The notes beneath the pieces are model-generated. The model had not been told where the DNA came from and ran no database searches. It was given only the letters and a program-made list of their open reading frames with translations. Positions 1-64,000 of a DNA stretch of 64,000 nt are shown here, one piece after another. Source of the stretch: an uncultured Fodinibius sp. GTDB taxonomy: Bacteria > Bacteroidota > Rhodothermia > Balneolales > Balneolaceae. The first letter of the stretch is position 1. The number at the start of each line of letters is the position of its first letter. The stretch lies in assembly GCA_913056455.1 (NCBI GenBank), contig CAJXMJ010000005.1:1-64000 (forward strand), read 5' to 3'. Both the position numbers and the translations under genes were made by a program.

Positions 1-66
1 CCGTGACACCCGGCAGCGCCGATGGTACTTCCCATACCGGGAGGAAGCGTAGGTCCCCGCCCGCTC
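1..66 (+). rRNA. rrf: 5S ribosomal RNA, 3' part
   Basis: The window opens inside a 5S rRNA. The stretch CAGCGCCGATGGTACTTCCC followed by CCGGGAGGAAGCGTAGGTC is the conserved 3' half of bacterial 5S (loop D/E region and helix IV). The closing CCCGCTC would pair with a 5' GAGCGGG lying before the window. The exact 3' end is approximate. It implies that the 16S and 23S genes lie upstream, outside the window. Confidence 0.9.
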
Positions 67-81
67 TTTTTTTTATTATAG

Positions 82-112
82 GCCCTTTACGCTAAGCGTG
101 AAGGGCTTTTTT
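82..112 (+). terminator. Rho-independent terminator of the rRNA operon
   Basis: An 11-bp stem (GCCCTTTACGC with GCGTGAAGGGC, one T-G wobble) closes a TAA loop and is followed by six T. It lies just after the 5S gene and before the convergent tgt stop, so it ends plus-strand transcription of the rRNA operon. Confidence 0.85.
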
Positions 113-127
113 GTTGTAGAGATTGTA

Positions 128-1261
128 CTAAATCTTAGTAGCTAATATCTCAGCTTTTCCCTCGTACCAGTTGTGGAAGGTGTCATTGGCAATTCGCTCT
201 TTTACTCTGTTCATAAGCCATAAGTAAAAGGTAAGATTATGGAGAGAGGCTAATTCTAATCCAAGCAATTCATCATTACGGAATAGATGATGAATGTATG
301 ACATCTTATACTTTTGACACAAATCAGTAGGAAAGTCAGGGTCTAACGGTTTCTGGTGGTTTTTCCATTTTGCATTTCGGATATTTATATATCCATTACG
401 AGTAAATATTTGACCATTTCGCGCATTTCTGGTTGGCAGTACGCAATCAAACATGTCAATACCGCGAGCAATAGCGTGTAGTAAATTTTCAGGTTTTCCT
501 ACTCCCATTAAGTATCGGGGCTTCTCTTCTGGTAAATAATCAGTATTTAAATCAGTCATCTCGTACATCAGCTCAGTAGGCTCTCCCACACTAAGGCCGC
601 CAATGGCGATACCTTCAAAATCAAGATCGGTCACATATTTAGAGGATTCTATTCTTAGATCTTCGTAGGTGCCTCCTTGTACTATACCAAATTGAGCCTG
701 TTTGTGACCGTACTTAGGTTGTGATTTTAGAAATGCTTCACGACCACGTTTTTCCCAACGATGGGTGAGTTCCATGGACTCTTTGGCATATTCATAGCTA
801 CTGGGATAGGGAGGACATTCATCCAGAACCATCATAATATCTGAACCGAGCGTGCGCTGAATATCAACAATATTTTCTGGGGTAAACATATGTTTTGATC
901 CGTCCAGGTGACTTTTAAACTTGGCTCCCTCTTCAGTTAATTCCCGATTATCGGACAACGAGAATATTTGATACCCCCCGGAGTCTGTCAAAATAGGCCG
1001 ATCCCAATTGATAAAGGAATGAAGGCCGCCGGCATTTTCGATGATATCACAGCCGGGGCGCAGATAAAGATGGTAGGTATTACCGAGTATTATCTGAGCT
1101 TTTACTTTATCAATTAGTTCATCTTGTTTTACGGCTTTTACCGTGCCTAAGGTGCCTACCGGCATGAAAATAGGGGTATTGATCTTTCCGTGATCAGTGG
1201 TAAGCGTACCGAGACGAGCTTTTGTAGAGGTAGCAGTCTTTTCTAGATTAAACAATGGCAA
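128..1261 (-). CDS. tgt: tRNA-guanine transglycosylase (queuine tRNA-ribosyltransferase)
   Basis: Exchanges guanine-34 for preQ1 in the GUN anticodons of Asp, Asn, His and Tyr tRNAs, a step of queuosine synthesis. The 377-residue TIM-barrel protein shows the base-pocket DSGG motif at 93-96, GIVQGG at 192-197 and the nucleophile Asp272 in FDCVLPTRNARNG. The bacterial zinc site is mostly lost: of the Cys-Cys-Cys-His ligands only Cys315 and His341 remain, with Phe310 and Thr312 in the other two positions. I recall Bacteroidota TGTs with a similarly altered site, so it is probably still active. The start is TTG, because an in-frame TAA lies three codons upstream and no ATG precedes the conserved N-terminus. 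It converges on the rRNA operon. Confidence 0.95.
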   Translation of the reverse strand: MPLFNLEKTATSTKARLGTLTTDHGKINTPIFMPVGTLGTVKAVKQDELIDKVKAQIILGNTYHLYLRPGCDIIENAGGLHSFINWDRPILTDSGGYQIFSLSDNRELTEEGAKFKSHLDGSKHMFTPENIVDIQRTLGSDIMMVLDECPPYPSSYEYAKESMELTHRWEKRGREAFLKSQPKYGHKQAQFGIVQGGTYEDLRIESSKYVTDLDFEGIAIGGLSVGEPTELMYEMTDLNTDYLPEEKPRYLMGVGKPENLLHAIARGIDMFDCVLPTRNARNGQIFTRNGYINIRNAKWKNHQKPLDPDFPTDLCQKYKMSYIHHLFRNDELLGLELASLHNLTFYLWLMNRVKERIANDTFHNWYEGKAEILATKI

Positions 1262-1417
1262 TAAATATTAATAAGTTTATAATTCTTTTATATTCTTGGG
1301 CGCTGAAGATAGTAAAATTATTTGTGCAACATTAATAAGCTATTTCGTATCCTTAGTGCAGATTAAGAGAAAATAAGGTATCCATTAATAGTAGAAATAA
1401 TTATTTCAAAAAGGTTT

Positions 1418-2146
1418 ATGTCGAAAGAGACATTAGTAATTATTCCCACATACAATGAAGCCAATAATATTACAGAGCTTATTGACCAGGTATTAAATCA
1501 AGATGAAAATATTGATTTACTCATTGTGGATGACGGATCGCCTGATGGAACAGCTGATTTAATAAAAGAAGCTCAAACTAAATATGCGGATCGCTTGCAC
1601 TTGATTGAACGATCCGGCAAACAGGGATTGGGAACAGCTTATGTGGAAGGATTTAAATACGGACTTAATCGAGGGTATTCGTATATCTGTGAAATGGATG
1701 CCGATTTTTCTCATAATCCCGAAGATCTCCAGAGATTAATTACAGAAGTTAAGGAGGGAAATGCTGATGTGGCTATTGGGTCACGATATGCCAAAGGAAT
1801 AAGTATTATCAATTGGCCCTTGAGTCGACTTATTTTGTCATATGGTGCTAATCTCTATGCCCGATTCATTACAGGTCTGCCCATTTTTGATACTACAGCC
1901 GGATTTAAGTGCATACATCGGAAAGTGCTTGAGGATATTTCGGTAGATAAAATTCGGTCGAATGGTTATGCTTTTCAAATTGAGCTGCATTTTAGGGCAT
2001 GGCAAGCGGGATTTTCGCTAAAAGAAGTAGCTATTATTTTTCGTGAACGCGAAGAAGGGGTCTCCAAGATGTCGAAGTCTATTGTTTGGGAAGCTATTTG
2101 GCGGGTTTGGACATTAAAAATTCAAAGTATATTTGGGACACTTTAA
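1418..2146 (+). CDS. Polyprenol monophosphomannose synthase (GT2 family)
   Basis: A soluble 242-residue glycosyltransferase of the dolichol-phosphate mannose synthase type. It should transfer mannose, or a related sugar, from a GDP-sugar to polyprenyl phosphate at the inner face of the membrane. The GT2 fold is clear from IIPTYNEANNI at 8-18, VDDGSPDGTADL at about 36-47, the DAD metal motif in EMDADFSHNPEDL near 96, and the acceptor-side motif DTTAGFKC near 165. Like many bacterial members it has no C-terminal membrane helices, so it resembles the catalytic domain alone. The ATG start lies 75 bp before the accA block. The sugar specificity is inferred from the family. Confidence 0.85.
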   Translation: MSKETLVIIPTYNEANNITELIDQVLNQDENIDLLIVDDGSPDGTADLIKEAQTKYADRLHLIERSGKQGLGTAYVEGFKYGLNRGYSYICEMDADFSHNPEDLQRLITEVKEGNADVAIGSRYAKGISIINWPLSRLILSYGANLYARFITGLPIFDTTAGFKCIHRKVLEDISVDKIRSNGYAFQIELHFRAWQAGFSLKEVAIIFREREEGVSKMSKSIVWEAIWRVWTLKIQSIFGTL

Positions 2147-2184
2147 TCAGTAATATATCTTCTTAATATCTTCTGATTTGTTCT

Positions 2185-2192
2185 TATATTTG
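2185..2192 (+). promoter_or_regulatory. Bacteroidota-type -7 box upstream of accA
   Basis: TATATTTG matches the TAnnTTTG -7 consensus of the Bacteroidota primary sigma factor and lies 29 bp before the accA ATG. No clear TTG -33 element is seen, so this rests on the -7 box alone. Confidence 0.45.
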
Positions 2193-2221
2193 AAGTCATT
2201 TTTAAGTGATAAAATTCATTT

Positions 2222-3187
2222 ATGCAGTATTTAGATTTTGAACAACCTATTGCCGATCTGGAAAAGAAGATCAAAGAGTTGAGTGAGTTATCTGTTGCGG
2301 ATGATGATGTTCTTTCGCCAGAGATAAAACGGCTCGAAAAGCGTGTTGATGAACTGCGAGAATCGATATTTACAAATTTAACACGTTGGCAGCGTGTGCA
2401 GTTAGCACGTCATCCCGATCGCCCGTATACCTTGGATTATATCTATAAAATCACTGAAAACTTTGTTGAGATCCATGGAGATCGGTATGAGAGTGATGAT
2501 AAAGCGATCGTCGGTGGGTTTGCTACGATCGACGGACAATCGGTCGTTATTATGGGTCACCAAAAAGGCAGGGATACCGAGAGCCGCCAATACCGTCGTT
2601 TTGGGATGGCCAATCCCGAAGGTTATCGTAAGGCCCATCGGTTGATGAAGCTGGGCGAAAAGTTTGATATTCCGGTTGTTACCCTCCTTGATACCCCCGG
2701 TGCTTATCCCGGATTGGAGGCTGAAGAGCGCGGGCAGGCCGAAGCTATTGCAAAAAATCTTAAGATGATGGCAACGCTTAAGGTCCCTATTATCACGGTT
2801 GTCATTGGAGAGGGGGCCAGTGGAGGCGCCATCGGTATTGGCATGGGTAATGAGGTATATATGATGGAGAACACTTGGTATTCGGTTATTTCTCCGGAAT
2901 CATGCTCATCTATCCTGTGGAAAACATGGGATTACAAAGAACAGGCCGCAGCAGTATTAAAGCTTACGGCCGAAGATTTGGAAGGTATGGATATTATCGA
3001 TGGTATCATTAAGGAGCCGCTTGGTGGGGCTCATCGTGATCCTGATCAAGCCGCTAAAGCAGTAAAAGAGCAAATATTGGAATCCTTAAACCGGCTCAAG
3101 AAAAAGTCAGCCGAGAAACTGGTTGAATCCCGTATTGATAAGTATGCCAATATGGGTGAGTTCAAAAAAGTGTCTAACAAGAAGTAG
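2222..3187 (+). CDS. accA: Acetyl-CoA carboxylase carboxyltransferase subunit alpha
   Basis: Alpha half of the carboxyltransferase that moves the carboxyl group from biotin to acetyl-CoA to make malonyl-CoA, the first committed step of fatty acid synthesis; it works as an alpha2-beta2 complex with AccD, not in this window. The 321-residue protein is typical in length. It has the N-terminal helical segment (residues 1-60), then the crotonase-fold domain with [20 protein letters not shown] and the oxyanion region [12 protein letters not shown]. It heads a run of closely spaced plus-strand genes ending with the dipeptide epimerase. It ends with TAG, which shows that TAG is a normal stop in this genome. 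Confidence 0.97.
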
Positions 3188-3198
3188 ACGAGGATTCA

Positions 3199-3633
3199 TT
3201 GTTTCCTGATAAAGATCCAATTTATAGCTATACCCATCAGTTACGCAGTCGATATGGCGAAACCGACCAGATGGGGTATGTTTACTACGGACGATACCTG
3301 GAATATTTTGAGGAAGCGCGTACGGAGATGATACGGTCACTTGGATTACCATACGCCAAATTAGAGCAGAATGGCATTATGCTACCGGTCATCCATACGC
3401 AAGTGGATTATAAATCCCCGGTATTTTATGATGAACTGATGGACGTGGAGGTATTGCTGTTTGATATCCCTACGGTACGGCTTGAAACGTTTTATTATGT
3501 TAAGACAGAACGCAGAGAAGCGCCCCATATTCAAGGGAAAGTGGAACTTTGCTTTATGAAAGAAGAAACGCGCAAGCCGTGTCGGGCTCCGTCTGAATTT
3601 GTAAATGGATTACAGAAAGTAGTTATCAGATAA
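3199..3633 (+). CDS. YbgC-type acyl-CoA thioesterase (hotdog fold)
   Basis: A 144-residue 4HBT-family thioesterase expected to hydrolyse acyl-CoA or acyl-ACP in the cytoplasm. The diagnostic active-site loop is GETDQMGYVYYGRYLEYFEE near residues 17-36, with the Asp that acts in the 4-hydroxybenzoyl-CoA thioesterase class. The start is TTG with GAGG six bases upstream; the ORF begins 11 bases after accA and seems to be its cotranscribed partner. The substrate is unknown, and the family includes both Tol-Pal-linked YbgC and general housekeeping thioesterases. Confidence 0.85.
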   Translation: MFPDKDPIYSYTHQLRSRYGETDQMGYVYYGRYLEYFEEARTEMIRSLGLPYAKLEQNGIMLPVIHTQVDYKSPVFYDELMDVEVLLFDIPTVRLETFYYVKTERREAPHIQGKVELCFMKEETRKPCRAPSEFVNGLQKVVIR

Positions 3634-3640
3634 TGCTGTT

Positions 3641-4093
3641 ATGCAAATACGCCAGCCAATATTATATGGGTCAGTATTATTATTGGCCGTAGTCGTTGTA
3701 TTTGTTGCTACTGGTGGGGGACTGTTTAACCAATCTACTCCGTGGCCTGTACAATGGCAGCACCAGACTTTTCATAGCTTATGTCACCAAATTGCTGATC
3801 GTTCGTTTTGGATCAACGGCCAGCCCATGGCTGTATGCAGCAGATGTATGGGGATTTATTCCGGTTTTGCTTTGGGATGGGGTTTGTTACCAATACTATC
3901 GTTCGCAGACATAACAAGGTTGGCATATGTAAAGAAAATTGCAGTAGTTATGCTATTATTTAATTTTATTGACGCTGCTGGGAATTTATTTGGATTGTGG
4001 CATAATACATTGATTTCACGAACGGTCTTAGGTGGGATGCTGGGAAGTTCAGCAGCGTTAATTTTTGTCGGTGACTTTTTTCATCATAACTAA
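3641..4093 (+). CDS. DUF2085 membrane protein
   Basis: A 150-residue membrane protein of family DUF2085, whose function is unknown. The family signature is visible as HSLCHQIADRSF at about 47-58 and VCSRCMGIYSGF at about 67-78. The cysteine pattern (CHQ, then CSRC) suggests metal or redox chemistry, but nothing is established. Helices are predicted at about 8-27, 74-92, 98-118 and 125-147. It starts 7 bases after the thioesterase and belongs to the same run. Confidence 0.75.
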   Translation: MQIRQPILYGSVLLLAVVVVFVATGGGLFNQSTPWPVQWQHQTFHSLCHQIADRSFWINGQPMAVCSRCMGIYSGFALGWGLLPILSFADITRLAYVKKIAVVMLLFNFIDAAGNLFGLWHNTLISRTVLGGMLGSSAALIFVGDFFHHN

Positions 4094-4111
4094 AAACAAA
4101 AGGGGATCATT

Positions 4112-4687
4112 ATGGATGAAGTAGCAGAACAACAAGCAGAGCAGAATAATCAACCATCGTATTGGCCATCAGTCGGGATAGCAGGAGTAATATTTGGGAT
4201 TATTGTTTTTGCACTCTCGTTAGTAACGGGCTATACAATGATTAATTCAGAACCCACCGGATCATTATTTTCTCCGGTACAGATAATACTGTGGGTTACA
4301 GTTTGTCTTGTTGGTGCTTTTGGGGGGATGTTGGCTATTTGGCATTATGCTAATGAATATGATATAAGTATTAAGCTGGGTAAGGGAGCGCTCATTGGCT
4401 TGTTTACCGGTGTTTGTCTTGCATTGGTAACCGTTTTGCTTAATCAGCTCTGGCAGGTAATCGATCCTGACATGACGCAAAAGATGATCGACAGTACCAT
4501 TGCAAATTTTGAGGCGGCTGATTTGCCCGATGCTCAAAAGCAGCAGATGATTGATTCTACCGTTCAGAGTATGCGTAACCAAAATAGTATTGGCAAACAG
4601 CTTTTATATAACCTTCCCATGTATGGCATCTTAAATGTTATTACGGGGATGATAGGAGCTAAAGTTTTTGGAAAGCAGGAAGAATAA
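4112..4687 (+). CDS. DUF4199 membrane protein
   Basis: A 191-residue integral membrane protein with four predicted helices (about 20-42, 55-75, 88-110 and 165-185) and a charged helical segment between the third and fourth. Size and layout match the Bacteroidota family DUF4199, which is of unknown function and often lies near glycosyltransferase and lipid genes, as here. The ATG is preceded by AAAAGGGGATCATT, a good purine-rich ribosome site. The acidic, Gln-rich N-terminus should be cytoplasmic. The family call rests on pattern recognition only. Confidence 0.65.
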   Translation: MDEVAEQQAEQNNQPSYWPSVGIAGVIFGIIVFALSLVTGYTMINSEPTGSLFSPVQIILWVTVCLVGAFGGMLAIWHYANEYDISIKLGKGALIGLFTGVCLALVTVLLNQLWQVIDPDMTQKMIDSTIANFEAADLPDAQKQQMIDSTVQSMRNQNSIGKQLLYNLPMYGILNVITGMIGAKVFGKQEE

Positions 4688-4708
4688 TTTAGGCAACAAG
4701 TAACGTTA

Positions 4709-5641
4709 GTGAATAATCATTCGTCGGAATCGGGTATTTTTAATACGAATTATCAATCTTGGGCCGAGCGCAACGGTTTTTCTGACTGGGCGCTGGCCCT
4801 GCTTTGGATTGTAGCAGCTTTTATCCTTTTTCAGGCTACGGCCTCGGTTGTGGCTGTTGCATTAGTTTTGATGAAAGGGGGGATCAGCGCGGATGCCAAC
4901 GAGATGATGTCACAACTTACGGAAAACCTGGATCTGCTTTTTATTGGTAACTCAACGGGACAAATACTATTTCTGGGATTGGCAACTTGGTTTTTTACAC
5001 GCTTGCACACATCCAAGAAGGGGCGTAAAGAGTTCCTTCGGTTTTCTGTTCAGCCCGATACGCTTCAAAAGTCGGCCATAACAGTTGTATTGATTATTGC
5101 AATACAACCTACAATTTGGTTTCTATCCTGGATTAATGCTTTTATTCCCGTGCCCGAAGTGTTTAGCAATATGCAAAATACCCAGATGCAGATGATCGAA
5201 AACTATCTGCGTGGCGATCACTTGCTGATGCTCACTTTGTTTCATGTAGGACTTGTACCGGCTATTTGCGAGGAAACTCTTTATCGTGGATATGTAATGC
5301 GAGCCTTCCAAAAAAGTTGGGGGATCTGGCCGGCTATTATTGTCTCGGGATTACTTTTTGGGTTATATCACATTCAACTTAGTAATTTAATTCCCCTTGC
5401 TACACTGGGTATGTTGTTTGCCTATATCACTTGGGTTTCAGAAAGTATTATTCCAGCTATTATTGCACATCTCGTTAACAATGGAGGCAGTGTTCTGGTA
5501 GGGACTTATTATCCGGAATCAGCTTTTGCAGAAATTACCCCTGAATCGATGCCACCGCTTTGGGCTGTAATAATCAGTCTGTTAATTACTGCTTATATTG
5601 TATATTGGATGTACGGTCAAAATAAGAAATCTATAGCCTAA
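4709..5641 (+). CDS. CPBP family intramembrane metalloprotease
   Basis: A 310-residue polytopic membrane protein of the CPBP (Abi/Rce1-like) family. The three family motifs are present in order: EETLYRGYVMRAF at about 189-201 with the paired catalytic glutamates, LYHIQ at about 219-223, and HLVNN at about 259-263. Members cleave prenylated proteins or bacterial peptides inside the membrane; the target here is unknown. It begins with GTG, 21 bases after the DUF4199 gene, and is followed 10 bases later by the DUF2007 gene, so it is probably cotranscribed with both. Confidence 0.85.
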   Translation: MNNHSSESGIFNTNYQSWAERNGFSDWALALLWIVAAFILFQATASVVAVALVLMKGGISADANEMMSQLTENLDLLFIGNSTGQILFLGLATWFFTRLHTSKKGRKEFLRFSVQPDTLQKSAITVVLIIAIQPTIWFLSWINAFIPVPEVFSNMQNTQMQMIENYLRGDHLLMLTLFHVGLVPAICEETLYRGYVMRAFQKSWGIWPAIIVSGLLFGLYHIQLSNLIPLATLGMLFAYITWVSESIIPAIIAHLVNNGGSVLVGTYYPESAFAEITPESMPPLWAVIISLLITAYIVYWMYGQNKKSIA

Positions 5642-5651
5642 GGAGGTTATT

Positions 5652-5921
5652 ATGTTAAAAGGTTCTGAACCAAACGATATTGAAAACTGGGCTTGTGTTT
5701 TGGAAGGAGGTACTGAATACGAAGTTGAAAGTGCAAAAAATTACCTTGCCAGCCTCGAGATACCTTCTAATATCTTATCCAAACGAGATTCCTCATTTAG
5801 TGTGAACTATGGTGAAATGGGAATGGTGTATTTATATGTTCCCAATGAGTACGAGGAAGAGGCTCGAAAAGCATTGGCTGAATTTGAGTTGCCGGAAGAA
5901 GGAAACAACGAAGAAGAATAA
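5652..5921 (+). CDS. DUF2007 small protein (putative signal-transducing)
   Basis: An 89-residue soluble protein of family DUF2007, a PII-like or ferredoxin-like fold annotated only as putative signal transducing. The typical opening is visible: a strand (WACVLEG), a helix (EVESAKNYLASLEI) and a strand (SNILSKR). The C-terminus is acidic. It has the best ribosome-binding site in this block (AAGGAGG seven bases before the ATG) and sits between the CPBP protease and cdsA. No catalytic residues are apparent. Confidence 0.75.
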   Translation: MLKGSEPNDIENWACVLEGGTEYEVESAKNYLASLEIPSNILSKRDSSFSVNYGEMGMVYLYVPNEYEEEARKALAEFELPEEGNNEEE

Positions 5922-5928
5922 TTGATCC

Positions 5929-6750
5929 GTGACTGAGCTTGCCAAACGAATTCTATTTGCTGTCCCAGCCGCAGCATTCTTTATATTTATTACATGGCTT
6001 GGTGATTTTTATTTTGTTGGACTAATTATTCTCGTTGCCCTTTTTATTCAACGGGAGCTGTCTATGCTGGCTGCTGGAGCCGGATTCGAGCCGGATAGCC
6101 TCTTTCCGTATACCATCGGATTGTGGATACTTTTGAGTCCTTATTTACCCCATGCACTCGCAATTGGAATGGGCATCTTTCTGCTGTTTGTAGCCATTCA
6201 AATTTTTAAGTCCGGTGACCATGCGCTAAAACAGGTTATTGGCACGTTCTTTTGTGGGATTTATGCTCCGCTTGGCTTTTTGGCCATTATTTTGATCAGA
6301 AACACGGGTGCTGCTGAAGTTGGGTTTACATTGACCATTGGATTATTGTTGATGGTTTGGGGAAATGATGTTTTTGCCTACTTCGGAGGCAAGTATCTCG
6401 GGAAGCATAAATTGGCTCCATCTATAAGCCCCAATAAAACCTGGGAGGGATTTTTCTTTGGAATCCTTGGAGCACTGGTCGGCCTAACCATCGCTTACTA
6501 TGCCGTGCCGGTTGCCCTTTCGATATCATTACTTGTGTTAGCTCCGGCTACACTGTTAGTTAGCTTCTTTGGTCCTATCGGTGACTTAACAGCGAGTAGA
6601 ATAAAGCGGGCGGCTAACGCTAAAGATGCTTCTGATATTTTACCCGGCCATGGTGGATTCTTTGATCGTTTCGACGCATTTATTTTAGCAAGCCCCGCAT
6701 TTTATCTTTACATATACGTACTTAAAATATTAGGATATGTCTCGTTTTAA
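5929..6750 (+). CDS. cdsA: Phosphatidate cytidylyltransferase
   Basis: Makes CDP-diacylglycerol from CTP and phosphatidic acid in the inner membrane, the branch point for all phospholipids. The 273-residue protein has about eight predicted helices and the CdsA signature near residues 222-249: SRIKRAANAKD, then PGHGGFFDRFD with the metal-binding Asp residues. SPNKTWEGFFFG near 165 is a second conserved segment. The start is GTG, seven bases after the DUF2007 stop. Its last 14 bases overlap the epimerase gene, which indicates coupled translation. Confidence 0.95.
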   Translation: MTELAKRILFAVPAAAFFIFITWLGDFYFVGLIILVALFIQRELSMLAAGAGFEPDSLFPYTIGLWILLSPYLPHALAIGMGIFLLFVAIQIFKSGDHALKQVIGTFFCGIYAPLGFLAIILIRNTGAAEVGFTLTIGLLLMVWGNDVFAYFGGKYLGKHKLAPSISPNKTWEGFFFGILGALVGLTIAYYAVPVALSISLLVLAPATLLVSFFGPIGDLTASRIKRAANAKDASDILPGHGGFFDRFDAFILASPAFYLYIYVLKILGYVSF

Positions 6751-7762
6751 GCTCGAACTTGAAAAGTTAGAACTTGTCCCTTCCCATCCATTCACAATTG
6801 CACGAGGAACCAAAGAAACGGTTCCCAATGTGTTGGTAAAATTAACGGCTGAAGGCGTTACAGGGTTGGGTGAAGCCGGTCCTAATAGCCGATATGATGA
6901 AGATGCAGATAGCGTCATTGAATTTTTGAATCAACTGTCTACCTCATTTTTTGATGAGGTGGATTCTACAGATGTACTTCGGGAGAAACTTCAGCAACTG
7001 GATAGGCCCGTCCAATCGGCGAAGACAGCAGTAGAGATGGCTTGGCTGGATTGGTGGGGTAAAAGCCAGGAAAAACCACTGTGGAAATTATGGGATGCTC
7101 CTTCTCAAACTACACCGCCGACTTCTTTTACAATTGGTCTTGATGATATTGACGTCATGCAACAAAAGGTAGAGGGAGCTAAAGGTTATCCCATATTAAA
7201 AGTAAAGCTTGGCACCGATCGAGATAAAGAAATTATTAAGGGTATACGAGAAGTGTCAGATCAGATTATTCGGGTAGATGCCAATGAAGGGTGGGAAGAT
7301 TTGGACTCGGCCAAGCAAGCTATTCGGTTTTTAGTTGATCAAAATGTAGAATTTATTGAGCAGCCGATGCCTGCTTCCTGTAAGGAGGAGTTGGTTCAGT
7401 TAAAGCAATGGTCGCCGTTACCTATTATAGCTGATGAAAGCTTTGTAGGCCGAGAATATATGGATGAAATAGGTGATCAATTTGATGGGATCAATATCAA
7501 GCTTCAGAAAGTAGGTAGTTTGATTGAAGCTTCTGAGCTCATTGAGAAGGCTCGGGAGCAAAACCTTAAAGTGATGATTGGATGTATGATCGAAAGTTCT
7601 CTAGGGATATCTGCAGGAGCGTTATTGGGAACCTGGGCCGACTATGTAGATCTGGATGGCCATTTGTTGATTAGTAATGACCCGTTTTCCGGTTTAATAC
7701 TGACCGATGAAAAAAGAATAAAACTATCGAATTCCCCGGGATTAGGGGTATCTCGAAATTAA
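6737..7762 (+). CDS. Dipeptide epimerase, probably L-Ala-D/L-Glu (enolase superfamily)
   Basis: An enolase-superfamily epimerase of the muconate lactonizing subgroup. Residues 1-125 form the capping domain. The barrel carries the catalytic pair Lys155-Val-Lys157, metal ligands Asp181, Glu208 and Asp233, and the second base Lys255 in IKLQKVG. The DLD at 305-307 is the substrate motif of the L-Ala-D/L-Glu epimerases, which recycle the murein peptide L-Ala-D-Glu. The gene overlaps cdsA by 14 bases and ends at the base before the convergent MauE-like gene, leaving no spacer. The exact dipeptide preference cannot be read from sequence. Confidence 0.85.
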   Translation: MSRFKLELEKLELVPSHPFTIARGTKETVPNVLVKLTAEGVTGLGEAGPNSRYDEDADSVIEFLNQLSTSFFDEVDSTDVLREKLQQLDRPVQSAKTAVEMAWLDWWGKSQEKPLWKLWDAPSQTTPPTSFTIGLDDIDVMQQKVEGAKGYPILKVKLGTDRDKEIIKGIREVSDQIIRVDANEGWEDLDSAKQAIRFLVDQNVEFIEQPMPASCKEELVQLKQWSPLPIIADESFVGREYMDEIGDQFDGINIKLQKVGSLIEASELIEKAREQNLKVMIGCMIESSLGISAGALLGTWADYVDLDGHLLISNDPFSGLILTDEKRIKLSNSPGLGVSRN

Positions 7763-8224
7763 TTAGGCAGTATCACTAATTTGTTTGTTGTTTATTATTG
7801 CAATCAGTACGAATGCAATAATAGTAAGCAAAATAAGTACCGCATTTCGGATGAGAGTAAATTCGAGTCCGGATGCAAAACCAAAGGCGCCAAAGCATCC
7901 ACAATTTTCTACTGACATCCCCTGGAAGTAAAAGTACGAAAGCACGGAAGAGAAACCCATGAGCATAGCCAAGGTGCCTGTTAAGGCCCATTTAAGAAAC
8001 TTATTCCAGATCAGTAAAATGGCCAGAACAATTTCAATAATGGATGTTGTAATCACGATACTATTGGCATATTCAATAAGCCAATAGTATTCAGTAGCTA
8101 ACAACTCAACCAGGTATCGGGCATCAGAACCGCTGATGAGTTTCCCTATTCCGGAAATCAGGAATAGAATTCCCAAGAGCAAACGAATAATTGTTAATGA
8201 TTTATTGAGATATGATTGGTTCAT
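7763..8224 (-). CDS. MauE/DoxX-like membrane protein
   Basis: A 153-residue protein with four predicted helices (about 8-28, 47-70, 75-97 and 122-143). The NCGCFGAFG motif at about 107-115 is characteristic of the methylamine-utilisation MauE branch of the DoxX-like superfamily, whose members are linked to thiol-disulfide redox and vitamin-K-epoxide-reductase-like roles. No methylamine genes are nearby, so a general redox role is likelier than methylamine use. Its stop codon abuts that of the convergent epimerase gene. Confidence 0.75.
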   Translation of the reverse strand: MNQSYLNKSLTIIRLLLGILFLISGIGKLISGSDARYLVELLATEYYWLIEYANSIVITTSIIEIVLAILLIWNKFLKWALTGTLAMLMGFSSVLSYFYFQGMSVENCGCFGAFGFASGLEFTLIRNAVLILLTIIAFVLIAIINNKQISDTA

Positions 8225-8302
8225 TACAAAACTTGTTCTTAATGGAATGCTACTGAGATTCTAAATGTAATAGCTTCATACGAATAAAAAAGAAAAATAT
8301 TT

Positions 8303-9199
8303 ATGAATATTGTAATAACCGGCGGTACGGGGTTTATAGGGTCTTATTTGCGAACGATGTTGCTGCAAGACGGGCATTTTTTAACCATTGTGAGCAGATC
8401 TCCCAAAGAGTATGAGGATGAAACAGCCAAAAATCAGCAATTTGTTTCTTGGGATGATAACCTTGTGCCGGAAATGGAAAAAGCAGATGCCGTAATCAAT
8501 TTAGCAGGATCTTCAATATTTGGAACGCGATGGACCGATGAAGTGAAGAAGAAGATCTATAACAGTCGAATTGAGTGTACAGAGCAACTTGTTGAAGCTA
8601 TAAGACATGCAGAAAACACTCCTTCGGTAATGGTTTCAGCTTCGGGAGCGGATTATTATGATCCGGCTGGTGATATGGTATTGGATGAATCGGCTCCTTC
8701 GGGAGACAGTTTCCTGTCCAAAGTATGTGTGGATTGGGAGAAAGCTGCACAGCCGGTGACTGAATACGGAGTGCGTTTGGCCAATCCGCGTATCGGGGTG
8801 GTGCTTGAAAAAGAAGGAGGGGCTTTACAACAGATGTTGCTGCCCTTTAAGCTTTTTGTAGGCGGTCCTATTGGAAGTGGCAAGCAATACTTTCCCTGGA
8901 TTCATATGTTGGATTTGTGTCGCGGGTTAATATTTCCATTGCAAAATGAAGCATTCGAAGGTCCCTATAATTTAAATGCGCCCAATCCTGTGACAATGAA
9001 CGAATTTGCTGATGAACTGGCCTCCCAGTTGCACCGGCCATCTTTGTTCAGAGTTCCGGAATTTGTATTGGATCTTGTGCTGGGAGAAGCTGCGAATCCG
9101 GTAGTGACAAGTAAACGCATGCAGCCTAAAAAGTTGCAGCAACACGGCTTTGAGTTCAAGTTTGGTTACCTGCGACAAGCTTTGGGAGATATTCTTTAG
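8303..9199 (+). CDS. TIGR01777 family NAD(P)-dependent epimerase (YfcH/SDR39U1-like)
   Basis: A 298-residue extended short-chain dehydrogenase. The N-terminal cofactor motif is TGGTGFIGSYL at about 6-16. Family hallmarks are INLAGSSIFGTRWTDEVKKK, the segment around SRIECTEQLVEAI, and SASGADYYD, where the usual catalytic region is modified. The C-terminal DUF1731-like segment with RVPEFVLDLVLGE completes the family layout. The substrate is unknown; some relatives are called cell-division inhibitor SulA homologues, but that label is not supported by mechanism. It appears to be a single-gene unit. Confidence 0.85.
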   Translation: MNIVITGGTGFIGSYLRTMLLQDGHFLTIVSRSPKEYEDETAKNQQFVSWDDNLVPEMEKADAVINLAGSSIFGTRWTDEVKKKIYNSRIECTEQLVEAIRHAENTPSVMVSASGADYYDPAGDMVLDESAPSGDSFLSKVCVDWEKAAQPVTEYGVRLANPRIGVVLEKEGGALQQMLLPFKLFVGGPIGSGKQYFPWIHMLDLCRGLIFPLQNEAFEGPYNLNAPNPVTMNEFADELASQLHRPSLFRVPEFVLDLVLGEAANPVVTSKRMQPKKLQQHGFEFKFGYLRQALGDIL

Positions 9200-9225
9200 C
9201 AGTTGGGGATTAATCTCTAAAGCTT

Positions 9226-11886
9226 TTACTGCCCGGGACTATTGTTTTCTTCATTAGTACCAAAAATCGTCCATGTGCGAAGCCCCTCACTTGTTTGGGC
9301 GATTAGTTCATTGTACCCGTCTTCATCAATATCTGTAACAATAGGATATTGCATGCCGCTTGTAGGAACTGAATAGATCCGTTCGCCATCCATAATCTCC
9401 CAAGCATATAGGCGGCCAAAGTTTGCCAGGGCTACAATATCTTTTTGCTCATTTTTGTCGATATCTGAGACAAAAGGAGAAAACATCTGAGCAGCCGGTT
9501 GTCCCATACTTTTCGTGAATCGTAATTGTCCTTGCTGACTAATTAAAAATACCGAGCCGTTTGAACTCATTGTCAAAATCATGGGTTCACGATGGATTTT
9601 GTTTTCATCCTGTACGCTTAAATCGTGAACTGATGGAGTTCCTACTAATGCACTATTTGAAGCGTAAACAGCTTCGATATCAGAAGATTCAGTACTTGTT
9701 TCGAAGACATTGAGAGAATCAGCAAAAAGCTGATTGGGACCTATCGAATACAGATAACCGTCGGCTGCATTTCCTAAAATATTACCTTCATACAATACGG
9801 GAGAACCGTTTAATGAGGCATTAATAAATTTTGGAAAACCGTCCCTTTCATTGCCATTTGCACGCCACCCATGCAGGGCATTTTCTGCAAATGCAAAAAT
9901 AGTTGTTGCTCCTTGATAATTCGTAATTGTCGGGGTCGTTTTGATCTCAGCATTTGTTGTAATAGGCCAACCATTAATATTTTCACCGCGACCATTTAAA
10001 ATATGCAGCTTTCTATCTGCGGTGGCAGCCATCGCATTCGGCAGTCCATCTCTGTCGATATCTTCTACCACCAATGGCGAAGTAATTTTTTCGTTAAGTT
10101 CAAAAGGAAACTTTGGAAGCAGTTCCCCGTTGTCATTCCATCCGAATATTTTATTACCGGCCGCAAGAAGAATCACATTTTGGTTGGTCCCATACCAGTC
10201 GTAAACTACGGGAGCTCCAATCGGAGTGTCAGATCCGGTATTTGTTTGCAGTACAACCGTTCCATCAGCAGCCAACGCATATAAATTGCCGGATTTTGTG
10301 GCAAAAATAACCTCATTCCTATCATTGCCCCCAATATCAGCTAAAATTGGTTTCCCCGTTAAATCGGAACCGGTGGGGAATAACCATTTTTCCTGATAGG
10401 GAGCCGAACGGTCTTCGGTTTGATACGCTTTTAAGCTAAAGGAGAAGGTGCTGTCGTTGGCTGCAGTAGTGGATGCCGTTATTAGATCAAACTTAGACGT
10501 GAGCGCATTCAGATAATTATTAGGGGATAGAAAGGGTTCTATAAAGGAATAGAAATCATTGTTGCCAATAAAGAACGCACTAATTTCTTTGGGTAGATCC
10601 TTTTTTATATCCCGAAAGGTTTGTTCATAATATAAGGTGCGACGGCGACTGCGGTCAGAGGCAACTCCCTCGACAAGTCCTTTCCGTTTTGAGATTGCAA
10701 CGACATTTCCGATGATCTCCAGATAGAAATTTTGAAACGTGCAAAATGAACTACCTATCAGCTGGGCAATAGCATTACTTTGGATCACGTATGAACCGTT
10801 GCTGCGTTGGATATGATCATCGCGAACCAGTGAATTAAGGGCACGTCGCAGGGCGGAGACATCCGAAACCTTACGCAGAAATAAATGTTCACCGGTAGAA
10901 AGAAATCCAGACTGTGAATACATCACCAGTGAAAACTCCGGATCGAGCGTTTTAGCGATATCCGAATATGCAATTTGGTCATCGATCAGAACTGAATCCA
11001 GTCGTGTAGTGTCTGCCATAGTAGTGGGAGGAACACGTCGCGGTGCGAGACGAAACAGACCTGCTGCAGCAGCATTTGATGCAATATACCGATCTAAAAT
11101 AATGGGAGCATTGGTAGAAGATACGGCTGCTATCAGGTCGGACGGAATTTTTTTGTTGAGGGGGACAGTGCCGGTTAGTTCAAGCATGCTGCCTTGGCCT
11201 TCTCCCTCTTTTGTAACCGATAATAATGTTGGCTCCGTACCTTTTAAGGCTTCTTTAATCATAGGACGATAGGTAACCATCGACAGCTGCTCTGCCCATT
11301 TGTCAAGAGAGGGCGTATTCATGATGATGTTACCCGCCTGGGGTGTAATATTTGACAGGTTTGCCCGCGCATGAGAACCTGTATATGCTCGGATTGTTTC
11401 TTCAAGGGCCAGACTGGATTCGGATATGAATAAATCGTCGTGAAGTTGGGCTGCAAAAAGTCTTCGATCGCCAAGATGTAGAATATGTATTTTGACGTTC
11501 TTAAAGGAGTACTGGTTTTGTGCAAAATCCAAATAAAAATTATTCTGCATCCGCTCCATAAATCTATCGGATGCCTGTGCCATCCAAACGATTGCAAGCT
11601 GGTTATCGGCGTCTGGATATAGTGTTATAGCATTTAATGGGATCGGGGACTGTGCCGTAGAGTCGACTCGTGATAATAGTTGAACGGCTGAAGAAGTAAT
11701 GTCATCCAATAATGGAGTGTGAGATGCGTCAAGAACAGAATTAAGTGAAGCTGCGTCATTGGGAACGATTACAAAGGGAGCATCCTCCGGTACGGCATCC
11801 GACCAATCGCGATCGGGAATATCTGAACATGATGCCAAGAGTAAAATGGTAAATACAAAGAAACCTGCAGCTTTAAACGTGTTCAT
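9226..11886 (-). CDS. Large lipoprotein with C-terminal beta-propeller repeats, unknown function
   Basis: An 886-residue predicted lipoprotein: the signal peptide ends in LLASC, so Cys20 should be acylated. Residues 25-520 form a periplasmic or surface region I do not recognise with confidence; its alternating hydrophobic and strand-rich pattern is reminiscent of DUF3352-type proteins. From about 525 to 880 there are repeated blades with FG-GAP/VCBS or PQQ-like character, for example ADIGGNDRNEVIFATKSGN, VEDIDRDGLPNAMAATADRK and VTDIDEDGYNELIAQTSEG, each with an Asp-rich loop that may bind calcium. It is divergent from the VWA gene, with 111 bp between. Partner and role are unknown. Confidence 0.75.
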   Translation of the reverse strand: MNTFKAAGFFVFTILLLASCSDIPDRDWSDAVPEDAPFVIVPNDAASLNSVLDASHTPLLDDITSSAVQLLSRVDSTAQSPIPLNAITLYPDADNQLAIVWMAQASDRFMERMQNNFYLDFAQNQYSFKNVKIHILHLGDRRLFAAQLHDDLFISESSLALEETIRAYTGSHARANLSNITPQAGNIIMNTPSLDKWAEQLSMVTYRPMIKEALKGTEPTLLSVTKEGEGQGSMLELTGTVPLNKKIPSDLIAAVSSTNAPIILDRYIASNAAAAGLFRLAPRRVPPTTMADTTRLDSVLIDDQIAYSDIAKTLDPEFSLVMYSQSGFLSTGEHLFLRKVSDVSALRRALNSLVRDDHIQRSNGSYVIQSNAIAQLIGSSFCTFQNFYLEIIGNVVAISKRKGLVEGVASDRSRRRTLYYEQTFRDIKKDLPKEISAFFIGNNDFYSFIEPFLSPNNYLNALTSKFDLITASTTAANDSTFSFSLKAYQTEDRSAPYQEKWLFPTGSDLTGKPILADIGGNDRNEVIFATKSGNLYALAADGTVVLQTNTGSDTPIGAPVVYDWYGTNQNVILLAAGNKIFGWNDNGELLPKFPFELNEKITSPLVVEDIDRDGLPNAMAATADRKLHILNGRGENINGWPITTNAEIKTTPTITNYQGATTIFAFAENALHGWRANGNERDGFPKFINASLNGSPVLYEGNILGNAADGYLYSIGPNQLFADSLNVFETSTESSDIEAVYASNSALVGTPSVHDLSVQDENKIHREPMILTMSSNGSVFLISQQGQLRFTKSMGQPAAQMFSPFVSDIDKNEQKDIVALANFGRLYAWEIMDGERIYSVPTSGMQYPIVTDIDEDGYNELIAQTSEGLRTWTIFGTNEENNSPGQ

Positions 11887-11974
11887 GAATGGGTGATAAA
11901 TTTTTCTCTGTAATAATTATTAAAATATCGGTGTTTATTTAATAGCTTATGTGTAGGCAACTTTTTAAAGCCTA

Positions 11975-11982
11975 CAAAAGTA
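11975..11982 (-). promoter_or_regulatory. Possible -7 box for the propeller lipoprotein
   Basis: CAAAAGTA on the plus strand reads TACTTTTG on the minus strand, matching TAnnTTTG, 89 bp before the lipoprotein start. No -33 element is clear. It is a single short match. Confidence 0.25.
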
Positions 11983-11997
11983 ACAATTTTGATATAA

Positions 11998-14127
11998 ATG
12001 AACTTTCTAAATCCTTTATTTTTGTTGGGGCTATTGGCCGTCGTATTACCTGTTATTATTCACTTGGTCAATCTGAAAAAGCCACAAAAAGTTGCCTTTT
12101 CAACCCTGTCTTTTTTTAATGAGCTTCGTAAAAGTACAATTCGTCGCATACGAATCAAACAATATTTGTTACTTGCACTGAGAGCATTAGCTATATTGTT
12201 TTTAGCTCTTGCGCTGGCCCGTCCTTTTTTACCTCCAACCATAACGGGCTCAGCAAGTTCCGGAGAATCTCGTTCCGTTGCAATATTGATCGATAACAGT
12301 GCCAGTATGAGCCGGGTTGGAACAGATGGTCCCCTAATAGAACAGGCTAAGAATGTTGTTAATCGCATAATAAGTAACGGGAACTCTGATGATAAATTTC
12401 TTATAAAAACGACAAATAATTCTGATGCAACAGGTGCTGGTTTTGTGAGTGGCATCCGGGCGATTTCTCAGCTGGATGATATAACATCAGTAAATCGTGG
12501 GCATTATACCTCCCAAAAGTTTAAAGAGGTGTATCAGCAGCTTAAAGATACACCGGAGGAACAGTCGGTATTGTATATTGTTTCTGATGGGCAGGTCAGT
12601 CAGCTATCATCTTTAGAAGAGGTGGAGTTTGGTGATGAGTCACAAGAAAAATCAATATCGGTACAGTTAATCCGACTGGAAGAGGTCAAACAACAGAATG
12701 TGGCAATCAAATCAGTTTCTCTTGAGAGTCAACTGCTAAGCTCAGATTCACCGATAACCTTGTCGGTGAGCGTAGAAAATACGGGAGATGCAGCTGTCAC
12801 CAATCAGTTTGTTTCGTTACAGGTAAAAGAGGAGATGACAGGTCAATATGAAACCTCATTAGAGTCGGGTGAGACTGAAGATTTTCTATTTGAGATCGTT
12901 CCGGAAGAAGTTGGTTACATTTCCGGCCGAATACTTTTGGAGGGAGATGAAATAGATTTTGATAACACAAGGCATTTTGTAGTGCATATTCCCCGGCAGC
13001 GGTCAATTTTGTTAGTGAACAATAACCAAAAGTCTTCTTTTACCTCGTATATAGCTCCGGCATTAGAAGCGGCACGACAGAATAATGCCCGTATCTTATT
13101 TGAAGAAAAACAGGTTGATGACATTAAACAAGGGGAATGGAAAGACTACGATGGGCTGATACTAAATGGGCTTATTTCCATTCCTGCATATTGGCATCAG
13201 GGACTCCGGCAATATGTTCAAGAGGGAGGAGGTATCCTATTTTTTCCTTCAGAACAAGGAAAAGTAGAAAGTTATAATCAATTCTTTTCCCTATTAAATG
13301 CCGGACAATTTGATAATGTGATAGGAGAGTACGGTTCCTTTGAATCCATTTCAAAGATGGGGGAACTCGAAGAAGGCCATCCTGTGTTGGATGGTATTTT
13401 CAATAAAGAAGAGGATGAGGAAATTCGGGTTGACTTGCCTTCGCTGTTCTACTACTACCATTATACCCCTTCTGCAAATTCCAATAGCTTGACGGTATTA
13501 GATGCTGAAAACGATGATATTATACTTACTGAGAACAGGTTTGGGGAAGGAAGGGTGCTCATTTCAACGTTGGGGGCTGATCCCGGTTGGTCAAACTTGC
13601 CGGTTAATCCGCTTTTTGCGCCCTTGTTTTACCGAACGATATTGTATGCATCGTCATCCGAAAGCGGTGGTCTTCAGCAGCATCAGCTTGGTTCTACCTT
13701 TGAATGGGTGGAACCCACATCAGAGACAGATATCACACTATCAATAAACGGAACGGATTATAAGCCGACGGTTCAGCGACAGTCCAATGGTATGAAAATA
13801 ACCTATGAAGGCAGAGAATGGGAACCGGGAATATTAGAAATATTGGCGGGAGACCTGGAAATTAAGGTAGCAGTAAATCAAGATATAATGGAATCATACT
13901 TTGATACGTTAGATGAAGAGCAGTGGCAAGATATCCTGGATGACAAAGTCCATAGGGCCGATGTTATTGCTGCGGATGACCTCACAAACGAGAAATTGGA
14001 TGAACAACTGATGTCTTCCGTTTTCGGAAAAGAAATTTGGAATTGGTTTGTTTGGATAGCATTGCTTTTTTTAGTTACAGAAACTTTGGTTACGCGGTTA
14101 TACAAGGCCGAATCAACATCCTTATGA
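11998..14127 (+). CDS. BatA-type membrane protein with von Willebrand factor A domain
   Basis: A 709-residue inner-membrane protein. It has the BatA N-terminal domain (residues 1-80): a helix at about 6-24, the LKKPQKVAFSTLSFF region, and a second helix at about 56-76. A VWA domain follows with the MIDAS motif Asp99-x-Ser101-x-Ser103. The middle is strand-rich, and residues about 500-560 resemble a glutamine-amidotransferase-like fold seen in such proteins. A last helix near 683-700 anchors the C-terminus. Relatives lie in Bat/MoxR aerotolerance loci, but no MoxR ATPase is present here. The next gene starts one base after its stop. Confidence 0.8.
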   Translation: MNFLNPLFLLGLLAVVLPVIIHLVNLKKPQKVAFSTLSFFNELRKSTIRRIRIKQYLLLALRALAILFLALALARPFLPPTITGSASSGESRSVAILIDNSASMSRVGTDGPLIEQAKNVVNRIISNGNSDDKFLIKTTNNSDATGAGFVSGIRAISQLDDITSVNRGHYTSQKFKEVYQQLKDTPEEQSVLYIVSDGQVSQLSSLEEVEFGDESQEKSISVQLIRLEEVKQQNVAIKSVSLESQLLSSDSPITLSVSVENTGDAAVTNQFVSLQVKEEMTGQYETSLESGETEDFLFEIVPEEVGYISGRILLEGDEIDFDNTRHFVVHIPRQRSILLVNNNQKSSFTSYIAPALEAARQNNARILFEEKQVDDIKQGEWKDYDGLILNGLISIPAYWHQGLRQYVQEGGGILFFPSEQGKVESYNQFFSLLNAGQFDNVIGEYGSFESISKMGELEEGHPVLDGIFNKEEDEEIRVDLPSLFYYYHYTPSANSNSLTVLDAENDDIILTENRFGEGRVLISTLGADPGWSNLPVNPLFAPLFYRTILYASSSESGGLQQHQLGSTFEWVEPTSETDITLSINGTDYKPTVQRQSNGMKITYEGREWEPGILEILAGDLEIKVAVNQDIMESYFDTLDEEQWQDILDDKVHRADVIAADDLTNEKLDEQLMSSVFGKEIWNWFVWIALLFLVTETLVTRLYKAESTSL

Positions 14128-14128
14128 T

Positions 14129-14716
14129 ATGATAAATACCGATCCAGATATTATTCTTTGGTTTGTGTTGGGTATCTTTACCCTGGGTTCAGCTGTATTG
14201 GCAACTACATCTGTAGTGAATGTTATTCGATTGCGTAACGTGAGGTTGAGCTGGAAGACCGGTAAACTGGGCGGATACCCGTTATTTTCGACCCTGTTTA
14301 TGATTACCGTTTTTATTGCAGGTGGAGCAGCAGTATACCGTGAAGCAACCAGTGAGATGGTGTTAGCCGGGATGTATAGCTGGCTGGGTTTCTGTTGGTT
14401 TACAGCCAGTTTTTTGGCAACAAAACGATTTGTTACCGATCACGGTATTGTAAAAAATGTGAATGAACCATCGCAAACCGTAGCATGGCACCAGATTCGT
14501 GATTTTGTAGAAACCGAACATAAAACCCACACACATTATATTTTCATATATAGTGCCGATAAAAGTGATAGTACCGAGGAGCTTATTCGGTTGGAACTGA
14601 ATGTGCCCCATTATCGGGAAGAATCTTTTAAAAAATTAATTTCACATAAACTCGGACGCCGAATTCGTTGTTATATTAAGGATGATATAAACATCCAGCA
14701 GTTTAAACAGCTGTAG
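14129..14716 (+). CDS. Membrane protein with PH-like C-terminal domain, unknown function
   Basis: A 195-residue protein not assignable to a named family with confidence. Predicted helices are at about 8-29, 52-70 and 79-99. Residues 100-190 form a strand-rich segment ending in an amphipathic helix (HYREESFKKLISHKLGRRI), a layout seen in bacterial PH-domain membrane proteins. It starts one base after the VWA stop and is probably translationally coupled to it, which suggests a role with the VWA protein. A similar PH-like reading frame could have several roles, so no function is proposed. Confidence 0.6.
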   Translation: MINTDPDIILWFVLGIFTLGSAVLATTSVVNVIRLRNVRLSWKTGKLGGYPLFSTLFMITVFIAGGAAVYREATSEMVLAGMYSWLGFCWFTASFLATKRFVTDHGIVKNVNEPSQTVAWHQIRDFVETEHKTHTHYIFIYSADKSDSTEELIRLELNVPHYREESFKKLISHKLGRRIRCYIKDDINIQQFKQL

Positions 14717-14749
14717 CAATTACAATCAAAACTTTTAGACTTAACTCAT

Positions 14750-16039
14750 TTGTTTGAAGAGATACGAAATTCCGACATTGTTCAAGAGCGGGCCATTCTT
14801 GTAGGTGTATATGGTCCCGAGACGCCGCGCATCCAAGCTGAAGAGTATTTGGATGAGCTTGAGCTGCTCACTTATACCGCTGGCGGCAAGACGATAGACA
14901 AAGTCTTGCAAAACCGAATGCATCCTGATCCTTCCTCGTATGTTGGTTCAGGTAAGCTTCGACAACTGAAATCGATGAAGGGCGCAAAAAATATCGATAC
15001 CTTTATTTTTGATGATGATCTTTCGCCCACGCAGATACGGAATATTGAAAAGGAAACAAAGGCCAAGGTATTGGATCGCAGTGGATTGATCCTGGATATT
15101 TTTGCTTCACGAGCAAAAACCGCAGCCGCTAAAACACAGGTAGAGCTTGCACAGCTTCAATATTTGTTGCCGCGATTAACGCGATTTTGGACACACTTGT
15201 CGCGCCAGCAGGGTGGTATCGGAACTCGAGGACCGGGTGAATCACAGATTGAGATGGACCGCCGTATGATTGACAAGCGTATTGCTACGCTTAAAGATAA
15301 GCTTGATAAAATTGATCAGCAGCGGCAGACTCAGCGCAAGGGACGCTCCGAGAAGGAACGAATATCACTCGTTGGCTATACTAATGCTGGTAAATCGACC
15401 TTGATGAATGCGCTGACAAATACTGAAGTATTAGCTGAAAACCGTTTATTTGCTACTCTCGATTCTACAGTGCGGCAATATGAGATTGGTAACCACGAAG
15501 CGCTTTTATCAGATACTGTGGGATTTATCCGAAAGCTGCCGCATGATCTCATTGCCAGTTTTAAGTCTACACTCGATGAAGTACGGGAATGTGATATTCT
15601 TTTACACGTAGTAGATGCTTCAGCACGAGTAGTACAGGACTATATTGATGTAGTAGATGATACTCTTGAGGATATGGATGTAAACGATAAAAAAAGCCTG
15701 CTGGTGTTTAATAAAATGGACGCTATCGATTCACATCGCATTAATGAACTGAAGCGGGCTTATCCTGATGCGGTGTTTATTTCTGCCGAGCGGGGCATTG
15801 GTCTCGATAAACTGGAAAAAAGAATTAAGGAACTTATTGAGGAAGATTTCGTTACAGAAACCAGAACCATTCCCGCAGCGAAGTATGAAGGGGTCGCGTT
15901 TTTACATCGCGAAGCAAATATTATTGAAAAAAAGTACGAAGGTTCAGATATAAAGCTTACGTTTAGTATAGATAAAGCAGATTTGATGCGACTTAACGCA
16001 ATACTCGACAATACTGATACTGCCGAATCGGTTATGTAA
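14750..16039 (+). CDS. hflX: GTPase HflX
   Basis: A 429-residue ribosome-associated GTPase that splits stalled or heat-damaged ribosomes. The HflX N-terminal domain (about 15-120) has the DELELLTYTAGG region and ends in the glycine-rich linker RQQGGIGTRGPGESQIEMD. The G domain has the Walker A loop GYTNAGKST, the switch segment DTVGFIRKLPHDLIASFKST and NKMD. The C-terminal domain is short. The start is TTG with no obvious ribosome site; no better start precedes the conserved region. The CBS gene starts 24 bases downstream. Confidence 0.95.
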   Translation: MFEEIRNSDIVQERAILVGVYGPETPRIQAEEYLDELELLTYTAGGKTIDKVLQNRMHPDPSSYVGSGKLRQLKSMKGAKNIDTFIFDDDLSPTQIRNIEKETKAKVLDRSGLILDIFASRAKTAAAKTQVELAQLQYLLPRLTRFWTHLSRQQGGIGTRGPGESQIEMDRRMIDKRIATLKDKLDKIDQQRQTQRKGRSEKERISLVGYTNAGKSTLMNALTNTEVLAENRLFATLDSTVRQYEIGNHEALLSDTVGFIRKLPHDLIASFKSTLDEVRECDILLHVVDASARVVQDYIDVVDDTLEDMDVNDKKSLLVFNKMDAIDSHRINELKRAYPDAVFISAERGIGLDKLEKRIKELIEEDFVTETRTIPAAKYEGVAFLHREANIIEKKYEGSDIKLTFSIDKADLMRLNAILDNTDTAESVM

Positions 16040-16063
16040 CAAATTGTATTATATTATCTACTG

Positions 16064-16732
16064 ATGCTTGCAAATAAATCCATAACAAAGTCTGAGTTTG
16101 AACCTCTTCGAGGTACCGATACCGTTGCAACGGTAAGGAAGCGTATGAAGGAGGAGCAGGTAAATGCTTTACCGGTAGTAGATCCTACTACCCAAAAGCT
16201 AATAGGTCAGATAAATCGTGATCAACTTTCTCGCGCAGAGAACAACCAGCAGGTTTCGGATCTGCAGATGGATAAAGCTGTCAAAATTTTTGAAGGTCAG
16301 CATGTCTTTGAAGGTGGTCGACTGATGTTACAGTATGAATTGAATTTGCTTCCGTTGGTAAATAAAGAAGCAACCTTCTTGGGAGTGATTACTAAGCAAC
16401 AAATCTTGGAGATGATCTCCAAGATGTTGAATCTTGAACAAAAAGGGTCTGTGCTGGCAATAGAAATTGAACCCATTGATTTTTCCCTTTCCGAAATAGT
16501 ACAAATTATTGAGGCCGAAGGGGCCAAAATTCTTGGGGTTGCGGTAGAAAGTCCCGACAGCAATCATCAAGCATTCGAAGTATCTGTAAAGCTTAATTTG
16601 AAAGATATCTCTCGTGTAACCGCTGCTTTAAAACGGTACGGGTATTCTGTTATCACTGAATCGGAGAGCACAGTACTCGAAAATGATTTGGAACACCGCG
16701 CTGATGAACTGCTTAAGTACATAGATATGTAA
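16064..16732 (+). CDS. CBS-pair protein with C-terminal ACT-like domain (AcuB-like)
   Basis: A 222-residue cytoplasmic protein. Two CBS repeats span about 8-57 (ending in LIGQINRDQLSR) and 66-118 (PLVNKEATFLGVITKQQIL). From about 126 to 198 there is an ACT-like fold, LAIEIEPIDFSLSEIVQIIE followed by EVSVKLNLKDISRVTAALKR. This order is that of AcuB-like proteins, which are presumed to sense adenine nucleotides or an amino-acid-like ligand. No acu genes or dehydrogenase partner are adjacent, so the target is unknown. It follows hflX by 24 bases. Confidence 0.75.
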   Translation: MLANKSITKSEFEPLRGTDTVATVRKRMKEEQVNALPVVDPTTQKLIGQINRDQLSRAENNQQVSDLQMDKAVKIFEGQHVFEGGRLMLQYELNLLPLVNKEATFLGVITKQQILEMISKMLNLEQKGSVLAIEIEPIDFSLSEIVQIIEAEGAKILGVAVESPDSNHQAFEVSVKLNLKDISRVTAALKRYGYSVITESESTVLENDLEHRADELLKYIDM

Positions 16733-16829
16733 ATCTATGTATAATGAAATTCCTTTCTTGTATTTGCGGAACAAAACTACAATTCTTGATATATTCAGTA
16801 ATAACTGGAACCTGAATTTTACTTGATCA

Positions 16830-19820
16830 ATGGTAAACGTGCGCCGAATAATTAGCTTATTAGTCATCTGCATACTCACCGGATTTTTGCAACTTCAAGC
16901 GCAGGAAGTACAAGAGTCTGCTTCTCAGGATTTTAATAATGGCGTTACCCTTTTTGATAAAGGACTTTTCGAAGAGTCTATTACCGAATTTGAGCATTTC
17001 ATACAAAAGCACGGGAATCATCAGCTTGTCACAACTGCAAATTATTATTTAGCACGTGCCAAGGCTAAAGTGGATACGACGAACAAATCAGTATACTTTG
17101 AAGAGTTTATCGATGAGTTCCCATTTTCTAACTATTCTTCAAAGTTACTTTTTGATCTTGGCCAACAGGCCGACAGTGCAGGGCAGTACAGACAAGCTGA
17201 AACATATTACAGTCGCGCCCTAAAATTAGGTCTTAATAAAAAACAGTCAGCGAAGGCGTATTATTGGATGGGAGAATCAGCTGCAGCTGATAGTAGTTTT
17301 GTACAGGCCCGACAGTATTTTATGACGTTGGCGGATGAATATCCAAAAAGCGAGTGGGCAGCGAAGGCATTATATGCCCGGGGGCGACTGTACCTTAGTG
17401 AAAATAAGTACGACTCTTCAAGTGTTGCTTTTGAAATTTTAAAAGAGCGTTATCCCAACAACGAAATGTCCCGTCGGGTCGGAACAGCACTGGGAGAGTC
17501 TTATTACCAGCAAGGCCGTTACAAAGAAGCCATAGAAGCTCTCAAAAATGCAATGCCTCATCTTGATGATGAGCTGCGTTCCAAAGCCGTTTATTTGATC
17601 GCAGAAAGCAGTAATTATCTGGGTAACTATGATGAAGCGTCAAGGTATTATAAGCAGTATATCAATTTAAATGAGGGAACTGATAAAGTACGCGTGGCTC
17701 ACTATGGATTGGGATGGTTGTATCATAAGCAGGAGATTTATCATTGGGCAGCCGATGAATTTGGAAAAGCGGCTGAGGGAGAGGATGAGACGGCTCGAAA
17801 AGCACTTTATTACAAGGCTGTTAATGAAAAACTTGGCTCACGTTATGGAGATGCCTTAAATACGTTCCGCACCTATGGTGATCGTTTCCAGCAAGGCCTC
17901 TGGGTGGAGCGGGCCTATTATGAATGGGCTGTTACGGCTTATGAAGTTGGACGTCATACCGAAGCCATTGAAGCATTGTTGCCGTTGGTTCGAAGTGATC
18001 GCGAGCTGGATTGGAAAGGGAAGGTCTATACCTTGCTGGGCGAAGCCTATTTTGCGAACAAAGAATATACCCGGGCTTTACAAGCTTTTGAAGCTGCAGA
18101 GAAAGTTACGGATGTTGATCCTGCTATCAAGCGTCAGGCGAAGTTCCAAAAAGCATGGGTTCAGTATAGTAATCACGCCTATGAGCAGGCTCAACCCATT
18201 TTCAGATCGGTATATACTGAAGCACCTGATACCAAACTGGGACAGGAAGCACTTTTCTGGAGTGCTGATGCCCTTTACCAGTCACAGCAATATGGCCAAG
18301 CTGCCAACCAATTTGCTGAGTTTATTAAACGCTATCCTGACCATGAGATGATTGGTCCGGCGAATTATGCCTTGGGCTGGAGCTATTTCAAAAACGGTAA
18401 TTATCAGCAGGCTATTGATCCATTTAAAACCTTTTATCAGGATTACGAAGCGCCGGACGTAGCCTTATACCCTTATGATACTGATACGCAACTGCGTATT
18501 GGGGATGCCTACTATGCGATTAGCGATTATGAAAATGCTGTTTCTTATTACCAGGAAGCAATAGGGGCCGAGCCCGGTGGCGATTATGCAATGTATCAAA
18601 TGGCGAACAGTTACTATCGAGATGAACAAACCTACGAAGCAGTAACTACGTTTAGACGGTTTCTTAGAATTTATCCCTACAGTCAATTTGTGGAGCAGGC
18701 CCAATATAATATCGCTTATATTTATTTAAATACCGGAAATTATACGCAAGCGGTCGAAGAATTCCAGGAGGTCATTAATAAGTACCCGAATACCGAATGG
18801 GCGGCCCGTGCCCAATACAATATCGGGGATGCCTATTATAATGCCGGTGATTACAAAAAAGCTATTGCCGCTTATAAAGATGTGATGGAGGGATATCCGC
18901 AGAGTGAGTATATTATTGAAGCTGTAAACGGCATTCAGTATTCACAGATGTCGTTGGGACAACCAGATTCAAGTTCGGCTATTCTGGAAGACTTTATTGC
19001 GGATCACCCACAGACATCAATGGCTGACAGACTTCGGTTCCGTCAGGCTGATAACCGAATGCAGTCGGGTAATTACCAGGCAGCTATCGATGAATTTCAG
19101 CAATATATCAGGATTACGAATAACCAGGAGTTATTGCCGGATGCTCATTTTAACCTTGCCAATGCTTACGAACAGACCGACCAAATTGCCAAGGCAGTGG
19201 ATGAGTATGAGATGATTGTCAATGAATTTTCCGATTCAGAACGTGTAGGCCCCTCTCTAGCTTCTTTGGGACGAATTGCCTATTCGCGGGTTAATTATAA
19301 GCAGTCATTTAAATACTTTAGCCAACTTGCTGAACAGGAACAGAAGTACAGAGGAGAGGCCTATATCGGTATGGGGAATGCTCAGTTGGCGATGAATAAT
19401 TTATCTGAGGCTGAAAAATATTATCAGGCAGCGCTGGATAATAACAGTGGTTATGCCCCTGCCAAAGTAGGGCTGGCCAAGATCGCTATTGAAAGAGAAG
19501 ATTATCAACGAGCACAAGAACTGTTATCACCCATTGCCGAATCAAATACAACTGAGGTAGGAGCTGAAGCCCAATACTATCTGGGAGAAATCCATCAGCA
19601 GCAGGGTAATTATAAACAAGCTGTAAAAGCTTATGCCAATGTAAATATTTTATATGAGGCGTTTAGCAATTGGGTTGCCAGAGCATTGTTACGGCAGGCA
19701 GAAAGCTATATTCAAATGGGACAGCGGGGAGAGGCTCGTTCTACACTCAATACTTTGATAGAAGATTATCCCGGTACGCCACAAGCAAAAGATGCACAGG
19801 AATTATTGGATTCACAGTAG
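16830..19820 (+). CDS. Exported tetratricopeptide-repeat protein
   Basis: A 996-residue protein with a Sec signal peptide (MVNVRRIISLLVICILTGFL, cleavage near LQAQ at about 25) and TPR or Sel1-type helical repeats over almost its whole length. Repeats are recognisable by phrases such as YYSRALKLGL, AAYKDVMEGYPQSEYI and YYQAALDNNSGYAPA, at least twenty by eye. It resembles the long periplasmic TPR proteins of Bacteroidota that scaffold envelope or gliding machinery (YfgC- or BamD-like subsets also exist), but the function is unknown. It precedes aroA by three bases. Confidence 0.75.
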   Translation: MVNVRRIISLLVICILTGFLQLQAQEVQESASQDFNNGVTLFDKGLFEESITEFEHFIQKHGNHQLVTTANYYLARAKAKVDTTNKSVYFEEFIDEFPFSNYSSKLLFDLGQQADSAGQYRQAETYYSRALKLGLNKKQSAKAYYWMGESAAADSSFVQARQYFMTLADEYPKSEWAAKALYARGRLYLSENKYDSSSVAFEILKERYPNNEMSRRVGTALGESYYQQGRYKEAIEALKNAMPHLDDELRSKAVYLIAESSNYLGNYDEASRYYKQYINLNEGTDKVRVAHYGLGWLYHKQEIYHWAADEFGKAAEGEDETARKALYYKAVNEKLGSRYGDALNTFRTYGDRFQQGLWVERAYYEWAVTAYEVGRHTEAIEALLPLVRSDRELDWKGKVYTLLGEAYFANKEYTRALQAFEAAEKVTDVDPAIKRQAKFQKAWVQYSNHAYEQAQPIFRSVYTEAPDTKLGQEALFWSADALYQSQQYGQAANQFAEFIKRYPDHEMIGPANYALGWSYFKNGNYQQAIDPFKTFYQDYEAPDVALYPYDTDTQLRIGDAYYAISDYENAVSYYQEAIGAEPGGDYAMYQMANSYYRDEQTYEAVTTFRRFLRIYPYSQFVEQAQYNIAYIYLNTGNYTQAVEEFQEVINKYPNTEWAARAQYNIGDAYYNAGDYKKAIAAYKDVMEGYPQSEYIIEAVNGIQYSQMSLGQPDSSSAILEDFIADHPQTSMADRLRFRQADNRMQSGNYQAAIDEFQQYIRITNNQELLPDAHFNLANAYEQTDQIAKAVDEYEMIVNEFSDSERVGPSLASLGRIAYSRVNYKQSFKYFSQLAEQEQKYRGEAYIGMGNAQLAMNNLSEAEKYYQAALDNNSGYAPAKVGLAKIAIEREDYQRAQELLSPIAESNTTEVGAEAQYYLGEIHQQQGNYKQAVKAYANVNILYEAFSNWVARALLRQAESYIQMGQRGEARSTLNTLIEDYPGTPQAKDAQELLDSQ

Positions 19821-19823
19821 ATT

Positions 19824-21110
19824 ATGAATAAGAAAGTTGATCCTGCCAATGGGCTAAATGGAACAATTAAATTGCCTCCTGACAAGTCAATTTCGCACCG
19901 TTCGGTGATGTTTGCTTCGTTACACGAAGGCCAATCTGTTATTCGCAACTTTTCTGCTGCTGCTGACCCTCACAGTACTATTGAATGTATGCGTGGCTTG
20001 GGAGTAACGATTCATGAAGATAATAGCACGGTAGAAGTCGAAGGGGTGGGAAGGGAAGGATTACAGGCCCCGCAAGGGGATTTAGACTGTGGAAACTCCG
20101 GCACCACCATGCGTTTGCTGAGCGGTATTATTGCTGGGGCCGGAGTGTCAGCGCGTCTTGTTGGAGATGAATCATTGTCAGCCCGTACCATGAAACGCAT
20201 TATTGATCCGCTTACCGAAATGGGGGCTGAAATAAATGCTCGGGAAGATGATTTTGCCCCGTTGGAAATCAGTCGGCCGAGACCAATAAAGCCGCTGCAC
20301 TTTCCGCTGCCCATCCCCAGTGCCCAGCTAAAATCGTGCGTGCTGTTAGCGGGATTATTTGGCAATGAGCAGACTGAAGTGATAGAAACGCTTTCCAGTC
20401 GTGACCATACTGAGCGACTATTGAGTCTGACGATCGAAGAAAAAGATGGACAAAAGCATATTTATTCATCGCAGAAGGATGATATTCCTGAGCAAACGTA
20501 TCGTATTCCCAACGATTTTTCAGCTGCCGCTTTTTGGTTGGTAGCAGGTGCAATTCATTCCAATGCAGAAATTACGCTGCCCAATGTAGGAATGAATCCA
20601 ACACGTTTCGGGGCTCTTGATATTTTGAAACGGATGGGGGCTGATGTTACTGTTAGTAATGAACATGACGAAGGCGCTGAACCGGTAGCAGATTTAAGCA
20701 TAGTAAGTTCAGCGTTACAACCCGTTAATATTACCGAAGAAATAGTCCCCAACTGTATTGATGAAATTCCAATTCTGATGATCGCCATGCTTTATGCCGA
20801 CGGTGTTTCTCGCGTATCTGGTGCAGAGGAACTACGTCACAAAGAAACGGATCGACTTTCTGCAATGGCTGAAGTGCTTGAGAGAGCCGGGGCTGATTTT
20901 ACCGAACACGAGGATGGGTTTGAAATTAAAGGCAATCACGACTTTGTGCCTGAATCGACATCCTTTAAAAGTTACCATGATCATCGAATTGCTATGTCGG
21001 CCGCGATATTGAGTTTAATGGGAGATCAATCATCACAGATACTCCATGCTGAATGTACTGCCATTTCTTACCCATCGTTCTGGGATGATCTATTACTTCT
21101 GACGAATTGA
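19824..21110 (+). CDS. aroA: 3-phosphoshikimate 1-carboxyvinyltransferase (EPSP synthase)
   Basis: Joins shikimate-3-phosphate and phosphoenolpyruvate to form EPSP in chorismate synthesis. The 428-residue protein has Lys21 in DKSISHRS, the PEP loop GNSGTTMRL at 90-98, the RTMKR segment at 121-125, SAQLK at 166-170, the catalytic Asp in NCIDEIP and the ELRHKETDRL segment. Three of four class II EPSP-synthase markers are present (RDHTE at 193-197, SAQLK, NPTR at 258-261); the fourth, GDKS, is PDKS here. It starts three bases after the TPR gene. Confidence 0.95.
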   Translation: MNKKVDPANGLNGTIKLPPDKSISHRSVMFASLHEGQSVIRNFSAAADPHSTIECMRGLGVTIHEDNSTVEVEGVGREGLQAPQGDLDCGNSGTTMRLLSGIIAGAGVSARLVGDESLSARTMKRIIDPLTEMGAEINAREDDFAPLEISRPRPIKPLHFPLPIPSAQLKSCVLLAGLFGNEQTEVIETLSSRDHTERLLSLTIEEKDGQKHIYSSQKDDIPEQTYRIPNDFSAAAFWLVAGAIHSNAEITLPNVGMNPTRFGALDILKRMGADVTVSNEHDEGAEPVADLSIVSSALQPVNITEEIVPNCIDEIPILMIAMLYADGVSRVSGAEELRHKETDRLSAMAEVLERAGADFTEHEDGFEIKGNHDFVPESTSFKSYHDHRIAMSAAILSLMGDQSSQILHAECTAISYPSFWDDLLLLTN

Positions 21111-21147
21111 TTGCCCAATCCGCAAATCTGACAATTCACTCTTATTG

Positions 21148-21203
21148 ATGACGTAATAATGCCAATACGTCATAAAAGTACCCCACCTTTATAACTTGGC
21201 ATT
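21148..21203. promoter_or_regulatory. Two overlapping inverted repeats before hsp20
   Basis: ATGACGTA (21148-21155) and TACGTCAT (21166-21173) form a perfect 8-bp inverted repeat with a 10-base spacer. A second pair, AATGCCAA (21158-21165) and TTGGCATT (21196-21203), overlaps the first, its left arm lying in the spacer. They precede the hsp20 ATG by 34-89 bp. This looks like an operator region; it is not a CIRCE element. Confidence 0.45.
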
Positions 21204-21236
21204 GTGATTGCTCATATAAAAGTGAATTTAGAATAA

Positions 21237-21674
21237 ATGGGTAAATCCATGAATGATTTTACAGTTGATATAGAGCGACAGTTAAACAAGCTGGGAAAGG
21301 ATATACAAAATTTTGTAGAACGCATTGTACCTCTCGAAGATAGAGGTCACGATTTTGCTCCAGCTTGTGATATTGTAGAAAGTGACGAAACTTATGCGAT
21401 TAAACTGGATTTGCCTGGGTTGTCAAAGAAAGAAATTAATATTGCTCTCAAAGAGCATGTTTTAACAGTGAAGGGTGAGCGGGCTGAGGAATTAGATGAT
21501 TCCGAGGTCTATCGCCGACAGGAGCGTTCAACGGGTGTGTTTTCTCGTTCGTTTGCGCTACCGGAAAATGTGAATACTGCTGAAATTGATGCGGTATTTC
21601 GTAATGGGGTATTGACAATTACAATGCCCAAATCGGATGTTCTTAATGATGCAGAATCTATTCCGATTAAGTAA
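21237..21674 (+). CDS. Hsp20 small heat-shock protein
   Basis: A 145-residue alpha-crystallin-family chaperone that holds unfolding client proteins for refolding, normally as large oligomers. The alpha-crystallin domain spans about 38-130, from the start FAPACDIVESDETYAIKLDL through the signature FRNGVLTITMPKSD near 120-135. The N-terminal region is short and the C-terminus has the I-P-I-like motif (SIPIK) that plugs neighbouring subunits. It is followed by dnaK, its likely refolding partner, across a 149-bp gap that holds a hairpin pair. An alternative ATG lies four codons in. Confidence 0.9.
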   Translation: MGKSMNDFTVDIERQLNKLGKDIQNFVERIVPLEDRGHDFAPACDIVESDETYAIKLDLPGLSKKEINIALKEHVLTVKGERAEELDDSEVYRRQERSTGVFSRSFALPENVNTAEIDAVFRNGVLTITMPKSDVLNDAESIPIK

Positions 21675-21690
21675 AACAATTTTTATCAGT

Positions 21691-21762
21691 GTCATGCTGA
21701 ACTTGTTTCAGCATCAGCACTAACAACTTGTTATAAAGATCCCGAAACAAGTTCGGGATGAC
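21691..21762. repeat. REP-like paired hairpin element
   Basis: Two 25-base arms, 21691-21715 and 21738-21762, are near reverse complements (GTCATnnnGAACTTGTTTCnnnATC). Each arm also folds on its own: TGCTGAA with TTCAGCA in arm one and ATCCCGAA with TTCGGGAT in arm two. The three differing bases on each side change together, preserving the stems. This matches a dispersed intergenic hairpin element I recognise in Bacteroidota genomes. Confidence 0.6.
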
Positions 21763-21823
21763 ATGAAACACAAGAAATTGCACAAAGAATTAAACAAACA
21801 ACAAAAAATCATAAACTACTATT

Positions 21824-23797
21824 ATGGGTAAGATTATAGGAATTGACTTAGGTACAACCAACTCCTGCGTTGCCGTAATGGAGGGCAATGAGCCTACTGT
21901 TATTCAAAATTCAGAAGGCGGCCGAACAACCCCATCGGTTGTGGCTTTCTCCAAAGACGGTGAGCGGTTAGTTGGGGCACCTGCAAAACGACAAGCAATT
22001 ACGAATCCGGAAAAAACAATTTCATCAATTAAACGCTTTATGGGCCGCTTCTATGATGAAGTGGATGAAGAGGCCAATCAAGCTTCTTACGAGATTGTAA
22101 AGGGTGACAATGATACGGCCCGCGTTCAGATTGAAGACCGTACATATACGCCTCAGGAAATTTCAGCCATGGTGCTCCAGAAGATGAAGCAAACAGCTGA
22201 AGAGTACCTGGGGGATGATGTAACGGAAGCGGTTATTACCGTTCCTGCATATTTTAACGATGCACAACGTAAAGCAACACAAGAAGCAGGAGAAATTGCC
22301 GGTCTTGATGTAAAACGAATTATTAACGAGCCAACCGCTGCTTCATTAGCTTATGGTCTTGACAAGAAAGATCAGGATATGACCATTGCTGTCTACGACC
22401 TTGGTGGCGGTACATTTGATATCTCGATTCTTGAACTTGGTGACGGCGTGTTTGAAGTTAAATCTACCTTCGGAGATACCCATCTCGGTGGGGATGACTT
22501 TGACTCCCGTCTGATCGATCACTTGGCTAAAGAGTTCAAGAAAGATGAAGGCATTGATCTGAGAGACGATCCCATGGCTATGCAGCGACTCAAAGATGCT
22601 GCTGAGAAAGCCAAGATAGAGCTTTCAAGCTCACAAAAAACAAATGTAAATCTGCCATTTATTACAGCTACGGATTCTGGACCCAAGCATCTGAACATTG
22701 ACATTACTCGGTCAGAGTTTGAAAAGATGATTGATGATCTGGTTCAGAAGACGCTTGATCCGTGCAAGAAAGTGCTGAGTGATGCAGACCTGTCACAGAA
22801 TGATATCGACGAAGTTATTTTGGTTGGCGGATCTACTCGAATTCCAAAAATTCAAGAAATTGTCAAAGATTTCTTCGGCAAAGATCCAAGTAAGGGTGTA
22901 AATCCCGATGAAGTTGTAGCGGTAGGTGCTGCAATTCAGGGTGGTGTAATGTCTGGCGATGTTGACGATGTTGTTCTGTTGGATGTTACTCCACTGTCAC
23001 TCGGTATTGAAACGCTCGGTGGAGTTACTACCGAACTTATTGAGGCAAATACGACCATCCCAACCAGCAAAACTGAAACATTTTCTACCGCTGCTGATAA
23101 TCAGACCAGCGTAGAAATTCATGTGTTGCAGGGTGAACGTGCCAAAGCCCAGGATAATAGAACGCTCGGACGTTTCCACTTGGATGGCATACCGCCAGCA
23201 CCGCGAGGTGTGCCTCAAATTGAGGTCACATTTGATATCGACGCCGACGGTGTGCTCAATGTAAGTGCCAAGGACAAAGGTACTGGCAAAGAGCAAAGCA
23301 TTCGTATCGAAGCCTCTTCTGGTCTTTCGGAAGATGAAATCGAGAAGATGAAAGAAGAAGCTGAGAAGCACGAAGAAGAAGACGAGCGTATTCGCGAGCG
23401 GGCAGAGAAATTAAACAAGGCAGACAGTCTTGTATTTTCAACGCGCAAGCAGCTTGATGAGCACGAAGATAAAATCTCTGACGAAAATAAAGAGAAAATC
23501 GAAGCTGCACTTGAGAAAGTGAAAGAGCTCCACGATCAGGAGAAAGTGGACGAGCTTGACGATGCCATGGAAGAATTGAATAACGCATGGTCAGAAGCTT
23601 CGCAAGAGATTTATCAGGGCGCTGCCCAAGGGCAACCCGGAGCTGGTGCTGCCGGACCGGGAGCCGCTGCTGGAGCAGCCGCCGGAGCTGGAGCTCCAAA
23701 CGGAGCCGCCGGCGCCGAAGCTGATCAAGACAGTGAAGATGATGAAGATGCTGTTGACGCCGACTTTGAAGTCGTCGATGAAGACGAAAACGAATAA
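21824..23797 (+). CDS. dnaK: Molecular chaperone DnaK (Hsp70)
   Basis: ATP-dependent chaperone that binds unfolded protein segments with DnaJ and GrpE. The 657-residue protein has all the phosphate motifs ([14 protein letters not shown] at 4-17, [11 protein letters not shown] near 196, GGSTRIPK near 340), the linker [14 protein letters not shown] and the substrate domain, with a helical lid from about 510. The C-terminal tail after about 595 is a low-complexity Ala-Gly-Pro-Gln stretch followed by an acidic segment ending in DENE rather than a canonical EEVD. It has a strong terminator 30 bp after its stop. No heat-shock operator of known type is visible, and DnaJ and GrpE are not in the window. 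Confidence 0.98.
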
Positions 23798-23826
23798 CAG
23801 CTGATCCATCAATCATAAAATTGGAA

Positions 23827-23860
23827 AAGCCCTTCGCCGACCGGCGAAGGGCTTTTTTTT
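23827..23860 (+). terminator. Rho-independent terminator after dnaK
   Basis: A 12-bp perfect stem (AAGCCCTTCGCC and GGCGAAGGGCTT) closes a GACC loop, with eight T's beginning in the stem. It lies 30 bp after the dnaK stop. Confidence 0.95.
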
Positions 23861-23956
23861 ATTCTATATACTCTCAAGATATAATAGCATGAATTTAGTT
23901 GTTCTGATTACGCATCTCAGGAATGTGATAAGATCATTGACATAAGTTTTGCAAAG

Positions 23957-23987
23957 TTGGTTACAGCAAGGTGATATATTATATTTG
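23957..23987 (+). promoter_or_regulatory. Bacteroidota-type promoter of nadC-nadA
   Basis: TTG at 23957-23959, 20 bases, then TATATTTG at 23980-23987 matches both elements of the Bacteroidota housekeeping promoter, and the spacing is close to the usual 19-20. It lies 35 bp before the nadC start. It is the most complete promoter in the window. Confidence 0.7.
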
Positions 23988-24021
23988 GCTCGAAAATTGA
24001 TTACAGAATATTTAATATTTT

Positions 24022-24888
24022 TTGACTGATTTGGACCGTCCGAAGATTTCACTCATTGAGGAACTTGTTAATCGTGCTTTCAAGGAGGATATTTCTGACG
24101 GTGATGTAACGACAAATGCTATTGTTGATGAAATGCAACAGGCACAGGCTGTATGGATAGCCAAAGAACAAGGTATTGTTGCAGGACTCGATGTGGCCAA
24201 ACAAATTTTTGAACATTTGGATCCTAAGATACGATGGGATCCGAATGTCAGGGATGGTACACCGGTAGATAAGGGCAGTGAGATTCTCATCATAAAGGGT
24301 AAAGCCCGAGCACTGTTGACTGCCGAGCGCATTGCTTTAAACATAGTTCAGCGTATGTCTGGCATTGCTACCAAGACTCGTCAATTTGTAAATGCTGTTG
24401 AAGGGTATTCCACAAAAATTTTAGATACTCGCAAAACCGTACCGGGCTTTCGTAAACTGGATAAATACGCAGTTAAAGCCGGAGGAGGGACAAACCATCG
24501 CATGGGTTTATTTGATATGGCGATGATCAAGGATAATCACATTATTGCCGCGGGAAGTATTGCTAAAGCAGTGTCTGATGTGCGAAATACCAATCCGAAT
24601 ATTACAATTGAAGTTGAAACAACCGGTATTGAAGAAGTACAGCAAGCATTATCTGCTAAGGCTGATATTATTATGCTTGATAATATGGGTATAGAAGAAA
24701 TGAAACAGGCCGTAGAAATTATAGGTACGAAGGCTGAATCTGAAGCTTCCGGAAATGTCACTCTTGAAACCGTTAAGGATGTAGCAGCTACCGGGGTCGA
24801 CTATATTTCGGTAGGAGCCTTAACACACTCTGTCAAAGCTTTCGATATTAGTCAACGTTTAACGTATTTCAATAATCATACTAAGTAG
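24022..24888 (+). CDS. nadC: Nicotinate-nucleotide pyrophosphorylase (carboxylating)
   Basis: Converts quinolinate and PRPP to nicotinate mononucleotide with loss of CO2, in de novo NAD synthesis. The 288-residue protein has the family's beta-barrel and alpha/beta-barrel segments, with GIVAGLDVA near 53, the TRKTVPGFRKLDKYAV loop near 137, HRMGLFDMAMIKDNHI near 159 and the C-terminal SVGALTHSV. The start is TTG with no in-frame ATG before the conserved region. It forms a pair with nadA 12 bases downstream; nadB is not in the window. Confidence 0.95.
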   Translation: MTDLDRPKISLIEELVNRAFKEDISDGDVTTNAIVDEMQQAQAVWIAKEQGIVAGLDVAKQIFEHLDPKIRWDPNVRDGTPVDKGSEILIIKGKARALLTAERIALNIVQRMSGIATKTRQFVNAVEGYSTKILDTRKTVPGFRKLDKYAVKAGGGTNHRMGLFDMAMIKDNHIIAAGSIAKAVSDVRNTNPNITIEVETTGIEEVQQALSAKADIIMLDNMGIEEMKQAVEIIGTKAESEASGNVTLETVKDVAATGVDYISVGALTHSVKAFDISQRLTYFNNHTK

Positions 24889-24900
24889 AATTCAATCACA

Positions 24901-25845
24901 ATGATGGAGACCCAAGAACTTGTTGAGGGAATTAAAGAATTAAAAGAAAAAAAGAATGCCGTAATTTTAGGGCATAACTATATGGTGCCCGAAGTTCAGG
25001 GTATCGCTGATTATTTGGGGGATTCGCTTGGACTCTCGCACCAGGCCGCCGAAACTGAAGCGGATATGATAGTGTTTTGCGGAGTACATTTTATGGCAGA
25101 AACGGCTTCCATTATTTCGCCGAACAAAAAGGTTTTGATCCCTGATCTGGATGCCGGTTGTTCACTGGCCGACAGCATTACTGTCGAGCAGCTTCGAAAG
25201 TGGAAGGCGGAGCATCCGGATGCAGTGGTTGTTACCTATATTAATACCACAGCAGCTGTCAAAGCAGAGTGTGATTATTGTTGCACTTCTTCGAATGCGG
25301 TGGATATAGTGGAATCCATTCCGGAAGATAAAGAAATTTTGTTTTTACCTGATAAGTTTCTGGGATCTTATGTGGAGATGGTTACCGGGCGGGAGCTCAA
25401 CATTTGGGACGGTGCGTGCCATGTGCACGAAAAAATCGGCGAGCTGAACCTGGCTGAAAAGCAGAAAGAGTATCCCGATGCAGAGGTATTAATTCATCCG
25501 GAATGTGGTTGTTCAACCTCGTGCATGATGAAATCAGCGATGTATTTCGATTGTAAAGATGGTCATATTCATTCTACAAGCGGGATGTTAAAGCAAGCAC
25601 AAGAATCGGAGGCCGAAGAATTTGTAGTGGCTACAGAGACCGGTATTTTACATCGCATGCGCAAAGAGAATCCGGGAAAGCAATTCTATCCTGCGAATGA
25701 GAATTCGGTTTGTGAATATATGAAGATGATAAACCTTGAAAAGTTATATGATGCCTTGAAGTATGAGCAGTATGAGGTCAAAGTAGATGCCGAATTGGCC
25801 GAACGAGCTCACCTGCCGATCGAGCGCATGTTGAGTATTGCATAG
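24901..25845 (+). CDS. nadA: Quinolinate synthase
   Basis: A 4Fe-4S enzyme that condenses iminoaspartate with dihydroxyacetone phosphate to quinolinate. The 314-residue protein has three pseudo-symmetric domains. By spacing, the cluster ligands are most likely Cys87 (DAGCSLAD), Cys173 (WDGACHVHEK) and Cys271 (NSVCEYMK); the spacings of 86 and 98 fit the family. Substrate segments GHNYMVPEVQGIADYLGDS at 24-42 and HPECGCSTSC at 199-208 are visible. It starts ATG ATG 12 bases after nadC and shares the nadC promoter. An L-aspartate oxidase gene must lie elsewhere. Confidence 0.95.
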   Translation: MMETQELVEGIKELKEKKNAVILGHNYMVPEVQGIADYLGDSLGLSHQAAETEADMIVFCGVHFMAETASIISPNKKVLIPDLDAGCSLADSITVEQLRKWKAEHPDAVVVTYINTTAAVKAECDYCCTSSNAVDIVESIPEDKEILFLPDKFLGSYVEMVTGRELNIWDGACHVHEKIGELNLAEKQKEYPDAEVLIHPECGCSTSCMMKSAMYFDCKDGHIHSTSGMLKQAQESEAEEFVVATETGILHRMRKENPGKQFYPANENSVCEYMKMINLEKLYDALKYEQYEVKVDAELAERAHLPIERMLSIA

Positions 25846-25917
25846 GATATATAGGCGATTGTCGTAGTGTTATTTCAGGTTTATAAACGAGTTTGAAATG
25901 AGATCAAGTTAATTTTT

Positions 25918-26931
25918 ATGAATATTTTGGGTATTGAGTCATCGTGTGACGAGACAGCCGCTGCTGTTTATACTGATGATGGCCTCCAGTCGAATATAAT
26001 AGCGTCTCAGGCCGTTCATCAGCAGTATGGCGGGGTTGTGCCCGAGCTCGCATCGCGGGCGCATCACAAGACTATCTGGCATACGGTGCAGCAGGCCCTT
26101 GAAGAGGGAGCTATACCGCTTTCTGATATCAATGCAGTGGCGGTAACGCAGGGGCCGGGGTTAATGGGTTCACTGTTGGTTGGACTTTGTTTTGCTAAAG
26201 GACTATGCCTATCCCGTAATATTCCTTTGGTGGGTGTTAATCATATGGATGCCCATATCTATGCCAACTTTATCGATGATAAACCTGAATATCCGTTTGT
26301 ATCATTAACAGTTTCCGGAGGTCATACCCAGCTCGTGCATGTTACGGCTCCCTTTGAGCATACCTTGTTGGGACAAACCCGTGATGATGCGGCTGGGGAA
26401 GCGTTTGATAAAATTGGCAAAATTTTAGGGCTGCCTTATCCGGCGGGGCCTGTTATAGACGAGCGATCAGAGCATGGAGATCCAAACTTCCATGACTTTC
26501 CCCAGGCAATGTTGGATAATGATTTTGAGTTTAGTTTCTCGGGACTCAAAACATCAGTTAAGTACTTTTTAGAAGATCAGGACAATGAAAAACAATTTTT
26601 GGATGAACACTTGGATGATATTTGTGCCAGTGTATCGCATGCGATTACCGAGGTATTGGTTAAGAAACTTCGCAATGCAATTGAGTATACTGGGGTAAAT
26701 ACAATCGCTTTGGCAGGAGGGGTATCAGCTAATTCCATGTTGCGAAGAAAAACTAATAAATTGGCAGAGCAAACCGGTTGTGAACTGCATATTCCCAAAT
26801 TGGCTTATTGCACTGATAACGCTGCTATGATTGCCATCACGGGTTATATGATGGCTCAGCGCCAGATGTTTTCAGATATGAAGACCAAACCTTTTGCAAA
26901 TTTGAAAGCGTTGGAAAGGAGAAAGATTTAA
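25918..26931 (+). CDS. tsaD: tRNA N6-adenosine threonylcarbamoyltransferase
   Basis: Transfers threonylcarbamoyl from its adenylate to A37 of ANN-decoding tRNAs, with TsaB, TsaE and TsaC. The 337-residue ASKHA-fold protein opens with ILGIESSCDETAAAVY, then YGGVVPELASRAHHK. The iron-binding HMDAH motif is near 109-113. SGGHTQLV is near 134, and GGVSANS and CTDNAAMIA follow in the C-terminal half. It ends 48 bp before rnhA, which is convergent, with a perfect 28-bp palindrome between them. Confidence 0.97.
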   Translation: MNILGIESSCDETAAAVYTDDGLQSNIIASQAVHQQYGGVVPELASRAHHKTIWHTVQQALEEGAIPLSDINAVAVTQGPGLMGSLLVGLCFAKGLCLSRNIPLVGVNHMDAHIYANFIDDKPEYPFVSLTVSGGHTQLVHVTAPFEHTLLGQTRDDAAGEAFDKIGKILGLPYPAGPVIDERSEHGDPNFHDFPQAMLDNDFEFSFSGLKTSVKYFLEDQDNEKQFLDEHLDDICASVSHAITEVLVKKLRNAIEYTGVNTIALAGGVSANSMLRRKTNKLAEQTGCELHIPKLAYCTDNAAMIAITGYMMAQRQMFSDMKTKPFANLKALERRKI

Positions 26932-26942
26932 AGGGATGTTTG

Positions 26943-26970
26943 GCAGGGATTTATTGCAATAAATCCCTGC
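26943..26970. terminator. Perfect palindrome between convergent tsaD and rnhA
   Basis: GCAGGGATTTATTG and its exact reverse complement form a 28-bp perfect palindrome, 12 bp after the tsaD stop and 10 bp before the rnhA end. Neither side has a T-run, so it is either a Rho-aided bidirectional terminator or a protein-binding site. Confidence 0.5.
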
Positions 26971-26979
26971 AAGGTAGGA

Positions 26980-27432
26980 TTATTGAAACCGCTTCGAAGC
27001 CTCTACTGCCAACGCATCTACTCGGTTGTTACGCTCATTATCAGAATGTCCTTTAACTTTTATCCATTCGACATCATGCGGTTGCATAGCAGTGAGCATC
27101 TCCTCCCACAAGTCTCGATTTTCAACCGGTTTCTTATTGGCCTTTTTCCATCCTCGTTTAAGCCAGGCATCTATCCAGCCTTGTTTAAAGGCGTTCACAA
27201 TTAGAGCACTGTCGCTGTGAATTTTTACGTGGCAGGGCTGGTTAAGCGCATTCAGTGCCTCAATTACGGCGCGCATCTCCATGCGATTGTTGGTAGTATC
27301 TTTTGCACCGCCCGTTAATTCTCTTTCTTCTCCATTCCACTGTAGCAGTACGCCCCATCCACCGGGACCGGGGTTTCCACTGCAGGCGCCATCTGTAAAT
27401 ACAATAACCGTTTTTTTCTTCTGTTTAGACAT
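26980..27432 (-). CDS. rnhA: Ribonuclease HI
   Basis: Cleaves RNA in RNA-DNA hybrids, removing primers and R-loops. The 150-residue protein carries the four carboxylates Asp14, Glu52, Asp74 and Asp139 and the His-containing GHSDN loop at 128-132. The handle region (about 80-100, WLKRGWKKANKKPV) is present as in E. coli, so it is the HI type rather than HII. Its first 8 bases overlap the end of pyrF, which suggests coupled translation from the pyrF transcript. Confidence 0.95.
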   Translation of the reverse strand: MSKQKKKTVIVFTDGACSGNPGPGGWGVLLQWNGEERELTGGAKDTTNNRMEMRAVIEALNALNQPCHVKIHSDSALIVNAFKQGWIDAWLKRGWKKANKKPVENRDLWEEMLTAMQPHDVEWIKVKGHSDNERNNRVDALAVEASKRFQ

Positions 27433-28276
27433 AGCGTTTTGTGATTGGGGCTAATTTCGTTTTTAGATTCTTTGCAGCGTCAGCTACCTGGCGATGCCAG
27501 TTAATTTCATTGTTGCCTGCATAAATGATACTCCTGCTGGAGTTGATAAGGGGAATACCAGAGTGTTGTTCCAGAGATTTGTTGAGTTCTTCAATCGAGC
27601 CTCCCTGTTTGCCAACTCCCGGAATAAGCAATGGAGATTCGGAAAATTCCTTGATGACAGGTTCTAACATGTTTGCTTTTGTTGCTCCTACGACCATCCC
27701 GATAGAGGTTTTGCTTGATTGCTGCTTTATCTTTAGCTCTCCGGAAATAAAGCTCGAAATAGTTTGTCCTCCCGCTAATTCTTTTAGCAGGATGTCTTTA
27801 GCTCCGGGATTTGAAGTCAACGTCAGTACGTAAATGCCTTTAGAGGTATCATTCAGAAATGGATCCAGGGTTTCAAAACCCATGAGAGGATTCAAGGTTA
27901 CGGCATCTACATCAAAGTGATCAAAAAAGGCATTGGCATAATGCTGAGCAGTAGAATTGATGTCCCCGCGTTTGGCATCGGCGATTATGATCTTGTTATC
28001 CGGGATATAGTTTAAGATGGCCTCAAACGTCTGCCATCCGGCCGTACCCAATGCTTCAAAAAAACCGAGATTTGGTTTATATGCTGCACAGTATTCAGTT
28101 GTTACATCAATTACCTTTTTAAGGAATTGTTCTACTTTGAGATGATCAGGGTTATGCTTAGAAGTGATCGGATCCGGCATCAAATCCAGGTTGGGATCAA
28201 GTCCCACACAAAGGGCGGACTCGGTATTTTGTACAGCTGATCTTAGTTTTTCGCTGAAAGTCATAGGGTTAATCAT
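27425..28276 (-). CDS. pyrF: Orotidine 5'-phosphate decarboxylase (type 2)
   Basis: Decarboxylates OMP to UMP, the last step of de novo pyrimidine synthesis. The long type-2 form (Mycobacterium-like) is indicated by CVGLDPNLDLMPD at the N-terminus and the catalytic DAKRGDINST motif about 100 residues later, with GVGKQGGS near the end. The longest ORF starts at 28375, but that start would put the minus-strand terminator at 28327-28360 inside the gene, so I chose the ATG at 28276 (MINPMTF); the ATG at 28264 (MTFSEKL) is equally plausible. Neither has a clear ribosome-binding site. It overlaps rnhA by 8 bases. Confidence 0.9.
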   Translation of the reverse strand: MINPMTFSEKLRSAVQNTESALCVGLDPNLDLMPDPITSKHNPDHLKVEQFLKKVIDVTTEYCAAYKPNLGFFEALGTAGWQTFEAILNYIPDNKIIIADAKRGDINSTAQHYANAFFDHFDVDAVTLNPLMGFETLDPFLNDTSKGIYVLTLTSNPGAKDILLKELAGGQTISSFISGELKIKQQSSKTSIGMVVGATKANMLEPVIKEFSESPLLIPGVGKQGGSIEELNKSLEQHSGIPLINSSRSIIYAGNNEINWHRQVADAAKNLKTKLAPITKRYV

Positions 28277-28326
28277 TTTAAGTTCAGCGGAAGATACAAA
28301 GGGCAGGGAGGAATCGAAATCCAACA

Positions 28327-28360
28327 AATAAAAAAAGCGGAGGGAAAGTCCCTCCGCTTT
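28327..28360 (-). terminator. Terminator of the fadL-SGNH operon
   Basis: AAAGCGGAGGG and CCCTCCGCTTT form an 11-bp stem around AAAGT. The flanking A-tract on the plus strand gives a T-tract on the minus strand, so it stops minus-strand transcripts arriving from the SGNH gene. Confidence 0.85.
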
Positions 28361-28386
28361 GAACTCATTGAACAAATTGTTGCTTA

Positions 28387-29922
28387 TTAATTTGCAACAG
28401 GAATACCTTCAGGGATCTTAGCTATATTTATTTTATCGATGTCCCCATTGGTTGCACTGTTAAGTGTTTCAATCAGCTCATTAGTCAAGGCCGCATGAGC
28501 GCGATTAGAGGGATGGATGCCATCCAGACTAAACAAGCTTCCAATGGTAGGTTGTAAAGTTACATTGGAGTTGGGATCAGTATACTGACCATCCTGGATG
28601 ACCTGATCAAAAAAGCTGTTCACATCAAACTGGACATCACCTTGTGAGGCAATAACAGAATTGAAGATTCCGGTTACTGTATTGGTGATGCTAATCTCAT
28701 TTGTACCAAGTACAAATTGATTTGGAAATGGATTTTGGCCGCTCAATCCAAATGGCTCATCAAAATTAAATCCATCATAGTTTGCTGCGAATGTTTGGGC
28801 TTCTGCAGGACCAAACGTTTGTTCGTACTGTCCAATGGTAATTTGGGTCATGGTATCCTCAATATCTGATTGAGAATAATTCGCAACTTCCTGCTCTGTT
28901 GCTACACCAGCATTGACGATATACCCTCTCCAATAATTGAGAATAGCAGTAACGGCTGCTTCATCATATGATGGAGCCTGAGGATTAGCACTTACTCCTA
29001 TATAAGGCAGATAGTCTCGTGCCGTCAATAAGATAAGTGCTTGAGAAGGATCATCTAGATTAACTTTTTCAATCAAACCAGCCGGTTCTCGATTCTCTGA
29101 TGCTCCAATTTGCTGATTTTCCTGATAGAAAGTTTTCTGAACGACCAACCCAGGTACTTGTTCATTGCCTTCAATTTGAGCTTGGAACTGGGGGCCAACG
29201 GTTGTAGCGAAAGGAATACTTGCTACGGATGGTATATTTGCTGTGATTACTGTTGGATCAGATTCCAGATTTTGAATCTGGGTAATGGCAGAAACATACT
29301 GCGTCTGGAAATTGGATGGATTCGTAAATTGACGGAGTCCACCACTTGTTACGTAAGTAAGGATATCGTTATTTCCCAGCCAGAATGATACAACTGTTGG
29401 TTGCAATGCCTCAACAGCAGCATGGATATTTGGTAATGGGCTTTGTGGATTTCCTTCATTTACAATTAGTGGATAAAAGGGATTGTTGTCAGGGGCATTA
29501 AGGTATGCATCAACTTTTATGCCGGGTACGCCCAGATTATTATAAGGTTGACCAATTCCGGTATTAATTGGTTGTCCTTGGTTGGTATTGTATTGTGTAG
29601 TACTATTCTCCAAACTGGTAAGCTCAATACGTCCGGGATCACCAATACCAGGATTACCAATTAATGGTTGTTCAAAGTTTTCGATCTGTAGTTGACGAGC
29701 CAGTAGGTTTGGGAACGAGTACTCCTGAGCATCTTCATAGAGAGCATTGCTTTGAAAGCCTGCCGTCAAGCTGTTCCCAACCGCAACGTACGAAGAAAAG
29801 TCAGCGTCGCCGGTATCTACCGGTTCAACATCCAGATCCTGATAATCCTTACAACTTGTAATGAGCGCCAGTACAAGAACCAGCGACAGAAGTTTCTTGG
29901 AATGTTTTATTAAATAATTCAT
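28387..29922 (-). CDS. SGNH/GDSL-hydrolase-like lipoprotein (paralogue 1)
   Basis: A 511-residue predicted lipoprotein (signal peptide ending LITSC, acylated Cys24). The SGNH blocks are GNSLTAG with nucleophile Ser51 (usual Asp replaced by Asn), GNND in WLGNNDILTY and DGIHP, supplying the Asp-His pair near 472. The family acts on esters of fatty acids, sugars or polymers; this substrate is unknown. It is more than twice the length of a minimal SGNH domain, with an added central stretch (about 220-420). It lies 21 bp after the FadL-like gene, in the same operon, and is clearly related to the lipoprotein at 32219-33898. Confidence 0.8.
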   Translation of the reverse strand: MNYLIKHSKKLLSLVLVLALITSCKDYQDLDVEPVDTGDADFSSYVAVGNSLTAGFQSNALYEDAQEYSFPNLLARQLQIENFEQPLIGNPGIGDPGRIELTSLENSTTQYNTNQGQPINTGIGQPYNNLGVPGIKVDAYLNAPDNNPFYPLIVNEGNPQSPLPNIHAAVEALQPTVVSFWLGNNDILTYVTSGGLRQFTNPSNFQTQYVSAITQIQNLESDPTVITANIPSVASIPFATTVGPQFQAQIEGNEQVPGLVVQKTFYQENQQIGASENREPAGLIEKVNLDDPSQALILLTARDYLPYIGVSANPQAPSYDEAAVTAILNYWRGYIVNAGVATEQEVANYSQSDIEDTMTQITIGQYEQTFGPAEAQTFAANYDGFNFDEPFGLSGQNPFPNQFVLGTNEISITNTVTGIFNSVIASQGDVQFDVNSFFDQVIQDGQYTDPNSNVTLQPTIGSLFSLDGIHPSNRAHAALTNELIETLNSATNGDIDKINIAKIPEGIPVAN

Positions 29923-29943
29923 AGCGTAATATCCTTAATTCAA

Positions 29944-31197
29944 TTATAAATTCAGTGTGAAGCCGAGGCCGGGAAGATTGGCATAGGTGGTATAAACACC
30001 GTCAATGCCGCCTTCATGAGTGTTTGTAACTTTTCGTTGCTTAGCCCGGATAAAGATATAAGAGGCATCAACAGCAAGATAATCAGTAACCTGATAGCTT
30101 AAACCACCGGAAAATAACCAGCGATCGGAATCCGGAAGGGTTGGATCTACATAACGATCGCGAATGGGATTTTCGTCATAGGCAATACCCCCGCGGACCG
30201 TTAAGCCTTCAACAGGTAACTCAGTATATTCAGCCCCAAAACGCAGCTGCCATGAATTGTCATAATTTCGCTCGTTTACGATTGTACTGCCTCCGAGTGC
30301 AGGTATGGGTTGATCAAATTCAATAGCAAGTTCATCGTAACTTGACCAGCCCCACCAGACGTAGTCGAGCTCAGTTCTTAAGCCTTCAATGGGCTCTACA
30401 TTAAGAGCTACTACATAGCTTGCGGGTAGCGTAATTTCTGCACCGCCCTGAGCAGAGGAGGGGAAGCCGACACTCAGATTTTGAAATGTGGCATCACCTT
30501 CAAACTCAGTAGTAACTTCACTTCGATAGGTAAATCCAAGTGTAACTTTGTCTGTGGGTTCGTATTGAAGGCCGGCATTAAATCCGAAGGCAGGCTCTTT
30601 AAGATCTCCGTCCAGAGCAAACGTACCTTCAGGGGAGAAGTTGGTGACGGCGCGGCTCAGTTTTACCTTTCCGTGTGCCGCAATGCGCAAGCCGGCCCCA
30701 ACTCGGATATTACCGATCCCCGTATCGGAAAACTCGTACCCTACCGAAGGGGTAACAAAAATAGTTTCAATGCTGGTTTCTATTGAAGATCCTCTGCCTA
30801 CCCAGTCTTCAGGCCATTTGGTACCGAGTCCAAATGGAGCATAAACTCCAATTCCCGCGGTTAAATTGTTGGTAATTTGATAGGAGCCATAAAAGTTTGG
30901 AACCAAGAATTCCTGTTTCTCCATCTTGGTTTCTTGCCCCATAGGGCCTAATGGTGAGAGATTTCGAAAAGAAGAGCGGGGAGCAATAATAGTGGCGCCG
31001 CCGGTTATATTTATTCCTTCCAATCCACCTAAACCAGCGGGATTATAAAAGATAGTTGATGCGTCATCAGCATAGGCCGAAAAAGCGCCGAGCACTCCGT
31101 TGGCTCGTACACTGGCCTCATAGATCGAAAATCCGCTGGCAAATGCGGATCCTGCACACAAAAATACAAGACAAATAGTAGCAATTAGTTTTCGCAT
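29944..31197 (-). CDS. OmpP1/FadL-family outer-membrane transport protein
   Basis: A 417-residue beta-barrel protein with signal peptide MRKLIATICLVFLCAGSAFA. The mature N-terminus begins GFSIYEASVRANG, then DDASTIFYNPAGLGGLEG, the plug or hatch segment typical of the FadL/TodX/OmpP1 group, which moves long-chain fatty acids or other hydrophobic molecules across the outer membrane by lateral diffusion. Strand-rich sequence runs to the end, closing with an aromatic strand (NLPGLGFTLNL). It is the first gene of an operon with the SGNH lipoprotein. Confidence 0.85.
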   Translation of the reverse strand: MRKLIATICLVFLCAGSAFASGFSIYEASVRANGVLGAFSAYADDASTIFYNPAGLGGLEGINITGGATIIAPRSSFRNLSPLGPMGQETKMEKQEFLVPNFYGSYQITNNLTAGIGVYAPFGLGTKWPEDWVGRGSSIETSIETIFVTPSVGYEFSDTGIGNIRVGAGLRIAAHGKVKLSRAVTNFSPEGTFALDGDLKEPAFGFNAGLQYEPTDKVTLGFTYRSEVTTEFEGDATFQNLSVGFPSSAQGGAEITLPASYVVALNVEPIEGLRTELDYVWWGWSSYDELAIEFDQPIPALGGSTIVNERNYDNSWQLRFGAEYTELPVEGLTVRGGIAYDENPIRDRYVDPTLPDSDRWLFSGGLSYQVTDYLAVDASYIFIRAKQRKVTNTHEGGIDGVYTTYANLPGLGFTLNL

Positions 31198-31280
31198 AGA
31201 TTTTTGATGTTTATTTAGTTGTTGAGATGATCGTTATTCAAACTATTGAGGTGTAACCGGTTTCATTTTGCCGTTTACTC

Positions 31281-31301
31281 ATAGTTAACAGCGTTAACTA
31301 T
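31281..31301. promoter_or_regulatory. Palindromic operator candidate before the fadL-like gene
   Basis: ATAGTTAAC, AGC, GTTAACTAT is a perfect 9-bp inverted repeat with a 3-base centre, 84-104 bp before the fadL-like start and 105-125 bp before the divergent methyltransferase start. Symmetry and position suit a dimeric repressor. There is no T-run, so it is not a terminator. Confidence 0.45.
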
Positions 31302-31319
31302 AAATAATCAAAACCTTGG

Positions 31320-31327
31320 CAAATATA
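31320..31327 (-). promoter_or_regulatory. Possible -7 box for the fadL-SGNH operon
   Basis: CAAATATA on the plus strand reads TATATTTG on the minus strand, a perfect TAnnTTTG. It lies upstream of the palindrome and 123 bp before the fadL-like ATG. If used, the transcript's 5' region would include the palindrome, a common repressor arrangement. Confidence 0.35.
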
Positions 31328-31405
31328 AAAGTATCAGTTTGCAATAAGCGTACTTTTTTACTTCATTCGTGCATAAAATAATGTAAATAGCAATAAAATT
31401 GCCTT

Positions 31406-32149
31406 ATGGATTGGTTCGAAGAGTGGTTCAACAGTCCCCTTTACGAAAAACTGTATGCCGATCGGGATGAAAAGGAAGCAGAACAGCTAATTGAATTTTT
31501 AGAAGAAACCCTGCTATCAGAGCAGTATCACTCTATTCTTGATTTGGGGTGTGGCCGGGGACGACACTCGCATAACTTGGCAAAACGCGGGTATGAGGTT
31601 ACAGGTATTGACCTATCCCCGGAAGCGATAAAAACAGCGAAAGAGAAAGCCAGCGAACTTGGATTGCAAAATACGGAATTTAAGGTGCGTGATATGCGAG
31701 ATCCATTGCCCCAGAAATTTGACGCCATCGTAAACTTATTTACGACCTTCGGCTATTTTAAAAGTGACGAAGAAAATGCTTCTGTGTTGGATAGTGTCAT
31801 AAAAATGCTGAAAAAGGAGGGGCTTTTTGTGCTCGACTATCTAAATGCGGAGAAGGTAAAACAAGATTTTGTGTCCGAGGAGGAAGGAGAGTTTCAAGGA
31901 ATACAATATGAGATTAAGCGCTATATCAAAAATGGAGCAATTCATAAAGATATTGCATTTGCGGGAGATAAATTAGATAAACCCCGTGTTTACTGGGAGC
32001 GTGTGAAGTTGTATGGATTGGATTGGTTTAAAAAAGAGATGGATAAGAGAAACCTGGAGATTATAGATGTAAATGGGGATTATCAAGGCGGAAATTATGA
32101 TCCGCAGTCAAGCCCACGGTTATTGATAATTAGTAGGTTATCAAAATAA
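31406..32149 (+). CDS. Class I SAM-dependent methyltransferase
   Basis: A 247-residue cytoplasmic methyltransferase. The Rossmann motifs are [19 protein letters not shown] at about 48-66 (SAM glycine-rich loop) and [10 protein letters not shown], with later [13 protein letters not shown]. It most resembles the small unassigned methyltransferases with a C-terminal strand domain seen in many bacteria. It is a single gene on the opposite strand between the two SGNH loci, and its substrate is unknown. Its terminator is shared with the downstream convergent gene. Confidence 0.75.
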
Positions 32150-32155
32150 GAGTCG

Positions 32156-32193
32156 AAAAAAGAGAGGTCATCTCAATATTGAGATGACCTCTT
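32156..32193. terminator. Bidirectional terminator
   Basis: A perfect 30-bp palindrome at 32163-32192 (half-site AGAGGTCATCTCAAT) sits between the convergent methyltransferase and SGNH lipoprotein genes. The minus strand continues into CTTTTTTC; the plus strand has only CTTTATAAG, so it works better for the lipoprotein side. Confidence 0.85.
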
Positions 32194-32218
32194 TATAAGT
32201 GTTATATCTGGGAAGAAT

Positions 32219-33898
32219 TTATTTTACAGAAATTCCGAAGGTGAAATTTTCTGATACTCTTTTCTCCTGCTGTTGGCTTACACAATTTCCTGCACAAAGC
32301 TGGACGCTTGGTAAATCAAGTACATCTACTTCCGGAATACTCGCTCCGAATGCGCTTTCAATAACACGGATAAACTCATTAGCCAAAATGGCATTTCCTC
32401 TTGGGTTGGGATGGATGCCGTCCGTGGAAAATACGCCATTGGGAGAAAAATCGGGCTGTAGTAGCGTACCCTGAACACGGATTCCCAACTCACCGTCAAC
32501 GCCAAATAGGTCCGCAAAAGCACCCAAATTGGTATTGGGGTTTCCAGGAAAACCGGCATTGATATCGAAAAGTGCCAACCGGTCGGAGTTTTGGGCAACA
32601 GTGGTGGCAATAATTGTATTAAAGGCTGTGGTTCTGCTTTGAATTTGCTGTTGTTCAGGGACGGTCAAGTAGTAAGCATCACCAAAAGCCGACTCCTGCG
32701 AGTCATACCCCAAAGGAATAACCACGCCTATGGTAGTTGGTGTCTGACTTTGTGGATTTAACTCTGTCCCCAGCACGGCTCCGGCTGATAAGGTAACCAG
32801 TTCATTGGCATTTAGTGGACGTGATTGTTCATATGGTTTCAAAGCTTGGCGTTGTTCTGGAGGTAGACCCAGAGCGTCAAATTCATTATCTAGCTTGGGC
32901 AAGTCAGGATCATTGACTAAAATAGGATTGGATCCTTCTTGGTAATTAACCTTTCGGGCATCCATATCCTCTTGAGAGCGATTAGGGAATTGGTCAGCTA
33001 CTGCTTGCAGGGCAGCATTGACACTGGCTAATCCCTGATTGAGTTGTGTTGCTTCTTCGGCCGATAACTCTACTGCATCATAGGAAACTGCTTGGAAAAA
33101 GGGGACCGTAGAAACAGGGGGGATTGTTGCTACGACACCACTTGCGGTGGTATTGTTCATTAGTTGACTTATAGTCGTAGTAAAATAGTTTTCAAAATCC
33201 TGCTCCGATGTTAAAATATTAGGATTTGATGCTCCTGATACTGCGTATCCCAACACATCATTGTTCCCAATCCAAAGTGTAAAAAATGAAGGTTGTGTGG
33301 CGACCGCATCTCCCAGTATGGTTGATGAACCTGGATTTGAAGCAAATCGAGCATAAAAGGGATTAAACGCAGGGTCCGACTGTGGCCCACCGGTAGCAGG
33401 AGTTAACAATTGACCAACAAGTATCCCGGGTACACCAAAATTGTTGAGTTCACCGGTATCTCCTTCGTAGGGAGTGATTTCATCGCCTCCTACTGTCGGG
33501 GATGGGCCCGGAATACTGGTATCCAGCTTATATCGACCTAAAATCGGCCCTCCCTGCGGTTGTTCAACGGACGTATTAAACCCGAGTTCAGAATTAATAT
33601 CAGGCTGGTTAAAATTGCCGGGGGCTCCCGCATATTGCATTTGCTGGTGGAGGAGAGCAGCAAGGGAATATTCTTGTCCCATGTTATAAAGCGCTCCGTC
33701 CATGTAACCGGCCGTCAACGAATTACCGATGGCTATATAGTTGCTGAAATCAGCTGACCCCGCATCTCCGGAAATAGGTTCGGGGGTTGGATTTTCTTCG
33801 AGCTGATCTTCAACAAGAGAATCATAACTGCCTTCACATGAAAACAAAAAGGCAGCGATAAATAATAAAGCAAATAATGTTTTTAAATAAGATATCAT
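32219..33898 (-). CDS. SGNH/GDSL-hydrolase-like lipoprotein (paralogue 2)
   Basis: A 559-residue predicted lipoprotein (signal peptide ending FLFSC, Cys21) paralogous to the 28387-29922 protein: both have DFS-Y-A-GNSLTAG near 50-65, GQEYS/QEYS, IGNND and DGIHP-N/SRG/A in the same order. Ser60 is the predicted nucleophile, and the DGIHP pair near 510 supplies Asp and His. It has longer Asn/Pro-rich insertions than paralogue 1. It lies 12 bp after the TonB-dependent receptor gene and would be cotranscribed. Function, probably surface esterase or lipase, is inferred from the motifs and neighbour. Confidence 0.8.
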   Translation of the reverse strand: MISYLKTLFALLFIAAFLFSCEGSYDSLVEDQLEENPTPEPISGDAGSADFSNYIAIGNSLTAGYMDGALYNMGQEYSLAALLHQQMQYAGAPGNFNQPDINSELGFNTSVEQPQGGPILGRYKLDTSIPGPSPTVGGDEITPYEGDTGELNNFGVPGILVGQLLTPATGGPQSDPAFNPFYARFASNPGSSTILGDAVATQPSFFTLWIGNNDVLGYAVSGASNPNILTSEQDFENYFTTTISQLMNNTTASGVVATIPPVSTVPFFQAVSYDAVELSAEEATQLNQGLASVNAALQAVADQFPNRSQEDMDARKVNYQEGSNPILVNDPDLPKLDNEFDALGLPPEQRQALKPYEQSRPLNANELVTLSAGAVLGTELNPQSQTPTTIGVVIPLGYDSQESAFGDAYYLTVPEQQQIQSRTTAFNTIIATTVAQNSDRLALFDINAGFPGNPNTNLGAFADLFGVDGELGIRVQGTLLQPDFSPNGVFSTDGIHPNPRGNAILANEFIRVIESAFGASIPEVDVLDLPSVQLCAGNCVSQQQEKRVSENFTFGISVK

Positions 33899-33910
33899 GG
33901 TATCAGTAGT

Positions 33911-36793
33911 TTAATTCATGAATTGATCGAAAGTGAAGGAGATCAAATAGATGGCTCCCAGCCGAGGGTTGCCAAATGATGTCACATGGTGGCTGTTTAA
34001 AATATTACTGCCGCTCAATTTTATTGAGGTATTCAATGATGGCAGTCGATAGCTTATTTGGGCATCAAGTGTGCCATAGGCATCGATCACACCTTTTCCG
34101 AATGACGATTCCCAAAGGAAGGCATCCTGCCAGCGATACACCACATTAAACCCGATATTTGGGGTGACTTTACGATTTTCTAAGTTGATGTTATATCGCC
34201 ATTCGGGAGTATTATATTCGGCGCGAAAACCTTGATCAATGAGATCCTGTTGCGAGATCAGCTTATTAAACGCCATGTTTCCTCCCAATGAATACCCGTT
34301 ACCGATTACGTATTTGGCTTCAAATGCAAAGCCATGCGCTTCAACGGTACCATCAGCATTAACATCGACACCGTACGATTGCAGACGTCCATTGGGCACG
34401 CTATTGTTGATAATGTCCTCTTTGCCGCTGTCGGAATCTGGATTGAAACCCGGAGCAGGATCGAAACCGTCACGAGCATCTTCATTTCCTCGTTCATTGA
34501 TATCAACAGCTTGGGTAAACTGGATTTCGGCGATGAAGTCTTCATAGGCACTGTAATAGTAATAAGCGTCTAAGAATAACTTGTTATTGATGAGTGTCTT
34601 GTAGCCAATTTCGAATGAATTCACCTTTTCGGTTTCAAACTCATCAAATGTAACCGGTTCCAGCAAATCACGAGCTTCGGCCATTGATTGCCCGGCATTA
34701 AGAGCTCCCCGTGCTTCTTCGATACTGTCTTCGTAATAAACAGTATTGGTTTCAAAGTTATAACGATCGATAAGCACCGGATTGCTACCGATCAGCCGTC
34801 GAGTTACCACATCCAGGTCAATCAACTGGGTTTGTGTACTGGGGATCCGGAAGCCTCGCTGGAAGGAGGCTCTGATATTATGATTGTTGGCAATTGTAAA
34901 AACGGCTGAAAATCGAGGACTGAACTGCCCGTCGAAATATTCGTTTTTATCATATCGAAGCGATCCCTGGAGATCTAATTTTTCGTCAGCTAATGTTTTT
35001 GATGCTTGCACGTAAGCCCCAAACTCATCGATATCGAACTCTTCGCCATTATCTTGGAGGGCAAAAAGGGTGCCTTCTGAATTTAAGTCATACCTGCGGA
35101 CATTACCTCCCACAATTAGTTCCACAGTAGAAGGATCAATAATATCTGCGAAGTTGTATTTTGTTTCGGCATGCCATAATCCTGTCTTCTCGATAAACAG
35201 GGCGCCGCCTTCAGAAATGGGTGCGTTTCTCAGTTCATTGGAGAGCGTTTGGAATCCCTGGCTGTCCGGTTGAGGTTGCGCCTGATTCCCTGCGACACGG
35301 GCTTGGGCATGCGCTTCTTCAACGGTTGCTCCCTGTGTACGAGCATTTGCAAATGTTTGAAAATAAGCCGGTACAAAAGTTTCTACGTTAATAAGTGTAG
35401 CCAGGGTGTTGGCAGCATAGGTATCGCCTGCATCTTCTTGGGTGGTATAGGCGCGGACAAAGAAATTAGGATTTTTGATCTCAAATTTAGCCGTCCAGAT
35501 ATTAAAATCATCAAGAACGAAACGGTCGTTGGCTGTATATACTGAACTTCCGGTACCCCAGTTAAATTGACCTAAGATCTCATAGTCATCAGTTATACGA
35601 TAATGTAGTGCAGAACCAAGTTTTAAGCTCTCGGAGGTGTTATCTACGAAGGATGATTCAGGAAATCCTGTGGGCGTAAAAGCTCCGGCTGAGCCGTCGG
35701 GCAATAAATTTCTGATGGCAGCTACATCTTGGTTGCCTGCTGCGATCTGCTGGTCGGCAATTTGGCCGATGGTAAGCAGTTGGTTCCCATAAACGTTAAC
35801 TCCATTATAAACACGATTACCGTTGCGTGAGGTAGCGCCGCGTTCTACGACACCGTATGAGGCTGGACCGGTATCGCGCGTGTCTTGGGCCACAAAGTCT
35901 TGAGCACGCAAATAGGAGAAATTGAATTTATAAGCGAACTTGTTATTTATGGCGTTGGCATAACGCAGTCCGTAGTCTTGATATAGAGAGGGATCTTCAA
36001 CATTGGAGTCGAAGTGATTTGCTCCCATTTTAACTTGTGCCGAGAGCCCTTGGTACTTAAACGGACTTTTGCTGTTCAGCAGAAGAATTCCGTTGATAGC
36101 ATTTGGGCCGTAGAGCGCTGATGCCACACCCGGAATCAATTCTGCACTTTCCAAATCAAGCTCGGGAATACCCACTACATTACCAACAGGGAAGTTTAAT
36201 CCCGGGGCCTGATTATCAATTCCGTCAATAAGTTGAACAAAGCGAGTGTTGCCATTAGCATTAAATCCACGGGTATTGATCGATTTAAATGTGATACTCT
36301 GTGTGCTAAAATCGACGCCCTTTAGATTGGCAAGAGATTCATAAAAGCTGGGTGATGCAGATTGTTGTATACTTATTGCATCCAACTTTTCGATGGAGAC
36401 GGGAGATTCTAGAATATTTTCTTCTACTCGTGATGCAGATACAACGACCTCATCTCCTACAATTGCTGCTTCTGAAAGTTCGACTGTTAAGTCAGTCACT
36501 GTGCTTTCAGTAATTTGGACCTCTTTAGTTTTAAAACCCACCATGGTAAATACGAGTGTCAGTGGGGGATCTTGTTGTGTATTAAGCGAAAACTCCCCAT
36601 TCGTTTCCGTGGATGTTCCTATTACTTTTCCCTTTACGCTTACATTGACACCTCCCAGCGGGGAGTTATCTTCGGCATCGACAACGGATCCCGAAATTTG
36701 TGTTTGAGCGTAAGCCTGTGTGGTAATTACCAGAGTGAATGAAAAGACCATCACCAGTGCCACCGATAACTTTTTGAACATTGCTCTATTCAT
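33911..36793 (-). CDS. TonB-dependent outer-membrane receptor with carboxypeptidase-regulatory-like domain
   Basis: A 960-residue protein: a signal peptide (to about 29, TQAYAQ), a carboxypeptidase-regulatory-like domain at about 32-115 (GSVVDAEDNSPLGGVNV, then FTMVGFKTKEVQI), then a plug (residues about 125-240, with ENILESPVSIEKLD and GVASALYGPNAINGI) and a beta-barrel ending FDQFMN. It lacks a SusD-like partner gene, so it is not a standard polysaccharide utilisation locus. The substrate may be lipid-like given its SGNH partner, but siderophore or cobalamin uptake is not excluded. It is the first gene of its operon. Confidence 0.85.
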   Translation of the reverse strand: MNRAMFKKLSVALVMVFSFTLVITTQAYAQTQISGSVVDAEDNSPLGGVNVSVKGKVIGTSTETNGEFSLNTQQDPPLTLVFTMVGFKTKEVQITESTVTDLTVELSEAAIVGDEVVVSASRVEENILESPVSIEKLDAISIQQSASPSFYESLANLKGVDFSTQSITFKSINTRGFNANGNTRFVQLIDGIDNQAPGLNFPVGNVVGIPELDLESAELIPGVASALYGPNAINGILLLNSKSPFKYQGLSAQVKMGANHFDSNVEDPSLYQDYGLRYANAINNKFAYKFNFSYLRAQDFVAQDTRDTGPASYGVVERGATSRNGNRVYNGVNVYGNQLLTIGQIADQQIAAGNQDVAAIRNLLPDGSAGAFTPTGFPESSFVDNTSESLKLGSALHYRITDDYEILGQFNWGTGSSVYTANDRFVLDDFNIWTAKFEIKNPNFFVRAYTTQEDAGDTYAANTLATLINVETFVPAYFQTFANARTQGATVEEAHAQARVAGNQAQPQPDSQGFQTLSNELRNAPISEGGALFIEKTGLWHAETKYNFADIIDPSTVELIVGGNVRRYDLNSEGTLFALQDNGEEFDIDEFGAYVQASKTLADEKLDLQGSLRYDKNEYFDGQFSPRFSAVFTIANNHNIRASFQRGFRIPSTQTQLIDLDVVTRRLIGSNPVLIDRYNFETNTVYYEDSIEEARGALNAGQSMAEARDLLEPVTFDEFETEKVNSFEIGYKTLINNKLFLDAYYYYSAYEDFIAEIQFTQAVDINERGNEDARDGFDPAPGFNPDSDSGKEDIINNSVPNGRLQSYGVDVNADGTVEAHGFAFEAKYVIGNGYSLGGNMAFNKLISQQDLIDQGFRAEYNTPEWRYNINLENRKVTPNIGFNVVYRWQDAFLWESSFGKGVIDAYGTLDAQISYRLPSLNTSIKLSGSNILNSHHVTSFGNPRLGAIYLISFTFDQFMN

Positions 36794-36975
36794 ATAGGTA
36801 TAATTTTAATGAAGGTTTGAAATAAGAGGAAAAGGGTATAGCAATCTCAGCCGTCTCTTAACTGGATGATTATTGGTAAATTTGCTATACAAATTCCGAT
36901 CCCTAATACATAGTCGTTCTAATCAGTATATCTATTGAAAGAAATCTGATCTTAAATAAATGTAATGTATCCCTG

Positions 36976-37000
36976 TAGTACTTAATAATATTAAGTACTA
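36976..37000. promoter_or_regulatory. Palindrome before the TonB receptor operon
   Basis: A perfect 25-bp palindrome (12-bp arms TAGTACTTAATA and TATTAAGTACTA, single central A), 183-207 bp before the receptor's start and just after the end of the upstream hypothetical gene. It has no T-run, so it is a candidate operator rather than a terminator. Confidence 0.45.
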
Positions 37001-37050
37001 AGTAACGAAAAGCCGAGGTAATTTAAAAATTATAGGAATAGCAAGGATGG

Positions 37051-37086
37051 AATAGCCAATGGTTCGGGCCAAAACGATTGGCTATT
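37051..37086 (-). terminator. Possible weak terminator after the 37089-37757 gene
   Basis: AATAGCCAAT and ATTGGCTATT form a 10-bp stem around a 16-base loop, just past the minus-strand stop. There is no T-run on the minus strand, so the call is weak. Confidence 0.3.
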
Positions 37087-37088
37087 AG

Positions 37089-37757
37089 TTATAACGTTGT
37101 TTCAGAAAAGACCTCTTCGGCACCATGCGGGGGGTTATCCAGCGTCCATGTCTCAAAATAGAAATGTCTCTCTGAACGCATACGCTTGTTGTTAATACTG
37201 AAAAACCGGAACTCATTATCAATCAAGGGTTTGAAAGCTTCAAACAAAAGCGGATAAATATTTTCCTCAGAAAAAAGGTGAAGATCAAAGCCGTGGTGGG
37301 CCGGCTCTTTATATAGGAGATATGCTCCTGACTCTATTACCGATCTTATTTCATCTTTTTTATGTCCCACTTTTGTTTCTTCATCAATAGTCAAGGTTGC
37401 TAAATCTACATCGGGCAAATTGTTGGTATCTGAGAGTAACAAGGCTTCTCCAATCTGCATGTTTTTTAGGCCATCTGTTAGAGAATCGAAGGATTCGTTT
37501 GTCGTAGAGGTAAAGCGATGATTTTTAAAAGCAGTGTTGAGATTTTGAAGTATGGCGTCGCTTTTGGAAAGTACGTTTATCCCAAACTTTTCTTTATCGA
37601 GATCTGTGCCGGTAATATAAAACTTAGAATAAGTGGGATCCGGCTGCATAAAATCTTCAAGGGTAGCCTCGACTTCTTCTTTTGTTTTATTAGCATTGCG
37701 TTTGGCCAGTTTATCCAGCCGCAGATCATGATTAAAGAACAGCTTAAATATATCCAT
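37089..37757 (-). CDS. Hypothetical protein, unknown function
   Basis: A 222-residue soluble-looking protein without a signal peptide or membrane segment; I do not recognise its family. It opens with a charged helical segment (KLAKRNANKTKEEVEATLEDF), has a middle stretch with FYITGTDLDKEKFGINVL, and a C-terminal half with paired His (EPAHHGFDLHLF) and RHFYFETW. It sits between hppA and the TonB receptor on the same strand. The ATG is at 37757 with no clear ribosome site. No catalytic motif can be named. Confidence 0.6.
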   Translation of the reverse strand: MDIFKLFFNHDLRLDKLAKRNANKTKEEVEATLEDFMQPDPTYSKFYITGTDLDKEKFGINVLSKSDAILQNLNTAFKNHRFTSTTNESFDSLTDGLKNMQIGEALLLSDTNNLPDVDLATLTIDEETKVGHKKDEIRSVIESGAYLLYKEPAHHGFDLHLFSEENIYPLLFEAFKPLIDNEFRFFSINNKRMRSERHFYFETWTLDNPPHGAEEVFSETTL

Positions 37758-37840
37758 ACAAGTGATGCCTGTTTGGGATTGCGTTAGAAGATTTTATCAG
37801 AGGGAAAAGATAGGCAATACACATCCCGCAATAAACTCAA

Positions 37841-37877
37841 ATAAAAAAGCCCTGTCCCAAAAGTCGGGGCAGGGCTT
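37841..37877 (-). terminator. Rho-independent terminator after hppA
   Basis: AAGCCCTG pairs with CAGGGCTT, extended inside by CCC with GGG. On the minus strand the stem is followed by six T's. It lies 21 bp after the hppA stop. Confidence 0.85.
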
Positions 37878-37897
37878 AAAGTCTTAAGTGCTTCAAC

Positions 37898-40099
37898 TTA
37901 GATCATTGTTGCAATTACAAGAGCAACAACCGACATAAGCTTAATAAGAATATTGAGTGATGGACCTGAGGTATCCTTGAATGGATCGCCTACAGTATCA
38001 CCAACAACAGAAGCTTTATGAGCATCAGAGCCTTTGTTTAGCATTTCTCCGTTATACTCATAACCTTCTTCAATCATTTTCTTGGCGTTATCCCAAGCAC
38101 CGCCGGCATTTGATTGGAATAGTGCCATTAGCACACCGGAAGCGGTAACACCAGCAAGTAATCCACCGAGCATTTCGGCCCCGCCAAGGAATCCGAAAGC
38201 AACAGGTACTACCACAGCAAGAACGCCGGGAGCAACCATTTCTCGGAGTGAAGCCGTAGTAGAAATGGCAACACATTTTTCATATTCAGCTTTACCAATA
38301 GCCGTTTCAAAGGTATCCTGATCTTCTTCGGACCAGTTTTCGAGCTTGGTGCCTTCGTTGCGATTCATGGCATCAAGACCCGCCCGAAGTTCCGGAATAT
38401 CATTGAACTGTCGTCGTACCTCTTCAATCATTGACATGGCTGCACGTCCTACCGCTTTCATAGAAAGCGCTGAGAACAGGAAGGGTAACATAGCTCCTAT
38501 AAAAAGGGCTCCCATTACTTTGGGTTGGGTGATATTAATACCCGTTAGTGCTACTTCGTGGGTTGCATTATAAGAAGTGATAAATGCGGCAAACAATGCA
38601 AGTGCTGTTAATGCCGCAGAGCCAATGGCAAATCCTTTACCGATGGCAGCAGTCGTGTTCCCTACTGCATCAAGCTTATCTGTGCGTTCACGTACTTCGC
38701 CAGGCAATTCCGACATTTCGGCAATACCACCAGCATTGTCAGAAATAGGTCCGTAAGCATCAACTGCCAGCTGAATACCGGTATTGGAGAGCATGCCTAC
38801 TGCAGCAATAGCGATTCCATATAATCCTGCAAACTCGTATGAAGCAATCATTGCAGTAGCAATGATTACAATAGGAATAGCAGTAGAGATCATTCCTACG
38901 CCTACGCCGGCAATAATATTTGTAGCAGCACCAGTTGATGATTGCTCTACAATGGATTTGACGGGACCAGTACCGGTTCCAGTATAGTGCTCAGTGATAA
39001 GGCCAATGAGCAATCCGGCTGCAAGTCCAAAAATAGTTGACCAAAAAACTCCCATGCTGGTAATAGTTAGTTCATCACCAAAGATAGTAGTATGAGCCCA
39101 GCTCTCAGGGAGCATCCACTGAATCAAGAGATATGATGCTATCAACATTACAGCAGCGGAAACAAATTCTCCAATATTAAGAGCAGTTTGAGGATTACCG
39201 CCTTCTTTAACGCGTACAAAGAAGGTTCCCAGAATAGAGGTGAGAATTCCTGTTCCAGCTAAAACAAGAGGAAGCAATACGGCAGAAAGTCCGCTAAAAT
39301 TATCCGACCATTCAGGATTGGCCATAAAAGCAGCCCCAAGGACCATGGTACCGATGATAGATCCTACATATGATTCAAAAAGGTCGGCGCCCATTCCGGC
39401 AACATCGCCTACATTATCACCAACGTTATCGGCAATGGTAGCAGGGTTTAAGGGATGATCTTCAGGAATACCCGCTTCAACCTTACCAACAAGGTCGGCG
39501 CCTACATCTGCCGCCTTGGTGTAAATACCGCCACCTACACGAGCAAATAGTGCGATGGAAGAGGCTCCAAATGAAAAGCCGGTTACAACGGCCAGTACTT
39601 TATTAACACTTGCAGCCGATCCGGTTCCAAACATCTCACCAAATACGAGGAATAAAAAGCCAAGACCGAGCACACCTAATCCAACAACACCGAGCCCCAT
39701 TACAGAACCACCGGCAAAAGCGATTTTTAGACCTTCGCTAAGACTGCTTCTTGCGGCATTGGTTGTACGTACATTTGCTTTGGTAGCAACACGCATGCCG
39801 ATAAAACCTGCAAGGCCTGAACAAAAAGCACCTACAACAAATGAGACAGATACAAGCCAGTGCGATGTTTGGGCATTAGCTGTAACGGCCAACAGGATTG
39901 CTACAGCAATTACAAATATAGATAGAACTTTATATTCGGCTTTTAGAAAAGCCATTGCTCCACGTTGTATGTGTGAGCTGATAGTCGCCATTTTTTTCGT
40001 GCCGGTGTCTTGTTTGTTAACCCAAGACGATTTTAAGAAGGTATACAGTAGCGCAAGTATACCACTAACCGGTATTAAGTAGGTTAATAAGGTATTCAT
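37898..40099 (-). CDS. hppA: Membrane-bound pyrophosphatase, K+-dependent type, probable Na+ pump
   Basis: A 733-residue integral membrane pump that couples PPi hydrolysis to cation export, with about 16 predicted helices. The PPi site motifs are [20 protein letters not shown] near residue 200, [19 protein letters not shown] after it, and [15 protein letters not shown] near the end. The segment [16 protein letters not shown] has Ala where K+-independent enzymes have Lys, which places it in the K+-dependent class; many of these move Na+ or both Na+ and H+. Which ion it moves is not certain. Its stop is followed by a strong terminator, and pth lies 36 bp upstream. Confidence 0.92.
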
Positions 40100-40135
40100 G
40101 TCAGCTTTGGTTTATTTGGATAAGTTAGTAGTTGA

Positions 40136-40693
40136 TTAGTTAAACTTGTTCATTGACTGATCAATGCCTTCTCTGACAAAACAGAGAGCGGCATCCACCG
40201 CATTGTCCAAGGTTGATTCAATAGTTGTACGCTCATCATCAGAAAAGGAGGAAAGTACGTGCTGTACTTGTTGTCCTCTTGGAAAGTCATTTCCAATTCC
40301 AATACGCAACCGGGGGAAAGAGTTCGTCCCTAATTTATTGATAATATCTTTTATTCCGTTATGTCCGCCTGCACTTCCTCCCGGACGCAAACGAATCGTT
40401 CCCACATCCAGATCCAGATCATCATAGCAAACCAAGCAGTTGCCAACATCTTCTTTATACCAGTTTACTGCCTGTTGTAGCGCATCACCACTGTTGTTCA
40501 TATAAGTAGTGGGTTTGATCAGGTAAATCGAATGTCCTGCATGATTTCCTTTGCCTACATAAAAAGGGCCTTTTCCAGGCCCCATTCGTACTGACAACGA
40601 GGTTGCCAGCTTATCGATAAATTCAAAACCGATATTATGACGTGTGCCAGCGTACTTACTTCCGGGGTTTCCCAGACCTATGATTAACGGCAT
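40136..40693 (-). CDS. pth: Peptidyl-tRNA hydrolase
   Basis: Releases tRNA from dropped-off peptidyl-tRNA. The 185-residue protein has the family opening LIIGLGNPGSKYAGTRHNIG with catalytic His19, the PTTYMNNSG loop, and the catalytic Asp region CYDDLDLDVGTIRLRPGG followed by GGHNGIKDI. It is last in the prs-rplY-pth group, a common arrangement in bacteria, here with rplY 30 bp upstream. Length and motifs are complete. Confidence 0.95.
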   Translation of the reverse strand: MPLIIGLGNPGSKYAGTRHNIGFEFIDKLATSLSVRMGPGKGPFYVGKGNHAGHSIYLIKPTTYMNNSGDALQQAVNWYKEDVGNCLVCYDDLDLDVGTIRLRPGGSAGGHNGIKDIINKLGTNSFPRLRIGIGNDFPRGQQVQHVLSSFSDDERTTIESTLDNAVDAALCFVREGIDQSMNKFN

Positions 40694-40723
40694 AAAGCAG
40701 TTACGCTGGTTTGGTCAATACTA

Positions 40724-41434
40724 TTATTCGGTTGTTTCTTCGTCGCCTTCGGTTTCTTCACCCTCTTCGGCTTCTTCACCTTCTGCAAGCTCTTCGCCTT
40801 CTTCGAGTGCTTCTTCGCCTTCTTCGAGCTCTTCTTCTGGCTCTTCGGTAATAAGTGAAGAAGTAAGGAGCGCTTCGGATTTTGGAGGACGAATAGTAAC
40901 CAGCGTTCGTCCCAGATCATCGAGCGGAATAATTCCTTCAAGCTCAAGATCGCGGACGTGTAGAGAATCACCAATTTCTAGTTCACTAATATCAACGGTA
41001 TAGGCTCCAGGAATGAGATCTGGCTTCACGCGGATGCGCAAGATATGCATAGGTTGGAAAATACGACCGCCGCCTTCTGTAACACCAACAGGAGTTCCTT
41101 CCAGTTTAATAGGTACACTCAATGTTACCTTATGATCATCGGCCATTACATAAAAATCTGCATGTACTGGACGATCGGTCAACGGGTGAAATTCCACCTC
41201 TTTAAGAAGTGTTTCGTACTCCTCGCCATCAATCGTAATGTTAAGGATCTGACGTTTGCTTTCGCTCAATACTTTTTCGAATTCCAGCTCATCAATCGAA
41301 AAATGAACATTTTCGTCCACCTCCGGTCCATACATAACACACGGTACGCGCATAGCATCCCGGAGAGCGTCAGCGGCTTTACGGCCTGTTTCTCGTTTTT
41401 TTCCTTCTAAATCTACTACTTCTGGAGTAATCAT
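40724..41434 (-). CDS. rplY: 50S ribosomal protein L25/general stress protein Ctc
   Basis: Binds 5S rRNA through the N-terminal L25 fold (residues 1-95, KKRETGRKAADALRDAMRVP) and has the TL5/Ctc C-terminal beta domain (about 96-185). Residues about 190-236 form an added Glu-Gly-rich tail (EELEEGEEALEEGEELAEGE), an acidic extension found in this family with variable length. It lies between prs and pth on the same strand. The ATG is at 41434 with TAAAACGTTAG before it and no strong ribosome site. Confidence 0.9.
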   Translation of the reverse strand: MITPEVVDLEGKKRETGRKAADALRDAMRVPCVMYGPEVDENVHFSIDELEFEKVLSESKRQILNITIDGEEYETLLKEVEFHPLTDRPVHADFYVMADDHKVTLSVPIKLEGTPVGVTEGGGRIFQPMHILRIRVKPDLIPGAYTVDISELEIGDSLHVRDLELEGIIPLDDLGRTLVTIRPPKSEALLTSSLITEEPEEELEEGEEALEEGEELAEGEEAEEGEETEGDEETTE

Positions 41435-41451
41435 AATCCTAAAACGTTAGT

Positions 41452-42384
41452 TTAATCGTCAAAAAGTGCACTTATTGTATCGTTGGTGTGGATACGCTGT
41501 ATTGCTTCAGCAAAAATACCCGCTACGCTCAAAACCTTAATTTTGCTCGACGGCTTACGCAGCGGCACCGTATCAGTAACCAACAGCTGATCAATAGGTG
41601 AATCTTCAATTCGTTGGTACGCAGGCCCAGACAAAATAGGATGCGTACATGTTGCTATAATATTAAGTGCTCCGCGATCTTTCAGTGCGGAAGCCGCATT
41701 TGTTAATGTGCCTGCTGTGTCAATAAGATCATCAACAATCAGCACATTTTTATTTTCAACTTCACCGACAATATTCATTACTTCGGCTACATTCTGTTTA
41801 GGCCTTCTCTTATCAATAAAAGCAAGGCGTGCTCCCAGACGTTTAGCATATGCACGAGCCATTTTAAGACTTCCCACATCGGGAGCTACCACTACCAAAT
41901 TTTCAATTGGGTGGTCACTAAAATAATCAATAAATAACCGGCTTGCATATAGATGGTCAACCGGAATATCAAAAAAGCCCTGAATTTGTGCTGCATGCAG
42001 ATCCATTGTCAAAATACGATCAGCACCGGCCTCGGTAAGCAGATTTGCCATCAGCTTAGAGGCAATAGAAACGCGAGGCTGATCTTTTCGATCTTGCCGG
42101 GCATACCCAAAATAGGGAATTACAGCTGTTACTCGCTTTGCCGAAGCCCGCTTTGCAGCATCCAAGAGTAATAATAACTCCATGATGTTATTGCCCGGCG
42201 GCGGGGTAGATTGTACCACAAAAATATCTTCGCCGCGAATGCTCTGCTCATATTTTACATAGAGCTCACCATCTGAAAACGGCTTGATGGTAACTTCACC
42301 TAAATCAGTACCGTATTTTTCAGCAATAGCTCTTGAAAGAGCAAGATTGCTGCGTCCGGCAAATATGGCTAAGGGCGTATCCAA
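41452..42384 (-). CDS. prs: Ribose-phosphate pyrophosphokinase
   Basis: Makes PRPP from ribose-5-phosphate and ATP for purine, pyrimidine, His, Trp and NAD synthesis. The 310-residue class I enzyme has the flexible-loop region FAGRSN near the start, KPFSDGELYVKY near 35, the metal loop with DLHAAQIQGFFDIPVDHL near 129-146, and the PRPP loop VLIVDDLIDTAGTLTNA near 215. The start is TTG, with no ATG in the required range. Three other window enzymes use PRPP or its products (nadC, pyrF, the PyrR-like protein). Confidence 0.95.
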   Translation of the reverse strand: MDTPLAIFAGRSNLALSRAIAEKYGTDLGEVTIKPFSDGELYVKYEQSIRGEDIFVVQSTPPPGNNIMELLLLLDAAKRASAKRVTAVIPYFGYARQDRKDQPRVSIASKLMANLLTEAGADRILTMDLHAAQIQGFFDIPVDHLYASRLFIDYFSDHPIENLVVVAPDVGSLKMARAYAKRLGARLAFIDKRRPKQNVAEVMNIVGEVENKNVLIVDDLIDTAGTLTNAASALKDRGALNIIATCTHPILSGPAYQRIEDSPIDQLLVTDTVPLRKPSSKIKVLSVAGIFAEAIQRIHTNDTISALFDD

Positions 42385-42404
42385 CGAAGCGAGTTTTCAG
42401 GAAG

Positions 42405-42444
42405 TTATAAAAAACAGAAAAGGATGGCTGTGAAGTCATCCTTT
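42405..42444 (-). terminator. Terminator after tRNA-Gln
   Basis: AAAGGATG and CATCCTTT, extended by CT and AG, form a near-perfect hairpin. The minus strand then runs CTGTTTTTTATAA. It separates the tRNA from prs. Confidence 0.7.
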
Positions 42445-42453
42445 ATAATTTTG

Positions 42454-42524
42454 TTGCCCGGGGAGGACTCGAACCCCCACTGACGGTACCAAAAACCGCT
42501 GTCCTGCCATTAGACGACCGGGCA
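42454..42524 (-). tRNA. tRNA-Gln (anticodon TTG)
   Basis: On the minus strand the 7-bp acceptor TGCCCGG and CCGGGCA, a D arm with GTCTAATGGCAGGAC, the anticodon stem GCGGT and ACCGT around loop TTTTGGT, and a T arm GGGGGTTCGAGTCCTCC are complete. The anticodon TTG reads CAA and CAG, so Gln. The 3' CCA is not encoded. Total 71 bases. Confidence 0.93.
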
Positions 42525-42576
42525 ATTTCATGCCTTTTTCAACAGATGCAGATGATATGAATTTACACGTTCTGAA

Positions 42577-43770
42577 TCAAGAAGAAATTACACTTTTAAA
42601 AACTTTACAATCTTGACAGTTGCGCGGTCGACAATAGGATCGGAGTTGATAGATGGATCCGAGCTTCTTCTTATAGAGAGAAGAGGGCATATCAGTATTA
42701 TTAAAAAGTTTAAGCAGTGAGGAGGGAATTTGAGCCTCATGTTTTTGCCAAAGTGACCAACAATGGCTTTTAAGCCCTTCTTTGAAAAATAGGTTTCCGA
42801 GGAAATACATCGAGGGCAGAAATACGGTTCCGAATAGAATCGATGCCCGTTCCTGGCCGATTCCGGGTTTTGTTTGTACCTCATCGAGCAGTTCTTCCCA
42901 CAATTTGTCAAGATCACCCTGCAACCATTGTTCGAATGGGCGTTGGTAAATGTGCCAGAAGAGTTCTGTGGCTTGTTGGATGCGAAGCCTCGGATGGTTG
43001 CCGGGACGGCATCCTTTGTGGTTCCAGTTAATAAATTCTTGGGGATTATCGTTGGCTGTAGCATTGACCCCGGCAAGCCTTAAAGCCCGAATGCGAAATG
43101 TGTTTTTTGAGTAAGCGTCAATGGTTTTATTAAATAGAAGATTAGCCAATTTGCGCATCTGAGCTCTATTATGAGATATCCCAAGGCCGTCAAAGAGACC
43201 AATGGTAAGCATTTTCTGCCATGCCTTTGATGGAGGAAGAGAAGCTTCATAGAAAGCAATAAGGTCATCTACTTTTTGTTCAAAATATTCTTTGTGAGCT
43301 TTTTGAAGCTGTTGAGCAAAGGCTTCTTCTGATATGAAAGAAAGTTGACCCGCACAGGGTAGTTCCGGGTTGCGTTGATATTGTTTGAGAAAAGATTGCA
43401 GTGGTCGGGAGAGGTATGGAGCTAAACAAAGAGTGGGTATCTGTGTCTCATCACTTCTTCGGCTGTGACTATCGGTAGTATTGTAGACGACATGAAGAAT
43501 AACATTGTCGTAATTCGGATCATTGTGATGATTGTGAGCCCGCCAGTCGGGTAGCGACCAATGCAATTCAACATTTCCAAACCATCGGAGCTGCTCGACT
43601 GTAATTTCTGCAGATAAAAAGTCGGGCCCGTCGGACTTATTAATCCGCCCCGGATCATGAATGCGAATTTTTTGCCCGTCAATTGTTTCGAGATTGTGAA
43701 AGTTGAAGTGTCGGTTTACCCAGATCTTATGTAGTAACTTTTCATGATATGGAGAGGCTGACTTACTCAT
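42577..43770 (-). CDS. DUF2851 family protein
   Basis: A 397-residue protein of family DUF2851, found mainly in Bacteroidota. The N-terminal signature is visible: DPGRINKSDGPDFLSAEITV near 38-57, then FGNVELHWSLPDWRAHNH and YDNVILHVVYN. GPDF, VELH and DW are the conserved core; a nuclease-like role has been suggested for such folds, but I cannot confirm it. The C-terminus ends with a Cys-rich stretch (YCRPRNCQDCKVF) that may bind a metal. Its first 8 bases overlap the YtxH-like gene. Confidence 0.75.
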   Translation of the reverse strand: MSKSASPYHEKLLHKIWVNRHFNFHNLETIDGQKIRIHDPGRINKSDGPDFLSAEITVEQLRWFGNVELHWSLPDWRAHNHHNDPNYDNVILHVVYNTTDSHSRRSDETQIPTLCLAPYLSRPLQSFLKQYQRNPELPCAGQLSFISEEAFAQQLQKAHKEYFEQKVDDLIAFYEASLPPSKAWQKMLTIGLFDGLGISHNRAQMRKLANLLFNKTIDAYSKNTFRIRALRLAGVNATANDNPQEFINWNHKGCRPGNHPRLRIQQATELFWHIYQRPFEQWLQGDLDKLWEELLDEVQTKPGIGQERASILFGTVFLPSMYFLGNLFFKEGLKSHCWSLWQKHEAQIPSSLLKLFNNTDMPSSLYKKKLGSIYQLRSYCRPRNCQDCKVFKSVISS

Positions 43771-44056
43771 TCAAAATATTATCATCGCTTAACGGAATAG
43801 TATCAGTGGCTTCATAAAGATCGGGTATGTTTTTGCGGATACCCTGCTGGATATTTTTTCGAAGTTTGTCAATTTCTCTTGAGCTTTTATGTTCAGCTAT
43901 TCGGCGTTGTATCCTAGCCCACCGTGATAATTCTAAGGCATTTTCTGAAAGCCAGGCTCTGTTTTGTTTTCCTTTCTTAGGTGATAACAGAAGGCCGGCA
44001 GCTAATCCCCCTATAAATGAAGTGGTAAATAACAGAAAACTTGTTTTACGACTCAT
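43763..44056 (-). CDS. YtxH-like small membrane protein
   Basis: A 97-residue protein with one N-terminal helix (about 7-25, LLFTTSFIGGLAAGLLLSPKK) and a basic helical tail, the layout of YtxH/gas-vesicle-associated stress proteins. Function is unknown. It overlaps the DUF2851 gene by 8 bases, with which it forms an operon, and is divergent from the PyrR-like gene across 121-124 bp. Residues 45-75 are rich in Lys and Arg and predicted helical. Confidence 0.6.
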   Translation of the reverse strand: MSRKTSFLLFTTSFIGGLAAGLLLSPKKGKQNRAWLSENALELSRWARIQRRIAEHKSSREIDKLRKNIQQGIRKNIPDLYEATDTIPLSDDNILNE

Positions 44057-44180
44057 ATTGAACCTCTCTTTTTTAATAGTAAAGTTGTAATGTTTTCATT
44101 ATTAATAATGTACAAAGCTGTTTCTTTATTATAAATTATTTGCAGCAGTTTATTTCTAATAAATAAAAGAGTCAAAGTTG

Positions 44181-44693
44181 ATGAATTCTGGGTCAGAGTT
44201 AGTATTGATGGACAGGGAACGTATTTCGCGATCCCTGAATCGAATGGCACACGAAATAGCAGAGCATAATGTGGAGGATACTCCCATAGATCTTTTCGGC
44301 ATTAATGATCGAGGCTATGTGGTTGCCGTTGCTCTGGAAAATATTTTAACGCCCATGTTTAATGATAAGGTGCGATTATTTCAATTGCCTTTGAAAAAGA
44401 AAAATACACATAGCGATTTGGAGGCTATTAGCCTGCCGGATAAAAGCTATCCTGTTATTGTGGATGATGTTATTTTTTCTGGAAAGACGATGTTTGAGGC
44501 ACTAAATATTATCTCAAGCTATATGAATCCCTCAGAAATACACACTGCAGTATTAGTTGATCGCGGACACCGTAAATTTCCTATAAAGGCAGAATTTTAT
44601 GGTATGGAGTTGCCTACTAAATTAGATGAACATGTTTCTGTTGTGGTAGAAAGTCAGCAAATCGAATCAGTTAAATTGACCAAATCTGCGTAA
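44181..44693 (+). CDS. PyrR-like phosphoribosyltransferase
   Basis: A 170-residue type I phosphoribosyltransferase. The PRPP motif is VIVDDVIFSGKTMFEAL near 92-108, and LVDRGHRKFPIKAEFYG near 124-140 is the PyrR/uracil phosphoribosyltransferase segment. In other bacteria PyrR regulates pyr genes by RNA binding and has weak UPRTase activity. Here no pyr operon is adjacent (pyrF is at 27425), so it may be only an enzyme or a trans regulator. I start it at the ATG at 44181; a TTG directly precedes it. It is a single gene, with the divergent YtxH gene on the other side. Confidence 0.75.
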   Translation: MNSGSELVLMDRERISRSLNRMAHEIAEHNVEDTPIDLFGINDRGYVVAVALENILTPMFNDKVRLFQLPLKKKNTHSDLEAISLPDKSYPVIVDDVIFSGKTMFEALNIISSYMNPSEIHTAVLVDRGHRKFPIKAEFYGMELPTKLDEHVSVVVESQQIESVKLTKSA

Positions 44694-44776
44694 TGCAACT
44701 TTTATCGGGGTAAAAATGTCCATATATTTAGTCCGATAAAATAAAAGTCAAGTCCTTACAAGCGATCAAACATTTT

Positions 44777-45715
44777 ATGCAAAAATATTTCTCTTTCATT
44801 GCCATTCTTATCATGATCTTTGTAGTCATTCCGCCGGCTTTAGGTCAGGAAGCTATTGAGATCAGTAAATTGCTGGAGAACGATTCTGATATTTCGGTAC
44901 GTGATATGTCAGATGTTAATAGTAAAGTTGTTGTTGCGGATACATTAAGAGGATGGCAGGTTGATTGGATTAGTGATTTAAGCGGTTCTCAGGCTTCCTA
45001 TGATAACTGGAGTCAAGGTGGTGTAAACACAATAAGTGTTACTGCTTCTACCGTGTTTAATGCGAAATATCGAAAAGGGCAGTTCGCTTATGCTCTGGGA
45101 ACGAATTTTAAGTATGGGAAGGCACGAATAGAAGATGAAGGAACGCGCAAGACCAACGACCGTATTGCTATCAACAATAAGTTTAGTTACTTATTTGAAG
45201 ATGAACGATGGAGTGCTTTCGGTAATATAAACTTTAGCACACAGTTTGATCAGGGGTATGATTATTCTACTGATCCCCCCGTTGTAATTTCCCGCTTTTT
45301 CGCCCCGGCATATTTTACGCAGATAGGAGGTATTGCATTTCAACCGGAAGAATACTTTACGGCTGAAGCCGGCTTGGCGATGAAACAAACTATTGTAAAT
45401 GATACTGACTTGTCTACACGTTATGGACTTGAGCCGGGTGAAACTTTCCGATTTGAGCCAGGTTATTCGTTGGCAATGAACTTTGAAAAGAAGATTGTGT
45501 CTAATGTTCGATTGATCAGCTCAGTTGAAACTTTTACGAATATGCAGCGCCATATAGACAATACTGATGTTAACTTTTCAAACGAGCTGATAGGAAAAAT
45601 AAATAATTACCTGAATATGTCATTCCAGTTTGTGATGGTATATGACAGTGATTTTTCTCGTGAGGTGCAAATAAAGCAGGTACTTTCAGCTGGGTTCTCG
45701 TACAGTATTCTTTAA
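44777..45715 (+). CDS. DUF3078 outer-membrane protein
   Basis: A 312-residue protein with signal peptide MQKYFSFIAILIMIFVVIPP ending near LGQ (about 23). From residue 60 it is a strand-rich barrel-like domain of the DUF3078 type, a Bacteroidota outer-membrane family without known function; the phrase GSQASYDNWSQGGVNTIS is typical. The last strand ends in SAGFSYSIL with a terminal hydrophobic residue, as expected for a barrel inserted by the BAM machinery. It ends at a bidirectional terminator facing the ALDH gene. Confidence 0.75.
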   Translation: MQKYFSFIAILIMIFVVIPPALGQEAIEISKLLENDSDISVRDMSDVNSKVVVADTLRGWQVDWISDLSGSQASYDNWSQGGVNTISVTASTVFNAKYRKGQFAYALGTNFKYGKARIEDEGTRKTNDRIAINNKFSYLFEDERWSAFGNINFSTQFDQGYDYSTDPPVVISRFFAPAYFTQIGGIAFQPEEYFTAEAGLAMKQTIVNDTDLSTRYGLEPGETFRFEPGYSLAMNFEKKIVSNVRLISSVETFTNMQRHIDNTDVNFSNELIGKINNYLNMSFQFVMVYDSDFSREVQIKQVLSAGFSYSIL

Positions 45716-45740
45716 AACTATTAGGCAAGTATATTATAAC

Positions 45741-45770
45741 AAAAAGCCCCGATGTCGGGGCTTTTTGTTT
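45741..45770. terminator. Bidirectional terminator
   Basis: AAAAAGCCCCGA and TCGGGGCTTTTT form a 12-bp perfect stem around TG, between the convergent DUF3078 and ALDH genes. The plus strand continues with TTTTTGTTTTGG. The A-tract gives a T-tract on the minus strand too. Confidence 0.9.
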
Positions 45771-45798
45771 TGGCATAAGGTTATTTATAAGTAGAAGT

Positions 45799-47328
45799 CT
45801 ATTCTACATCAAACTCAATACCTTGAGCTAATGGCATTTCATCGCTCCAGTTGATGGTGTTTGTTTGTCGGCGCATATATGCTTTCCAGGCATCGGATCC
45901 GGATTCACGTCCACCGCCCGTTTCTTTTTCGCCGCCAAATGCACCACCGATTTCGGCCCCGCTGGTTCCTACATTAATGTTGGCAATACCACAATCTGAG
46001 CCACGGGCACTCAAGAACGTTTCAGCTTCTCTCATATTTAAGGTAAACATGGATGAGCTAAGTCCCTGTTTAACACCATTGTGCTTGGCGATGGCTTCGT
46101 CGAGATCACTGTATTTAATCAAGTAAAGTATAGGTGCAAAAGTCTCTTCCTGTACAATATCGTAGTCGTTTTCAGCAATTACGATAGCGGGATTCACATA
46201 ATGCCCTCCGTTAAGCTTCTTCTTTTCCAGTATTTCTCCGCCGTAAACGACTTCGCCGCCGGCCTCTTGAACTTCCTCAAGAGCTTGCTGCATACTTTCA
46301 GCTGCTTGCTTATCAATAAGAGGTCCTACCAGTGTATCTTCATCCAGGGGATTCCCAATATTTACATCTTTATAAATTTCAACCAGACGATCTTTTAGCT
46401 CATCAAAAACGTCTTCGTGAACAATAAGGCGTCGGGTAGAAGTACAGCGTTGGCCACAGGTTCCTACCGATCCAAAGACGGTTGCTCGAGCGGCCATTTC
46501 AAGATCGGCATTTTCGGAAACAATAATTGCGTTGTTGCCACCAAGTTCCAGAATGGTTTTGCCAAGGCGTGCACCAACGGTTTTGGCCACTTCTTTGCCC
46601 ATCCGAATAGAACCGGTTGCTGAAATTAGGGGAATACGCTCATCCTCTGTCATCCATTCGCCAACTTCACGTCCTCCGGTAATGAGATTGAAGATACCTT
46701 CGGGCAGATCATTACGCTTTAATACTTTGGCAATAATATTTTGGACGGCAATGCCGCACAGGGGAGTTTTTTCGGATCCTTTCCAGATCATCACATTGCC
46801 ACAGATAGCAGCGATCATAGCATTCCAGCTGTAGACAGCCACCGGAAAATTAAAAGCTGAGATAATACCGGTAATGCCCAACGGGTGCCACTGTTCATAC
46901 ATGCGGTGTTTGGGGCGTTCCGACTGCATCGTTTTACCGTACAACATACGAGATTGTCCTACTGCAAAGTCACAAATGTCGATCATTTCCTGGACTTCGC
47001 CAAGCCCCTCTTGGTAGATCTTCCCCATCTCGTAGGTGACCAAGCGGCCGAGATCTTCTTTATGCTTGCGCAGTTCAAGTCCTATTTGGCGGACGATTTC
47101 ACCGCGTTTCGGAGCGGGAACCATTCGCCACTCTTTAAATGCCTCCTGCGCTTTGGCTACAACCTTATCGTAATCTTCGCGAGAAGTAACGGTGGTGTCG
47201 GCTATTTGCGAGCCGTCAATTGGCGTGTGGCTCGAAATTGTTTCTTCACTTCCTGATCCAAAAAACTTTTGCCCGGTACTTGTGGCTAAGTTCGTACCTT
47301 CGATACCTAATTTCTTGAGAAAATCCAT
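45799..47328 (-). CDS. ALDH7-type aldehyde dehydrogenase
   Basis: A 509-residue NAD-dependent dehydrogenase of the antiquitin/ALDH7 branch (alpha-aminoadipate or piperideine-6-carboxylate semialdehyde class, also used on osmolyte aldehydes). The Rossmann region carries SAFNFPVAVYSWNA and ISATGSIRMG, the general base is in ELGGNN (Glu261) and the nucleophile is Cys295 in CGQRCTSTRR. HRMYEQWHPLGITG is the ALDH7 signature. The exact substrate cannot be set. It is convergent with the DUF3078 gene, with a 150-bp gap on its 5' side, which holds divergent -7 boxes. Confidence 0.9.
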   Translation of the reverse strand: MDFLKKLGIEGTNLATSTGQKFFGSGSEETISSHTPIDGSQIADTTVTSREDYDKVVAKAQEAFKEWRMVPAPKRGEIVRQIGLELRKHKEDLGRLVTYEMGKIYQEGLGEVQEMIDICDFAVGQSRMLYGKTMQSERPKHRMYEQWHPLGITGIISAFNFPVAVYSWNAMIAAICGNVMIWKGSEKTPLCGIAVQNIIAKVLKRNDLPEGIFNLITGGREVGEWMTEDERIPLISATGSIRMGKEVAKTVGARLGKTILELGGNNAIIVSENADLEMAARATVFGSVGTCGQRCTSTRRLIVHEDVFDELKDRLVEIYKDVNIGNPLDEDTLVGPLIDKQAAESMQQALEEVQEAGGEVVYGGEILEKKKLNGGHYVNPAIVIAENDYDIVQEETFAPILYLIKYSDLDEAIAKHNGVKQGLSSSMFTLNMREAETFLSARGSDCGIANINVGTSGAEIGGAFGGEKETGGGRESGSDAWKAYMRRQTNTINWSDEMPLAQGIEFDVE

Positions 47329-47419
47329 AGCTTTGGCTTCATGATTTATTAAATTTTGATATTAAAATAAGGATCATTTTCATGATATGAAGCTAAGTTC
47401 ACAAATAATTTTCAGCCGA

Positions 47420-47455
47420 TATTTTTGTGGTCTTATTTTTAGGAATTCAAATTTA
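47420..47455. promoter_or_regulatory. Possible divergent -7 boxes
   Basis: TATTTTTG at 47420-47427 on the plus strand suits the methyltransferase gene 52 bp ahead. CAAATTTA at 47448-47455 reads TAAATTTG on the minus strand, toward the ALDH gene. Each matches TAnnTTTG without a -33 element. Confidence 0.3.
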
Positions 47456-47478
47456 AACAAGAACCAAGCAGCGATACA

Positions 47479-48273
47479 TTGAATTTGCCAACGGCATCTA
47501 ATCGTCAACAAACTCTTCTTCGTAAATTAAATCGAAAAAAGTATCGGTATAAAGAGCGTCTTTTCCTTTTGGAGGGGGCTCGTGCGGTACAGCAGGTAAT
47601 ATCGAATAGGGAAATACAGATTCGGGCACTTTTTTTTGATGAAAGTCAGCGGTATTGGGAGCAAGCTGATTGGAAAAGGGTAACTGATGAGTTTGAGGTT
47701 GCTACGTTATCACGGGAGCTGTTTATGGAAGTTTCGGATACGGATACGCCGCAAGGGGTATTGGCATTGTGTGAGATGCCTACAGAGGCTACTGCTAAAG
47801 AGTTAGCCAAAAAGTCGGGACTGATCATTGCGTTGGATGGGTTACAGGATCCGGGCAACTTGGGTACAATTATTCGTACCGCCGGATGGTTTGGAATCTC
47901 AGGCATTATCTCGGGTAAAGGGACCGTAGATATGTTTCATCCTAAGGTTGTGCGGGGAACGGCCGGGGCAACAGGGGCGATACCATTTATGAATGGCGAA
48001 CTGTCCGAGATTTTTGATACCCTGGAAAGTGAAGACTGGAAGGCTTTTCTGCTGGATGCCGGACCGCAATCGCAACCGCTTCATAATATATCATCCATTA
48101 AAAAGGGGATAATTGTAGTGGGGAATGAAGGACATGGCATTCGTAATGAGCTGCTGACAACGAATCGAACAAAAGTACGGATTCCGTCGCCGGTAGGCCA
48201 GCAAAATGTAGAGAGCTTGAATGCGGCCATTGCTGCGTCAATTGCACTTTATGATTTATCCGGAAAAGTCTAA
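47479..48273 (+). CDS. TrmH/SpoU-family RNA 2'-O-methyltransferase
   Basis: A 264-residue methyltransferase with the SPOUT trefoil knot. The N-terminal domain (about 1-95) includes the substrate-binding region FLLEGARAVQQVI. The knot motifs are ALDGLQDPGNLGTIIRTA near 114-131, IVVGNEGHGI near 213 and PSPVGQQNVESLNAAIAAS near 234, which carry the SAM and catalytic Arg and Asn residues. It methylates ribose in a rRNA or tRNA; the site is unknown. The start is TTG in a run of AT-rich sequence. It is followed by the PhoH gene after 108 bases. Confidence 0.85.
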   Translation: MNLPTASNRQQTLLRKLNRKKYRYKERLFLLEGARAVQQVISNREIQIRALFFDESQRYWEQADWKRVTDEFEVATLSRELFMEVSDTDTPQGVLALCEMPTEATAKELAKKSGLIIALDGLQDPGNLGTIIRTAGWFGISGIISGKGTVDMFHPKVVRGTAGATGAIPFMNGELSEIFDTLESEDWKAFLLDAGPQSQPLHNISSIKKGIIVVGNEGHGIRNELLTTNRTKVRIPSPVGQQNVESLNAAIAASIALYDLSGKV

Positions 48274-48381
48274 AGTTTTTAATTTCTAAACGGTGACCTA
48301 TTGATTCTGACTGGCTTATTCAATAACCTGTTAGAAGCATTTACGATGTGGCTATTTACTCCAATCTAAATCATTATTGGT

Positions 48382-49710
48382 ATGACAAAATCCAAGAAAA
48401 AGAAAATTTACGTTCTGGATACTTCCGTTCTTTTGTATGATTCGGATGCGGTAAAAAACTTTCATAAAAATGATATCGCTATTCCTATTACGGTTCTTGA
48501 GGAGATTGATACCTTTAAAAAGGGAAATGATGTCATAAATTTACATGCGCGGGAATTTAGTCGCTATCTCGATAAGATATCTGACAAGAATTTGTTACAG
48601 AAATGGATACCTCTGAATGGGAAAACGCATGGCAGGTTGCGGGTTATCAGTAATGAAAATAGTGAGCTTGATGCCGGAAAAGTGTTCGGGAATGAGAAGA
48701 ATGATCATCGCATTTTGAATTCGGTATTGAAATTGATGGAGGAGGAGCCGAATAAAAAAGTGATTCTGGTTTCAAAGGATATCAATCTGCGGATCAAAGC
48801 ACGGTCGCTGAATATTGATGCGGAAGATTATGAGACTATCCAGATAAAGGATCTTGATCATCTGTATCAGGGCAAGAAAGAGGTTGCCTGTGATGATGCT
48901 ATCATTGATAAGATGTACGATGAGGGAAAGTTGTCGTATACGGATTTACAGAATGAGCAGCCCAATAACAATCAGTTCTTTATTTTAAAGGGGCAGTCGG
49001 GCTCGGCCCTAGGGTATTATAGCAAGAAAAGCGATTCCGTGGAGTTAGTTCAAAAAAAGACGGCTTATGGAGTCACCCCGCGTAATGCCGAGCAGACTTT
49101 TGCGTTGAACGCTATTTTGGATCCGGATAATTTGTTAGTAACGATTACCGGTGCTGCGGGTACCGGAAAAACGCTGCTAGCCTTGGCCGGTGCGTTGGAA
49201 CAGCGACGCAATTTTCACCAGATATTTCTGGCACGTCCCATTGTTCCGCTAAGTAATAATGATATTGGCTATTTGCCGGGTGATATCAGCTCGAAGATTG
49301 ATCCTTACATGCAACCGCTCTGGGATAATTTATCGTTTATTAAGAATCAATTCCCGGAGAGCAGCAAGAAGTTTCAAAAGGTAGATGATATGCTGGAGAA
49401 TGATAAACTGCGCATTATTCCGCTGGCATATATCCGCGGTCGCAGCTTATCGAATGTTATTTTTATAGTGGATGAGGCGCAAAACCTGACGCCGCACGAG
49501 GTAAAAACGATTATTACTCGAGCAGGGGAAAATACGAAGATTATTTTTACGGGCGATATATTCCAGATTGACACGCCCTACTTGGATACCCAGAGCAACG
49601 GTCTGTCGTTTCTGGTGGATCGCATGCACGACAACGAGCTATATGCACATATTAATTTGGAAAAGGGAGAGCGATCTGAGCTGGCAAACCTGGCCAGCAA
49701 GTTGTTATGA
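48382..49710 (+). CDS. PhoH-family protein with N-terminal PIN domain
   Basis: A 442-residue protein: a PIN ribonuclease domain at about 9-140 (LDTSVLLYD and EEIDTFKKG carry acidic residues of its active site), then a PhoH-type P-loop ATPase at about 230-440. Walker A is TGAAGTGKT and the Walker B region is VIFIVDEAQNL, followed by FTGDIFQID. The PIN-PhoH fusion (YlaK-like) acts in RNA metabolism as a predicted RNA helicase with RNase activity. It is a single plus-strand gene. Confidence 0.9.
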   Translation: MTKSKKKKIYVLDTSVLLYDSDAVKNFHKNDIAIPITVLEEIDTFKKGNDVINLHAREFSRYLDKISDKNLLQKWIPLNGKTHGRLRVISNENSELDAGKVFGNEKNDHRILNSVLKLMEEEPNKKVILVSKDINLRIKARSLNIDAEDYETIQIKDLDHLYQGKKEVACDDAIIDKMYDEGKLSYTDLQNEQPNNNQFFILKGQSGSALGYYSKKSDSVELVQKKTAYGVTPRNAEQTFALNAILDPDNLLVTITGAAGTGKTLLALAGALEQRRNFHQIFLARPIVPLSNNDIGYLPGDISSKIDPYMQPLWDNLSFIKNQFPESSKKFQKVDDMLENDKLRIIPLAYIRGRSLSNVIFIVDEAQNLTPHEVKTIITRAGENTKIIFTGDIFQIDTPYLDTQSNGLSFLVDRMHDNELYAHINLEKGERSELANLASKLL

Positions 49711-49856
49711 GTCTTAGACCGAGGTTTGCGGACTACTAAAAGGTAAACAAAGATTTCTCATAGCGTTATGTTTGAAATGACAGGATAAGTTTTTAACAAT
49801 AAAGCGTTATCTCAACCAGTAGGAGAGTTGTATTTTAAATTCTTTAAAATATACGC

Positions 49857-51089
49857 TTACTTTGATCCAATATTTTGGGCAGCAATCCACCCGGTGGTCC
49901 AGGCTGATTGAAAATTATATCCCCCGGTGATACCGTCAATGTTCAACACTTCGCCAGCAAAATAAAGGTTGTCTGTTTTTTCACTTTCCATGGTACCCAT
50001 GTTTACTTCATCCAATGGAATGCCGCCGCTGGTGACAAACTCTTCTTTGTAAGTGGTTTTCCCCTCAATCTCGTAGCTTGCATTCGTCAGCTCTTGCGTA
50101 AAGTCATGTAGGTTTTCGTTAGATAGTTCGGCCCACCTTGTTTTGGGATCAATTTTACTCAGCTCCAAGAATCGATTCCATAAACGGTTGGGGATAGGGA
50201 AGGTGTCTTGTTTTTGCGTAGTTTTTCGAGCGTTGGTATCACGAAGCTTTTTAAGCTTTTGCTGAACTTCTTGTGAATTAAGAGGATGCAGCCAGTTAAC
50301 CCGAATAGTAAAATTGTAATTCTGTTCGTTGAGATATCGTGCTGCCCAAGCTGACGTTTTTAGTACCGCCGGTCCGCTAAGTCCCCAATGCGTAATTAAA
50401 ATTGGTCCGTCATGTTGATAGGAGGTTCCCTCAATACTAACAGATCCATTTTCTATTGATATGCCAGACAGACTCTCAAATACTTTCTCTTTGAAATTGA
50501 ATGTAAATAATGACGGCACCGGCTCAACAATAGAATGCCCTAACTCTTCGAGCCACTCGTAAGTACTGCGGCGATTAGAGCCGCCGGTGGCTATAACTAC
50601 CGCATCAAAAACTTGGGATTCATGGTTTCTGATTAACAGCTTAAATTGTTTATCGTCGGTGAGTTTTACTGCTTCAACCCGATAGCGATTGAGAACATTA
50701 ATATTATACTTGTTTGCTTCATTTTTTAAACAATTGATAATTGTTGCGGAGTCATCGGTGGTCGGAAACATGCGCCCATCACTCTCTGTTTTAAGCTCCA
50801 CGCCTCGATCTTCAAACCATGATACGGTGTCGCTCGGCTGAAATTGCTCGAAAGCCCAGCGGAGTTCACGCCCACCTCTGGGATACGCTTTTGACATAAT
50901 TTCCGGATCAAAACAGTGGTGGGTGACATTGCAACGTCCCCCACCTGAAATACGAACCTTTGAAAGGACTTCGCGACTTTTTTCAAAAATGGTGACGTTG
51001 AGGGCAGGGTCGAGGCGTGTGGCATTTACGGCAGCGAAAAAACCGGCAGCCCCACCGCCAATAACGGCAAGTTTCTTAGATGATGTCAT
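49857..51089 (-). CDS. FAD-dependent oxidoreductase of the BaiN/HI0933 family
   Basis: A 410-residue flavoprotein. The dinucleotide fold is VIGGGAAGFFAAVNATRL at about 9-26, followed by KVRISGGGRCNVTHH, which identifies the BaiN/RdsA/HI0933 family. FNFQSAWTTGWIAAQ at the end completes the FAD site. Members are predicted reductases of uncertain substrate; one is a bile-acid dehydratase-related reductase. It lies 5 bases after murI in the same operon, a pairing I would not use to define function. Confidence 0.85.
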   Translation of the reverse strand: MTSSKKLAVIGGGAAGFFAAVNATRLDPALNVTIFEKSREVLSKVRISGGGRCNVTHHCFDPEIMSKAYPRGGRELRWAFEQFQPSDTVSWFEDRGVELKTESDGRMFPTTDDSATIINCLKNEANKYNINVLNRYRVEAVKLTDDKQFKLLIRNHESQVFDAVVIATGGSNRRSTYEWLEELGHSIVEPVPSLFTFNFKEKVFESLSGISIENGSVSIEGTSYQHDGPILITHWGLSGPAVLKTSAWAARYLNEQNYNFTIRVNWLHPLNSQEVQQKLKKLRDTNARKTTQKQDTFPIPNRLWNRFLELSKIDPKTRWAELSNENLHDFTQELTNASYEIEGKTTYKEEFVTSGGIPLDEVNMGTMESEKTDNLYFAGEVLNIDGITGGYNFQSAWTTGWIAAQNIGSK

Positions 51090-51094
51090 ATTTC

Positions 51095-51916
51095 CTAAAG
51101 TTCAATGAACTCAGAAGTTATATTGTTACCCCAGAAAACGTTGGCATGTGCATCGAAATCCTCGGTAGAATCGGTGGTCAGAAATCTGCGGGTTCTGTTT
51201 TGAGAGCAGTTTTCTGCAATTTCCGGATGTCGATTTAAATAATCAGCAAGACTTTGGGCAACAATCTCCCCCTGACTTAAAATAGTAATATCATCCCGTA
51301 CAAACTGTTTCATTTTATCAATGAGGAGGGGATAGTGCGTACAAGCCAATAGGAGTGTGTCTATTTCTTTAGACTGGGATAGAATGTTATCGATATGTTG
51401 CTTTACAAAATAGTCGGCGCCGTCACTATCAAATTCTTGGTTCTCTACAAGCGGTACCCACATTGGACAGGCTTCCTGATAAACTGTCAATTCAGGGAAT
51501 TGTTTTTTTATCTCCATTACATATGATTGTGAATTTACAGTACCGCTTGTTCCAAGAATTCCAACATGACCTGTTTGGGAGTAGTTGCCAATAACTTCGG
51601 CCGTGGGGCGGATAACGCCGAGGACCCTTCGATTGGGATTGATAGTTGGCAAATCCTTTTGTTGGATTGTTCGCAGGGCTTTAGCCGAAGCGGTATTGCA
51701 GGCCAAGATTACTAAGTGACAGTTTTGGTCGAAAAGATACTTGACGCACTCCAGCGTATAGTGATAAATGGTTTCAAATGAGCGGGTTCCATAGGGAGAT
51801 CGTGCGTTATCACCAAGATAAAGATAGTCGTATTGTGGCAGCTCACTGACGATATCTTTCATAACCGTCAGTCCACCGAAGCCGGAGTCGAAAATACCGA
51901 TTGGGGCAGAACTCAT
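51095..51916 (-). CDS. murI: Glutamate racemase
   Basis: Converts L-Glu to D-Glu for murein. The 273-residue cofactor-independent racemase has the Asp-Ser pair in IGIFDSGFGGLTV, LGDNARSPYG near 34-43, the first catalytic Cys73 in ILACNTASAKA, and the second, Cys192, in LLACTHYPLL with His194. Motifs are complete and length is normal. It precedes the BaiN gene in a two-gene operon on the minus strand. Confidence 0.95.
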   Translation of the reverse strand: MSSAPIGIFDSGFGGLTVMKDIVSELPQYDYLYLGDNARSPYGTRSFETIYHYTLECVKYLFDQNCHLVILACNTASAKALRTIQQKDLPTINPNRRVLGVIRPTAEVIGNYSQTGHVGILGTSGTVNSQSYVMEIKKQFPELTVYQEACPMWVPLVENQEFDSDGADYFVKQHIDNILSQSKEIDTLLLACTHYPLLIDKMKQFVRDDITILSQGEIVAQSLADYLNRHPEIAENCSQNRTRRFLTTDSTEDFDAHANVFWGNNITSEFIEL

Positions 51917-51921
51917 GAAGT

Positions 51922-51997
51922 AAGTAAAAGGTCAAGGATATTGGGATTTTATAAATGATCTAAAACTAAGAAAAATATCCCAATTCCTAATTTACTT
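51922..51997. repeat. Imperfect inverted repeat between murI and the lamin-tail gene
   Basis: AAGTAAA (51922-51928) pairs with TTTACTT (51991-51997), and AGGATATTGGGAT (51935-51947) pairs with ATCCCAATTCCT (51977-51988) with one bulge. It is a large hairpin without a T-run. It may terminate the pseudogene transcript or stabilise the murI leader. Confidence 0.4.
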
Positions 51998-52000
51998 ATC

Positions 52001-55000
52001 CTAATTAAGTTGACGGGCAAGCACCACAGTCTTTTTAAAGCTCAGATCATTTCCTGAGGTACTATCATAAGCTTCGAAAATAACGATATAAATGCCGATA
52101 CGGTTTCGACTTCCGTCATCCTTTCGTCCATTCCAGATTAGCTGTCCCTCAAATCCGGCTTGCTTACCGTCGGCCAATGTGCGTACCAGGCGTCCGTAGC
52201 GATCATAAATACGAACCTTGATCAGGTAATCCTGATGGTCGAGTTTATAGTTAATAAATAGGTTGTCTTCATAGCCGTCATCATCCGGGGAAAACGGATT
52301 GGGGTTTAAGGTAATACCTGTTTCCTGATTGTTTTGGGTATTTTCTTGATAGATAGAGTTCTCTGAATTTGGAGTCCCGCCCTTTTCGGTCACACTGGAT
52401 CCCCAGTTTGTCTAATTATTACCGGGACCATTAGGAGCAATACGTTCCAGAGCGATACCACGGGTATCGATGATGTTAGGGTTGTGCCAATTTTCATCAT
52501 AAAAAAAGGAATCGATGGTAGCTCCCGTACTATCTGCTAAATAGACAGCATCATCAGTAGAAGCTAAACTAAGGCTGGAGCGATCTGCCTGTATAACAGA
52601 TTGCATATTTGGTGCTTCCAGATCAAAAAAGATGGCAGTTTGACTCTGTTCAAAACTTGTACCTTCATCTGCATGAATAAGAACATGGCCTTGAGGTTGG
52701 ACCCAATTTTGCCGTTGTTGATACCGGTTGTATCTCACGTATATCACCGTTTTCGTTAGGTTCATCATGTAGAAACAGTCCCTCCAGAGAAATGGCATAA
52801 TCCTGGGTATTCCGAAGTTCAATATATTCGGCTTGATCGGGCTGATTGTCATCAGCATCATCCAGTGGATTAAACATAATTTCATTAATGACAAGGTCTC
52901 CTCTCTTCATCTTTTGTGCTATAGGAATTTCAGAGGATTGCGTGATATTACCCTTTACATCGCTAAGCTCTTCAGCTCTCAGGATAGTACTGCTATTGTT
53001 CGAAGTTGAACTTTTAGCTGTCGGTGTTTCAAGAAGAATGAAATTAGCATTGGTTGAATCAAAGGAAATAACAGAGAGTTGTTGCTCCTCATTATAAAAG
53101 GTGACCTCATCGGTAAGGCGAATGAATTCATTAAAACGAACTTCAAAAGTACCGTCTGCAAAGACCTTTGAGAAAATAATTTCTGGCGGATTCGTATCTT
53201 CCTGAAAGCTGATGTTTTGGGTTCCCGCGGAAATACCGCTATCAGAATGGTTGGTCTGCCAGTTTGAGTTATCATTTGAAGCCCCTAAAGGATCTTTGCG
53301 CTCGAGGGAAGCCCCATCGGTATCGCCGCCCCAGCTTTGATAGTAACGCAGTGAATCAATTGTTAAGCCGTTTTTATTTCTAATATAGATGTCATCAGGC
53401 GTGTTATTATTTAAAGCTGGGAATCCACTTATCGCTTTTCCGTTTGAGATACCGGCGGCAAAATTTTGATTGCCGGTAAGGACGACATATTCACCGGCTT
53501 CGATATTCAGAGGCTCTTCAATTGCTATTTCGGTGCTATAATCACCGATAATCCAATCGGTTAAATTGAAATTTTTATTTGTGGTATTATAAAGTTCAAT
53601 GAAATCAGCCTTTCCTTCGGTTCCCGGGTTATATAATATTTCATTAATAACGATTTGTCTCGACCGGGCATTATCGATTTGAAGGTATTTAAACTCCTGG
53701 GTAGTATTCAGAAGTGTGTTGCCAAATAGGTCAGTGATATTTGAAGCTGTCACTTCATAAGTTTGGCCGTCCGTAAGCTCCTGATCTAAAAATAGAGTTA
53801 CTGTTTCATCTTGAGCTGAAATAAGCTGGATTCCAATAGACGGGGAAATTTGGTAGTTTTGTTTATCAGTTGCTGATGAGGTTACCTTTTCTGTAAATGT
53901 AAGTTCAATTTTATTATTTCCAATGCTGGTCAGGTTTTCCAGAGAAGGCGGAGTTTGATCTTGAGACACTTCATTCTGGGAGCCCGGAGTACCAAAACCA
54001 CTTGGAGCGTTACCCCAGTTTTCACGAAATGTTCCGGATACTTCTGTTGAACGTCGTTCTAGGGCGACGTCGTCACCACCCCAGTCGGAGGTGTATTCCA
54101 GTGAATCCAGAAGGGTTTCATTTTGATCCCGGATGATAATTTGGTCACCGCCGTTGTTGAGAGCCGGAAAACTACCCATAGTTACCAGGGATATATCAGG
54201 TACTTCTGATTCAATGGTGTTGTCAGGAGCAATGACGATGAAACTGTCAGGTGGAACTATGAAATAATCGCTGGTGATTGTTTCCTCAAAGGTTTCCCGG
54301 TTATCGCTCAGCGTCCAATCCTGAATATTGAGTGATTTGTTAGAATGGTTGTATAGTTCAATATACTCTGTATTCCCAGAGGGTGGAGCATACATGAATT
54401 CGTTGATAGCAACATCACCCGAGTCCACCGGTGACGGCTCATAATAGGTGAAAGAGGTATCGGTTGGAGATATAGTATTACCGAAAATATCTTTGGTATC
54501 TCCGATGGATAAGGTGTAATCCTGTGCATTTTGCAGTCCCGCCCCCAGTGAGAGCTCAACAGTATCGGCCGCAGTTTGAGTCACTGATGAAATACTGTTA
54601 TTTGTGATACTGTAGTTGCCGGGTTGGTCCAGGCGCTCATTGAAAACGACTTGCAGTGTTTGGGTAGACCGGATATTAAACCCGGTGAGATGGGGTGGGG
54701 TATTATCCTTGGCTATTTCGTTAGCAACGCCGGGCGTTCCTCCATCTGTATTTGGTGAGTTGCCCCAATTTTCCTGGTAAATACTAGGAGTTGATGCTGA
54801 ACGTCGTTCCAATGCCACATCCGTACCGCCCCAATCGGAGTTGTATGTCAAGGAATCTGCTTTAGCACCGGTATCAGTAAGCAACTGTACCGCGTCAGGC
54901 GTAGTATTATTAAGAGCCGGAAAGCTTGATTCGTGATATGCCCGATCTCCGAAGACATTAGATAGTTCAGTGGTATCAGCTGAAATAACCAAGAAGGTGT

Positions 55001-56120
55001 CAGGTTCTATGGGGATAGGATTAGAGCCTAAGTTCGAACTGCTGTTGTTATCTGCTATTTGCCAATTGGCAAGATTTAGATATTTGTTGCTGGTATTTCT
55101 GATCTCGATATATTCTTCATTGATTGTTGGCGGATAATCGTATACAAACTCATTGATGATAATATCGCCTTGGGCAAAGGTGTCAAAAAGCTAAAAATCA
55201 AACTCGGTGTTAGGGGCGATGGTGTTACCATCACTGTCGGTAATATCGCTAACATTCAGGGTGTATTCATCGCCGGATATAGAATTGTTAAAAACGAGTT
55301 CTACAACATTTCCTGAAGTGCTGGTGTTATCGGGATTTCCAACATTGGGAGTGATGGTAAAATCTGAGGGTTGAACGCTTGCCGGATCAACATCAAGATT
55401 AAAAGCGACGTCAATGGTTTGAGTATCTACGACGGTAACACTCTGAATATCGAGTGGTGGATTAACTTTGGTTACTTTAATATCATCGTATTCAAACAGC
55501 GAAGATCGTGTACTGGTATAGTCACTGAATAGACCAATGAAATCACTTTGAGCATAGGTATCATCAGTGGAGGTACCCTGTGAGTTATATGAAGTACCTC
55601 CGGTCGGATCAGCAAAAAGCTCCCAATTGCCATTGAGGTCTCTTGTTACCCGAATGCGGACAGTAACAGGATCAGTATCAACAAGCCCGTCAGTACCATC
55701 TATAATTTTTGTAGTACTACTCCCGTCCTGGCGATAAAGGCTTACTTCATCCTCAGTATCACCTATTTGAACAAAATATCCATTTATATCACCTTTCATG
55801 TCTTGTTGATTGGCAATAACATAGATTCTTGAGAGGTTACTGCTTGATGGATTGAAATCAAGCTCTATATATGCCTCCCATTCCCCATAAGCTGCTGTTG
55901 ATGTTGTACTGATTACAGCCTCAGCACTTTCACTGGGTGCATCAAGTTGAAGCCTGTTCGAACCATTTACAATATGCTTTGATTCGCTATCAGTCCAAGT
56001 GGGATTATTGGTAAAGTCACCATCGCTGAAATCTTCATCGATGATAAGGGTTTGTGCGAATACAGAAGATGAGAGGAATAGTCCGGTTACGAACAGTAGT
56101 GATGCAATGGTATATTTCAT
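52001..56120 (-). pseudogene. Lamin-tail surface protein gene with two nonsense codons and a frameshift
   Basis: One gene of about 1,370 codons in four open pieces. From the N-terminus: signal peptide (MKYTIASLLFVTGLFLSSSVF, start at 56120), a concanavalin-like domain, then four modules of an SbsA-like Ig domain plus lamin-tail domain (INEFVY, INEFMY, INEILY, INEIMF openings), each with an LER...NW end, and a FlgD-like C-terminal domain (NPNPFSPDDDGYEDN). An amber codon at 55191-55193 lies in frame in a 19-residue linker whose two other copies have Tyr or Leu there. A +1 frameshift lies near 52705-52710 (AATTTT). A second amber at 52412-52414 lies where copy one has Gln. The normal stop is also TAG. 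Secretion by a type IX-like system is plausible but not shown here. Confidence 0.8.
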
Positions 56121-56198
56121 AATAATTTGATCCCGAAAAATTTGCTCATAGGATACCACACAAGGCCGTAAATGGCAAGGAAGTCAAGATGAATTAAA

Positions 56199-56234
56199 AA
56201 AAAGAGGGTGAAACTGCTATCAACAGTTTCACCC
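56199..56234 (-). terminator. Orphan terminator upstream of the pseudogene
   Basis: GGGTGAAACTG and CAGTTTCACCC pair perfectly around a 7-base loop; the minus strand then has CTCTTTTTTTTT. The gene before it on this strand ends at 56862 with its own terminator, so the two would frame a short untranslated minus-strand transcript. Confidence 0.6.
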
Positions 56235-56388
56235 CGGAAGGACATTTGATATTGCTCTCTATTTCAACGGCTTATACGCTTTTCAGCGTTTCTGTTAGTA
56301 AGACCACTGAGATTGCAAATCCTTACAAAGTTTTTTCGATAATTTTCATATACTTCTATTAATTAATTCTGAACCCAAAGCGTCACCA

Positions 56389-56787
56389 ATGAATTATTCT
56401 TCCAGCCCATCGGTTCCCGTTGAAATACCAAATATTAAACATGGTTTCCAGGTTGCAAAGGGATTATTAAAGGTAAAAGAAGATGGGATTCATTTTGAGT
56501 TTGAGGTTAAGGATAGCTTTGTGGGATTGATAACCTCTGGTGTACAGTCATCGGTCTTTTCCTATGATGATTTAGAAAATTTGCGTTTTGAGAAAGGATG
56601 GTGGAACGGGAAAATTATTTTGGAGGGCACCTCGATGAAGACGTTTGAAGACTTGCCGGGAAGCGAGCAGGGAAGGTTGAAGTTAAAGGTTAAACGTTCC
56701 GATCGAGATGATGCTCAAAATGCGGTTTCATCGGCTCGTGTTCACCTTTCTGAGCATAAGCTCAAGGAATTGGATGCAGAGCAGTGA
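56389..56787 (+). CDS. Hypothetical protein, unknown function
   Basis: A 132-residue soluble protein that I do not recognise. It is strand-rich: LKVKEDGIHFEFEVKDSF, SVFSYDDLENLRFEKGWW and NGKIILEGTS, followed by a helix (DDAQNAVSSARVHLSEHKL), a shape compatible with a small PH-like or beta-barrel domain. The ATG has no clear ribosome-binding site. It stands alone between the lamin-tail pseudogene and asd, which lies on the other strand. Confidence 0.55.
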   Translation: MNYSSSPSVPVEIPNIKHGFQVAKGLLKVKEDGIHFEFEVKDSFVGLITSGVQSSVFSYDDLENLRFEKGWWNGKIILEGTSMKTFEDLPGSEQGRLKLKVKRSDRDDAQNAVSSARVHLSEHKLKELDAEQ

Positions 56788-56802
56788 GAGCCATTAGAAA
56801 TA

Positions 56803-56836
56803 AAAGATCCTGCCGGAATATAGAATTCCGACAGGG
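56803..56836 (-). terminator. Terminator after asd
   Basis: CCTGCCGGAAT pairs with ATTCCGACAGG around a 5-base loop; on the minus-strand RNA the one mismatch becomes a U-G wobble. The minus strand then reads ATCTTTTATTT. It also lies after the hypothetical plus-strand gene. Confidence 0.65.
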
Positions 56837-56861
56837 CATAAAGGATGAGAGAGAAATTATA

Positions 56862-57920
56862 TTAGCTGATATATCCTTTTGCAGCCAAGAGTTCAGCGTT
56901 TAGGATAGCTCCGCCGGCGGCACCGCGAATAGTATTGTGAGCCATCGTTACATATCCCAAATCCATGACGGTACCTTTACGAAGTCGCCCGACAGCCGTT
57001 TGCATTCCGCCTTCGCGATCAGCGTGAAGGCGTGGTTGGGGATATCGATTCTCTTTATATAGCCGTACGGGATTTTCGGGTGATGAGGGCAGATCCAGAT
57101 CTGCAATGGGATTCTTCCAGTCGGTAAATGCTTGTTCGGCTTCTTCGATCGATGACGGCGCATTTTTTAGTTTCACCGATACCGAAAGGAGGTGACCCTC
57201 AATTGTGGGGACACGTACCGCTGTAGCTTGAATGGAGAAATCATTAAAGTTGATTGAATTACCCGAGAGTGTACCTAGAACTTTTGTCGCTTCGGTCTGT
57301 ACTTTAGACTCTTCACCGCCAATGTGGGGAACAACATTAGCAACGATATCCATGCTTGAAACGCCGGGATAACCAGCTCCTGAAACGGATTGCATAGAAG
57401 TGACGATTAAGGAGTCGATGCCGAAAGCATCATGTAGCGGGCGCAAAGACATCGAAAGGGGCACAGAAACACAGTTGGGATTGGTGACAATCCAACCGTT
57501 ACCGTTTGGATCAAAAGATTGCTTTTTAATTAGTTCGGCATGGTCGGGGTTTACTTCGGGAACCAGCAGAGGCACCTGATCGTGCATCCGGTAGTTCTTG
57601 GCATTCGAAATGACGGGGATACCCGCTTCTGCAAAGTTTTTTTCTATGTCTCCGGCTACAGATGAATCTAAGCCTGAGAAAACGAAATCAACATCTTCAA
57701 ATTCGGAAGGATTGCATGCTTTAACTTCCAGATCAGCTGCGGAAGAAGGTTGCTCGGTTTTTTCAATCCAGTGGGCGGCCTGTTTATAGGTTTTTCCGGC
57801 AGATCGTTTTGAGGCCCCCAATACTTTTACTGAGAACCATGGATGATTGTCGAGCAAGCGAATAAATTTTTGTCCGACGGCACCGGTAGCACCGAGCACA
57901 CCAACTTGATATGAATGCAT
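56862..57920 (-). CDS. asd: Aspartate-semialdehyde dehydrogenase (archaeal/fungal-type branch)
   Basis: Reduces aspartyl phosphate to aspartate semialdehyde for Lys, Met, Thr and diaminopimelate synthesis. The 352-residue protein has the NADP motif VGVLGATGAVGQKFI near 6-20, the KRSAGK segment near 39-44, and the catalytic Cys150 in NPNCVSVPLS; TSMQSVSGAGYPGV follows. The spacing of these motifs and lack of the longer bacterial insertion indicate the archaeal/yeast-like subfamily. It is a single gene with a hairpin terminator. Confidence 0.92.
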   Translation of the reverse strand: MHSYQVGVLGATGAVGQKFIRLLDNHPWFSVKVLGASKRSAGKTYKQAAHWIEKTEQPSSAADLEVKACNPSEFEDVDFVFSGLDSSVAGDIEKNFAEAGIPVISNAKNYRMHDQVPLLVPEVNPDHAELIKKQSFDPNGNGWIVTNPNCVSVPLSMSLRPLHDAFGIDSLIVTSMQSVSGAGYPGVSSMDIVANVVPHIGGEESKVQTEATKVLGTLSGNSINFNDFSIQATAVRVPTIEGHLLSVSVKLKNAPSSIEEAEQAFTDWKNPIADLDLPSSPENPVRLYKENRYPQPRLHADREGGMQTAVGRLRKGTVMDLGYVTMAHNTIRGAAGGAILNAELLAAKGYIS

Positions 57921-58052
57921 AAATAGATCTTGTTTTAAACTGTAGTTTAAGATTCTTAATAAATTATTGAGGGGTGAGTTTATTCAATTACTTCCTTCAA
58001 AAGCTTCTAAAATACGGATAAAAGGATAATTAATTAAAGCAGTAATTTTTTC

Positions 58053-58060
58053 TATCTTTG
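58053..58060 (+). promoter_or_regulatory. Bacteroidota-type -7 box for glyS
   Basis: TATCTTTG matches TAnnTTTG exactly, 43 bp before the ATG at 58104. The predicted 5' end near 58067 precedes both the TTG at 58080 and that ATG. No TTG -33 is seen. Confidence 0.45.
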
Positions 58061-58103
58061 GGCATCTTAAAAATTATTATTGAACCCAAATTTTAGCACG
58101 CAC

Positions 58104-59576
58104 ATGTCAGTTACCGAACTCGATAGTTTAGATACGCTTGTATCGTTGGCGAAGTCTCGCGCCTTTATTTATCAATCTTCCGAAATATATGGCGGACTCG
58201 GAGCCGTCTACGATTATGGCCCGCTGGGTACAGAGCTCAAACGCAATATTCGCGATTTCTGGTGGAAAGAGATGACCCAGCGACATGACAATATTGTGGG
58301 GCTTGATTCAGCTATTTTTATGCATCCCAAAGTGTGGGAGGCCAGCGGTCATTTGGATGGATTTAATGATCCCATGATTGATGACAAGCAGTCAAATAAA
58401 CGCTATCGAGCGGATATGCTCATAGAAAACCACATCGCAAAATTACGCAGTGATGGTAAGGCAGAAAAGGCAGATGAACTCCAAGAGCGGCTTGATACAG
58501 CAGGATCACGAGAAGGCGTATGCGAGGATTTATATCAAATTATTATAGATGAAGAGATCCGTGCTCCTGAATCCGGCGCGTTTGAATGGACCGAGGTGCG
58601 TCAGTTTAACCTGATGTTCAAGACACAGTTTGGTGCAACTTCTTCGGGGAGAGATGACGATGATGCGGTTTACTTGCGTCCCGAGACGGCGCAGGGTATT
58701 TTTGTGAACTTTAAAAATGTGATGGATACAGCCCGTCAGCAGGTTCCGTTTGGGATTGCACAGATTGGAAAGGCCTTTCGAAATGAGGTGGTTGCCCGTC
58801 AGTTTGTATTTCGCATGCGGGAGTTTGAACAGATGGAGATGCAGTATTTTGTAGAGCCGGGGACCGATGAGGAAAGCTATGATCATTGGCTTAAGAAGCG
58901 TCTCGACTGGCACAAGAGATTGGGTATTCGAGAAAGTAAGCTCCGGACGCATCCGCATCCCGAAGATAAATTGGCGCACTATGCCGAACAAGCTGCCGAT
59001 ATTCAGTACGAATATCCTATTGGTTGGCAAGAGGTAGAGGGTGTTCATAATCGTACTGACTTTGATCTCTCTCAGCACATGGAGCATTCGGGTAAAAAGC
59101 TGGAGTATTACGATCAGCAAAAGCAGGAGAAATATGTACCCTATGTAATAGAGACATCAATCGGTCTTGACCGCACGGTGATGATGGTGCTGTGTGATGC
59201 CTACCGAGAGGAGGAAGTGGACGGGGATACCCGAACGGTGCTGAAGATGAATCCACAGTTAGCGCCTACGAAAGTTGGAGTTTTCCCGCTTATCAAAAAG
59301 GATAAGTTGCAGGATCTGGCTCACAAAATTACCGATGATCTTCGAGAGGATTACAACGTGCTGTATGATGAATCCGGATCAATTGGTAAGCGCTATCGTC
59401 GGCAAGATGAAGCGGGCACACCGTTTTGTATTACGGTTGATTTTGACGGTGTTGAATCCGAAGGTGAAGATACCGTGACCATTCGATACCGAGATGATAT
59501 GACCCAAGACCGTGTCCCGGTCAGTCGTCTTAAAGAAGTGATTGATGAGAAAATGAAAAGCTGGAAGCCGGAGTAG
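58104..59576 (+). CDS. glyS: Glycyl-tRNA synthetase, dimeric type
   Basis: Charges tRNA-Gly. It is a single-chain, class II synthetase of the eukaryote/archaea-like homodimer type, not the alpha2-beta2 type of proteobacteria. YGGLGAVYDYGPLG near 32-45 is the start of motif 1, FRNEVVARQFVFRMREFEQ carries motif 2, and PYVIETSIGLDRTVM is motif 3. The C-terminal anticodon domain (from about 385) is complete. I use the ATG at 58104; a TTG 24 bases upstream would add eight residues. It is followed by a bidirectional terminator. Confidence 0.95.
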   Translation: MSVTELDSLDTLVSLAKSRAFIYQSSEIYGGLGAVYDYGPLGTELKRNIRDFWWKEMTQRHDNIVGLDSAIFMHPKVWEASGHLDGFNDPMIDDKQSNKRYRADMLIENHIAKLRSDGKAEKADELQERLDTAGSREGVCEDLYQIIIDEEIRAPESGAFEWTEVRQFNLMFKTQFGATSSGRDDDDAVYLRPETAQGIFVNFKNVMDTARQQVPFGIAQIGKAFRNEVVARQFVFRMREFEQMEMQYFVEPGTDEESYDHWLKKRLDWHKRLGIRESKLRTHPHPEDKLAHYAEQAADIQYEYPIGWQEVEGVHNRTDFDLSQHMEHSGKKLEYYDQQKQEKYVPYVIETSIGLDRTVMMVLCDAYREEEVDGDTRTVLKMNPQLAPTKVGVFPLIKKDKLQDLAHKITDDLREDYNVLYDESGSIGKRYRRQDEAGTPFCITVDFDGVESEGEDTVTIRYRDDMTQDRVPVSRLKEVIDEKMKSWKPE

Positions 59577-59627
59577 GTTTTAAGGTGATGTGCTTGGGTG
59601 CTTAGCACATAATAAACTTGAAATAAG

Positions 59628-59665
59628 AAAAGGAGTTCACTTCAAAAGTGAACTCCTTTTTATTT
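59628..59665. terminator. Bidirectional terminator between glyS and sodC
   Basis: AAAAGGAGTTCACTT and AAGTGAACTCCTTTT make a perfect 15-bp stem with a CAA loop, flanked by T-runs on both strands, between two convergent genes. Confidence 0.93.
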
Positions 59666-59682
59666 GAGTGAGATAGGCGGAA

Positions 59683-60255
59683 TTACATATCAGTGTTGGC
59701 CACGCCAATTACTCCACATCCCATACGTGGACCAGCTGCACCAGATGGTTGTGATTCAAAATCGTCTTCACCGCCATGAATTACAATTCCACGTCCAATA
59801 ATGCTGTTGGGACCATTTAATTCAATTTTGGTGTCAACATAGTTAATGTTGGCAGAGTCCCCTTCGGCAACTAAAAGGTTGCCCATATCGCCCATGTGGC
59901 GATTATCTTGGGTAGGAGATCCGTGATCATTTCCTGACGGATTATAATGGCCGCCCGCGGAAGTACCATCGCCAGCTGTGCAATCGCCGTATTTATGAAT
60001 ATGGAATCCGTGCTTGCCTTTACTGAGTCCTTCAAATTTACCTTGAACACGCACGCTATCCCCTTCTTTATGGAAGGTGACGGTTCCTGTGACGTCCCCA
60101 TTATCCGTGGGATGAACGACTGCTACAGCTTTTGTAAAGTCAGTAGCCGGTTCCGTTGTGGTTTCTTCTTGTTCCATTTCCTGTTGAGCGCATCCTATAG
60201 CAAAAAAGAGCAGTACAAATGACAGCAAATACTTTTTTGATGATTGCATGAGCAA
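59683..60255 (-). CDS. sodC: Superoxide dismutase [Cu-Zn], lipoprotein
   Basis: A 190-residue envelope enzyme that disproportionates superoxide. The signal peptide ends FAIGC, so Cys22 should be acylated. Copper ligands are His85, His87 (GFHIHKYGDC), His103 and His160; zinc ligands are His103, His111, His120 and Asp123; Cys92 and Cys180 form the structural disulfide. All are present. A short acidic linker (QQEMEQEETTTEPATD) separates lipid anchor and domain. It converges with glyS. Confidence 0.95.
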   Translation of the reverse strand: MLMQSSKKYLLSFVLLFFAIGCAQQEMEQEETTTEPATDFTKAVAVVHPTDNGDVTGTVTFHKEGDSVRVQGKFEGLSKGKHGFHIHKYGDCTAGDGTSAGGHYNPSGNDHGSPTQDNRHMGDMGNLLVAEGDSANINYVDTKIELNGPNSIIGRGIVIHGGEDDFESQPSGAAGPRMGCGVIGVANTDM

Positions 60256-60455
60256 ATGTGTGTTTTGTTTTGAGTTAATGTTTTAATCCAATCTAATAAC
60301 AATAGCTAATGTATTGGCATTCAATGGATTTTAAAAATGACAGACAAGGCAGGCGATGGGGCCTTATTTGCGATTATTTATCGCAAGAGTGGTCTTTGAT
60401 TTATATCTTGTTATATGGTTATTTGAAATTAAAAGTTTATAAATCGTTATTAATT

Positions 60456-60884
60456 ATGGCAGAAGAAACGACACCACTTTTCCACTTGGCATTTCCGGTT
60501 TCCGATCTGGAAGAAACACTCACTTTTTATCGGGATATACTCGGCTGTGACACGGGGCGGAGTTCAGATCATTGGATCGATTTTGATTTTTGGGGACACC
60601 AGGTTGTGGCGCATTTAAGTCCTGAGGAAGCGGGTAAATCAAGCATGAATGATGTGGACGGTCATGCGGTACCGGCCAAACATTTTGGGTTAATTTTAGA
60701 ATGGGAGCAGTGGGAAGAACTGGCCGAACGATTAGAGAACGAAGGAATCGATTTTATTATCGAACCGTATGTTCGATTTGAGGGCAAGCCCGGTGAACAG
60801 GCCACCATGTTTTTTAAGGATCCAAGTGGTAACGCACTCGAGTTCAAGGCTTTCCGAAATAAAGACCAGATTTTTGCGACGTAA
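60456..60884 (+). CDS. VOC-family protein (glyoxalase/bleomycin-resistance fold)
   Basis: A 142-residue cytoplasmic protein with the paired beta-alpha-beta-beta-beta modules of the vicinal oxygen chelate family. The first opens LFHLAFPVSDLEETLTFYRD and the second ends FFKDPSGNALEFKAF; metal-ligand positions His (first strand), His (KHFGLI) and Glu (LEFK) are present. The substrate is unknown. The longest ORF starts at 60309, but its first 49 residues do not fit the family, so I use the ATG at 60456. It converges on the ABC-F gene. Confidence 0.8.
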   Translation: MAEETTPLFHLAFPVSDLEETLTFYRDILGCDTGRSSDHWIDFDFWGHQVVAHLSPEEAGKSSMNDVDGHAVPAKHFGLILEWEQWEELAERLENEGIDFIIEPYVRFEGKPGEQATMFFKDPSGNALEFKAFRNKDQIFAT

Positions 60885-60957
60885 TGACAATCATATGTAG
60901 TGAGATGTGAGTATTGAGATGACGGCTTTCTAACTATCCAATACTCATGAATCACTA

Positions 60958-62919
60958 CTATTCACTAAACTCTTCTTCGATTTCGCTCATTTTCATGGCC
61001 AGTTCTTCCCATTCGGAATAAACTTCAACAAGTTTTCCTTTTAGCTTTTCATATTCCATGGAGATTTCTTTGACCTGTTCTTCATCATCATAGAAGTCCG
61101 GTTGGGCCATAAGATCTTCAATCTCGTCTTTGCGCTCTTCTAATTTTTCAATCTGTTCCTCAAGCGGATCGATTTTCTTTTTCAGCGGCTTTAGCTTGTC
61201 GTATTTTTTCTGCCGCTTTTGAGCAGCAATTCGTCGTTCTTCCTTGCGCGATAATCCGTCACTGGATGAGTCAGTTTTGTTATTTGTCTGGCCATCCTTT
61301 TCTTCATTTTCACGTTCCTCAACTTTGTCCAGATAATAAGAGACGTTGCCATGAAATGTGTTCGTCTCATTGGAACGTACTTCCAACACTTTATCCACGA
61401 TGGGATCCAGGAAGTCGCGATCGTGACTCACAATCATGTAGGTACCTTCGTATTGGTCAAGAGCCTGTTGCAAGATCTCCTTGGATTGCATGTCGAGGTG
61501 ATTGGTAGGCTCGTCAAAAATCAGGAAATTTGCCGGCTGCACAAGCATACGTGCCAAGGCAAGCCGACTTTTCTCTCCGCCCGATAGCACTGATACTTTT
61601 TTAAATACGTCATCCCCCTGGAAAAGGAAACATCCCAAAATGGTACGCAGGCGCGTCTCATCGGTTTTGGGAGCGGCCTCCCGCATAATTTCGAATACTG
61701 TTTTATCGAGATCCAGTTCATCAGCCTGGTGTTGGGCAAAGTAAGAGGTCGTCACATTATGACCGGGTTCACGTTCACCGGCATCAAAATCCTCAAGCCC
61801 GGCCAGCATACGAATCATTGTAGATTTACCCGCACCATTGGGTCCTACAACTGCAATTTTATTACCCCGATCGATGGAGTACGAGAGGTCGTTAAAAACA
61901 ATATTATTATCATATTGCTTACGGATATTTTTGAGCTTCATCACAACAGCACCGCTGCGCTCAGGAGGAGGGAATTCAAAGAAAATTTCCTCCTCACGTT
62001 CATCGAGCTCAATTTTATCCATTTTTTCCAGCTGTTTTATCCGACTCTGTACCTGTGCGGCCTTGCTGGCGTTATAGCGGAACTTGTCAATGAATTCTTG
62101 AATCTCTTTAATCTCCTGCTGCTGATTTTCATAGGCCTTGCGAAGGTGCTCTTTGCGCTCGGCATGTTTCTCCTCATAGTAATCATAGTTTCCGGCGTAA
62201 TCGTGTAGATCGCCACGTTCCAGCGCCAGCGTGCGGGTAGTAATTTTATTCAGGAAAGCTTTATCGTGCGAGACAATAATGACTGCACCCTCATAGCCAT
62301 TCAAAAACTGTTCGATCCACCGCAGCGATTCAATATCCAGATGGTTCGTAGGTTCATCTAGTAACAGGTACATGGGGCGCTGTAGCAACAACTTACCGAG
62401 CGCAATACGCATCAGCCAGCCTCCGCTGAATTCAGTCGTTGAACGTTCAAAATCATCGGGTGTAAATCCAAGTCCCATTAATACCTTTTCGATATTGGAT
62501 TCCAGTGCATAGGCCCCGGATTGTTCAATACGATTCTGGAGCTTACCCACCTGCTCCATGGCCGTTATATATTCCTGACTTCCTTCATCAAGGGTTGCTA
62601 ACTCTTCGCGTGCTTTTTGCACTTTTGCTTCCAGCTCTTGGATATTAGCAAAAGCACTTTCCATCTCCTCATAAACCGTTAAGTCCGGATCAGGATCTAC
62701 ACCATCCTGTGGCAGATAACCCACGGTTGCGGCTTTCGACATAGTTATATTACCACCATTAGGTTCAACTTCCCCGGCAATGATTTTGAGCAGCGTTGAT
62801 TTGCCGGCACCATTCGGGCCTACAAGACCAACTCGCTCACCGGGATTAATGATAGTACTAATGCCATCGAGCAGTGTTTCGTCGCCGAATGAAAGAGATA
62901 TGTTTTCGAGTTGAAGCAA
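60958..62919 (-). CDS. ABC-F family ATPase (ribosome-associated)
   Basis: A 653-residue soluble protein with two ABC domains and no membrane part. Walker A GPNGAGKST occurs twice, the first ABC signature is FSGGW and the second LSGGEKSRLALARML, and Walker B is LLLDEPTNHLD or LIFDEPTNHLD. The linker carries the long interdomain helix, and the last 90 residues form a charged coiled coil (LEEQIEKLEERKDEIED). ABC-F proteins act at the ribosomal E site in translation regulation or antibiotic protection; this one is probably the housekeeping Uup/YheS-like type. I use TTG at 62919 (MLQLENISLSFGDE); an ATG at 62961 would add 14 residues. Confidence 0.9.
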   Translation of the reverse strand: MLQLENISLSFGDETLLDGISTIINPGERVGLVGPNGAGKSTLLKIIAGEVEPNGGNITMSKAATVGYLPQDGVDPDPDLTVYEEMESAFANIQELEAKVQKAREELATLDEGSQEYITAMEQVGKLQNRIEQSGAYALESNIEKVLMGLGFTPDDFERSTTEFSGGWLMRIALGKLLLQRPMYLLLDEPTNHLDIESLRWIEQFLNGYEGAVIIVSHDKAFLNKITTRTLALERGDLHDYAGNYDYYEEKHAERKEHLRKAYENQQQEIKEIQEFIDKFRYNASKAAQVQSRIKQLEKMDKIELDEREEEIFFEFPPPERSGAVVMKLKNIRKQYDNNIVFNDLSYSIDRGNKIAVVGPNGAGKSTMIRMLAGLEDFDAGEREPGHNVTTSYFAQHQADELDLDKTVFEIMREAAPKTDETRLRTILGCFLFQGDDVFKKVSVLSGGEKSRLALARMLVQPANFLIFDEPTNHLDMQSKEILQQALDQYEGTYMIVSHDRDFLDPIVDKVLEVRSNETNTFHGNVSYYLDKVEERENEEKDGQTNNKTDSSSDGLSRKEERRIAAQKRQKKYDKLKPLKKKIDPLEEQIEKLEERKDEIEDLMAQPDFYDDEEQVKEISMEYEKLKGKLVEVYSEWEELAMKMSEIEEEFSE

Positions 62920-63055
62920 GAATATAAGTTCTTTAAAATTGGCACTTAATATAACCATCAAAGCAGTGGAGCTAAATGATTTTTTGTAATTTTTTTTGAT
63001 AAATCTACAATCTCGAATTCTATGATGGAGGCTTTTTAATCAGGTACAATTGTTC

Positions 63056-63063
63056 TATTTTTG
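63056..63063 (+). promoter_or_regulatory. Bacteroidota-type -7 box just before the CNNM gene
   Basis: TATTTTTG matches TAnnTTTG and ends five bases before the ATG at 63068. If used, transcription would start at or near the start codon, giving a leaderless or nearly leaderless message. Confidence 0.4.
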
Positions 63064-63067
63064 ACCT

Positions 63068-64000
63068 ATGTATTTACTGATTTTTTATTTGGCGCTTGCT
63101 ATCGGGGTATCGTTTATGTGTTCTATTCTCGAAGCGGTACTTCTGTCGGTAAGCCATTCCTATATTGCTATTATGGAGCGAAAGGGGAATACGTCCGGCA
63201 AATTGTTGCATAGTTACAAGGAAGATGTCGATCGCCCGCTTTCTGCTATTCTTAGTTTAAATACTATTGCCCATACTGTTGGTGCTGCCGGGGTGGGAGC
63301 TCAAGCGCAAATTGTTTTTGGGGATGCGTACGTGGCTATTACATCAGCAGTGCTGACGTTTTTAATTTTAGTGCTTTCTGAAATTATTCCTAAAACGATA
63401 GGGGCAACTTATTGGCGAAGTTTAGCGCCGATGGCAGCGAAGACCCTTCGTGTGCTTATGTTCTTAATGTATCCCCTGGTAGTGATGTCGCAAGCGATTA
63501 CAAGATGGCTTGCACAGGATGAAAAGGTTCCAAGTTTTAGCCGTGAGGAATTCGGAGCTATGGCTGATCGTGGAGTGGAAGAGGGTATTTTTGAAGAGGA
63601 GGAGTCACGCATCTTTAAGAATTTGATTCGCTTTAATTCACTGCGGGTCAAAGATATTATGACGCCCCGGACAGTGGTGGTTGGTTTTAATGAGACACTG
63701 AAGGTCAGTGATGTCAGTGAAAATGTTGAGCGACTTCATTTTTCACGATTGCCTGTTTATGGTACCGGCCGTGATGAAGTTACCGGCTATGTGCTTAAGA
63801 ATGACTTATTGTTGATGTTGGCCCGGGGTGAAACCGATAAGGAGCTGAAGGAGTTAAAACGCGATATCCTTATTGTTCCTGAGATGATGCCACTTCAGGA
63901 TTTCTTTGAGCAGCTGATGAAAAAACAGGAACACATCGCCATAGTCGTTGATGAGTACGGAGGTTTTGCCGGGGTTGTAACGATGGAAGACCTTGTGGAA
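63068..64000 (+). CDS. CNNM/HlyC-CorC family transporter, 5' part
   Basis: The gene runs open to the window end, giving 311 residues without a stop. The CNNM domain has helices at about 1-24 (MYLLIFYLALAIGVSFMCSI), 61-78, 87-108 and 125-145. A CBS pair follows, with MTPRTVVVGF near 197 and later VVDEYGGFAGVVTMEDLVE at the end. The EIIPKTIG segment after helix 3 is typical. Family members export magnesium or cobalt or related cations, or are uncharacterised; the C-terminal CorC-HlyC domain would lie beyond the window. Confidence 0.9.
   Translation, partial: MYLLIFYLALAIGVSFMCSILEAVLLSVSHSYIAIMERKGNTSGKLLHSYKEDVDRPLSAILSLNTIAHTVGAAGVGAQAQIVFGDAYVAITSAVLTFLILVLSEIIPKTIGATYWRSLAPMAAKTLRVLMFLMYPLVVMSQAITRWLAQDEKVPSFSREEFGAMADRGVEEGIFEEEESRIFKNLIRFNSLRVKDIMTPRTVVVGFNETLKVSDVSENVERLHFSRLPVYGTGRDEVTGYVLKNDLLLMLARGETDKELKELKRDILIVPEMMPLQDFFEQLMKKQEHIAIVVDEYGGFAGVVTMEDLVE

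Follow-up and report, generated by a model that had tools for sequence, protein, structure and literature searches.

The window analysed here (the whole 64,000-nucleotide stretch of DNA from an uncultured Fodinibius sp.) carries two outer-membrane barrels of different classes, one of the FadL family and one TonB-dependent receptor (TBDT), each accompanied by a lipoprotein of the SGNH hydrolase family. This raises the question of what one kind of surface lipoprotein has to do with two kinds of channel. An earlier note had taken the two operons for a two-branch surface esterase and uptake system for lipid-like or polyester substrates; the four reading frames and both operons lie where that note had placed them, and their Pfam classes agree (Table 1).

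Organization of the two operons

The gaps within the pairs are short (21 bp between the FadL and SGNH1 genes and 12 bp between the TBDT and SGNH2 genes), and a strong terminator-like hairpin lies 3' of each SGNH gene, so each barrel-SGNH unit is most simply interpreted as a two-gene operon. As to the divergent methyltransferase gene between them, in relatives it adjoins FadL-only, TBDT-only and double loci, and is thus a neighbour outside the module. The longest reading frame of a pyrF-like gene (start at 28375, TTG) crosses the hairpin that follows SGNH1 (window 28334-28375), and the true start of this gene is therefore probably an internal ATG.

Table 1. Features of the two operons in the window, with the codons of the lipobox and active-site residues
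Feature	Position	Strand	Pfam
SGNH1, FadL-linked SGNH surface lipoprotein (predicted), 511 aa	28387..29922	-	PF00657
FadL/Toluene_X-family outer-membrane barrel, 417 aa	29944..31197	-	PF03349
SGNH2, TBDT-linked SGNH surface lipoprotein (predicted), 559 aa	32219..33898	-	PF00657
TonB-dependent receptor (TBDT), 960 aa: CarboxypepD_reg-like domain, plug, barrel	33911..36793	-	PF13715, PF07715, PF00593
Terminator-like hairpin, 12 pairs, end of FadL-SGNH1 operon	28334..28360	-	
Terminator-like hairpin, 13 pairs, end of TBDT-SGNH2 operon	32163..32192	-	
SAM-dependent methyltransferase, divergent, between the operons	31406..32149	+	
SGNH1 lipobox Cys24 codon	29853-29851	-	
SGNH1 Ser51 codon	29772-29770	-	
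SGNH1 Asn185 codon	29370-29368	-	
SGNH1 Asp467 codon	28524-28522	-	
SGNH1 His470 codon	28515-28513	-	
SGNH2 lipobox Cys21 codon	33838-33836	-	
SGNH2 Ser60 codon	33721-33719	-	
SGNH2 Asn213 codon	33262-33260	-	
SGNH2 Asp493 codon	32422-32420	-	
SGNH2 His496 codon	32413-32411	-	

The SGNH lipoproteins

Both lipoproteins exceed the PF00657 cut-off of 23.6 bits (SGNH1, 27.3 bits; SGNH2, 51.7 bits, 1.6e-13) and align with each other at 34% over 277 aa (E 4e-31), with a common block order: the block I serine at 51 and 60, GNND at 183-186 and 211-214, and DGIHP from 467 and 493 in SGNH1 and SGNH2, respectively. The block I serine, block II glycine, block III asparagine and block V Asp-x-x-His are all present in SGNH1 (S51/G131/N185/D467/H470), and the active-site residues of SGNH2 (S60/N213/D493/H496) occupy invariant alignment columns. 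Throughout the family the Ser, Asn, Asp and His residues are complete in 158 of 167 members, which indicates that catalysis is under selection.

The lipobox cysteine is likewise retained (165/167), and 142 of the 165 members bearing it have at least two acidic residues among the six that follow, a feature used as a criterion for surface export in PMC12578637. The window pair continues from this position as CKDYQDL and CEGSYDS, and judging from these signals SGNH1 and SGNH2 are lipoproteins with a lipobox and an acidic export-type signal, for which export to the cell surface is predicted.

Several members depart from this pattern. In the window's own family, a TBDT-linked clade (L076:4608-9619, with three tandem SGNH copies; L080:4185-5702; L082:5123-6643) has lost Ser, Asn and/or His while retaining the pairing, and its proteins are likely to be binding-only caps. 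A Calditrichaceae locus (L185:6872-11210) has the tandem order FadL-SGNH-FadL-SGNH, its second SGNH protein being devoid of Ser and Asn; the active site is also incomplete in a member from locus L141.

Sequence searches say little about the substrate. The PHROGs search gave no match, and among solved structures sequence comparison found no relative of SGNH1 and one insignificant match for SGNH2; the family profile matched acetylxylan esterases and other SGNH proteins so weakly that the substrate is not readable from homology. The structure models (AlphaFold, AF2; mean pLDDT 90.7 for SGNH1 and 76.7 for SGNH2) are more telling. The plain Foldseek search with the SGNH1 model gave no match at E <= 0.001, and VIA-align, run on the SGNH1 Foldseek candidates, produced clear SGNH matches. 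For both proteins the best of these is the GDSL esterase of Photobacterium J15 (5xtu), at Z 18.3 over 229 residues and 3.2 A for SGNH1 and Z 17.8 over 252 residues and 4.1 A for SGNH2; 222 and 220 chains, respectively, reach Z >= 8. The next matches, all within about 2-3 Z units of it, are the Vibrio thermolabile hemolysin (in a structure with fatty acids), acetylxylan esterases, PlaA of Legionella, EstA, ChoE and acyloxyacyl hydrolase (AOAH). The modelling proposed earlier as a check thus bears out the assignment: together with the intact Ser/Gly/Asn/Asp-His site, the models place SGNH1 and SGNH2 securely in the three-layer SGNH fold, that of the lipolytic SGNH enzymes. A lipid substrate is not proven by this, since lipid esterases and carbohydrate acetylesterases are almost tied in Z. 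Only about half of each protein is aligned, which indicates that large insertions set this family apart.

The barrels

The window FadL protein matches PF03349 over residues 13-414 (230 bits, 4.4e-68; cut-off 29.7). In the search with the profile of its group the best matches were the FadL proteins of Pseudomonas aeruginosa and Escherichia coli, and chains of BAM complexes, which from their PDB entries we take to be BamG, matched weakly. Positions 21-412 of the profile align to 1-421 of the E. coli FadL chain, and the group begins at mature residue 1 of FadL, the mature window protein reading SGFSIYE...NPAG. Assignment to BamG was rejected: the NF053685 score is 30.8 bits against a cut-off of 250, and the protein has no N-terminal extension of about 10 residues through the lateral gate, the feature that separates BamG from the transporting FadLs (PMC12578637). 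From this N-terminus and the score far under the BamG cut-off, the window FadL looks like a transporter. It was also rejected as AupA (model score 14.6 against 840).

The TBDT falls short of SusC (TIGR04056, 84.1 against a cut-off of 368.25), and SusD families are absent from the Pfam matches of SGNH2. The SGNH-linked TBDTs form one lineage, a clade with 100% support in which 46 of the 48 rows are SGNH-linked and which includes none of the 20 other TBDTs sampled from the window's genome; the SGNH-linked TBDT of Flavobacteriaceae scores 500 bits with the window TBDT and the next best 127.

The window's genome (3.28 Mb) encodes no SGNH proteins of this family other than these two, besides two PF03349 proteins and 28 TBDT plug-domain matches. 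Its second FadL-like protein (496 aa; L148:3900-5390, on a contig, G000 C1, of about 488 kb) has no SGNH partner, carries a long N-terminal extension and resembles the PorV family weakly. Two GDSL proteins are encoded nearby, and neither gene adjoins that of the FadL-like protein.

Conservation of the pairing and its genomic setting

Whether the pairing is conserved, a condition that the earlier note had set for its reading, could be checked by co-occurrence in two samples: SGNH-family neighbourhoods taken within the window's family and throughout its phylum (sample 1), and 80 named loci of a GTDB-wide scan, where at least 577 stretches encode a relative (sample 2). For a pair to be counted, the SGNH gene had to follow a FadL-type or TBDT gene on the same strand at no more than 100 bp. 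Such an arrangement was found for 79 of 87 SGNH genes in sample 1 and, among the matches listed, for 77 of 81 in sample 2, as compared with 3/649 and 5/726 for the other genes of the same loci; the samples share a few genomes and are thus not fully independent. The pairing is conserved far beyond the window's genus.

Among the matches listed in the GTDB-wide sample, 63 partners are FadL proteins and 11 are TBDTs, a ratio biased to FadL by the use of a FadL-linked protein as the reference of the scan. In these matches the FadL form occurs in Balneolaceae, Ignavibacteria, Melioribacter, Kryptonium, Chlorobiota and Calditrichota, as well as in Hymenobacter/Rufibacter/Pontibacter, Chryseobacterium, Halpernia, Aquimarina and Mesonia; the TBDT form occurs in Balneolaceae and their order, in Flavobacteriaceae (Flavobacterium, Winogradskyella, Bizionia, Mesoflavibacter) and in a few others. 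Across 198 genomes of the phylum, a profile search found the SGNH family in 88, four of them by weak partial matches, so that 84 clearly hold it.

Two kinds of locus look different. In one family (f31; L098, L101, L102, L113) an SGNH clade has no barrel directly upstream and forms a solo branch. In L210 and L222 (Croceivirga) and in L122 an unlabelled reading frame of about 257 aa takes the FadL position, 110-135 bp upstream of the SGNH gene; the L122 copy reads as an alpha/beta hydrolase.

The genes around the pairs, whose identities were read from their sequences, are of a housekeeping kind. In the window's family the TBDT-SGNH pair is followed by GrpE and DnaJ (L072), in a Flavobacteriaceae-like family it lies between GlmS and AtpD (L126), and in families f17 and f35 the pair stands between biotin carboxylase/BCCP (AccC-AccB) and SSB/GldE-like genes. 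These surroundings are vertically inherited, which sets them apart from polysaccharide or polyester utilisation loci that move horizontally, and they speak for a general function and not for a locus of niche catabolism. The polyester substrates proposed earlier find no evidence in their favour among these neighbours or in the rest of this analysis. Nor is a dedicated two-branch system supported in the form proposed: of about 75 sampled genomes with neighbourhoods most have one branch, and both occur in five (the window's, three others of its genus and one of family f21, L112).

Evolution and exchange of the barrel

The tree of 88 SGNH proteins (40 FadL-linked and 39 TBDT-linked rows) is strongly clustered by partner, yet its starred branches require the partner to have changed at least 4 to 5 times. 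SGNH1 groups with FadL-linked and SGNH2 with TBDT-linked proteins of other genera and families, in deeply separated clades, which identifies the two as old paralogues, as far as the tree can tell. The earlier note is right as to the shared block order; its word 'duplicates', however, suggests a local duplication, and the tree speaks against a local or recent tandem duplication.

One exchange is seen in family f35. In the fixed gene order AccC-BCCP-[barrel]-SGNH-SSB-GldE the barrel is a TBDT in f35 and a FadL protein in its relatives; this TBDT differs from the usual one, its nearest counterpart being another TBDT of the window's genome. The barrel was exchanged here at a fixed chromosomal site and the SGNH gene was kept, which argues for related ligands of the two barrel classes. 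With some reservation, and with rather less than even confidence, we suppose a core device of several phyla (Bacteroidota, Balneolota, Ignavibacteriota, Chlorobiota, Calditrichota), in which the SGNH lipoprotein would be the standard cap for either of two barrel classes that are not related to each other, the passive FadL channel and the TonB-energised TBDT, and the barrel would have been exchanged repeatedly around a constant enzyme, once at the same site.

Proposed mechanism and alternatives

Each operon might encode a two-part outer-membrane device composed of a transmembrane barrel of the FadL or TBDT class and an SGNH-fold lipoprotein. The latter would be exported to the cell surface, be lipid-anchored beside or over the mouth of the barrel as a cap, and cleave a lipophilic, probably lipid-like ligand at an ester bond. 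What is released would then enter through the barrel of the same operon, by the lateral-diffusion route of FadL in one branch and by TonB-driven import in the other. We infer the physical complex, the esterase activity, the substrate class and the direction of uptake, and give about even chances to the core of this proposal, namely that the capping lipoprotein cleaves an ester-linked, probably lipid-like ligand whose product the barrel takes up. The pairing and the two interchangeable channel types point to a widespread surface module, probably for the use of ester-bound lipids. Acyl-CoA dehydrogenase is encoded in all 84 SGNH-positive genomes of the 198, and none of the 45 genomes devoid of it has the SGNH family; this co-occurrence backs the lipid reading weakly, being confounded by phylogeny, as the listed negatives nearly all belong to family f18. 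The TBDT-linked clade that lost its active site and the barrel-less f31 clade count against the proposal.

The housekeeping neighbours could also mean envelope maintenance in place of nutrient uptake, and this is the main competing explanation, which we nevertheless consider rather unlikely. The SGNH protein would then act on lipids of the cell's own surface (LPS, phospholipid, pigment or capsule esters), deacylating or de-esterifying them, and the freed chain would be removed or positioned by the barrel. Vertical inheritance beside GrpE-DnaJ, GlmS-AtpD and AccC-AccB...SSB, the resemblance in fold to acyloxyacyl hydrolase and PlaA, and a copy number of one or two per genome rather than many agree with it; TBDTs, however, are import devices and odd partners for such a task, and the patchy presence (84/198 genomes) argues against an essential role.

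An assembly or structural role like that of BamG-BamH, with the barrel and the lipoprotein as subunits of a machine in the outer membrane and the SGNH fold as a scaffold, appears improbable. BamG, of the FadL family, binds the lipoprotein BamH, and Bacteroides thetaiotaomicron has a paralogous BamG2-BamH2 operon (PMC12578637); the pseudo-SGNH copies beside TBDTs would also fit a scaffold. On the other hand, the window FadL scores far under the BamG cut-off and lacks the N-terminal extension, and nearly all members of the SGNH family retain a complete active site.

No more probable is a TBDT branch working as a SusCD/BtuBG-like pair for a specific ligand (a glycolipid, siderophore or vitamin ester), the SGNH protein being mainly a binding lid and lipids passing through the FadL branch alone. 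The order of TBDT and surface lipoprotein genes is that of SusCD and BtuBG, and the clade devoid of the triad keeps the pairing without catalysis, but most TBDT-linked SGNH proteins have a full active site, and at one chromosomal site the same SGNH ortholog is partnered in some genomes by FadL and in others by a TBDT. Finally, chance adjacency of unrelated outer-membrane genes, conceivable where TBDT genes are as common as in the window's genome, can practically be dismissed, as the association is kept across phyla and far above background.

Comparison with known systems

Barrel-lipoprotein complexes such as SusCD, BtuBG and BamGH are central to the feeding and surface building of Bacteroidota. 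A hydrolase-bearing pair kept across several phyla beside housekeeping genes would be a general surface device for lipids or esters, which annotation as 'outer membrane protein' and 'SGNH hydrolase' hides; and a constant lipoprotein with barrels of changing class would offer a natural experiment on the demands that a surface cap makes on its barrel. In accordance with the earlier note, which knew of no described system with this pairing, a full-text search of the open-licence literature found no description of a FadL-SGNH or TBDT-SGNH pair.

The nearest structural analogies are BamG-BamH for the FadL branch and SusCD/BtuBG for the TBDT branch. BamG-BamH and BamG2-BamH2 (PMC12578637, PMC12611786) resemble the window pairs in combining a FadL-family barrel with a surface lipoprotein, and BamG2-BamH2, too, is a putative two-gene operon. 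BamG and BamH, however, are subunits of BAM, whereas the window lipoprotein has an intact SGNH hydrolase site and the window FadL is closer to transporters; the SGNH family profile (A2) matched no BAM chain among solved PDB chains at E <= 0.01, BamH lying outside the alignment. In SusC-SusD and BtuB-BtuG the TBDT and surface lipoprotein genes also stand side by side, but the lid is SusD or BtuG rather than an SGNH enzyme. The alkane uptake system AupA-AupB of Marinobacter shares with the FadL branch a FadL-family protein, a two-gene operon and a lipophilic substrate, and differs in that its second protein, AupB, is located in the inner membrane and has no hydrolase (PMC5989066). As for the enzyme, EstA-type autotransporters, the Vibrio thermolabile hemolysin, PlaA and the J15 esterase share its SGNH fold and active site. 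In EstA, too, a barrel holds the enzyme at the surface; in the window the barrel is encoded by a separate FadL or TBDT gene, the enzyme is predicted to be lipid-anchored, and its insertions are larger. A barrel with a surface lipoprotein is thus a known arrangement, and what is apparently new here is that the lipoprotein is an enzyme and that its barrel can be of either of two exchangeable classes.
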